A DNA stretch of 39,112 bases from Phycisphaerales bacterium (GCA_007693765.1 RECZ01000108.1:1-39112); one strand, 5' to 3'; positions 1 through 39,112 are shown, counted from the first letter of the stretch. Notes: generated by a model not told the origin, from the sequence alone. Program-made: numbers and translations.

Positions 1-53
1 GGCTTGCACGGGGGCTTGTCCGGGGGTGGTGTACGGGGTACGACTAGCCCACG

Positions 54-1595
54 ATGATCATCAAAATCGCCGTTGTCTTCGGATCGCTCCTCGCTCTGCT
101 GGCGTTGCCATTTGCGTTCCGCCCCGCGGGTGTGGCGGACCCGGCCAACGCCGCCCGGCTCGTCGTGGTCACGCCGCACAACGAGCAGATCCGCTACGAG
201 TTCGGGCGGGCCTTCAGCGTGTGGCACGAGCGGGAGCACGGCGTGCCCGTGGTCATCGATTGGCGTGTGCCCGGCGGCACCAGCGAGATCCGGCGGCTGC
301 TCGAGGCGCAGTACACGCGGGCGATCCGGACCGGGCACATCGTCGAGGGCCAGCCGGCGCCCGTGGGCCTGATGCCCTACGACCTGCTCTTCGGCGGCGG
401 CGCCTACGACCACGGCCTGATCAAGCGGGGCGTGTCGGTGGTGATGGATCAAGGCGGGGAGGGCGTGCGATCCGTCTCACGCCCCATGTCGGTGCGGATC
501 GCGTTCGATGAGGCCACGCTCTACGAGTGGTTCGGCGAGAACCGCATCGGCGTCGGCGCGCTCTACGACCCCGACGGCTACTGGTTCGGCTCGGCGCTCA
601 CGGCCTTCGGCATCGTCTACAGCCGCGAGGCGCTGGACCGTCTGGGCCTGCCCGAGCCCGCGTCGTGGGAGGCCCTGACCGACCCGCGCTACACCGGCTG
701 GCTCGCGATGACCGACCCGCGCCAGTCCGGCTCCGTCACGACCTCCTACGACTCGATCCTCAACTCGTACGGTTGGGACAAGGGCTGGCGCATCCTGCGC
801 GGCATGGCCGCCAACGCGCGATCGTTCGTCGATAGTTCCCAGAAGGCGCCCATCGAGGTGAGCGCCAACAACGCCGCGGCGGGCCCGAGCATCGGGTTCT
901 ACGGGCGCTACCAGTCGCAATCGCTGCTGCGCCCCGGGCAGGAGGCGCACGAGTCGCCGGTCGGGTACATCGACCCGCCGGGCATGGTGTTCATCGACTC
1001 CGACCCGATCTCGATCCTCGACGGCGGCCCGAACCCCGAGATCGCCAGGCGGTTTCTCGAGTTCACGCTCACCGAGGAGGGGCAGGCCCTGTGGCAGTAC
1101 CGGCGTGTCGACGCCGACGCCCCCGTCGACGCGTGGGGACCGCGCCGGTTCGAGCTCCGGCGCATGCCCATCCGGCGCGTGATGTACGAGGACCACCACG
1201 CCCGCCGCTTCGTCGACACGCTCGACCCGTTCAACGTCGTCTCCGATCATCCCTCGCGCGGCTGGCGCGGCATGATCGAGATCCTCATGGGCACGTTCGC
1301 CATCGACATCCACGCCGATATGCGCCGCGCGTGGATCGCCATGCACGAAGCGCACGCACGCGGCGAAGACCCGGCGCTGCTCGCCCGCATGGACGAGCTC
1401 TTCTACGCCATGCCCGTGCACGTCTTCCCGGACGGACGCGAGGTGTTGCTGACGGAAGATACGTACGACGACGTGCGCGCCGACTGGCGCACGCCCGGGC
1501 GCGCCCCTGAGCTGCGGATCGCGTACACGAACTTTTTCCGCGCCAACTACCGCGAGGTCGCGCGGCTCGCCCGCACGGGGGCGTTGCGCGAGTGA
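54..1595 (+). CDS. ABC transporter substrate-binding protein, iron(III)-type
   Basis: Predicted periplasmic binding component of an iron(III)-type importer (FbpA/SBP_bac_6-like class). A hydrophobic N-terminus (about residues 4-22, IAVVFGSLLALLALPFAF) is followed by VVVTPHNEQIRYEFGRAF, the usual first strand and helix of this class. Further matches are DLLFGGGAYD, ALTAFGIVYSREAL and the hinge-like segment PASWEALTDPRYTGWLA with DPRQSGS. The ligand is inferred from family resemblance only. At 513 aa it is much longer than the usual 330-350 aa: the core seems to end near residue 350 (FTLTEEGQALWQ), leaving an unusual C-terminal extension of about 150 residues. The ATG at 54 gives the signal-like start but has no clear Shine-Dalgarno sequence. 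It converges on the permease with only 13 bp between stop codons. No ATPase gene is in the window. Confidence 0.85.
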   Translation: MIIKIAVVFGSLLALLALPFAFRPAGVADPANAARLVVVTPHNEQIRYEFGRAFSVWHEREHGVPVVIDWRVPGGTSEIRRLLEAQYTRAIRTGHIVEGQPAPVGLMPYDLLFGGGAYDHGLIKRGVSVVMDQGGEGVRSVSRPMSVRIAFDEATLYEWFGENRIGVGALYDPDGYWFGSALTAFGIVYSREALDRLGLPEPASWEALTDPRYTGWLAMTDPRQSGSVTTSYDSILNSYGWDKGWRILRGMAANARSFVDSSQKAPIEVSANNAAAGPSIGFYGRYQSQSLLRPGQEAHESPVGYIDPPGMVFIDSDPISILDGGPNPEIARRFLEFTLTEEGQALWQYRRVDADAPVDAWGPRRFELRRMPIRRVMYEDHHARRFVDTLDPFNVVSDHPSRGWRGMIEILMGTFAIDIHADMRRAWIAMHEAHARGEDPALLARMDELFYAMPVHVFPDGREVLLTEDTYDDVRADWRTPGRAPELRIAYTNFFRANYREVARLARTGALRE

Positions 1596-1608
1596 CCTGC
1601 GGGCTTTC

Positions 1609-3327
1609 TCACGCCCGGAACACGGCGCCGAGCGACTTGCCCATCATCACCGAGGCGCCGATCAGCGTCACGCCCAGCAGCAGCATGCCCCACACGCCCA
1701 TGCTCGAGGCGATGGCCATGCCGTCGCCGAGCCGGTACGAGAAGGTGTAGATCGCCTTGGTGATCGGGTAGTGGCGCTCCTGCTGCGCGAGGATGAGCGA
1801 ATCGCTCACCTCGAGCATCGAGAAGCTGAACACCAGCAGGCCGCCGGCCATCAGGTTCGCGGCGATGAGGGGGATCACCACCAGGCGCAGCTTGCGCATG
1901 GTGCGGGCGCCGAAGATCGACGCGGCCTCCTCCATCTCCACGCCGATCTGCTCCAGACCCGCCACCGTCGCGCGCACGATGTAGGGCAGCCGGCGCACGG
2001 CGTAGGCGATGATGAGCAGGGGGATGGGGTTCGGGTTCGAGCCCACGACGTCGATCCACCCTTCGAGCGGATCGCCGCGCCCGAAGGGCCAGCGCAGCGT
2101 GATGGCGACGTAGCCGAAGGCCATCACCAGGCCCGGCACCGCCAGCGGCAGCATGGCCAGCGAGTCGAGCAGCGTGCGCCCGTACACGCGCGTGCGCACC
2201 AGCAGGTACCCGATGGCGATGCCCACGATGATGTTCAGCACCGAGGCCGCCGTCGCCAGCATCAGGCTGTTGGAGATGGAGCCGAACGCCAGCGGGTGGC
2301 GGAGGGCGTTGTGGTAGTTGTCCAGCGTCCATTCGGTGGGCAGCACCGTGCCGCGCCAGCCGCCGGGCGGCGCGAGGCTGGTGAAGATCACGCCCAGGTG
2401 CGGCGTGACCGCGAGGAAGCACACCAGCGCGAACGCGAGGCTGGCCATCGCGCCGGGCAGGGGCTTGAGTTTCCGCTCGCCGCCGCTGGAGAACGCCCGC
2501 AACGAGGACGCGTGCCCCGGCTTGCCCAGCACCGTCTTGCCGATGAGGTAGAACAGCACGGAGAACGCCAGCAGCACGAAGGTGAGCGCAAACGGCTGCG
2601 CGCTGGCGTTCACCTCCTTGATGCCGTTGAAGATCTGCACCGACGTCACGTTGTAGTAGTCGAACATCAGCGGCGTGCCGAGCTCGGTGAACGACCAGAT
2701 GTAGACGATCGCCCCGCCCGCGAAGAGGCCCGGGCGGATGAGCGGCAGCGTGATGGAAACGAAGCGCTTGATCGCGCCGGCGCCGCAGATCTGCCCCGCC
2801 TGATCCAGCGCCGGGTCGAGGTTGGCCAGCGCGGCGGTCGCGTTGAGGTAGATGATGGGGTAGAGGTGCAGCGCCAGCGCCACGACCACGCCCCAGAACC
2901 GCGCTTCGCCGAGGACGTCCCACTCCGTGCCCAGCAGCGCGTTGAGCGCGCCGTCGCGCCCGAAGATCGCCTTCATGCCCACCGCGCCCACGAAGGGCGG
3001 CAGGATCAGCGGCACCAGGATCGCCGCGTTCCACACCCCCTTGAGCGGGTAGTGGTACCGGGCCGCGAGCACGGCCAGCGGCAGGCCGATGAGCACGCAC
3101 AGCAGCGTGGTGAAGGTCGCGATCAGGAACGCGTTGACCAGCCCCTCGCGCAGCACCGGGTCGCGGAACACCAGCGCCACGTGCCGCAGCGTGAAGCCCT
3201 CGCCGGTGACGACGTCGTCCGCGAAGCCGCCCCGGATCGTCAGCCCGATCGGATACAGCAGCGTCACCGCGAGGATCGCGAGCATGACGCCGAGCAGACA
3301 GTGCTGAAGAAAAACGGATGATCGCAT
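1609..3327 (-). CDS. ABC transporter permease, fused two-domain (FbpB-like)
   Basis: Inner-membrane permease of a binding-protein-dependent importer, 572 aa, with two BPD_transp_1 domains fused in one chain as in iron(III) permeases FbpB/SfuB. There are about twelve hydrophobic segments. Each half carries an EAA-type loop that would dock on the ATPase: QICGAGAIKRFVSITLPLI in the first half and EEAASIFGARTMRKLRLVVI in the second. The N-terminus MRSSVFLQHCLLGVMLAILA enters the first membrane segment directly, supporting the ATG at 3325-3327. The presumed binding protein is encoded convergently rather than in the same operon, so the two would need separate promoters. Iron is the likely substrate by family; thiamine or another ligand cannot be excluded. 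Confidence 0.9.
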   Translation of the reverse strand: MRSSVFLQHCLLGVMLAILAVTLLYPIGLTIRGGFADDVVTGEGFTLRHVALVFRDPVLREGLVNAFLIATFTTLLCVLIGLPLAVLAARYHYPLKGVWNAAILVPLILPPFVGAVGMKAIFGRDGALNALLGTEWDVLGEARFWGVVVALALHLYPIIYLNATAALANLDPALDQAGQICGAGAIKRFVSITLPLIRPGLFAGGAIVYIWSFTELGTPLMFDYYNVTSVQIFNGIKEVNASAQPFALTFVLLAFSVLFYLIGKTVLGKPGHASSLRAFSSGGERKLKPLPGAMASLAFALVCFLAVTPHLGVIFTSLAPPGGWRGTVLPTEWTLDNYHNALRHPLAFGSISNSLMLATAASVLNIIVGIAIGYLLVRTRVYGRTLLDSLAMLPLAVPGLVMAFGYVAITLRWPFGRGDPLEGWIDVVGSNPNPIPLLIIAYAVRRLPYIVRATVAGLEQIGVEMEEAASIFGARTMRKLRLVVIPLIAANLMAGGLLVFSFSMLEVSDSLILAQQERHYPITKAIYTFSYRLGDGMAIASSMGVWGMLLLGVTLIGASVMMGKSLGAVFRA

Positions 3328-3666
3328 GGTGGCCGTGATGCGTCGTGTCGCCGTCGCTGCGGCGGGGTGGAGACGGGCGGGCCCCGTTCAGACCGTTCAT
3401 GGCCGCGAAACCCGCTTCCGCGGCGGGGATCGGGGCCTCGGGCTGTGGAGGGGGCGTATGTGTACCCGCTCACGCGGGCCGGCGCCTCGCGTCCGACGCC
3501 CTCGGAGGGCCCCACGGGGGGGATTTATGCAATCTTCAAGAGCGAGCCGCGAGGCGCTGCGGGGCTGTTTTTCCGCAGTGATCGGTTCGCGTTCGGTTCA
3601 GGCGGCGCCTCGTGGACCCAAGCCCGACTTGTCAGGAGCGTCGGTCCTCCGCATGATGCCGCACCC
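3328..3666. other. Intergenic region between divergent genes
   Basis: About 340 bp between the permease (-) and the small membrane protein (+). No convincing gene: frames crossing it have no recognisable protein content. It holds a weak hairpin with arms 3557-3562 and 3573-3578 around a T-rich 10-base loop, a short AT-richer stretch near 3531-3540, and a candidate promoter at 3629-3657. Promoters for both flanking genes must lie here. I see no riboswitch I can name. Confidence 0.5.
3629..3657 (+). promoter_or_regulatory. Candidate sigma70-type promoter
   Basis: TTGTCA at 3629-3634, a 17-base spacer and CATGAT at 3652-3657 resemble -35 and -10 boxes (5/6 and 4/6 matches). Transcription would begin within a few bases of the ATG at 3667, implying an almost leaderless message. 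That fits the absence of a Shine-Dalgarno sequence there. Called by eye only. Confidence 0.25.
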
Positions 3667-4017
3667 ATGAAGAAGCCGGTCAAAATCGCGTTGCTCATCC
3701 TCGGGCCGCTGGCCCTCGTCATGGGAGGGGCGTACGTGCTGCTCAACCGTACGCAAAGCGGTGTGGCGAGCCAGTTTACGTACTTTGACGTGGTGACCGG
3801 CGAGCGTTTCAACGCCAGCCGCACCGACCGGCGCGTCTGGGTCGTGCCCGCGCCCAACGCCGACGGCGAGCGATCGATCTACCCGCTCACGCGCGACGAC
3901 GAGGGGCAGTGGATCATCCAGCCGCACTACCACAGCAACCTGCTGGAGAGCTTCGCCGAGGACGAGCGTCTGCTCGTCGACCTCGACACGTTCCGCGTGT
4001 TGACAAGACGTCGCTGA
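3667..4017 (+). CDS. Small membrane-anchored protein of unknown function
   Basis: Unrecognised protein of 116 aa. Residues 5-26 (IALLILGPLALVMGGAYVLL) form one hydrophobic segment after a short basic N-terminus (MKKPVK), so it is probably a signal anchor with the C-terminal domain outside the cytoplasm. The soluble part has no Cys and no known motif (FTYFDVVTGERFNASR, IYPLTRDDEGQWIIQPHYHS). The frame stays open upstream, but the ATG at 3667 places the basic-plus-hydrophobic N-terminus correctly. There is no clear Shine-Dalgarno sequence. It lies 202 bp ahead of the pseudopilin gene on the same strand and could be co-transcribed with it. No function is proposed. Confidence 0.7.
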   Translation: MKKPVKIALLILGPLALVMGGAYVLLNRTQSGVASQFTYFDVVTGERFNASRTDRRVWVVPAPNADGERSIYPLTRDDEGQWIIQPHYHSNLLESFAEDERLLVDLDTFRVLTRRR

Positions 4018-4219
4018 GACGGGAAAACACGTGCCTGCAGATCTTTCGATCGCTGGGGGCGCACCGCTTTGGACCGAACGCGAGCCCACGAGTTCGCGCA
4101 ATCTTCATCCTGCCCGACTGGTCCCGCCGCGTCCTTTGCGGGAGACTATCGCCCAAGCCATGTTCTGGCTCCCACGACGCACGTCGTCTCTCACAGACGA
4201 ACACACGAAGGATCGACCC

Positions 4220-5275
4220 ATGCCCACAGGCCTGAGGCGCAGCCGTCAGACCATCCGCACCACAGAGCACGGATTCACGCTCATCGAACTGCTCGTGGTT
4301 GTGTCCATCATTTCTCTGTTGATCGGCATCCTGCTCCCCTCGTTGAGTCAGGCGCTTCGCATCGCGCGGTCCACCATCTGCTCGACGACGCAGCGGCAGT
4401 TGATGCAGGGCATGATCACCTACGCCATGGAGAACGACGACGCCATCCCCGGCATCGGCACCAGCGGCTACGGGATCATGGAGCGTGCCCGCGGCGTCAC
4501 CGGCGACTGCGCCTCGGCGCTCCAGTTCGCCAACCGGCGCATCACGCCCGTGCAGAACTTCGACTGGATCACCCCCTCGGTGAACCCCGACGACCTGCCC
4601 ATCGAGCGCGCCGCACGCTTCGAGTTCATCCTCAATAACTTCGCCTGCCCCTCCAACACCACGCGCGTCATCGTGTGGCCGGGCGGCGACTGCGGGCGTC
4701 AGGACATGGAGGAGTACATCGAGACTCGCGCCGAAGACCTCCCCATCGGCCCCAGCTACCTCATGAACGCCAACTGGGGCATGGCCGGTCCCCGGCCCGG
4801 CGACCTCGGCTGGCCCGTCATCCGTCAGAGCGCGTACTCGTTCACCAGCCCCGTGCGCATGCCCGAGAGCTACCGGCCGCGCATCAACGCCGTGGGCAAC
4901 CCCTCGCGGAAGGCGGCGTTCGGCGACGGCTTCCGGTACCTCACCGCCGACGGCGTGGTGGACATCGACGCCAGCATCGCCCCGCAGTTCTGGGGCGCGT
5001 TCAGCGATTCCAGCCCGGTCTTCATGCAGTCGCGCTCGTACGGGACCGCGCAGACCAACGACAACACCCAGGGGCGCAACCTGCCCCTCTCGTACCGCCA
5101 CAACATGACCATGAACGCCGCGTTCTTCGACGGGCACGTGGCCAACCTCACGATGGATCAATCGCGCGACCCGTCGCTCTGGTTCCCCGCCGGCTCGCGC
5201 CTCACGCCGTCCAACAACAACCAGATTCATCCCTCCGTGCTCGAGAAGTATCAGCCCGGCGATTACTTCGAGTGA
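4220..5275 (+). CDS. Type II pseudopilin-like protein with H-X9-DG motif
   Basis: 351-aa protein with a classic type IV prepilin N-terminus: basic leader, then G18 followed by FTLIELLVVVSIISLLIGIL. Cleavage would fall after G18, leaving Phe1 and Glu5 (E23) of the mature pseudopilin. Near the C-terminus, H294 is followed nine residues later by DG (304-305). This H-X9-DG signature marks the large planctomycete families of secretion-associated pseudopilins. The ATG at 4220 was chosen because AAGGA lies eight bases upstream and it gives the right leader length. It probably sits in the inner membrane and periplasm as a pseudopilus or cargo-related subunit. The gene stands directly ahead of several secreted, dockerin-tagged genes. 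A prepilin peptidase and the rest of the secretion machinery are not in the window. Confidence 0.9.
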   Translation: MPTGLRRSRQTIRTTEHGFTLIELLVVVSIISLLIGILLPSLSQALRIARSTICSTTQRQLMQGMITYAMENDDAIPGIGTSGYGIMERARGVTGDCASALQFANRRITPVQNFDWITPSVNPDDLPIERAARFEFILNNFACPSNTTRVIVWPGGDCGRQDMEEYIETRAEDLPIGPSYLMNANWGMAGPRPGDLGWPVIRQSAYSFTSPVRMPESYRPRINAVGNPSRKAAFGDGFRYLTADGVVDIDASIAPQFWGAFSDSSPVFMQSRSYGTAQTNDNTQGRNLPLSYRHNMTMNAAFFDGHVANLTMDQSRDPSLWFPAGSRLTPSNNNQIHPSVLEKYQPGDYFE

Positions 5276-5381
5276 TCGCCTCGTGCGCCGCGTGCGCAGC
5301 GGACGCGATGAATGTTCGGTGAAGCACGCTGTGCGGCGCGAACACTTCAACTTCCGGGGGGATAGTTTCATACATCACCAC

Positions 5382-5404
5382 GCGTGAGAGGCGGGCTCTC
5401 ACGC
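5382..5404 (+). other. Perfect 9-bp hairpin in the leader of the secreted-protein gene
   Basis: Arms GCGTGAGAG (5382-5390) and CTCTCACGC (5396-5404) enclose the loop GCGGG. It is 57 bp upstream of the ATG at 5462 and about 105 bp after the pseudopilin stop. No T-run follows, so it could be a weak terminator for the upstream gene or a leader structure that stabilises the downstream mRNA. Confidence 0.4.
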
Positions 5405-5461
5405 AAGACTCGGACCGTACCCCCGCTTCCAACGAAGCAACCCCTTAGGAGAAGAGAGCAA

Positions 5462-7291
5462 ATGCAGACTCGGACCACCATCACCGCCGCCGCGACGCTG
5501 CTCGCGCTGTGCGGCGCAGCGTTCGCCACGAACTACGACCCCACCGGTCAGGCCGGCCAATACGAGCACACCAAGACGACCACCGTCGTCCGCGGCTCCG
5601 GCGCCGCCACCACCGCCACCATCTGGGCGCCCTGGATCCTCCCCGAGGCCGACGCCGCGCAGAACTCCGCCGTCGTGCAGGTCGACGCCCAGGGCGTGCC
5701 CTACGGCGCCGTCTCGACGTTCGGCGGCCAGACCAACCCCTTCCGCGGCATCGCCGCCTTCGGCACCACCGACGCCGCCGGCTTCAACGGCGTCGCCAGC
5801 AACAACACCTTCATCACCGAGGGCATCACCAACCGCAGCAACTCCTTCGGCGAACTGGTGAACGACGGCACCGCCGTGTGGCGCGCCAACTTCGCCGGCC
5901 TCGAGCAGAACAACCTCGAGTTCCGCGCCCCGCTCCCCTGGCCCGCGAGCACCTCGCCGGTCGGCGCCGGCACGAAGGTCTTCGGCGCCTTCCCCGGCAT
6001 CGACGACACCTTCGGCGGCACGGCGCAGCTCGGCACCCCCGGCGCTGAGCGCTTCAACGGCACGCTGTACACCGGCGTGGCAGCCTTCGACAGCGGCACC
6101 CAGGCCATCCCCGTCGGTGTGAACGTCTACGCCGGCCAGAACAACAACCCCAACGCGCCCTTCGCCTCCTGGCTCCAGACCGGCGCCCCCGTCCCCACCA
6201 TCCCCGCCGGCCTGACCTCGGCGAACACCCGTCAGACGCAGCCCGTCGTGCGCACGCTCGCCCCCGACTGCAACCCCGACGGCGAGCTCTTCGTCATGTT
6301 CGGCGTCGGCTTCAGCGGCAGCTCGGTCACCGGCGGCTCCGCCCGCCCCGTCTACTTCGTGATCGATCAGGTCAACTCCAGCAACTGGTCCGACGGCTTC
6401 GTCTTCATCGACGCCGACGGCGACAACGACCTGAGCACCGCCAACCCCGACATCCGCTTCGTCGATCACCAGGCCACCGGCGGCGGCACCGGCCCCTTCA
6501 CCGGCGGGCAGTTCAGCATCAACCGTCGCGGCCAGGTCGTCGCGGTCGTCGAGGACCGCACCGTCACGCCCCGCGGCCACTCCATCCGCCTCTACAACCC
6601 CATCTGGGACGAGAACTGCAACCTCGTCGGCTACGAAGCCCCGATCGACATCGCCGTCGCCGGCCAGGACGGGATCGAGAACAACATCAACAACACCACC
6701 GGCACGACGACGTTCACCCTCCTGCCCCTTTCCGGCGCCGCCATCGACGACAACGGCAACGTCTCCTTCACCGCGATCACCGAGGTCGTGACCGACGTGA
6801 ACGCCATGGGCGCCCCCGTGCTGCTCGGATCCACCAACTCGCTCTTCTTCTGGCACGCCGCGAGCGACTCGCTGCACCGCGTGGTCGACGGTGGCCTCAA
6901 CGGCGACGTTCTGCCCGCGCTCAACTCCGGCCCCGATCTGAAGCTCGGCTTCTTCCCCGTCGACACCGCCTCTGACAACTTCACCCGCGCCGGCTTCTCC
7001 TCGGACGGCCTCGCGATGGCCTTCTGCTTCCGCAACCGCGGCGCCGCCAACCCCGCCTTCCCCGGCTTCACGCCCGATGGCGGCAACTTCGTCGGCGGCG
7101 CTTCTGTCCGCGGCGTCGTCGTCGTGCAGCTCGAAGAGCCCGACGTCTCCGTGCCCTGCCCCGGCGACTACAACAACGACGGCGTGGTCGACTTCGGCGA
7201 CCTGAGCACCGTGCTCGGCGCCTTCGGCTCCACCTTCGACTTCAACGACCTGAGCCTCGTTCTCAGCAACTTCGGCGCGATCTGCGAGTGA
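5462..7291 (+). CDS. Large secreted protein with C-terminal dockerin-like tag
   Basis: 609-aa exported protein of unknown function. A Sec signal peptide covers residues 1-22 (ending LLALCGAAFA). The body is rich in Asn, Gly, Thr and Pro and low in Lys, as is common for secreted beta-rich proteins. I recognise no catalytic motif; segments such as FVFIDADGDNDLS and QFSINRRGQVVAVVEDR hint at beta-strand repeats and Ca-binding loops. Residues 566-609 are a dockerin-like tag starting CPGDYNNDGVVDFGDLS and ending FGAICE. Its second half (FDFNDLSLVLSNFG) lacks a Ca loop. The ATG at 5462 has a strong Shine-Dalgarno sequence (AGGAGAAGAG), so in-frame codons upstream are rejected. A strong hairpin follows the stop. 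It may be a surface or matrix protein; that is inference. Confidence 0.85.
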   Translation: MQTRTTITAAATLLALCGAAFATNYDPTGQAGQYEHTKTTTVVRGSGAATTATIWAPWILPEADAAQNSAVVQVDAQGVPYGAVSTFGGQTNPFRGIAAFGTTDAAGFNGVASNNTFITEGITNRSNSFGELVNDGTAVWRANFAGLEQNNLEFRAPLPWPASTSPVGAGTKVFGAFPGIDDTFGGTAQLGTPGAERFNGTLYTGVAAFDSGTQAIPVGVNVYAGQNNNPNAPFASWLQTGAPVPTIPAGLTSANTRQTQPVVRTLAPDCNPDGELFVMFGVGFSGSSVTGGSARPVYFVIDQVNSSNWSDGFVFIDADGDNDLSTANPDIRFVDHQATGGGTGPFTGGQFSINRRGQVVAVVEDRTVTPRGHSIRLYNPIWDENCNLVGYEAPIDIAVAGQDGIENNINNTTGTTTFTLLPLSGAAIDDNGNVSFTAITEVVTDVNAMGAPVLLGSTNSLFFWHAASDSLHRVVDGGLNGDVLPALNSGPDLKLGFFPVDTASDNFTRAGFSSDGLAMAFCFRNRGAANPAFPGFTPDGGNFVGGASVRGVVVVQLEEPDVSVPCPGDYNNDGVVDFGDLSTVLGAFGSTFDFNDLSLVLSNFGAICE

Positions 7292-7323
7292 TCGCCGACC
7301 AGCGCTGAAACGCCATACACGCA

Positions 7324-7353
7324 CGGGACGGCGGGAGAAATCCCGCCGTCCCG
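7324..7353 (+). terminator. Strong hairpin after the secreted-protein gene
   Basis: A perfect 13-bp GC-rich stem, arms 7324-7336 and 7341-7353, is closed by a GAAA tetraloop (GNRA class, unusually stable). It starts 32 bp after the stop of the 609-aa gene and ends 59 bp before the next start. Only a mixed GCTTCC sequence follows, not a T-run, so it may act as an mRNA 3'-end stabiliser or a Rho-assisted terminator. Confidence 0.65.
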
Positions 7354-7412
7354 CTTCCGATTCCGGGACCGCCCGGAACATGATCGCAGCGAACAATCAG
7401 CAGGATTACAGC

Positions 7413-8576
7413 ATGCTCAACGCACCAATCGCGCTCCGCCGGTTTATTCTCTCCGCCTGCATCGCCGTTTCGGCGGCGCTCGCCTCGTCCGTTGCGCGCG
7501 GGGGAGGGTTCGAGGGCGTTCCGCTCCGCGTTGTCACCTTCAACGTGAAGGAGGGCGTTGGTGCGCCGGGCTCCTCATCTTTCAACGTCATCGGCGACTT
7601 CCTGACCACCGTGACGCAGAACCCCGGCAGCGGGAACACGGGCCTCAACCCCGACATCGTCGCCCTGCAGGAGTGCCGCAGCGACGCCAACCTGCTCGCC
7701 TTCCGCGATCAGTTCCTGCCGGGATACACCTACCACCGCACCAACCTGGCCGACTTCGGCGGCAACTTCAACGCCTTCTTCGTGCGCGGCGACCTGAACG
7801 TGGTCCACGTGCTGGAGCGTTTCATCGGCGGGCCGCGCAACCTGCTGCGCCTTGTGATCGAGGTCCCCGGCGCCGGGAACCTGCTCGCCGTCTACAACGT
7901 GCACTTTAAGGCGTTCGGCGACCAGCAGAGCCAGAACCAGCGCCGGCTCAACGCCATCGAGTCGGGCATCTTCGTCTACAACGATCTCACCCTCGGTCTC
8001 GACCTCACCGGCGACAACATCCGCGAGACCCCGCCCCCGTACGGCATCTTCATGGGCGACCTCAACTCCAACAACAACTTCGACGGCACCATCACCAACC
8101 TCTTCACCCACATCAACCTCGGCGTGCCCACGGGCATCCTCAACCTCCCCGTCGAGTCGATCGGCGGCGCGATGTCCGGCGGCCAGCCCTTCATCGCCAC
8201 CTTCCCCGGCTCCAACGCCCGCCTCGACTACATCTGCCTCGACAACGAGCTCGCCTCCGTCTTCGACGCCAACGGCGACGGTCAGTTCAGCCAGGACGAG
8301 CTCAACTCGATGGGCTTCGTCTACTACTCCGGCGACGATCAGGGCGCGCAGTCCAACGGCAACGCCAGCGCCACCTCATTCGCCTCCGACCACCGGCCCG
8401 TCGTGTTCGACGTCTACCTCCCCCTCGCCGCCCAGCCCTGCCCCGGCGACGTCAACGGCGACGGCATCGTCGACTTCGCCGACCTCAGCGCCGTCCTCGG
8501 TGAGTTCGGCGCGGCGTTCGACTTCGCCGACCTCAGCGCCGTGCTTGCCAACTTCGGCGCCGACTGCAACGCATGA
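7413..8576 (+). CDS. Secreted EEP-family nuclease/phosphatase with EF-hand and dockerin-like tag
   Basis: 387-aa exported member of the endonuclease/exonuclease/phosphatase (EEP) fold. After the signal peptide (residues 1-28 or so) come the fold's conserved blocks: VVTFNVKEG, DIVALQECRSD, YNVHFKAFGD, FMGDLNSNN and SDHRPVVFDV, so the catalytic Asn, Glu, His, Asp/Asn and terminal His are present. Substrate (DNA, RNA or phosphoester) is not readable. Residues 285-296 (DANGDGQFSQDE) form a textbook EF-hand loop between DYICLDN and SDHRP. Residues 343-387 are a dockerin-like tag of the one-loop type (CPGDVNGDGIVDF...FDFADLS...FGADCNA). The ATG at 7413 has AGGA seven bases upstream and is preferred to the in-frame ATG at 7380. 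Its stop overlaps a possible start of the next EEP gene. Confidence 0.85.
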   Translation: MLNAPIALRRFILSACIAVSAALASSVARGGGFEGVPLRVVTFNVKEGVGAPGSSSFNVIGDFLTTVTQNPGSGNTGLNPDIVALQECRSDANLLAFRDQFLPGYTYHRTNLADFGGNFNAFFVRGDLNVVHVLERFIGGPRNLLRLVIEVPGAGNLLAVYNVHFKAFGDQQSQNQRRLNAIESGIFVYNDLTLGLDLTGDNIRETPPPYGIFMGDLNSNNNFDGTITNLFTHINLGVPTGILNLPVESIGGAMSGGQPFIATFPGSNARLDYICLDNELASVFDANGDGQFSQDELNSMGFVYYSGDDQGAQSNGNASATSFASDHRPVVFDVYLPLAAQPCPGDVNGDGIVDFADLSAVLGEFGAAFDFADLSAVLANFGADCNA

Positions 8577-8617
8577 TCACCCGCCCGCTCCCGCGGTCGC
8601 CATCGGAACCGTCAACC

Positions 8618-9718
<1,101 letters not shown>

Positions 9719-9742
9719 TGCGGCCGCACCGGCCGGCGGCGG

Positions 9743-12010
9743 TCACTCCCGGCGCAGGGTACGCTCGAAGAAGCCCATGATGCGCTCGTAGAGCGTCCGC
9801 ACGTACACCGGGTCGGCGACCATGTGCGTCTGGGCGGCGAGCGGCAGGAACTCGTGCTCGATGCCCTCCCGCAGCAGGGCGTCGGACATCTTCAACGCGT
9901 GCACGAAGAACACGTTGTCGTCCGCCGTGCCGTGGGCGATGAAGAGGGGCCGCCGGAGCTCGTGCGCATACGTCAGGACATTGCTGCGCTCGTACGCCTC
10001 GGGCTCTTCCTGGGGCAGTCCGATGAAGCGCTCGGTGTAGTGCGTGTCGTAGTCGATCCAGTCCGTCACGGGGGCGCCCGCGACGCCGGCGTGGAACAGC
10101 TCCGGCATGCGCATCACCGCCATGGCGCTGAAGTACCCGCCGAACGACCACCCGTACACGCCGACGCGCGAGAGGTCCATCTCGGGGTGGCGTGCGGCGA
10201 GCGCACGCAGGCCGTCGGCCTGATCCTGCAGCGGCACGCCGATGAAGTCGCCGCGGATCACACGCTCCCACTCGCGCCCCCGCGCGGGCGTGCCGCGCCC
10301 GTCGATGGCCACGACGATGTACCCCTGGTCCGCGATCCACTGGTTCAGCAGCGTGTTCCGCCCGCTGCGCGACGCGGTGACCACCTGCACCCCGGGGCCG
10401 CCGTACACACTCAAGATCACCGGGTACGTGCGCCCGCGTCGGAAGTCCCGCGGCCGGAACACCGCGGCCCGGGGCGCCGCCTCGTCGCCCGTGGTGGTCG
10501 TCAGTTCGACGTTCACGCTGAAGCCGGCGCGCTCGGCGACGCTGACGAGCGTTCCAGCCTCCGAGCCGTCCGCCCGCACAACGCGCCACGTTTCGCCCCC
10601 GTCGAAGTGATCGTGCGCCTCGACCCGCAGCGAATGATCCCGCGCGAACTCGGCGCTGTGCAGGCCGCGCTCGGAAGTGATCCGCTCCGCCCGTGGCGGC
10701 GCCGCGTCGAGCGACACGCGGTAGACGTGCGTCTCCGTCGGCTCGGCGGAGGCCCGCACGTACGCGGCACGCCCGGCCTCGTCGAGCGAGAGCAGGCCGC
10801 GCCGGTAGCCGACGCCGAGCGGCGTGAGCGGGCGGAGCAGGTCGCCGTCGCGCCCGCGGAGTTCGAGGCGCCACTCGCCCTCACGCTCGCTCGTCCACAG
10901 GAAGCCGGAGCCGTCGGCCAGCCAGCGGGGCATGTCCTGATCGAGGTTGAGCCACGCGCTGTCGCGCTCGACGAGCAGGGTGCTGACGGAGCCCGACTCT
11001 GGGTTCGCCGCGAGCAGGCGCTGCTCGGTCTGGTGGCGGTTCTGCACCAGGAGGGTGAGCGGGGCGTTCTCCGTCCAGCGCACGGTGGCGAGGTAGGGGT
11101 ACGCGGCGTCGTCCCATTCGATCCAGCGTGTGGGGCCGCCCTCGACGCCGATCACGCCGAGGCGGACAATGGCGTTGTCCGTGCCCGCGCGGGGGTACGG
11201 CCACGATTGCACGGGGCGGGCGGGGTCGAAGGCGTCGGCGATGTGGAACGTCTCGAGCCCCTCGACATCGACCTGCGTATACGCCAGCGAACGCCCGTCG
11301 GGGGCCCACCAGTAGCCCTCCATGCGCTTCATCTCCTCCTGCGCCACAAACTCGGCGAGGCCGTTGGTGATCGTCTCGCTCTCGCGCGTGGTGAGGCGGC
11401 GCTCACGCCCGGTCTCGACGTCGATGACGTACAGATCGCCGTCGCGCACGCACGCGACCATGCTCCCATCCGGCGAGAACCGCGCATCGATCGCGAAGCC
11501 CTCCCCGGCGCCGATCTCGCGGCTGGCGCCCGTCGCCAGATCCACCACGAAGAGCCGGCCCGAGAGCGGCACGAGCAGGCGGGCGCCGTCCCTCGACATC
11601 TGGAAGGAGGCGACGCCCCGCGCCGTCTGGCGCATCCGCTCGCGCCGGGCCAGTTCTTCGAGCGTCAGTTCCTCCTCCTCGCCCGCGAGCAGCCCTTCTG
11701 CGGTGAGCAGCACGCGCTCACGGCCCGTCGCGGGGTCGAACTCGTAGAGGTTCTGCTCGAACGAGCGCGGTCCGGACCGCAGAAAGAGCACCCGCTCGCC
11801 ACCGGGCGTGATGCGGATCGAGGCGGGCTTGCCCAGCCGGAAGCGGTTCGTCGCGGCGAACTGCTCGAGGAAGCCCGGATCGGCCGCGGCGTGGCGCGAC
11901 GTCGGCGGCGCACCCGACGAGGTTCGGTGGGCGTCCGTCGCGCAGGCGCCCAGCGCGAGCAGCGAGAGGAGCGAAGCGGCTATGGTAAACGGCGTTCTTG
12001 CGGTCGTCAT
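9743..12010 (-). CDS. S9 prolyl oligopeptidase family protein, DPP-IV-like lipoprotein
   Basis: 755-aa serine peptidase of family S9B (dipeptidyl peptidase IV type), predicted to release N-terminal dipeptides. The N-terminus is lipoprotein-like (SLLSLLALGAC, C23). Residues to about 500 form the DPPIV beta-propeller, including FVAQEEMKRMEGYWWAPDG, whose Glu pair binds the substrate amino group in this family. The alpha/beta-hydrolase domain has the nucleophile in GWSFGGYF (S622), the acid in HGTADDN (D697/D698) and H729 in QTHMV. The spacing matches known DPP-IV enzymes, so it looks active. It is divergent from the M28 peptidase gene, 56 bp away, and converges on the second EEP gene. No clear Shine-Dalgarno sequence precedes the ATG. 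Confidence 0.93.
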   Translation of the reverse strand: MTTARTPFTIAASLLSLLALGACATDAHRTSSGAPPTSRHAAADPGFLEQFAATNRFRLGKPASIRITPGGERVLFLRSGPRSFEQNLYEFDPATGRERVLLTAEGLLAGEEEELTLEELARRERMRQTARGVASFQMSRDGARLLVPLSGRLFVVDLATGASREIGAGEGFAIDARFSPDGSMVACVRDGDLYVIDVETGRERRLTTRESETITNGLAEFVAQEEMKRMEGYWWAPDGRSLAYTQVDVEGLETFHIADAFDPARPVQSWPYPRAGTDNAIVRLGVIGVEGGPTRWIEWDDAAYPYLATVRWTENAPLTLLVQNRHQTEQRLLAANPESGSVSTLLVERDSAWLNLDQDMPRWLADGSGFLWTSEREGEWRLELRGRDGDLLRPLTPLGVGYRRGLLSLDEAGRAAYVRASAEPTETHVYRVSLDAAPPRAERITSERGLHSAEFARDHSLRVEAHDHFDGGETWRVVRADGSEAGTLVSVAERAGFSVNVELTTTTGDEAAPRAAVFRPRDFRRGRTYPVILSVYGGPGVQVVTASRSGRNTLLNQWIADQGYIVVAIDGRGTPARGREWERVIRGDFIGVPLQDQADGLRALAARHPEMDLSRVGVYGWSFGGYFSAMAVMRMPELFHAGVAGAPVTDWIDYDTHYTERFIGLPQEEPEAYERSNVLTYAHELRRPLFIAHGTADDNVFFVHALKMSDALLREGIEHEFLPLAAQTHMVADPVYVRTLYERIMGFFERTLRRE

Positions 12011-12066
12011 GCGGGCATGGTACCGCTGACGATCCCCAACGATCCAGACACGAACCCGGAGACGCC

Positions 12067-14181
12067 ATGCGCCGCGCCGCGATCATCCCCACGTTCCTGC
12101 TCGCCACGATCCTGCCGCCGTCAGATCACGCCGCCCGCGCCGACGCCGACGCGCTGGCCCAGCGCCAGCGCGCCTGGGAAGCGGCGCTCAACGCCGCGGT
12201 CGACCCCGCCAGCATCGCCCGCACGCACGAGACGCTGGCCGCCGAGCCCCACGTCGCCGGCACGGAGGCTTCGTTCCGCGTGGCCGACTGGCTGACGGAC
12301 ACCTTCTCCGAACTCGGCTACAACGTCATCACGCCCGAGTACTGGGTCTACCTGCCGCGGTTCGTCGACGCCTCGCTCGAGATCGTGTCGCCCGTCGCCA
12401 TTGAGCTCTCAATCCGCGAGGACGTGCTCGAAGAAGACCCCGACACCGGCCACCCCGACATCACCCCCGGCTGGAACGCCTACAGCGGCAGCGGCGAGGT
12501 CGAGGCGGGCGTCGTCTACGCCAACTACGGCACGATCGAGGACTTCGCAACGCTCCGCGAGATGGGCGTCAGCGTCGAGGGCAAGATCGTCATCGCCCGC
12601 TACGGCCGGAACTACCGCGGCTACAAGGCCAAGTTCGCCGAGGAGGCCGGCGCCGCGGGGCTCATCATGTACACCGACCCCGCCGACGCGGTGCGCGGCG
12701 AGACGTACCCGCACGGCGGCTGGGCGCACCCGTCACAGATCCAGCGCGGCTCGATCAAAACGCTGCCCTACGCCGGCGACCCGCTCACCCCCGGCGTGCC
12801 GGCGCACTTCAACGCCGAAAGGCTGGACCCCGACGACGTCGACCTCCCCCGCATCCCCGTGCAGCCCATCGGCTACGGCGCGGCTGAGCAGATCATCTCC
12901 CGCATGCGCGGCGACCCGGCGCCCGACGGTTGGCACGGCAATCTCCCGCACGAGTACCGGGTGACGGGCGGCGACGACCTGCGCATCCGGATGCGGGTCG
13001 AGCAGGTGCGCGAGATCACGCGCATCCGCAACGTGCTGGCCCGCATGCCCGGCGTGGTGGACCCGATGCAGATGGTCGTCGTGGGCAGCCATCACGACTC
13101 GTGGGCGCACGGCGCGAGCGATCCGCTCGCGGGCACGATGGTCATGGTCGAGGCGGCGCGGGCGTTCGCGCACGCCGCGCAGCAGGGCATGCGCCCGGCG
13201 CGCACCATCGTCTTCGCCGCGTGGGACGCGGAGGAATTCGGCATCATCGGCTCGACCGAGTGGGTGGAGGAGCAGATCGAACGCCTCACGCGCGACGCGG
13301 TGGCGTACATCAACCTTGATATGTCGGTCATGGGCGACCAGTTCCGGGCCGCCGCATCGTCGCCAACGCTCCACGGCGTGATCGAGGAGGCCGCCCGCGC
13401 GGTGACCGAGCCGGGCCCCGACAACACCACGAGCGTCCTCGACGCGTGGATGGCGCGCATCCCGCCCGCCACGCCTGGGCGCCCGCGCATCGGCCTGCTC
13501 GGCGGCGGGTCGGATCACATCGGCTTCGCCAGCCACGCGGTCGTGCCTTCGATCAGCCTCTCGATGTCCGGCGCCGAGGGCGTGTCGTACCACTCCGCGT
13601 ACGACACCATCGCCTGGTGGCGCAAAGTGGTGGGCGATGACTACGAGTCCGCGCGCACGCTCACGCAGATCACCAACGTCATCCTGGCGCGCCTCGCGGG
13701 CGTCGCCAGCGCCGACGGGTACGTCGGGCTGCCCATGCTGAGTTTCGAACGCATCGCTCCCGCCGCCCTCGCGCACCTCGATGCGCTCGCCGCACGCGCC
13801 AAGACGCTGGGCGTGGCGTTCGACCGGGCGCCGCTGGACGCCGCGGCCGCGCGCGTCGACGAGCGTGCCGCCGCGGTCGAAGCAACGCTGCGCGCACGGG
13901 GCGACACGCAGGGCCTCGACGCCGGCGTCGCGCGCACCATGATGCTCGTCGATCGCGCGTGGCGCGACGACGAGGGCCTGCCCGAGCGCCCGTGGTTCCG
14001 CAACACGTTCGTGGCGTCCGACGAGACCAGCGGCTACGCGGCGTGGGCCTTCCCGCTGCTGCGACGGGAGATCGAGCACCGCGACGACGATGCGCTGCGC
14101 GCCGCCGTCGAGCGCACCCGCGCCGCGTTCGAGCGCGTCGAGCGCGCTCTGGCCACGCTGGAGACCGAACTTAGCGAGTGA
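12067..14181 (+). CDS. M28 family zinc peptidase, glutamate carboxypeptidase II-like
   Basis: 704-aa exported peptidase of the PSMA/NAALADase type. The order is: signal peptide (residues 1-25 or so), PA-type insert (GKIVIARYGRNYRGYKAKFAEEAGA), M28 catalytic core, and C-terminal transferrin-receptor-like helical domain. The zinc ligands and catalytic Glu are visible: GSHHDSWAHGASDP (H, D), WDAEEFGIIGSTEW (E-E), NLDMSVMG (D) and YHSAYDTI (H). It should cleave C-terminal acidic or other residues from peptides outside the cytoplasm. The ATG at 12067 has GGAGA a few bases upstream and starts the signal peptide; the in-frame ATG at 11998 would overlap the divergent gene and is rejected. Paired with the DPP-IV-like gene, it suggests peptide scavenging. 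Confidence 0.93.
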   Translation: MRRAAIIPTFLLATILPPSDHAARADADALAQRQRAWEAALNAAVDPASIARTHETLAAEPHVAGTEASFRVADWLTDTFSELGYNVITPEYWVYLPRFVDASLEIVSPVAIELSIREDVLEEDPDTGHPDITPGWNAYSGSGEVEAGVVYANYGTIEDFATLREMGVSVEGKIVIARYGRNYRGYKAKFAEEAGAAGLIMYTDPADAVRGETYPHGGWAHPSQIQRGSIKTLPYAGDPLTPGVPAHFNAERLDPDDVDLPRIPVQPIGYGAAEQIISRMRGDPAPDGWHGNLPHEYRVTGGDDLRIRMRVEQVREITRIRNVLARMPGVVDPMQMVVVGSHHDSWAHGASDPLAGTMVMVEAARAFAHAAQQGMRPARTIVFAAWDAEEFGIIGSTEWVEEQIERLTRDAVAYINLDMSVMGDQFRAAASSPTLHGVIEEAARAVTEPGPDNTTSVLDAWMARIPPATPGRPRIGLLGGGSDHIGFASHAVVPSISLSMSGAEGVSYHSAYDTIAWWRKVVGDDYESARTLTQITNVILARLAGVASADGYVGLPMLSFERIAPAALAHLDALAARAKTLGVAFDRAPLDAAAARVDERAAAVEATLRARGDTQGLDAGVARTMMLVDRAWRDDEGLPERPWFRNTFVASDETSGYAAWAFPLLRREIEHRDDDALRAAVERTRAAFERVERALATLETELSE

Positions 14182-14209
14182 TCACGCCGCGGCGTGGAAG
14201 GGGGGTCGC

Positions 14210-16057
14210 TCAGCGGTCGATCAACTCAAGGGCCAGTTCCAGCGCCTCGTCCCGCCCCGCGAGCACGCCCGCGCGCGTCACGATGGCGTCGACATCGGGG
14301 GCGATGCCCGTTCCGCTGATCGTCTCTCCGTCGCCGTCGCGGACGAGGACGCCCGTCCAGCGCAGCCAGTGCCCGCTGGGCAGCCACTCCTCGGCGAGCC
14401 ACCGGCCCGGCGACCCGCCCGTGCGCTCACCGATGATCACGCCGAGGTCGTATCCACGCACCGGGACCAGGTCGGCCTCGGCTTGCCCGAGGGTTCGGAC
14501 ATCGGTGAGGAACACCACGCGGGCGTCGATCTCCGGGGGCCTGCTGATGAGGATGCCCTCGTGCTGCTCGAACGCGAGATCGACGCGATCCGGGCGCCGC
14601 GGCGTGGGGATCCACGTCCGCGCCGGCCACGCGGCCTCGGTGTCGTGCAGCAGCATACCGAGTTGCTCGCCCAGCGCTCCGTCGTCGGCGGCGCGGTAGT
14701 CGATGATCAGCCCGCGCTTGCCCGTCGCGCGGTGGATGGCGTCGATGATGGCCGATTCGTCGAGGACAGCGGTGTTGATGTAGAGCACGCCCGGTGCGAC
14801 CTCCTCCACCGGGCCGCGGCGCGACGGGGCGAGCGTGGACGGCGGCTCGGTGCGGGTGAGACGAACGGGCCGCTCCTCCCCGGACTCGCTGCGCACCACA
14901 AGGGCGATCTCCGAGCCGCGGGCGCCGAGGGCGATGTCATCGAGCGCCAGAGCGCGACGCAGACGATCGGTCGCGCCGGGCGCGAACGCCGCGGCGATTT
15001 CGATGGCCTCGGCCGCGGGCACGCCGTCGATCTCGACGACGACGTCGCCGCGCGCGACGCGGGTGTCCGCGCCCTCGGGCGTGTTTGAGATGATCAGTTC
15101 CCCGTCGATCCACGCCCACGAGAGCGGGGGGGCGAACATCGCCGGCGCCATGTGCAGTTCGATGTGCGCCTGGGCGTCGCCCACGTGCGCGAGCAGACGC
15201 TGCACCGGGCGGAGCATGGCCGCCGGGTCTTCGTGATCGGTGGTGGCCGCGAGCGCAATGGATTCGTTGAGCGCGGCGTTCCATCCATCGTTCTCGAGCG
15301 TGGACCACGGGTGGAAGTGCCGCAGCGCGCCCCACGCGACAACGACGCTCCCGATGCGCACGGCGCGCCGGACCTCGTCTCGCGGGGCGGTGAGCAGCGG
15401 GCGGGGAACCACGGCGTCGGCCTCGTGCGTGGCGGCCGGGAGCGACTGGCCCTTGGTGCTCGCCCACAGCGTGATGGGGAGGCTGAGCGAGACGCCGCCG
15501 CCCAGGTCGGCGACCCAGGGCGTCATCGGGTCGGGAAAGCCGCGGAGCGCTCGGCCCGCCTCCAGCGCAGTGAAGAGACGGGCCCGGTGGAAGATGCCCA
15601 CGCCGCCGAACTCCCCGAAGCCGACATGGTCCGCGGTGAGCACGCCGACGATCTGGTTGTCGGGCTCGGTGCGGATCAGTTCGATCTCCGGCGCATCCTC
15701 CTCGCTCAGAAAGAAGTGTCCGCCGGGCGCGACGGTGCCGAAGAGCTTGGAGAGCGTCTTACGCCGCTCCTCCGGTGTGGCCGCGTCTTCGACCGCCAGC
15801 ACCCCGTTGACGGCGAACTCGGCCCAATCGAGGCGAATGGCGACATCAGAAGGGTGGAAAAACCGCACCAGCGACATCGCCTTGGCGAGCGCGGCGACGC
15901 TGACTGCCCCCTCAGCCGAGAGCGGTCGACGGGGGTCCGGGGCGTCGGTGGCGAGGGCGGGGGCGCTGAGAATCCACGCGCCCGCGAGGGCGAGGCGTGC
16001 GAGGACGCCGGAGCGACGCGCGGCGGACACGTGTGTCTGAGGCTGCTTGATCTTCAT
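14210..16057 (-). CDS. S41-like exported protein, probably inactive
   Basis: 615-aa exported protein (signal peptide ending SAPALA) with an S41 C-terminal-processing-peptidase-like architecture. An N-terminal helical/beta region contains LAKAMSLVRFFHPSD; a PDZ-like segment contains RGDVVVEIDGVPAAEAIE; the S41-like core contains GVLYINTAVL, GLIIDYRA and GVIIGERTGGSPG. In active S41 enzymes the nucleophile lies in TaSaaE. Here the aligned stretch is RTLGQAEADL with Gly524 in the Ser position, and FGKG-type Lys is also absent. It is therefore likely a pseudo-protease, perhaps a binding or scaffold protein. The ATG at 16055-16057 gives the best signal peptide; the frame is open further upstream. 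It converges on the M28 gene with a 28-bp gap. Confidence 0.8.
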   Translation of the reverse strand: MKIKQPQTHVSAARRSGVLARLALAGAWILSAPALATDAPDPRRPLSAEGAVSVAALAKAMSLVRFFHPSDVAIRLDWAEFAVNGVLAVEDAATPEERRKTLSKLFGTVAPGGHFFLSEEDAPEIELIRTEPDNQIVGVLTADHVGFGEFGGVGIFHRARLFTALEAGRALRGFPDPMTPWVADLGGGVSLSLPITLWASTKGQSLPAATHEADAVVPRPLLTAPRDEVRRAVRIGSVVVAWGALRHFHPWSTLENDGWNAALNESIALAATTDHEDPAAMLRPVQRLLAHVGDAQAHIELHMAPAMFAPPLSWAWIDGELIISNTPEGADTRVARGDVVVEIDGVPAAEAIEIAAAFAPGATDRLRRALALDDIALGARGSEIALVVRSESGEERPVRLTRTEPPSTLAPSRRGPVEEVAPGVLYINTAVLDESAIIDAIHRATGKRGLIIDYRAADDGALGEQLGMLLHDTEAAWPARTWIPTPRRPDRVDLAFEQHEGILISRPPEIDARVVFLTDVRTLGQAEADLVPVRGYDLGVIIGERTGGSPGRWLAEEWLPSGHWLRWTGVLVRDGDGETISGTGIAPDVDAIVTRAGVLAGRDEALELALELIDR

Positions 16058-16266
16058 AGTGGGCCGGCGATGTACGGATTGCATTCGGTGTGCGTTTCGA
16101 TGGTGTGCAGGCAAATGATACGTGGCCCGTCGACGCGGCTCCGATCGCTTTGGGCGTAGACCGATCCGGACGGGGAGCCGCCGCGGTTTCGGCGTGTCTG
16201 TGGGTGGGAAAGTTCCGAGATCCGGCTTCGAATCGCGCCCGCGGTGTTGGCGCCGGAGATCTCGAC

Positions 16267-16656
16267 ATGAACTCCTCGTCAATCGTCGTTAACACTTTCG
16301 CCAAGTATGAGACCCGCGAGATCCACTGCAGCGCCGTGTTCGACGCTTGGCTGACGTCGACCGCGGAGGCACCTGGCGCGTGGAGCATTCGCGTCGGCGA
16401 TCTCGACATCCTCACCACAGAGGAGAACGCCGATGTCACCCTCCCGGGTTTAGGGCTCGTGTGGTACGAGAACCCGCTCATCAGAATTGTTCCGGGCGAT
16501 GCAAACGGCGACGGCGTGGTCGACTTTGCGGACCTGAGCATCGTTCTGGCTTCATTCGGCATGAGCGGCGCCGACCTCCAAGGCGACCTGAACGGCGACG
16601 GCGTGGTCGATTTCCAGGATCTGGCGTTAGTGCTCGCCAACTTTGGAATGTTCTAG
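16267..16656 (+). CDS. Small dockerin-domain protein, probable gene remnant
   Basis: 129-aa frame whose last 55 residues are a two-loop dockerin-like tag (VPGDANGDGVVDFADLS then GDLNGDGVVDFQDLA). The preceding 70 residues (SIVVNTFAKYETREIHCSAVFDAW...) resemble the end of a beta-sandwich domain but match nothing I know. GGAGA sits seven bases before the ATG at 16267. The frame stays open upstream to a GTG at 16090, with low-complexity non-export-like residues. There is no signal peptide, and both tag cysteines found in the three intact relatives are missing (VPGD for CPGD, terminal FGMF for FG..C). I take it as the 3' remnant of a decayed secreted gene, although expression as a small cytoplasmic protein is possible. 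Confidence 0.5.
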   Translation: MNSSSIVVNTFAKYETREIHCSAVFDAWLTSTAEAPGAWSIRVGDLDILTTEENADVTLPGLGLVWYENPLIRIVPGDANGDGVVDFADLSIVLASFGMSGADLQGDLNGDGVVDFQDLALVLANFGMF

Positions 16657-16886
16657 CCGCCCGCCGATGGACGGACGTCCCCGTAATGGCGGGCGCGTAC
16701 CTTCGTCCTGCCGCTGTGGCAACGTCCGGGGAAAACTTTGGAAATTACGCTGGCAAGCCGCCTTCCATGAAGTATTGTTTCACCTACCGCGAGTGTGCCG
16801 GAAGCCCATACGCTGCGCCGATCGCACGCCCGTAAGAGTCCGGGCCGCCGCAGCACCGTTCGGATACCTAACTTGAGGAGACGGGA

Positions 16887-18473
16887 ATGTCCCGAATGTG
16901 TATCACGAAAGCCACGACCGCCATGTTCGCCCTTGCCGGCGCCGCGCTCGCTTCGCCCTGCACAACCCACAAGCACGCCGACGCGTGCGTCGCCGGACCC
17001 TCCGAGCGCAGCGCCCTCGCAACGAGCGCACCGATCGCGTTCGCCCCGGGATCCGCGATCCCAGAGGTCCGCACCAAGCGTCAATTCCTCGACGACGTGG
17101 AGCGGGGCTACGAACTGACGTTCCCGCTCTTCGCGGCGTGCTTCGACGAGAACTCACCCCCGCGCGACGACATCCTCATGGCCATCGAAGAGACGATCTA
17201 CGGCCTCAACCAGCGCTACCAGATCGGCGCCCGTTGGCCGGGCTCGCAGGGAACGCAGATTACGTTGACGTGGAGCCTCATCCCCGACGGCGTCTTTATC
17301 CCGGCCGCTTTCGCCGGTGAACCCGCCGGCCCCAGCGAGCTCTTCAGCCGCATGGACTCCATCTTCACCGCCCAGGGCGGGCGCGCGACGTGGATCGCCC
17401 GCATGGAGTCCGTGTACGAGCGGTGGTCGCAGCTCAGCGGCATCACCTTCAACCGCATCACCGTCGGCGGGAACGACTGGGACGACGGCGCCTCGTGGGG
17501 CTCTTCAGGCTCTTCCACCCGCGGCCAGATGCGCGTCGCGATGCGCAACATCGACGGCGGCGGCGGCACGCTCGCGTACAACTTCTTCCCCGGCAGCGGC
17601 AACGGCGGCAACATGGTTATGGACCGCTCCGAGAACTGGGGCAACTCCTCGAACACGCACCGCTTCCTGCGCAACGTGGTGTCGCACGAGGTGGGCCACG
17701 GTATCGGGTTCAACCACAATTGCCCCCAGAACGGCACCAAGCTGATGGAGCCGGGCCTGAACACCAACTTCGACGGGCCTCGCCACGACGAGATCCGCGC
17801 CGTGCACCGCAACTACGGCGACGCGTTCACGCCCAACAACACGACCGCGCTCGCCCACGACATCGGCTCGCTCAGCATCGGTCAGGTCGCCATGCCTTGC
17901 ACCGTCCCCACCCCCTTTGTCGGCAACGGCTCGCTGTGCAGCATCGACCGCACCGCCGACGTCGACTTCTTCCGCTTCGAGATCAACGAATCCGCCTCGT
18001 TGAGCGTCACGCTCAGCCCCGTCGGCTTCACCTACAACGAGGCGCCGCAGAACGCCAACGGTTCGTGCCCTTCGGGCACCGCGTTCAACTCGCTGACCGT
18101 CGCCAACATCGGCATGCAGATCTTGACCTCCGGCGGCAGCGTGATCGGCAGCGCTTCCTCCAACCCCGCCGGGCAGTCCGAGCAGATCGACATCAACCTC
18201 TTCCCGGGCACGTACTTCGTCCGTGTCTTCCAGACCGGCTCGATCACCCAGTCGCAGCTCTACTCGCTGGCGCTGAGCATCGAAGAGGATGAGATCGTCT
18301 GCCCCGGCGACATCACCGGTGACAACATCGTTGACTTCAACGATCTCAGTCTTGTGCTCGGCCAGTTCGGACAGTCGGGCCCGGGCCTGCAGGGCGACGT
18401 CAACGGCGACGGCCAGGTCGACTTCACCGACCTGAGCATCGTGCTCTCGAACTTCGGGTTGGACTGCAACTAA
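16887..18473 (+). CDS. Secreted metzincin-type metalloprotease with dockerin-like tag
   Basis: 528-aa exported zinc protease. A signal peptide (ending GAALAS) precedes a pro-region and a matrixin-like catalytic domain with HEVGHGIGFNH at 267-277 (HExxHxxGxxH; H267, E268, H271, H277) and a Met-turn-like KLMEPG. The central ASWGSSGSSTRGQMRVAMRN segment is typical of matrixin-like bacterial proteases. About residues 320-465 look like a PPC beta-sandwich (ADVDFFRFEINESASLSVTL). Residues 472-528 are a two-loop dockerin-like tag (CPGDITGDNIVDF, GDVNGDGQVDF, ending FGLDCN). The ATG at 16887 has GAGGAG six bases upstream. A rho-independent terminator follows. The gene is monocistronic between the remnant and trpS; it probably digests extracellular protein. 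Confidence 0.9.
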   Translation: MSRMCITKATTAMFALAGAALASPCTTHKHADACVAGPSERSALATSAPIAFAPGSAIPEVRTKRQFLDDVERGYELTFPLFAACFDENSPPRDDILMAIEETIYGLNQRYQIGARWPGSQGTQITLTWSLIPDGVFIPAAFAGEPAGPSELFSRMDSIFTAQGGRATWIARMESVYERWSQLSGITFNRITVGGNDWDDGASWGSSGSSTRGQMRVAMRNIDGGGGTLAYNFFPGSGNGGNMVMDRSENWGNSSNTHRFLRNVVSHEVGHGIGFNHNCPQNGTKLMEPGLNTNFDGPRHDEIRAVHRNYGDAFTPNNTTALAHDIGSLSIGQVAMPCTVPTPFVGNGSLCSIDRTADVDFFRFEINESASLSVTLSPVGFTYNEAPQNANGSCPSGTAFNSLTVANIGMQILTSGGSVIGSASSNPAGQSEQIDINLFPGTYFVRVFQTGSITQSQLYSLALSIEEDEIVCPGDITGDNIVDFNDLSLVLGQFGQSGPGLQGDVNGDGQVDFTDLSIVLSNFGLDCN

Positions 18474-18505
18474 GTCCGATCCACCCGATCCCTACGCACT
18501 TTAAC

Positions 18506-18540
18506 GCGGCGCGCCCCTCCCGGGCGCGCCGCTTTATTTC
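18506..18540 (+). terminator. Rho-independent terminator of the metalloprotease gene
   Basis: A perfect 11-bp stem, arms 18506-18516 and 18522-18532 (GCGGCGCGCCC and its complement) with a 5-base loop, is followed by TTTATTTC. It begins 32 bp after the stop. It may also stop transcripts arriving from trpS on the other strand, though the T-run there is weaker. Confidence 0.8.
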
Positions 18541-18554
18541 TGCGCACCAGGCGC

Positions 18555-18572
18555 CGCTTCCGGGAGGAAGCG
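18555..18572 (-). terminator. Candidate hairpin downstream of trpS
   Basis: Arms CGCTTCC (18555-18561) and GGAAGCG (18566-18572) with loop GGGA lie 15 bp beyond the trpS stop. No T-run follows on the minus strand, so termination is uncertain; the stronger hairpin at 18506-18532 may be the real stop for both genes. Confidence 0.35.
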
Positions 18573-18587
18573 AGGGATGAACGAGGG

Positions 18588-19673
18588 TCATCGTGCCCGA
18601 AGGTCGCGCGCAAAGAAGTCGAGCCCCATCGACCGTTTGGCGTTCCACAGCGTCTCTTCCGCGACGGCGTTCGCCCGCGCTGTGCCGTCGCGGATGATCT
18701 CGATCACCTTCCGCTCGCCCGCCTCGCCCTCGAACGCCTTTCGACGCTCGCGCATCGGCTCGAGCAGCGCGTTCACGCAGTCGGCGACCTCCGCCTTGAT
18801 GTGCCCGTCGCCGATGTCCGCGCCCCGGGCGTACTTGTCCTTCAACTCCGCCACGCGCCCGGCGTCGGGGACGAACGCCTCCACCCACTGGAACAGCGCG
18901 TTGGAGGTGTCGCCCGGCTCGGTGGGGGACTGGCGCCCAGTGAAGATGCGGTTGATCTTCTTTTTCACGGTCTTGGGGTCGTCACTCAGCAGCACCGCGT
19001 TGCCCAGCGACTTGCTCATCTTCTGCACCCCGTCCACGCCCACCAGCCGCGCCACGCGCCCCACCAGCGCCTGCGGGATCGGGAACAGCCCGCCCGCGCC
19101 GGGGTAGTCCGCGTCCTCCGTCTTGGGATCAACGCCGCAGTACATCTGGTTGAACCGGCGCGCGACCTCGCGGCACATCTCGATATGCGCCACCTGGTCC
19201 TCGCCCACCGGCACGCACACGGGCCGGAACGCGAGGATGTCAGCGCACTGGCCCACCGCGTACATGGGGAACCCGAAGGAGTACTTGTCGCCCAGCCCCT
19301 TCGAGTCGATCTCCGTCTTGAGCGTCGGGTTGCGCATCACCCGGTTGAAGGGCAGCAGCATCGCGAAGAACCACGAAAGCTCGGCGATCGCCGGGACCTC
19401 CGTCTGCAGCACCACGCACGAACGCTCCGGGTCGATGCCCGCCGCCAGCCAGTCGCACACGATCTCGATCGTGTCGCGCCGGATGTCACCGGGCGTGTCC
19501 GCCCGGGTGGTGAAGGCGTGCATGTTCGCCAGCAGGAAATAGCACTCGTACTCGTCCTGCAGGCGGACGCGGTTCTCGAGGCTGCCCACCCAGTGGCCCA
19601 GGTGCAGCGCCCCGGTCGGGGTGTCGCCGGTCAGGATGCGCGGCCTCTCGAGTTGGCTCGTTGTCTGGCTCAT
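18588..19673 (-). CDS. trpS: Tryptophan--tRNA ligase
   Basis: Cytoplasmic class Ic aminoacyl-tRNA synthetase that charges tRNA-Trp with tryptophan using ATP. At 361 aa it is slightly longer than typical bacterial TrpS (about 330-340). The HIGH motif appears as TGALHLGHWVGSLEN near residues 16-30, and KMSKS as VQKMSKSLGNAVLLSDD. Between them, the family patterns LLANMHAFT, ELSWFFAMLLPFNRVMRNPTLK and CVPVGEDQVAHIEMCREVARRFN are intact. The ATG at 19671-19673 was chosen over a GTG 57 bases upstream because it begins just before the conserved N-terminus. It lies 75 bp downstream of the CPBP protease gene on the same strand and may share its transcript. Confidence 0.97.
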   Translation of the reverse strand: MSQTTSQLERPRILTGDTPTGALHLGHWVGSLENRVRLQDEYECYFLLANMHAFTTRADTPGDIRRDTIEIVCDWLAAGIDPERSCVVLQTEVPAIAELSWFFAMLLPFNRVMRNPTLKTEIDSKGLGDKYSFGFPMYAVGQCADILAFRPVCVPVGEDQVAHIEMCREVARRFNQMYCGVDPKTEDADYPGAGGLFPIPQALVGRVARLVGVDGVQKMSKSLGNAVLLSDDPKTVKKKINRIFTGRQSPTEPGDTSNALFQWVEAFVPDAGRVAELKDKYARGADIGDGHIKAEVADCVNALLEPMRERRKAFEGEAGERKVIEIIRDGTARANAVAEETLWNAKRSMGLDFFARDLRAR

Positions 19674-19748
19674 GAGGACGCACAGGCTAGCGTTCCGCGC
19701 CCCGCCCGTCACCGGCGGCGCGGTCGACACGACACCCGCCGGCCCTCC

Positions 19749-20786
19749 TCACCGCATCGCGATCCAGAGATTAAGGGCGTTGAAGGCCGCGTGCATCACG
19801 ATGGGGGCTCCGATCCGCCCCGTACGCTCAAAGACCACCCCGAACCCGATCGAGACCGCGAAGAGCGTGGCCAGCGTGTACACCGGCACCGAGCCCGCGT
19901 GCATCAGCGAGAAGATCACGCTGGTGAGGGCGATCCCCAGCAGCGGCGAGCGCATCAGCCGCACCAGCCCCGTCTGCAGGAACCCGCGGTAGACGATCTC
20001 CTCGATGAGGGGCGCCAGCAGCACAACGTCGAGGATCACAAGCCAATGCCACGTGGTGGTGTCCGTGGCCGTCAACGCCTGCAGCGTGGTGTGGCCCATG
20101 ATGTCCGGGGCCTCCGCGCCCCGTGCGGCCGCGATCCGCGAGGCGAGGGAGTACGCCGCGGTCCCGATCAGGTAGACGATGGGGAAGGCCAGCACCAACC
20201 CGACGACGCCAACGACCACGTCCGTCAGACGCGCGGTGAAGGGGTTGTCGCGCCCCTTGTGGAACGCGAGCCGGATGTACAGTAGACCGACGACCAGCGC
20301 GACGGCGTGCGCGCCGAGCCCGATCAACGCCACCCGTCGCAGCGTGTCGGAGGCGTCCGTCATGCCCCCTGTGTAGAGCACCAGAGCGCCGCCGCTCAGC
20401 GCCCAGACCGCCCACAGGCCCAGCGCGCCCATCACCCACACCGCCGCCGCCGCGGAGGTGCGCCGATCGAGGCTCCCCCGCAGGTTCTTTCTGTTCAAAA
20501 GCCGCCCCCCGCTGAGCAACGCCAGCGAGACGACGGCGCACGCCATCATGAAAAGCGTCAGAGACTGCCGCGGATCACGCTCGGCGGCGGCGCCCTGTTC
20601 TGGGTCGGCCCCGGCCGGGGGCGCCTCATCGCCGCTCGACGCGGGGGGTGCTGCGGCGGGGGGAGGGCCGGACGCATCGCCTTGCGTCTGCGGTTGTGCA
20701 AGGCCTATCGTGGCCCCGTCGCTCGCGATTGCCGATGCAGTGGACGCGACGAGCATCACCCCCGCGATCAACCCCACGATCACCAC
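19749..20786 (-). CDS. CPBP family intramembrane metalloprotease
   Basis: 345-aa membrane protein with the CPBP (CAAX protease/bacteriocin-processing, Abi) signature: EEIVYRGFL (EExxxR), FSLMHAG (FxxxH) and HAAFNALN (HxxxN). An N-terminal signal-like segment (GLIAGVMLVASTASA) leads into a Pro/Ala-rich linker (about residues 35-65) and about eight membrane spans. The target substrate is unknown; members process prenylated proteins or peptides. No ATG exists before the signal: the start is taken as the middle of three consecutive GTGs (20783-20789) with AGAGG upstream, and ATG 20756 is the alternative. The start is only about 30 bp from the divergent trpC start, so each promoter must lie inside the other gene. 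Confidence 0.87.
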   Translation of the reverse strand: MVIVGLIAGVMLVASTASAIASDGATIGLAQPQTQGDASGPPPAAAPPASSGDEAPPAGADPEQGAAAERDPRQSLTLFMMACAVVSLALLSGGRLLNRKNLRGSLDRRTSAAAAVWVMGALGLWAVWALSGGALVLYTGGMTDASDTLRRVALIGLGAHAVALVVGLLYIRLAFHKGRDNPFTARLTDVVVGVVGLVLAFPIVYLIGTAAYSLASRIAAARGAEAPDIMGHTTLQALTATDTTTWHWLVILDVVLLAPLIEEIVYRGFLQTGLVRLMRSPLLGIALTSVIFSLMHAGSVPVYTLATLFAVSIGFGVVFERTGRIGAPIVMHAAFNALNLWIAMR

Positions 20787-20814
20787 CACCGACCTCTGGC
20801 GCCCACGAGAAGCC

Positions 20815-21648
20815 GTGACGACGCTCGACGAGATCATCCAGCACAAGCGCGAAGAAGTTCGCGAGCGCAAGGCGCGGACCGGTCTCGACGAGCTCAAGGA
20901 GCTCATCAGCGAGCTCGGGCGCCCGCGGAATTTCTTCGGGGCTCTGGTCAGCCCGGAACGGCCCCCGCCGACGTCGATCATCGCCGAGATCAAGCGGCGC
21001 AGCCCCTCGGCCGGGCTCATCCGACCGGAATACGATGGCGATGGCTTCGACCCCGTCTCCATCGCTCGACAGTACCACGCCAACGGGGCCGCGGCGATCT
21101 CCTGCCTGACCGACGAGCGGTTCTTCGGGGGCCGCCTCGAGTACATCCACCGCGTCCGCGACGCCGTGCCGCTGCCCGTGCTCCGGAAAGACTTCATCAT
21201 CGATCCCTGGCAGGTTTGGGAGAGCCGCGCCGCCGGGGCGGACGCGATTCTCCTCATCGCCGAGTGTCTCAAGGAGGGGGAGATCATCGACCTGATGATC
21301 CTCGCCCGGCAGCTCCAGCTCACGACGCTCATCGAGGTGCACTCGATGGACAATCTGCTCCGTGTGCGCCCCCACGTCGGCTTCCCCTCGCGGTCCTACT
21401 GCCTGCTGGGCATCAACAACCGCGACCTCTCGACGATGCAGACCGACCTCGGCCACACCCTCCGCCTCGCCGACCTCGTCGAGGACCGCGCCGTGCTGGT
21501 GAGCGAGTCCGGCATCCGCACCGCCGAGGACCTCGCCCGACTACGGAGCCACGGCGTGCGCATCGCCCTCGTTGGCGAATCGCTGATGCGCGAGCCCAGC
21601 CCCGGAGCCGCCCTCGCGGCCCTGCTCGGTCGCGCTCCCAAAGACTGA
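20815..21648 (+). CDS. trpC: Indole-3-glycerol phosphate synthase
   Basis: Cytoplasmic TIM-barrel enzyme of tryptophan synthesis, closing the indole ring from carboxyanthranilate deoxyribulose phosphate. At 277 aa it is close to the usual 255-270. Family blocks are intact: SIIAEIKRRSPSAGLIRPEYD (catalytic Lys in EIKRRSPS), AAISCLTDERFFGG, LPVLRKDFIIDPWQVWESRAAGADAILLI, LIEVHSMDNL, LLGINNRDLSTMQTD, LVSESGIRTAEDL and ALVGESLMRE. The GTG at 20815 (VTTLDEIIQHKREEV) was chosen because it sits at the family N-terminus and has GAGA just upstream; the frame is open earlier only through the divergent CPBP gene. No other trp biosynthesis gene is in the window, so the pathway is dispersed here. Confidence 0.96.
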   Translation: MTTLDEIIQHKREEVRERKARTGLDELKELISELGRPRNFFGALVSPERPPPTSIIAEIKRRSPSAGLIRPEYDGDGFDPVSIARQYHANGAAAISCLTDERFFGGRLEYIHRVRDAVPLPVLRKDFIIDPWQVWESRAAGADAILLIAECLKEGEIIDLMILARQLQLTTLIEVHSMDNLLRVRPHVGFPSRSYCLLGINNRDLSTMQTDLGHTLRLADLVEDRAVLVSESGIRTAEDLARLRSHGVRIALVGESLMREPSPGAALAALLGRAPKD

Positions 21649-21664
21649 AACGAGCCCCGCAGGG

Positions 21665-21670
21665 TATAGT
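21665..21670 (+). promoter_or_regulatory. Candidate -10 box of the DUF3568-like gene
   Basis: TATAGT (5/6 match to TATAAT) lies 23 bases before the ATG at 21694. The predicted short leader carries AAGGAG at 21682-21687. No convincing -35 box sits 16-18 bases upstream. Confidence 0.35.
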
Positions 21671-21693
21671 GCCCTCATCACAAGGAGCACTCC

Positions 21694-22095
21694 ATGCGTA
21701 CATCAAGGATGATCACGCTGCTGGCCGTCGCGCTCGCCGGCGCAATCCTCGCGGCCCCGCTCGCCGGGTGCCAGGGGTCCACGAAGCGCGGCTCGGTGTA
21801 CAACATCAAGCCCGATCGCCGCATCGAGGCCTACATGCCCGGCGCTCTCGAGCGTGTCCACAAGACCGCGCTCGAAGTGGTGCGCGACGACTTCGCGTAC
21901 TCCATTCGTCGCGAGGCCGTCGACGCCCGGGAAGGCGTCATCGAGGCCCGCACAGCCCGCGACGAGAGCGTGCGCGTCGACACCTACATCGCCGGCGGCA
22001 GCGTCACCCGGATCGAGGTCAAAGTCGGCATGCTGGGCGATGTCCAGGCCGCCAGAGACATCCTCAGCGCCATCGAGGCCCGTCTGAAGCAGTGA
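21694..22095 (+). CDS. DUF3568-like lipoprotein
   Basis: 133-aa predicted lipoprotein of unknown function. The signal sequence MITLLAVALAGAILAAPLAGC ends in a lipobox LAGC, so the mature protein would start at the Cys and be membrane-anchored. The remainder has the alternating helix/strand pattern of DUF3568-type small envelope proteins: ALERVHKTALEVVRDDFAY, REGVIEARTARDESVRVDTY, SVTRIEVKVGMLGDVQAARDILSAIEARL. The ATG at 21694 has a good Shine-Dalgarno sequence (AAGGAG). It lies 45 bp after trpC on the same strand but seems to have its own -10 box. It converges on the TPR gene, with a shared hairpin between them. Confidence 0.8.
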   Translation: MRTSRMITLLAVALAGAILAAPLAGCQGSTKRGSVYNIKPDRRIEAYMPGALERVHKTALEVVRDDFAYSIRREAVDAREGVIEARTARDESVRVDTYIAGGSVTRIEVKVGMLGDVQAARDILSAIEARLKQ

Positions 22096-22129
22096 GATTG
22101 GTCCTCGGCGGCCAACAGCGATGAGATGG

Positions 22130-22153
22130 CGCACAGGGATTGGCCCCTGTGCG
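22130..22153. terminator. Hairpin between convergent genes
   Basis: A perfect 9-bp stem, arms CGCACAGGG (22130-22138) and CCCTGTGCG (22145-22153) with a 6-base loop, lies in the 66-bp gap between the lipoprotein stop (+) and the TPR gene stop (-). It could end both transcripts; there is no clear T-run on either strand. Confidence 0.45.
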
Positions 22154-22161
22154 ACGACTGG

Positions 22162-23217
22162 TCATCTCCTGCGCGGCTGCAGGGCTCGGATGCGCCGGCG
22201 CGCCTCGCGCACCTGTGCGTCGTCGGGGAACCGCTCCACGAAAACAGTGTATTCGCGAAGGGCGTCGCCGTTGCGGCCGAGGTCTTCGAGGCATTTAGCG
22301 ATGTTGAACTGGGCGGAGCCCGACGCGTTGTTGATCGCAAGCGAACGCCGGTACGCCTCGACGGCGTCGCCGCATTTCTTCGCTTCCCGGCGCGCATCGC
22401 CGAGCATGCGCCACAGGCCCGCGTCCTCCGGCGCCAGCACCAGCGCCCGCTCCAACAGCGGGATGGCGGCGGCGTGGTCGCCCTTCTGGCGCATCAGGTT
22501 CGAGGCGTGCGAGAGCAGCGCCTGCCGGCGCTCCTCGTCGCTGCGTGCGGCCTCCTCCGCCAAATCGTAGTGGCGGCGCATCAGCATCCAATCCTCATCC
22601 TTCGCGGCCAGCAGGGCGTGCCCGATGTGCCCGAAGTAGACCCCGTCGGGCATCGCCAGCAGAAGCTCCGCGTGTTCGAACGCCCGCAGCGGGTTCCCGC
22701 CCGCGATGCGCGGCGCGAAGGCGTAGTACATCATGAGGGAGAAGTGCGCCCGCTCGTGCTCCGGGTCGAGTTCGACCGCGCGTTCGTACGCCTCGCGCCC
22801 CTCGCGCGAGAGCGACGCCGCCTTGAGCATCGACGCGCCGCGCAAGCCTGCGAACAGGGCGCTGCCAAGTTGATAATGCGCGTCGGCGTCCTCAGGAGAG
22901 AGCCGGACGGCGTCCCGGCCGTGCGACATCGCGGCCTCGCCGTCGCCCTGCACGCGGGCGATCAGCGCCAGCCCGGCGCTCCACCGTCCGTCGCCGGGCT
23001 CACGGGCCGCGCCCTGCTCGAAGAGCGATTTTGCCTCGTCCTGCTGCTCAACTTCAACGCGGTCGGCGCGCAGCAGCGTATCGAGCAGTTCCCGGGCGTC
23101 GGTGGGGGGGGCGGTCTGCTGCCGCGACGGGGCGGTGTTCTCAGCGCCCGGCGCCGGATTGACAGCCAGCGCGGGGAGGCAGAGCGTCAGAGCGCACACG
23201 ATGAACAATCCACGCAT
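22162..23217 (-). CDS. Exported tetratricopeptide-repeat protein
   Basis: 351-aa protein with a signal peptide (MRGLFIVCALTLCLPALA) and TPR-type helical repeats over most of its length. Repeat-like units include AMSHGRDAVRLSPEDADAHYQLG, GREAYERAVELDPEHERAHFS, AIPLLERALVLAPEDAGLWR and AVEAYRRSLAINNASGSAQFN, each showing the A..Y/L...L..P pattern. It probably works as a protein-interaction scaffold outside the cytoplasm; the partner is unknown. The ATG at 23215-23217 is preferred over a GTG 27 bases upstream because AGGAGA precedes it at proper spacing and it starts the signal peptide. It lies 78 bp downstream of ppdK on the same strand and may be read through from it. Confidence 0.88.
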   Translation of the reverse strand: MRGLFIVCALTLCLPALAVNPAPGAENTAPSRQQTAPPTDARELLDTLLRADRVEVEQQDEAKSLFEQGAAREPGDGRWSAGLALIARVQGDGEAAMSHGRDAVRLSPEDADAHYQLGSALFAGLRGASMLKAASLSREGREAYERAVELDPEHERAHFSLMMYYAFAPRIAGGNPLRAFEHAELLLAMPDGVYFGHIGHALLAAKDEDWMLMRRHYDLAEEAARSDEERRQALLSHASNLMRQKGDHAAAIPLLERALVLAPEDAGLWRMLGDARREAKKCGDAVEAYRRSLAINNASGSAQFNIAKCLEDLGRNGDALREYTVFVERFPDDAQVREARRRIRALQPRRR

Positions 23218-23295
23218 CGGCTTGAGTCTCCTGCGTCGGCGCACGGGCCGGCGAACGACAGGATGCTAGGAGGGCGAACGGGCGACGGCGGGCCC

Positions 23296-26088
<2,793 letters not shown>

Positions 26089-26185
26089 GGGCGTGTTCTC
26101 TCCGGGGGGGGCGGGTTCGCTCCGGGTGGGAGGGCTACGGATCGCCGGGCGCTGATCGACGCGCCAACAGTGCAAGGATACCCGC

Positions 26186-26212
26186 TCGACACCCGCGCAC
26201 ACGACGTATCAT
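26186..26212 (+). promoter_or_regulatory. Candidate promoter of pabB
   Basis: TCGACA (26186-26191, 5/6 of TTGACA) and TATCAT (26207-26212, 5/6 of TATAAT) are separated by 15 bases, slightly short. Initiation would fall a few bases before the ATG at 26222, which has no Shine-Dalgarno sequence, so the message may be leaderless. Confidence 0.35.
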
Positions 26213-26221
26213 CGCGCACGG

Positions 26222-27658
26222 ATGCAAGTCTCCCCGAGTCAACTCACCGCCACGCACCGCACACCGGCGTATCGCCGCCCGCTCCCCCTGCGTGCGCACC
26301 CGCTCGACGTGCTCAGTGCGTGGCCCGCTTCGAGGCCCGTCGCGGCGCTGCTCTCCTGCGACGGCGCAAACCACGCCTCGCGCTGGTCCGTCATCGCCCC
26401 CGCGGACGGCGCGGCCGTCGAACTCACCCCCGACAACCACGAGGCCGCGCTCGCCGCGATCGCGCCGGGGGCTGCGCTCCAACCCGGCGCCGAGCACGCC
26501 GACGCTCCACCCTTCTGCGGCGGCTGGATCGGCGCACTCCACTACGAGCTTGGCCGCTGCTTCGAACCGACCGCGCACGCGGGAGGCCGATCAAACGCCG
26601 ACGCGAGCCCCGCGCACACGCCCTCGCTGGGGCGATTGGTGCGCGTCGACGCGGCGTACATTCACGACGCCCTCGATGACTCGTGGTCCGCGGTCGGCGC
26701 CCCCGGACGCCCCGACGCCATCGATGCGCTCCCCCCGATCGATCTCGACCATACCGCACGCGGCGGCTGGACCACCACCGACCTGCGCAGCGACTGGACG
26801 CCCGAAAGGTATCAGCAGCGCGTGCGCGCGGTCATCGAATACATCCGCGCCGGCGACGTGTTCCAGGCCAACATCGCGCACCGCATGCGCGCCCGCGTCC
26901 GCGGCGACCTCCGCGCCATCGCCCTGCGCCTGCTTGATGAGGCGTCGCCCACCTTCGGCGCGGTCCTGGAGAACGTGGCCGCGGACGGGCTGAGCGAGAC
27001 GATCGTCTCGCTCAGCCCGGAACTTTTCCTCGAAGCCCACCTCGCCCGCGGCACGATCCGCACCCGACCCATCAAGGGCACGCGGCCCGCGAGCGTCGGC
27101 GCCGAGGCTCTGCGCAGCAGCGAGAAGGACGGGGCCGAGCTGGCCATGATCGTCGATCTGATGCGCAACGATCTGGGCCGAATCTGCGCCCCCGGCCGCG
27201 TGCGTGTGGATGAGGCGCGCACCATCGAGCGACACGCCCGTGATGTCCTGCACGCCGTCGCCACCGTCTCGGGCGACCTCCGCGCCGGCGCCACGCTGCT
27301 CGACGTGCTGCGCGCGACCTTCCCGCCCGGCTCCGTCACCGGCGCCCCCAAGGTGCGCGCCATGCAGATCATCGACGAGCTCGAGGGCGCCCCCCGCGGC
27401 GTGTACTGCGGCGCCGTGGGGTTCATGAGCGACTGCGGCGCCACCCGCTGGAGTGTCGCCATCCGCACCGCGACCATCACCGGGCGCAGCCTCGACGCCG
27501 ACCACCGCGCGTTCGAGGGCGAGATTGTCTACCCCGTCGGGGCGGGCATCGTCAGCGATTCCGACCCCGACTCGGAGTGGGAGGAAACCCTCACCAAGGC
27601 CGGCGCCGTGATGCGTGTGCTCCGGGAGCATCCCCGCCCGCAAGGATCGACCGCGTGA
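26222..27658 (+). CDS. pabB: Aminodeoxychorismate synthase component I
   Basis: 478-aa chorismate-binding enzyme. It converts chorismate, with ammonia from a PabA-type glutaminase, to 4-amino-4-deoxychorismate for folate synthesis. The C-terminal chorismate_bind domain has AGDVFQANIAHRM, LSPELFLEA, TRPIKGTRPAS, DLMRNDLGRIC, FPPGSVTGAPKVRAMQIIDELE and GAVGFMSDCG. K285 in PIKGT is the diagnostic lysine of aminodeoxychorismate synthase; anthranilate synthase TrpE has PIAGT. The N-terminal region (GGWIGALHYELGR) also fits PabB. The start ATG 26222 lacks a Shine-Dalgarno sequence but has a close promoter-like element. The stop overlaps the Nudix gene start (GTGA). No pabA or pabC is nearby. Confidence 0.93.
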   Translation: MQVSPSQLTATHRTPAYRRPLPLRAHPLDVLSAWPASRPVAALLSCDGANHASRWSVIAPADGAAVELTPDNHEAALAAIAPGAALQPGAEHADAPPFCGGWIGALHYELGRCFEPTAHAGGRSNADASPAHTPSLGRLVRVDAAYIHDALDDSWSAVGAPGRPDAIDALPPIDLDHTARGGWTTTDLRSDWTPERYQQRVRAVIEYIRAGDVFQANIAHRMRARVRGDLRAIALRLLDEASPTFGAVLENVAADGLSETIVSLSPELFLEAHLARGTIRTRPIKGTRPASVGAEALRSSEKDGAELAMIVDLMRNDLGRICAPGRVRVDEARTIERHARDVLHAVATVSGDLRAGATLLDVLRATFPPGSVTGAPKVRAMQIIDELEGAPRGVYCGAVGFMSDCGATRWSVAIRTATITGRSLDADHRAFEGEIVYPVGAGIVSDSDPDSEWEETLTKAGAVMRVLREHPRPQGSTA

Positions 27659-28206
27659 CCGACCGCCGCCCCGACGGCTACCGCGAACGCCCCGCCGGGG
27701 GCCCCACGCTCCGCGCCGACGTCGTGGAGGTCTACATCGTGCGCCGTCCAGCGCCAGCGCCGGCCGGCGCCACCGGGCAACTCGCCGACGTCGCCTTCCT
27801 GCAACTGCGGCGCACGCGCGAACCGCTCCGGGATACGTGGCAGCCGGTCATGGGGCACATCGAGGCGGGCGAGCGGGCGACGGCGTGCGCGCTCCGCGAA
27901 CTCCGCGAGGAAACCGGCCTCAGCCCGGATCACCCCGCGTGCCGCGGCGTGTGGGCGCTCGAGCAGGTGCACCCGTACTTCGTCGCGGCGATCGACAGCG
28001 TCGTGCTGAGCCCGCGATTCGTCGCCGAGGCCGCGCACGACTGGGAGCCGACGCTCGACGCATCGCACGATGCCCACCGATGGGTGAAGCGGGCGGGCGC
28101 GCACGGGGCGTTCCTGTGGCCGGGCCAGCGGGCCGCGATCGACGAGATCGTGCGCGACATCCTGCCCGAAACATCGCCGGTGCGCGAACGCCTGCGCGTC
28201 GGGTGA
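27655..28206 (+). CDS. Nudix hydrolase, NudB-like
   Basis: 183-aa Nudix protein that should hydrolyse a nucleoside diphosphate linked to another moiety. The Nudix box is complete: GHIEAGERATACALRELREETGL fits Gx5Ex7REUxEExGU. The preceding TWQPVMGHIEAGE is close to the FWQSVTGSVEEGE stretch of E. coli NudB (dihydroneopterin triphosphate pyrophosphatase). The GTG start at 27655 overlaps the pabB stop by four bases (GTGA) with AAGGA upstream, so translation is probably coupled. That coupling to a folate gene supports, but does not prove, a role in removing pyrophosphate from dihydroneopterin triphosphate. Otherwise it could be a dATP- or general Nudix pyrophosphatase. The gene converges on alr with no gap. 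Confidence 0.88.
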   Translation: MTDRRPDGYRERPAGGPTLRADVVEVYIVRRPAPAPAGATGQLADVAFLQLRRTREPLRDTWQPVMGHIEAGERATACALRELREETGLSPDHPACRGVWALEQVHPYFVAAIDSVVLSPRFVAEAAHDWEPTLDASHDAHRWVKRAGAHGAFLWPGQRAAIDEIVRDILPETSPVRERLRVG

Positions 28207-29505
28207 TCAGCGCACGCTGGTGCTCAGCCGCTGATCGCGCGGCTCGATCTCCGCACGGGCGAGGTCCGTCGCGAAGTAGCGGCGGGGGAGCCTCGGGCTC
28301 ATACGGCAGAGCAGTTCATGCGTGCTCGTGCCCGCCGCCCGCGCCAGCGAGGGCAGGTGCGTGGGGGCCTCGCGGTCGACGCCCACCAATTCGACGCTCG
28401 CCCCGACGTGGGCGCACGTCTCGGGCAGGTCGGTCAGGTCGATGGTGATCTGGTCCATGCTCACAGCGCCCACGAGAGGGGCGTAGCGGGTCGTTCCGGA
28501 GGCGTCGCGCAGCCCGACCATCGCCCGGTTGGAGATCGCGAGGGGGTAGCCGTCCGCGTACCCGACGGGCGCGAGCCCGATGCGCGACGGGCGCTGAGCG
28601 CTCCACGTCCCGCCGTAGCCGACACGCTCACCCGGCTCCACGCGTGTGGCGTGGATCAAGCGCGTCTCCCAGTGCACCGCGGGGCGCAGGGAAGCGGCGT
28701 GTTCCCGGTGCTCGAAGTTCTGGGCATCGTGCGCTTCCTCGAGGGCGTAGCCGTACAGCGCCAGCCCGACGCGCACCATGTCGCGGTGCAGCGCCCGCGC
28801 ACGGAAGACGCCGAAAGTGTTGGACTGGTGCGCGACGCAGTCTTGCGGGATGTGCGCGCGCACGCCGTCGATCCACGCCTCGAACATCGCCGCCTGCGCG
28901 CGGGTGGTCGCGTCGTCGCGGTCGGCGCTGGCGAAGTGGGAGTAGACGCCGGCGAGGCGCAGCGACGACGATGACGCAACCATCTCCACCAGCGTCGCCG
29001 CATCGTCCGGGCGCGACCCGCCCCGGCGCATCCCCGTGTCCACCTCTACGTGCACGGGCAGACGCACGCCCAGTTGGGCCGCCCGCCGGGCCAGCGATTC
29101 GAGCTGCCCCGGGCTGTGCAGCGAGGCGTGCAGCCGGCCCGCCCGCGCCGGGGCGAGCAGCAGGCCGTCGAGGTCGGCGGCGTAGGAGGGCATCAGCAGC
29201 AGGATGGCCGTCCGCGTCACCCCGGCCGCGAGCAGGTCGCGGGCTTGCTCCGGGGTGTAGACGCCCAGCAGTTCGACGCCCGCCGCCTCCAGCCGACGGG
29301 CGATGGGCGGGGCGCCGAGGCCGTAGGCGTCGGCCTTGATGATCGCGCAGAGCATCCCCTGGCGGGCCAGCGCGGGGTCGGGAGCGCCCCCGGTGTTGGC
29401 GGCGTCGACAGGGGCGGCGACGGACGCCCCGGTCAGGGCGCGGATCGTCCGCACGTTGTGCTCGATGGCGTCCAGATCGATGTCGATACGGCTCGTGGGC
29501 TGCAC
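28207..29505 (-). CDS. alr: Alanine racemase
   Basis: PLP enzyme making D-alanine for peptidoglycan. The PLP-binding lysine is K57 in IIKADAYGLG. Other family blocks are VHVEVDTGMRRGG, SHFASAD, MVRVGLALYGY, RVGYGGTW (catalytic Tyr), APVGYADGYPLAISNR, GAVSMDQITIDLTD and STHELLCRMSPRLPRRYF. An insert (APVDAANTGGAPDPALARQG) separates the first helix from the lysine, which is usually near residue 39, and about 20 residues follow the normal C-terminus. I start at GTG 29503-29505 (MQPTSRIDIDLDAIEHN), matching the family N-terminus at 432 aa; an in-frame ATG at 29601 would add 32 residues. The start is uncertain because no good Shine-Dalgarno sequence is visible. Confidence 0.93.
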   Translation of the reverse strand: MQPTSRIDIDLDAIEHNVRTIRALTGASVAAPVDAANTGGAPDPALARQGMLCAIIKADAYGLGAPPIARRLEAAGVELLGVYTPEQARDLLAAGVTRTAILLLMPSYAADLDGLLLAPARAGRLHASLHSPGQLESLARRAAQLGVRLPVHVEVDTGMRRGGSRPDDAATLVEMVASSSSLRLAGVYSHFASADRDDATTRAQAAMFEAWIDGVRAHIPQDCVAHQSNTFGVFRARALHRDMVRVGLALYGYALEEAHDAQNFEHREHAASLRPAVHWETRLIHATRVEPGERVGYGGTWSAQRPSRIGLAPVGYADGYPLAISNRAMVGLRDASGTTRYAPLVGAVSMDQITIDLTDLPETCAHVGASVELVGVDREAPTHLPSLARAAGTSTHELLCRMSPRLPRRYFATDLARAEIEPRDQRLSTSVR

Positions 29506-29816
29506 GTCTGGGGCTCGGGCGGGAGACGCCGCCGGGGGAAAAGGGGGGTGCTGGCTCCGATGACGCCCTGTCTTGTATCGCGCCGGGTACCGGCATACCA
29601 TACGTCGCGGGTCGAGGGTTCGACCCGGCCGGCCGCACATTCACGAATCTCACGAACAGGAGCGACCGCGGCCCGCTCCGACCAACGAAGAGGACTTCGT
29701 CGAAACGAGAGCGCGTCCCTCCATCGGATGGTTCACGCCGGCCGTCTCCCTCCCGAGACGCACAGACACGGCCAGCGTCAGTCATCCGTAGCAGGGAACG
29801 CGTTCCGGGCAGGCGA
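29506..29816. other. Divergent intergenic region with hairpin
   Basis: About 310 bp between alr (-) and the helicase gene (+). I see no gene in it. It contains a perfect 8-bp hairpin with arms CGGGTCGA (29608-29615) and TCGACCCG (29620-29627) around GGGT, and a smaller CCGG-gta-CCGG dyad near 29584-29592. The TTCGA stretch looks like a tRNA T-loop but no cloverleaf can be built. Both promoters and a fairly long helicase leader probably lie here. Confidence 0.5.
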
Positions 29817-31487
29817 ATGCACAACCCTATGGGCGTCACAGACAACGCGCCGACCACGGACATCGACCAGACCCAGACAACCAGCCCCGCCGACACGACC
29901 GAGGCCACATCCTCGGGCGACGCCGCCGCGCAGAGCGAGGACACCGGCGCCCCGCGCAAGAAGCGCCGCCGTCGTCGTCGGGGCAAGAAGCCCGCCGGCG
30001 AGGGCCAGCAAACCGAAAGCGCGCCCAGCGCGCACGACGAGGACGCCGACGAACCCGACGCCGCCCCCGCGCGGCGCTCCGGGAAGAAGTCTCAGTTCAG
30101 AGCGCGCAAGCAGGTGGAAGTCACCGCCGAGGACGCCAAGGACCTCTTCGATGAGAAGACCTTCGCCGACCTCGGGCTACGCAACAGCGTGCTCAAGGCG
30201 CTGGACGCGATGGGCTTCAAGTACCCGACGCGCATCCAGGGGGCGTTGATCCCCGCGGCCCTCGCCGGCCGCGACGTCATCGGCCAGGCCAAGACGGGCT
30301 CGGGCAAGACCGCCGCGTTCGGCCTGCCGCTCTTTCACCTCGCGACGCGCCAACTCCCGTTCCAGTCGCTGGTGCTGGTGCCGACGCGTGAGCTGGCGAT
30401 CCAGGTCGCGGCGGAGCTTTCTGAACTGGGCCAGTTCACCCCGATCAAGGTCAGCGCCGTCTTCGGCGGCGAGAGCGTCCGCACGCAGTCCGACCGCCTC
30501 GACGAGGGCCCCGAGATCATCGTCGCCACGCCCGGCCGCCTCATGGACATGGTCGAGCGGCGCGTGATCAGCCTCGAGAACGTGAAATTCGCGGTGCTCG
30601 ACGAGGTCGACCGGATGCTGGACATCGGCTTCCGCGACGACATCCGCAAGATCCTGGGCATGATCAAGGGCGACCACCGGACGATCTTCGTCTCCGCCAC
30701 GATCAGCCCCGAGATCGAGAGCCTGGCGCGCAAGTTCATGCGCGACCCGGAGAAGATCGTCTCCACCTCCGGCTCGCTGACCGTGAGCATGGTCGAGCAG
30801 CACTACCTGAGCGTGGAGCCGTGGGACAAGAAGCAGCTGCTGTACCACCTGCTCACGCACGAGGAGCCCGAGTTGACGATCGTCTTCTGCCGCACCAAGC
30901 GCACGGTCGACAACCTCACCGAGTACCTGCAGCGCAAGGGCGTGGACGTGCAGGCCATCCACGGCGACCTGCACCAGTCCAAGCGCAACAAGGTCATGGG
31001 CAAGCTCCGCGACGGCCACCTGAGCGTGGTCATCGCCAGCGACCTCGCGGCCCGCGGGCTTGACGTCGAGGGCATCACCCACGTCATCAACTACGACCTG
31101 CCCGAAGACCCCGAGGTGTACATCCACCGCATCGGGCGGACGGCCCGCGCCGGCCGACGTGGCGTCGCGTGGGCGTTCGTCTCCTCCGAGCAGGGCGGCC
31201 TCCTCACCGAGATCGAGAAGCTCGCCAACATCGAGATCCCGCGGATGGCGTACCCGGACTTCAAGCCCGGCCCCGTGCCCGCCGACGTGCGCGAACGACG
31301 CGAACGCGACGCCGAGCGTCAGCAGAAGTCGCGCGAGGGCGGCGGACGCATGGCCCCGCCCCCGCCGCCGAAGGCCGACAAGTCGCCCGAGGCGCTCGAT
31401 CCATCCAAGTTCCCCGGCGGGCTCATCCCCACGAAGGCGCCCCCGCGTCGCCTCGGCGGACGCGTCCGCACCGGACGCGGCGGCTAA
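29817..31487 (+). CDS. DEAD-box RNA helicase
   Basis: 556-aa ATP-dependent RNA helicase. Residues 1-100 are a disordered extension: an acidic Thr/Asp part, then a very basic patch (RKKRRRRRRGKK) likely to bind RNA. The core has the Q-motif region (FADLGLRNSVLKALDAMGF...PTRIQ), motif I AKTGSGKT (158-165), PTRELA, TPGRLMD, motif II as DEVD (262-265, Val for Ala), SATIS, VFCRTKRTVDNL, DLAARGLDVEGITHVINYDLP and HRIGRTARAG. The C-terminus is short and Arg/Gly/Pro-rich. It most resembles RhlE/CshA-type helicases; the exact subgroup is not resolved. An in-frame ATG at 29829 is a possible alternative start. A rho-independent terminator follows. Confidence 0.95.
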   Translation: MHNPMGVTDNAPTTDIDQTQTTSPADTTEATSSGDAAAQSEDTGAPRKKRRRRRRGKKPAGEGQQTESAPSAHDEDADEPDAAPARRSGKKSQFRARKQVEVTAEDAKDLFDEKTFADLGLRNSVLKALDAMGFKYPTRIQGALIPAALAGRDVIGQAKTGSGKTAAFGLPLFHLATRQLPFQSLVLVPTRELAIQVAAELSELGQFTPIKVSAVFGGESVRTQSDRLDEGPEIIVATPGRLMDMVERRVISLENVKFAVLDEVDRMLDIGFRDDIRKILGMIKGDHRTIFVSATISPEIESLARKFMRDPEKIVSTSGSLTVSMVEQHYLSVEPWDKKQLLYHLLTHEEPELTIVFCRTKRTVDNLTEYLQRKGVDVQAIHGDLHQSKRNKVMGKLRDGHLSVVIASDLAARGLDVEGITHVINYDLPEDPEVYIHRIGRTARAGRRGVAWAFVSSEQGGLLTEIEKLANIEIPRMAYPDFKPGPVPADVRERRERDAERQQKSREGGGRMAPPPPPKADKSPEALDPSKFPGGLIPTKAPPRRLGGRVRTGRGG

Positions 31488-31520
31488 GCAACCGCACGAC
31501 GGCCGATCCAAAAACATTCA

Positions 31521-31554
31521 GCCCCCGGCGCGTCATCCCGCGTCGGGGGCTTTT
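31521..31554 (+). terminator. Rho-independent terminator of the helicase gene
   Basis: A 12-bp stem with one G-U pair, arms 31521-31532 and 31539-31550 (GCCCCCGGCGCG pairing with CGCGTCGGGGGC), is followed by TTTT. It starts 34 bp after the helicase stop and lies in the gap to the convergent AsmA-like gene. Confidence 0.8.
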
Positions 31555-31593
31555 CGTTGGGGGCTGTTCGTTGACGCTGGGCGCGTGCCCCCC

Positions 31594-34500
31594 TCAGCGG
31601 TCCCTGCGCCGCCCGCCGCGCAGCAGGTCGTCGATGGCGGGGCCGATCAGTTCGTCGACGATGCGCCTGGGCAGTTCCACACCGAGTTCCTGCAGCAGCA
31701 GATCCGGCGCGGGTTGCGGCGTGACATCGCCGAACGGGCCGCGGAGACGCAGGGGGACCAGGGACGCGCGATCGAGCCCCGGCACGCGCCCGAACACGCC
31801 CGCGACCTCGTCGACGAGGGCGAAGAGCGGCACGTAGACGACGATGTCCATGCGCTCGCGGTGCAGATCGACTTCGCCGCGGGTCTCGATGGAGAACTCT
31901 CCCACGGGGATGCGCGTGCGCTGGTACGTGGCGACGCCCTCACGCACCCGCACGTTGATGACGGGGAACGAATCGAGCAGCGACCCGTCGGGGCGGTTGC
32001 CGGTTCTCTGCAGCAGCCTCCCGAGGAGCGGGCGTGTCTGGAAGCGGACGCGCCCGAGTTCGAGGCGCATGTCGGCGTCGAACAGGCGCATGTCCAGCGC
32101 ATCGGGCACGCCGTCGCCCGTCGTGTCTATGGTGTTGCGCACCGGCCAGCGAAGGTTGTCCACGGCCAGGGTGGCCGGACCGTCTTCGCGCGTCTTTTCG
32201 AGGTTCGTGAAGAGGGGCACGAGGTACTCGAACGTCATGGCGCTCAGGCTCGGCGACATTTCGTGCACGCTGGCCCGTACGGGCTCCTCCGAGACGAATA
32301 CGCCGTCCTGGACCCGCCCGCGCAGGGAGCCGTCCGTGCGGCTCGACTCGGCCCGCGCCCGCAACGAGCCGCCATCGCGAGAGAGCGCCCGCGCTTCGAT
32401 CACGGCGGCGACGTCCGGCCCCAGCAACTCGCTCAGGCGCCCCTCCGAGCGTGTCATGGTGTCGAGCAACTCGCTGGGGAAATGGCCCGTGGCGTCGAGA
32501 TCGACGACGGCGTTTACGAACGTCGGCGCCCCGGCGCTGTCCGCGAATCCTGTGACCGTGGCCCGCACCTCGGAACGCGCATCCGCGGTCGTGGGCGCCT
32601 GCGCCGCGCCCGGCGCTGCCCGCGCGGGCGCGAAGCCCTGGCGCGTCGGCGCCCCCGGAGCCCCCGGCGCCCCCGGAGACGTCGTGCGCCCCACGAATCC
32701 GAGTTCGATTCGCGCCCGGCCCTCGGCGGAGGCGCCCGCCAAAATCCGCGCATCGCTGTGGGTGATGTCGATCGTTTCGCCGCGCGCGGTGCGCAGCGCG
32801 GTGGCGCCGGTGGTCAACGTCGCGGCCGCGTCGAACACCCCGGGGAGGAAGGGCGCGTCGCCACGGCCGAGCGCAAGGCGCTCGATGCGCAGCGTCACGT
32901 CGGTGGGCGCGGTGAAGACGACGCGAGGCTCACCGTCCTCGGGCGGCGGCGTGAGGTAGCGCGAGGCCCATCGCGAATCCATCGTCCACCGCGCATCGAG
33001 CGGTCGGGTCAGTGTGACAGCGTCGTCGCTCACGAGCAGCGTGGCCTCCGTGGTGAACCGCGGCGCAGAGATACGGGCCGTCAGTGGCTGCGAGCCGTCG
33101 AGCGCGCCGGGCGTGAGCGTGACGTCGGCGTCGAAGGGCGTACCCAGCGAGAGCGCCAGCAGGTCGGGCGCGCCCAGCAACGCGTCCACGCCCGGCGCAT
33201 CCACGTCCGTGAGACGCACGAGGGCGCTGGCGGGGGTGTAGTCGGCGTCGAAGACGGCCTCGATGCGCACACCGGCGAGCGCCGCGTCGGGCCGGCCGGG
33301 CAGGTACGCGGCCGCGGTCACGATCACATCATGGGCCGCGCCCGGGGCGAGCGCGTACACGCCCTCGGCGTGCAGGCCGCGCAGTTCGGCGTCCACGGGG
33401 CGCCCCTCGTAGGCGAAGGCGTTGCGGACGACGATGGCGCCGGGGGCGTCGAGCACGAACGATGCGCGTGATGCCCGGGCGAGGTCCGGCGTCCACGCCG
33501 TCATGGGCACATCAACGCGCCCGACCCGCACCGTCGCATCCACCGCGGACGCGAGCACGGGCCGTGGTTCGAGATCGGGTGCGTAGGCGGCGAGGACGGC
33601 GGCCGCGAGGCCCGGCGTGAGCGTGCTCGTGGCGGTCGCCTCCGTGAGCGTGAACATCTCGGGCGAGAGCGTGGCGCCGGCGTCCGCCGTGAGCGAGGCG
33701 GCGCGGAGCGAGAGCGTGAGCGCGGTCGTGGCGCCCTCGCCGGGCTGGGCATTGAACTCGACCGTGGCATGCTCCCCGACAGCGAGGCGGGCGAGCGGCA
33801 GGTGCGCTTCGAGGCCGGCGAGAGCCAGCAGCGCCAGCGGCGCATCCTCGATGCGCACCACCGCGCGGGGCAGTTCGCCGTCGCCGAGGCGACGCAGCGC
33901 CTCTGCGCCGGTCGAGCCCGGCGCCTGCGCATCGGCCTGCACCGTGAACCGTTCGCGTTCGTAGGAGCCCTGCGCCCGCGCCAGCGCCGAGGGCGCCGAC
34001 CCCGGGGCGACGGTGGCGCTGAGTTGCGCCCCGTCGATCCGCACCGGCGTGGCCGCATCGGGCGCCCACACGTCGATGGGCCCCCCGACGTCGAGCCGTG
34101 CCTGCGCGCCCACGTCCGCCATGTTGAAGGTTTCCCCGGCACGAGGCAGCCGCACGACGACGTCGTCGAGGCGCACACGCACGGGCGCATCGCCCTCGAT
34201 GCGCACGCCGCGTTCGCGCAGCATCCTCGCCAGCGCCGGGCCGGCGCGCTGCACCTCGATCACCACGCCGTCATCCGTCGAGCGCACGTCCTGCTCGTCC
34301 ACGGTGAAGCGGCCGCGCCCCGCGATGTTGGCGCTGGAGATCTCGACCGACACACCCGACGGCAGGACCGACGGCGCATCGACGGAGGTCAGCGCGGCGT
34401 TGGCGACGACCACGACGTCGATCGAGGGCCCGATGTACGTCGCGCTGTCGAGGCCGAGCGGCGCCAGGAACGGCTGCGCGATGGTCGCGGCGAGGCCCCG

Positions 34501-35964
34501 GAGCGACGCCTCGCCCTGCATCCGCGGCGGCGGCCCCGGCCGGGGCGCGCCGTCCTCGTCGAGCACGCCCTGCGCCGTCATGTCGATGAACAGCGTTCCC
34601 GCGGGCCGGCCGTCGTAGGTGGCGCTGGTCGATGCGCGGAGGGCGATAGGGCCGTTGAGGTCGAGCGTTTCGAGCGAGGCTTGCAGCGGCGCGATCACCA
34701 CATCCGCGCGCCCGGCGCCGTCGATCCCGGGCGCGGTGGCGTGGATCTCCGTTGTCTCCAGCACGGCGCGCACCGCGGCGCCGCGCAGATCGATCCGTCC
34801 GCCCTGCACCAGCATCGGCGCCTCGAGCACGTCGATGCGCAGCGTCGCGACGGTGTTGGAGCGCAGCGCGAGGTCCGCGTCACCGAGCCCCAGCCGCTGG
34901 GCCACGCCGGGTGTGATCGTCGCGTGCGCTGTCGCCGGCTCCTTGAGCGAGAAGCGCCACAACGGGTCCGCACGCCCGACGAGCGCGGCGTCGAGCGAAA
35001 ACCCGGGCGCCCCCGCCGAGACCGCGATCTCCACGGCCCCCGCGTCGCCGTTGGCGTCCAGCGCGAAGCGCAGCCGCTCGGCGTCCGGGGCGATGAGCGA
35101 CGCGGTGTCGAAGTAGGCCGCGACCTCGGGGATCGTCGCCAGCAGGGTCGCGGGCGCGTCCGCCACAACGCGGGCGCGGACGTTGGCGAGGTCGGGCGAG
35201 AGCAGGCCGCCGGGCTGTGTGAGGTTGTCGATGGCGGCGTCGATCTCCACGTGGCCGGCCTGGCCGTCGACGTCGACCCCCGCGCGCAGCTCCAGCACGG
35301 CGGGGTGCCCCACGCGGAACGCGGCGCGCCCGCGCACGTCGTGCACCCGGACGGACGCCGGCGCGCCGGGTGCTGGGTCGCGGTCGCGGTAGTTCACGGT
35401 CAGGCCGTCGAGCACGAACGCGCCGGCGAGCGTCTCGGGGAGGCGCGACGGCGAGGGCGGCGCCCCTGCTCGGCGAGACGCGAGGCCGTCCGGCCCAAGC
35501 CCGGTCCCGTACCCCGGGTGGCGGGGCGCGAGGGCCAGTTCGGCGTTGGTGTCTTGCGCGGTGGAGGGCCGGTCGATCGTCACCTCGCCCGAGAGACGCA
35601 GCTCGCCGAAGTCGCGCGAGCCGCGCAGGATCGGCCACACGCCCGTCGTCGCCGTGATCGAGAGATCCGCAACGAGCTCGCCGTCGGGCGCGCGCAGGCG
35701 CACGCCCTCGACGACCTGCGGCCCGCGCCACGAGAGCGAGACACGCTCCACGCTCACCGTGCCGTCGATGGTGCGGTTCGCACTCTGCACCGCGAAGTGC
35801 GGCGCGATGCTCGAGACGATGCGCAGCCCGAAGACCGCGGCGACGACGATGAGCACGATCACCAAGGCCGCGGCGACAGAGCACGCGGCGATGAGCACGC
35901 GTCGCATCCTGCCGGGCCGGTGTTTGGTCGGTCTGGCGTGCGGCGTGGTGGATCGCGTTGTCAT
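31594..35964 (-). CDS. Giant AsmA-like envelope protein
   Basis: 1456-aa protein with one N-terminal membrane anchor (about residues 20-45, RVLIAACSVAAALVIVLIVV) and a very long periplasmic part of short amphipathic strands. This is the pattern of AsmA/TamB/YhdP-type lipid-transfer or outer-membrane-biogenesis proteins. The opening after the anchor (VSVERVSLSWRGPQVVEGVRLRAPDG) is typical of AsmA-like proteins. The C-terminus has VPLRLRGPFGDVTPQPAPDLLLQELG followed by an amphipathic tail. A Pro-Gly-Ala linker is coded by a 9-bp tandem repeat. The ATG at 35962-35964 has AAGAGG seven bases upstream; the GTG at 35985 is rejected. It sits 84 bp downstream of nadA on the same strand. The family call is moderate; the length and anchor are certain. 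Confidence 0.78.
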   Translation of the reverse strand: MTTRSTTPHARPTKHRPGRMRRVLIAACSVAAALVIVLIVVAAVFGLRIVSSIAPHFAVQSANRTIDGTVSVERVSLSWRGPQVVEGVRLRAPDGELVADLSITATTGVWPILRGSRDFGELRLSGEVTIDRPSTAQDTNAELALAPRHPGYGTGLGPDGLASRRAGAPPSPSRLPETLAGAFVLDGLTVNYRDRDPAPGAPASVRVHDVRGRAAFRVGHPAVLELRAGVDVDGQAGHVEIDAAIDNLTQPGGLLSPDLANVRARVVADAPATLLATIPEVAAYFDTASLIAPDAERLRFALDANGDAGAVEIAVSAGAPGFSLDAALVGRADPLWRFSLKEPATAHATITPGVAQRLGLGDADLALRSNTVATLRIDVLEAPMLVQGGRIDLRGAAVRAVLETTEIHATAPGIDGAGRADVVIAPLQASLETLDLNGPIALRASTSATYDGRPAGTLFIDMTAQGVLDEDGAPRPGPPPRMQGEASLRGLAATIAQPFLAPLGLDSATYIGPSIDVVVVANAALTSVDAPSVLPSGVSVEISSANIAGRGRFTVDEQDVRSTDDGVVIEVQRAGPALARMLRERGVRIEGDAPVRVRLDDVVVRLPRAGETFNMADVGAQARLDVGGPIDVWAPDAATPVRIDGAQLSATVAPGSAPSALARAQGSYERERFTVQADAQAPGSTGAEALRRLGDGELPRAVVRIEDAPLALLALAGLEAHLPLARLAVGEHATVEFNAQPGEGATTALTLSLRAASLTADAGATLSPEMFTLTEATATSTLTPGLAAAVLAAYAPDLEPRPVLASAVDATVRVGRVDVPMTAWTPDLARASRASFVLDAPGAIVVRNAFAYEGRPVDAELRGLHAEGVYALAPGAAHDVIVTAAAYLPGRPDAALAGVRIEAVFDADYTPASALVRLTDVDAPGVDALLGAPDLLALSLGTPFDADVTLTPGALDGSQPLTARISAPRFTTEATLLVSDDAVTLTRPLDARWTMDSRWASRYLTPPPEDGEPRVVFTAPTDVTLRIERLALGRGDAPFLPGVFDAAATLTTGATALRTARGETIDITHSDARILAGASAEGRARIELGFVGRTTSPGAPGAPGAPTRQGFAPARAAPGAAQAPTTADARSEVRATVTGFADSAGAPTFVNAVVDLDATGHFPSELLDTMTRSEGRLSELLGPDVAAVIEARALSRDGGSLRARAESSRTDGSLRGRVQDGVFVSEEPVRASVHEMSPSLSAMTFEYLVPLFTNLEKTREDGPATLAVDNLRWPVRNTIDTTGDGVPDALDMRLFDADMRLELGRVRFQTRPLLGRLLQRTGNRPDGSLLDSFPVINVRVREGVATYQRTRIPVGEFSIETRGEVDLHRERMDIVVYVPLFALVDEVAGVFGRVPGLDRASLVPLRLRGPFGDVTPQPAPDLLLQELGVELPRRIVDELIGPAIDDLLRGGRRRDR
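32651..32677. repeat. Three 9-bp tandem repeats inside the AsmA-like gene
   Basis: Three copies of GCCCCCGG(A/C) in tandem, in frame with the AsmA-like gene, encode a Pro-Gly-Ala triplet run (GAPGAPGAP). It marks a flexible linker and may vary in copy number between strains by replication slippage. Confidence 0.75.
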
Positions 35965-36048
35965 GAACAAACCTCTTCCCTGCACGAAGCCGCACGGCGC
36001 GGCGTCGCGTGGCGCAACGAGCGCGACATCGAAGTGTAGTCGGCGCCC

Positions 36049-37248
36049 TCACCCGGCGCGGACGGCGGCGGGGGGCGCGCCGGCGGGGGAGAGGTCGAGC
36101 ATCCGACGCACGGCGAGGAGAGCCGGTTCCCGCGCCTCGGGGTGAACCCGGACACGGTTCACGACTTTCCCCTGCGACAGGTTGTCCAGCACCCACAGCA
36201 GGTGCGGCTCGTCGATGCGGTACATCGTGGTGCACAGGCACTGGCAGTCGCTGAGGATGCGCACGTGCACGCCCCGCTCCGCCGCTTCGCGCGCGACCCG
36301 CTGCACGAGATGGACCTCCGTCCCGATCGCCCAGCGCGAGCCCGCGGGGGCCTCGCGGATGGTCTTCAGGATGAACTCCGTCGAGCCGGCGAGGTCGGAC
36401 TTGTCCACGACCGACTTGTCGCATTCTGGGTGGACGAGGATGCGGATCTCGCTGGCGCGGGCTTCGTCGCAGTGTTCGGCGCGAAAGAGCTTGTGGACGG
36501 AGCAATGCCCAGCCCACAGGATCGCCCGGCTCTCGCGCAATTGCTCGGGCGTGGCCCCGCCCAGGCGCTCGCCCTTGCGCGCACGCCGGGGGTCGTACAA
36601 GCACGTCTCGCGGGCGACCTCCATGCCGAACGACGCGGCGGTGTTGCGCCCGAGGTGCTGGTCGGGCAGGAAGAGCACCTTCACGTCCTCGCCGGGTTCG
36701 AGCGGCGTGGCGCCGCCCTCGAGCGCCCACTCGAAGATGCGCTTGGCGTTGCCGGAGGTGCACACCGCCCCGCCCCGGTCGCCGACGAAGGCCTTGATGG
36801 CCGCGGTGGAGTTCACGTACGTCACGGGCACGATGCGCCCGCGCCAGCCCTGCGCCGCGAGTTCCTCGTGGAGCGCCTCCCACGCGTCGATGGCGTCTTC
36901 GTAGTCGGCCATGTCCGCCATGGAGCAGCCGGCGCTCAAGTCGGGGAGGATCACGCTGACATCGTCCGGCGTGAGCAGGTCCGCGGTCTCGGCCATGAAG
37001 TGAACGCCGCAGAAGACGACGAACTCGCATCCCTGCGCTGCGACGCGCTCCGCCGCGAGTTGGGAGAGCTTGAGCGAATCGCCCAGGAAGTCGGCGTGGC
37101 GCACGACCTCGTCCACCTGGTAGTGGTGCCCGAGGATGATGAGCCGGTCGCCCAGTTCACGTCGGCGCGCGCTGATGTCGCGGGCCAGATCCTTGGGGTC
37201 GGCCAGCGTGTAGCGTTCGTCAAGCGATGGTTGCCAGAGTTGGGGCAT
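36049..37248 (-). CDS. nadA: Quinolinate synthase
   Basis: Cytoplasmic [4Fe-4S] enzyme of NAD synthesis, condensing iminoaspartate with dihydroxyacetone phosphate to quinolinate. At 399 aa it is slightly longer than many NadA proteins. Conserved blocks are ILGHHYQVDEVVRHADFLGDSLKLSQ, FCGVHFMAETADLLTPD (cluster Cys), LPDLSAGCSMAD, YVNSTAAIKAF, AVCTSGNAKRIFEWA (Cys), LFLPDQHLGRNTA, RILVHPECDKSVVDKSD, IGTEVHLVQRV and the C-terminal CQCLCTTMYRI, which supplies the third cluster Cys. The ATG at 37246-37248 starts shortly before the conserved core. nadB and nadC are not in the window. It lies between the PilZ gene (82 bp upstream) and the AsmA-like gene (84 bp downstream), all on the minus strand. 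Confidence 0.96.
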   Translation of the reverse strand: MPQLWQPSLDERYTLADPKDLARDISARRRELGDRLIILGHHYQVDEVVRHADFLGDSLKLSQLAAERVAAQGCEFVVFCGVHFMAETADLLTPDDVSVILPDLSAGCSMADMADYEDAIDAWEALHEELAAQGWRGRIVPVTYVNSTAAIKAFVGDRGGAVCTSGNAKRIFEWALEGGATPLEPGEDVKVLFLPDQHLGRNTAASFGMEVARETCLYDPRRARKGERLGGATPEQLRESRAILWAGHCSVHKLFRAEHCDEARASEIRILVHPECDKSVVDKSDLAGSTEFILKTIREAPAGSRWAIGTEVHLVQRVAREAAERGVHVRILSDCQCLCTTMYRIDEPHLLWVLDNLSQGKVVNRVRVHPEAREPALLAVRRMLDLSPAGAPPAAVRAG

Positions 37249-37330
37249 CGGTCCTCCGTCGCCGGGAAGGGGCGGACGACCAATGGTAGGGAGGGGACGC
37301 GACGGCGGCGCATCGGCTGCGCGGGCGCGC

Positions 37331-37669
37331 TCACGCCGCGTTGGCGAGGGTGTCTTCGTCGTCGTACGCCAGCGCGACCGCCTGATGGAAGTAGTCCATC
37401 GGCGTCACGCGCACCACGCGCGCCGGGCGCATGGACTTCGACTCGATCAGCCCCGAGCCCGGCGCGCCGGGCTGCACGATGGCGACCTCGATCCGCTCGC
37501 CCACGCGCACCAGCCGGTCGGCGTCGATGCGCACGAGGGCGCCGCCGTCGGAGACGTCCGCCGTCTCCGCCGCGGCGAACCGCAGCGTGGCGGGCAGGAA
37601 CACCTTGGCGGGCCTGGCGCAGGGGATCCGGGGGTGGGCACGGCGTTCGTCGAGGGTCATGGTGCTCAT
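37331..37669 (-). CDS. PilZ domain protein
   Basis: 112-aa single-domain PilZ protein, a likely cyclic-di-GMP receptor. The two ligand motifs are present: RRAHPR (R10 and R14, RxxxR) and DVSDGG (D38-x-S40-x-x-G43, the D/NxSxxG motif). The rest gives the six-stranded barrel pattern (ADRLVRVGERIEVAIVQPG, MRPARVVRVTPMDYFHQAVALAY). The ATG at 37667-37669 has AAGGAG nine bases upstream, so longer in-frame starts are rejected. It is first in a minus-strand run with nadA and the AsmA-like gene and divergent from the kdsC-like gene. What it regulates cannot be read from the sequence. Confidence 0.87.
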   Translation of the reverse strand: MSTMTLDERRAHPRIPCARPAKVFLPATLRFAAAETADVSDGGALVRIDADRLVRVGERIEVAIVQPGAPGSGLIESKSMRPARVVRVTPMDYFHQAVALAYDDEDTLANAA

Positions 37670-37844
37670 CGGGGCTCGCTCCTTCCGGCCCGGGGGCGGG
37701 CCGGCGTGGTCCGTGTATCCGGTGCGGACCTTGCGTAAGGCCCGCCCGGACGCCACACCTATCGGCCCGATCGGGGCGGCACATCGGTCCGATCACCCGC
37801 TGTTTCGACCATCGGGCACGCCCGATCGGCTACCCTTGCCCGCC

Positions 37845-38405
37845 ATGCCCCACGAGCAGCCCATCCCCGCCGATCTCGACCTCCGCGCCGTCGTCAGCGA
37901 CGTCGACGGCGTGCTGACCGACGGCCTCGTCGGGCTCAGCGCCAACGGGCACAAGTTCCGGCAGTTCCACGTCCACGACGGGATGGGCGCCCGCCTGCTC
38001 ATCGGGGCGGGCGTGAAGGTCGGCTGGATCAGCGCCAGCGTGGACGACGGCGTCATCCGGACGCGGGCCGAGGGGCTCGGCGTCCACGCGGTGGATGTGG
38101 GCGAGGGCGACAAGGGCGTGCGCCTGCGCCGTCTCTGCGCCGAGATCGGTGTCGAGCCGGGGCAGGCCCTGTACATCGGCGACGACGTCAACGACCTGCC
38201 CGCGATGCGGATCGCCGGTTTCAGCGTTTGCCCCGCCGATTCGCGACCCGAGGTGCGCGAGGTCGTGCACCGCGTGCTCGATGCGCGCGGCGGGCGGGGC
38301 GCGTTCCGCGAGGCGGCGGACCTGCTGCTCGCCCACCTGCGGGCGCGGGGCGTGGTGGGGATCGTGGACGGGGCGTTGCCCAACGCCGAGGGGCCGACGG
38401 CCTGA
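37845..38405 (+). CDS. kdsC: HAD phosphatase, KdsC-like
   Basis: 186-aa HAD-superfamily phosphatase of the small C0 (cap-less) type. The nucleophile motif is SDVDGVLTDG (D19, D21), the signature shared by KdsC. It is followed by FHVHDGMGARLLIGAGVKVGWIS, the KdsC motif region, GEGDKGVRLRRL (Lys) and YIGDDVNDLPAM (acidic motif IV). KdsC dephosphorylates KDO-8-phosphate for LPS inner-core synthesis, as a tetramer in the cytoplasm. The N-terminal eight residues and the C-terminal extension after residue 160 are variable. The stop overlaps the ispE start (TGATG), implying translational coupling. Other KDO genes are not in the window; a related sugar-phosphate phosphatase or NeuA-type domain is a less likely alternative. 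Confidence 0.87.
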   Translation: MPHEQPIPADLDLRAVVSDVDGVLTDGLVGLSANGHKFRQFHVHDGMGARLLIGAGVKVGWISASVDDGVIRTRAEGLGVHAVDVGEGDKGVRLRRLCAEIGVEPGQALYIGDDVNDLPAMRIAGFSVCPADSRPEVREVVHRVLDARGGRGAFREAADLLLAHLRARGVVGIVDGALPNAEGPTA

Positions 38406-39112
38406 TGTCCGCCCCGCCCGGCCTCGTCGTCACCCGTCGTGCGCACGCGAAGATCAACCTCGCGCTGAGCGTCGGCCCGCCCGAGGGCGACGCGGGGCAT
38501 CACCCCATCGCTTCGTGGTTCGCCCCGCTGGACCTCTGCGACGACCTCACCCTGACCTGCCTCGAACCCGACCGCGCCAGCCGCTACGCGATCATCTGGG
38601 CGTCCGACGCCCCGCGCAGCAGCGCCGTCGACTGGTCCATCACCAAGGACCTCGCGGTGCGCGCGCACATGCTGCTGGAGCGCGAGCTGGGCGTGCGCAT
38701 GACGGTGCAAATGAAGCTCGAGAAGCGCATCCCCGTGGGGGGCGGACTGGGGGGTGGATCGTCGGACGCCGCGGCGATGCTGCTGGCGCTGCGCGAGATG
38801 TTCTCGCTGGACGTCTCGCTCGACGACCTGCGGGTGATCTCGAAGGAACTGGGCTCCGACGTGGCGTACTTCCTCGACGAGCAGGCGGGCGCGGGGCAAG
38901 ACGACGACCGCCCTCGCCCCGCGCTGGTGGAGGGGTTCGGCGACCGCGTGGAGCGCAGCGCCCCGGTGCGCGCGCACGCCGCGCTGATCGCGCCGTCGTT
39001 CGGCTGCCCGACAGGCGCGGTGTACCGCACGTTCGACGCGCTGGGACGGGCCGCGCTGCGCGCCGACGAGGTGCGCGCGATGGCGATGGAGGGGCGCATC
39101 GAGGACGGGGCG
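38405..39112 (+). CDS. ispE: 4-diphosphocytidyl-2-C-methyl-D-erythritol kinase (partial, runs off the window)
   Basis: First 236 residues of a GHMP-family kinase of the MEP isoprenoid pathway, which phosphorylates CDP-methylerythritol at the 2-position. The N-terminus RRAHAKINLALSVG has the catalytic Lys (AKIN). The ATP loop is PVGGGLGGGSSDAAAMLLAL, and ELGSDVAYFL carries the conserved Asp. A Gly/Asp-rich insert (EQAGAGQDDDRPRP) follows where most IspE have FLxxGxAxxxGxGE. The ATG overlaps the kdsC-like stop (TGATG). The frame is open to the last base; the C-terminal part (usually to about 280-300 aa) lies outside the window. Confidence 0.95.
   Translation, partial: MSAPPGLVVTRRAHAKINLALSVGPPEGDAGHHPIASWFAPLDLCDDLTLTCLEPDRASRYAIIWASDAPRSSAVDWSITKDLAVRAHMLLERELGVRMTVQMKLEKRIPVGGGLGGGSSDAAAMLLALREMFSLDVSLDDLRVISKELGSDVAYFLDEQAGAGQDDDRPRPALVEGFGDRVERSAPVRAHAALIAPSFGCPTGAVYRTFDALGRAALRADEVRAMAMEGRIEDGA

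What the first reader, a model, noticed from the sequence alone, without database searches (positions are those of the whole stretch)
5462..18473. Two architectures of a C-terminal dockerin-like tag on neighbouring secreted proteins
Three secreted proteins and a remnant end in the same kind of tag but in two forms. In the 609-aa protein and the first EEP protein the tag is about 44 residues, with one full Ca loop (CPGD.N.DG.VDF.DLS) and a second arm whose loop is deleted (FDF.DLS..L.NFG). In the metalloprotease and the remnant it is about 56 residues, with two full Ca loops joined by QSGPGLQGD-like linkers. All three intact tags have a Cys at the start (CPGD) and a Cys two to three residues from the end, which could form a disulfide or sorting signal. 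No cohesin-like partner is visible here. This may be a planctomycete-specific anchoring or sorting system distinct from cellulosome dockerins (resembling what I recall as GC-type dockerin annotations).
Basis: partly seen in the sequence, partly recalled or inferred. Interest (0 to 1): 0.66.

Follow-up and report, generated by a model that had tools for sequence, protein, structure and literature searches.

The report
Disulfide-clasped dockerin tags, two forms
A water bacterium puts the same small calcium-binding tag on the end of about sixty exported proteins, in a full-length form and a previously unrecognised shortened form, and both forms appear to be read by the same lineage-specific partner, which is still unknown.

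Summary
The four tags are real, and the genome (a Phycisphaerales-type planctomycete) has about 64 of them, all at the very C-terminus of mostly signal-peptide-bearing proteins. They fall into two spacing classes with nothing between (helix-to-helix 15-16 versus 24-39 residues). The short class lacks the linker and second Ca loop. It recurs in nine genomes of two families, always with a Tyr/Phe at the junction, and none of the 15 short-tagged proteins here is hit by Pfam Dockerin_1 or NCBIfam dockerin_GC. The two terminal cysteines covary (225 of 246 tags have both or neither; 0 of 5000 within-genome shuffles reach this), which fits a disulfide closing the domain. Models of both forms match solved dockerins. 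Pfam cohesin is absent here and in 56 of 61 genomes searched. Tags of unrelated hosts in one genome resemble each other (0.65 helix identity), while tags of orthologous hosts in different genera do not (0.36), and short tags carry their own genome's signature. Best reading: a GC-type dockerin docking tag with a disulfide clasp, in full and half-loop forms, both fitting one lineage-specific partner that is not a recognisable cohesin. Partner, binding and disulfide are inferred, not shown. New variant of a known kind.

The parts
5462..7291 (+). 609-aa secreted protein (Sec-like signal peptide, no Pfam domain) that carries a short tag
   Evidence: ORF and translation; no Pfam family
7157..7288 (+). 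Short (single Ca-loop) GC-type dockerin-like tag: C-P-G-D..., one loop, helix, 3-residue junction ending in Phe, helix, Cys, Glu
   Evidence: Own-genome profile search; AlphaFold model pLDDT 89.7, top PDB match dockerin 2y3n_B
7380..8576 (+). 398-aa endonuclease/exonuclease/phosphatase (EEP) protein that carries a short tag
   Evidence: PF03372 E 1.6e-8
8439..8573 (+). Second short tag, 45 aa
   Evidence: NF041540 only 13 bits against a cut-off of 29
16267..16656 (+). Short ORF (129 aa from the ATG), remnant of a tagged protein without signal peptide
   Evidence: In-frame starts and translation; no signal peptide found
16492..16653 (+). Long (two Ca-loop) tag lacking both terminal cysteines
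   Evidence: NF041540 26.3 bits, PF00404 23.3 bits
16887..18473 (+). 528-aa M10 (matrixin) metalloprotease with PPC domain and long tag
   Evidence: PF00413 E 5e-13, PF04151 E 3.3e-8
18300..18470 (+). Long tag with both terminal cysteines and two full Ca loops
   Evidence: AlphaFold model pLDDT 91.2, Z 10.0 to 2y3n_B over 59 residues
8573..9718 (+). Neighbouring second EEP protein WITHOUT a tag (contrast)
   Evidence: PF03372 E 6.9e-18, no dockerin hit

Best explanation
The tags are a divergent branch of the GC-type dockerin: a C-terminal, Ca-binding docking domain on secreted proteins. Its two ends are pinned together by a disulfide between the Cys before the first Ca loop and the Cys after the last helix, a covalent version of the 'intramolecular clasp' of cellulosomal dockerins. 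The long form has two loop-helix halves. In the short form the linker and second Ca loop are replaced by a three-residue turn ending in an invariant Tyr/Phe, so the two helices keep their dockerin arrangement with one Ca ion instead of two. What a partner would see is the pair of helices, which both forms share. All tags of one genome are kept alike while genera differ, so both forms most likely dock to the same lineage-specific partner on the cell surface or on a secreted scaffold, and that partner is not a cohesin that Pfam can recognise. Shown here: the two forms, covariation of the cysteines, secreted hosts, predicted dockerin fold, absence of PF00963, homogenisation within genomes. Inferred: the disulfide itself, one Ca in the short form, a shared partner, and anchoring as the purpose.
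For: Two classes with a gap. Cys covariation within genomes, including register shifts: N-Cys mostly at -3 from the first Ca ligand (176) but also -5 (17); C-Cys mostly third after helix 2 (173). AlphaFold models at pLDDT 89.7 and 91.2; PDB matches almost all dockerins, best 2y3n_B (short Z 6.4, rmsd 1.7, 48 residues; long Z 10.0, rmsd 1.9, 59 residues). In the short model the junction Phe is marked as a bridge residue, as is loop-1 V20. 28 of 29 short tags have their nearest long tag, by helix residues, in their own genome. Helix identity within genomes 0.65, between genomes 0.36, orthologous hosts in different genera 0.36. One short-tagged host (449 aa) has homologues in 12 genera ending in the tag of their own lineage, long forms included. 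It belongs to NCBIfam 'choice-of-anchor' NxxGxxAF and resembles a MYXO-CTERM-anchored family; long-tagged hosts include choice-of-anchor B and D. Precedent: in R. flavefaciens 'short (half)' group-2 dockerins and full group-4 dockerins bind the same ScaE cohesin (PMC5301203); head-to-tail clasps stabilise dockerins (PMC4728124, PMC5934362).
Against: No partner was found, so docking is not shown. Neither VKOR (PF07884) nor DsbB (PF02600) is found in the own genome, so the route to a disulfide is unknown. The short model's alignment contained long tags, which pulls it towards the dockerin fold. Homogeneity within a genome is partly common descent or copying: codon identity at identical residues is 0.68-0.71 against 0.56 expected.
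Confidence: 0.6

Rival explanations
1. Divergent-cohesin system: the partner is a cohesin too diverged for PF00963, so this is a cellulosome-like complex for proteolysis and related work (the 'planctosome' proposed for freshwater Nemodlikiaceae).
For: The published proposal puts cohesin and dockerin modules in a related freshwater Phycisphaerae group (PMC6461901). Hosts here include S8, M10 and M14 peptidases. The closest fold is a type II dockerin.
Against: PF00963 gives no match even at E<=1 in the own genome, and none at E<=0.01 in 34 of 37 genomes of its family although all carry GC-type dockerins, many with 80 or more.
Confidence: 0.2
2. Export signal: the tag is recognised during outer-membrane export, as a C-terminal sorting domain is, rather than serving as a docking module afterwards.
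For: Strict C-terminal position on many unrelated hosts; hosts in 'choice-of-anchor' families whose members use other C-terminal sorting signals.
Against: The domain is a folded Ca-binding dockerin with a conserved Cys pair. The exosortase sorting system is present in all 61 genomes whether or not they have tags, so the tags do not replace it.
Confidence: 0.2
3. Stability cap without a partner: the tag merely protects the C-terminus and has spread within each genome by copying or gene conversion, which alone explains the lineage signatures.
For: Excess synonymous identity between tags in one genome; a Cys clasp and Ca loops both stabilise.
Against: Third-position identity is far from complete (median nucleotide identity 0.75), yet the helix residues stay alike in both forms and over more than 60 hosts; a cap needs no lineage-specific helix surface.
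Confidence: 0.15
4. The terminal Cys is a covalent attachment or processing site (lipid, sortase-like or myxosortase-like) rather than a disulfide partner.
For: Cys lies 0-3 residues from the end in most tags; a CPBP-type membrane protease gene lies at 19749-21353.
Against: It would not explain why the N-side Cys comes and goes with the C-side Cys, and the tag has no hydrophobic segment.
Confidence: 0.06
5. The short form is a decayed long tag without function.
For: It has lost a Ca loop.
Against: All 29 short tags analysed keep Tyr/Phe at the junction and the helix motifs, and nearly all keep the Cys at the end; the form recurs in nine genomes of two families.
Confidence: 0.03

Closest known systems
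NCBIfam NF041540 dockerin_GC (GC-type dockerin domain-anchored protein)
   Same: Same C-terminal two-loop domain; profile spans the tag; 36 places in this genome and found in 46 of 61 relatives; other genera end in ..NAGC, which probably gives the name (inference).
   Different: Most tags of this genome score below the 29-bit cut-off; the short form is not detected at all.
Pfam PF00404 Dockerin_1 / cellulosomal type I-II dockerins (best fold match 2y3n_B)
   Same: Fold, Ca-loop pattern, internal two-fold repeat.
   Different: No cohesin and no scaffoldin found; paired terminal cysteines; short form has one loop.
Short (half) group-2 dockerins of Ruminococcus flavefaciens (PMC5301203)
   Same: A short dockerin class beside a full class, both binding one anchoring cohesin (ScaE).
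   Different: Described there as resembling the C-terminus of the full module; here the N-terminal loop-helix is kept together with a loop-less second helix.
'Planctosome' (PMC6461901)
   Same: Dockerin-bearing secreted peptidases in freshwater Phycisphaerae.
   Different: That model rests on cohesin-bearing proteins, absent here by PF00963.
Intramolecular clasp of dockerins (PMC5934362, PMC4728124)
   Same: Ties the N- and C-terminal ends of the module together.
   Different: There aromatic-proline stacking; here a likely disulfide.

Membership tests
NF041540 dockerin_GC | Score of 29 bits or more over the 67-position model | tested here: not met
   Window long tag 22.9, remnant 26.3, short tag 13 or no hit; but 5 other tags of the same genome pass, so the long form belongs to the family by its siblings and the short form does not by score.
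NF041540 dockerin_GC | C-terminal position with Cys near the end | tested here: met
   Three of four window tags; 208 of 246 tags overall have the C-side Cys.
Dockerin (PF00404 and fold) | Two loop-helix F-hand motifs, each with a full Ca loop | tested here: inconclusive
   Met by the long form (PF00404 22.8 and 23.3 bits against 22.9); not met by the short form, which lacks loop 2.
Dockerin (PF00404 and fold) | Dockerin fold | tested here: met
   Predicted models of both forms match dockerins best; prediction only.
Cellulosome or cohesin-dockerin system | Cohesin modules in the same genome | tested here: not met
   PF00963 no match at E<=1 in the own genome; 5 of 61 genomes. A cohesin beyond reach of this profile is not excluded.
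Cellulosome or cohesin-dockerin system | Hosts mainly plant-polysaccharide hydrolases | tested here: not met
   Peptidases, esterases, multicopper oxidase, propellers and unknowns; no glycoside-hydrolase family among those listed (25 of 48 shown for long-tagged hosts).
PEP-CTERM / exosortase substrates | C-terminal motif, membrane helix and basic tail | tested here: not met
   Tags end in a soluble domain; exosortase itself is present in all 61 genomes.
Any docking system | Demonstrated binding partner | not testable with these tools
   Needs pull-down or whole-gene-content profiling.

The most novel reading that the evidence does not exclude
A cohesin-independent surface-assembly system of Phycisphaerales: more than 60 secreted proteins per cell are docked by a disulfide-clasped dockerin to one unknown receptor family. 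Receptor and tags co-diverge as a lineage 'code', and one receptor reads full, single-Ca-loop and possibly single-repeat tags alike.
Probability: 0.35. Interest if true: 0.75.

Novelty: new variant of a known kind. Interest (0 to 1): 0.55.

Why it matters
GC-type dockerins are annotated on dozens to over 80 secreted proteins per genome in a family of water-dwelling planctomycetes, but what they dock to is not known. The present data give three handles: a short form that current profiles miss, a cysteine pair that predicts a disulfide, and a lineage signature any true receptor must match. A genome search for a protein family that co-diverges with the tags, or one pull-down, could now find the partner.

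Tried and rejected
Exosortase (PF09721) as an alternative or mutually exclusive system: present in 61 of 61 genomes, no contrast. VKOR and DsbB as support for disulfides: both absent in the own genome, so no support. Parity of cysteines in host bodies as support for an oxidising compartment: no excess of even counts. Measuring the Cys-Cys distance: coordinates are not delivered. Literature search for 'GC-type dockerin' and for 'choice-of-anchor' with PEP-CTERM: no papers held. One alignment held a mistyped row and was replaced before any modelling.

Full report
OBSERVATION. The 609-aa protein (5462-7291) and the first EEP protein (7380-8576) end in short tags of 44 and 45 residues; the M10 metalloprotease (16887-18473) ends in a 57-residue tag; the remnant ends in a 54-residue tag. 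The three intact hosts have both cysteines; the remnant has neither. The second EEP protein (8573-9718) has no tag.

GENOME-WIDE. The NCBIfam model NF041540 (dockerin_GC) hits 36 places in this 2.9-Mb genome. A profile of the two short window tags finds 15 full-length short tags with 54.6 to 105.8 bits, after which scores drop to matches covering one half of the profile, at 48.4 bits and less; nearly all of these are the repeats of long tags. Reading the ORFs gives 64 C-terminal tags, with core lengths of 43-49 (short) or 56-66 (long) apart from two single-repeat forms of 28 and 32 residues; the one apparent 'short' on contig C68 is a long tag cut by the contig end. Over all genomes sampled the helix-to-helix distance is 15-16 or 24-39 with nothing at 17-23 and one outlier at 60. 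A signal-peptide-like start is found, with a crude rule, in 47 of 57 complete tagged ORFs against 21 of 123 untagged ORFs from the same stretches.

CYSTEINES. In 246 tags from 26 contig sets, 196 have a Cys on both sides, 29 on neither, 9 only at the N side and 12 only at the C side (Fisher 1.8e-20). Shuffling the C-side state within each genome gives 193.5 +- 3.6 concordant tags against 225 observed, and none of 5000 shuffles reaches it. The N-side Cys may shift (for example GGCELVGD or CRLAGD in place of CPGD) and the pair persists. Tags within a genome are related, so the p-values overstate independence, but the same both-or-neither pattern recurs separately in the own genome (44/11 against 5 mixed) and in G050 (27/4 against 0 mixed). 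The simplest reading is a disulfide between the ends. Cellulosomal dockerins tie the same two ends by aromatic-proline stacking, the intramolecular clasp (PMC5934362; PMC4728124). Against it: neither VKOR nor DsbB was found in the own genome.

THE SHORT FORM. Short tags are found in G000, G007, G011, G027, G141 and a Rimov-type MAG (CANJRL), and in G050, G328 and G346 of a second family. All carry Tyr or Phe at the junction that replaces linker and loop 2, and the second residue of loop 1 is bulky in 26 of 29 against 77 of 217 long tags. None of the 15 short-tagged proteins of the own genome reaches PF00404 at E 0.001 or NF041540 at E 0.01, while 24 and 29 of 46 long-tagged ones match at E 0.001. 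The AlphaFold model of the short tag (pLDDT 89.7) has two helices, with bridge residues at loop-1 V20 and junction F37, and is closest to dockerin 2y3n_B (TM 0.72; Z 6.4, rmsd 1.7 over 48 residues). The long tag gives Z 10.0 over 59 residues. The short model used long tags in its alignment, so it is not fully independent.

ONE SIGNATURE PER GENOME. Each genus has its own helix wording (own genome DFADLSxVLxNFG; G007 FADITxVLANFG; G050 VxDILxVI; G003 FNDFLxFLN; G025 NTNDFFxFL). Mean helix identity is 0.65 within and 0.36 between genomes. Short tags follow their genome: 28 of 29 have the nearest long tag at home. For one short-tagged 449-aa host, homologues in 12 other genera end in the tag of their own lineage, mostly long forms. 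Tags of these homologous hosts are as different from each other as random tags from different genomes (0.358 against 0.355), whereas in the five genomes compared the tag resembles those of unrelated hosts at home at 0.59-0.86. This is concerted evolution. It is what one partner per lineage reading all tags would give, but copying within genomes contributes: codon identity at identical residues is 0.68-0.71 against 0.56 expected.

PARTNER. Pfam cohesin is absent from the own genome at E<=1 and from 56 of 61 genomes at E<=0.01; in the own family 34 of 37 genomes lack it while all 37 carry dockerin_GC, many with 80 or more places. Exosortase is everywhere. The 'planctosome' hypothesis for related freshwater bacteria relies on cohesins (PMC6461901) and does not transfer to this genome as it stands. 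Hosts include members or relatives of families that NCBI names 'choice-of-anchor' or MYXO-CTERM-anchored, which suggests that the tag takes the place of an anchor. A short and a full dockerin class binding the same cohesin is known in Ruminococcus flavefaciens (PMC5301203).

VERDICT. A divergent GC-type dockerin in full and single-loop forms, with a likely disulfide clasp and a shared, lineage-specific, unidentified partner. Fold, forms, cysteine covariation and secretion are well supported; the partner and the anchoring role are inference.

Noticed in passing
Own genome contig C176 (L085, 409-aa ORF), L200 (431-aa ORF), L201 (253-aa ORF): A third architecture: a single loop-helix repeat at the C-terminus with Cys on both sides, e.g. 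CPGDVTGDGQIGFDDLAAVLSVFGTSCD.
   Followed up: partly
Own genome contigs C18, C23 (16034-17035), C93 (6541-8067): Three long tags carry a second pair of cysteines, one after helix 1 and one inside Ca loop 2, suggesting a second disulfide.
   Followed up: no
L165-L175 (G034, G013): In these genera the tags have long insertions placed alike in both repeats (about 79 and 65 aa tags), again uniform within each genome.
   Followed up: partly
window 19749-21353 (-): ORF with CPBP-type intramembrane protease motifs (EEIVYRGFL, HAAFN), the superfamily that includes myxosortases; no link to the tags was found.
   Followed up: no
window 4031-5275 (+): Prepilin-like protein with an N-terminal methylation motif (FTLIELLVVVSIISLLIGILLP) and an FFDGHV end, typical of expanded planctomycete pseudopilins (from memory).
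   Followed up: no
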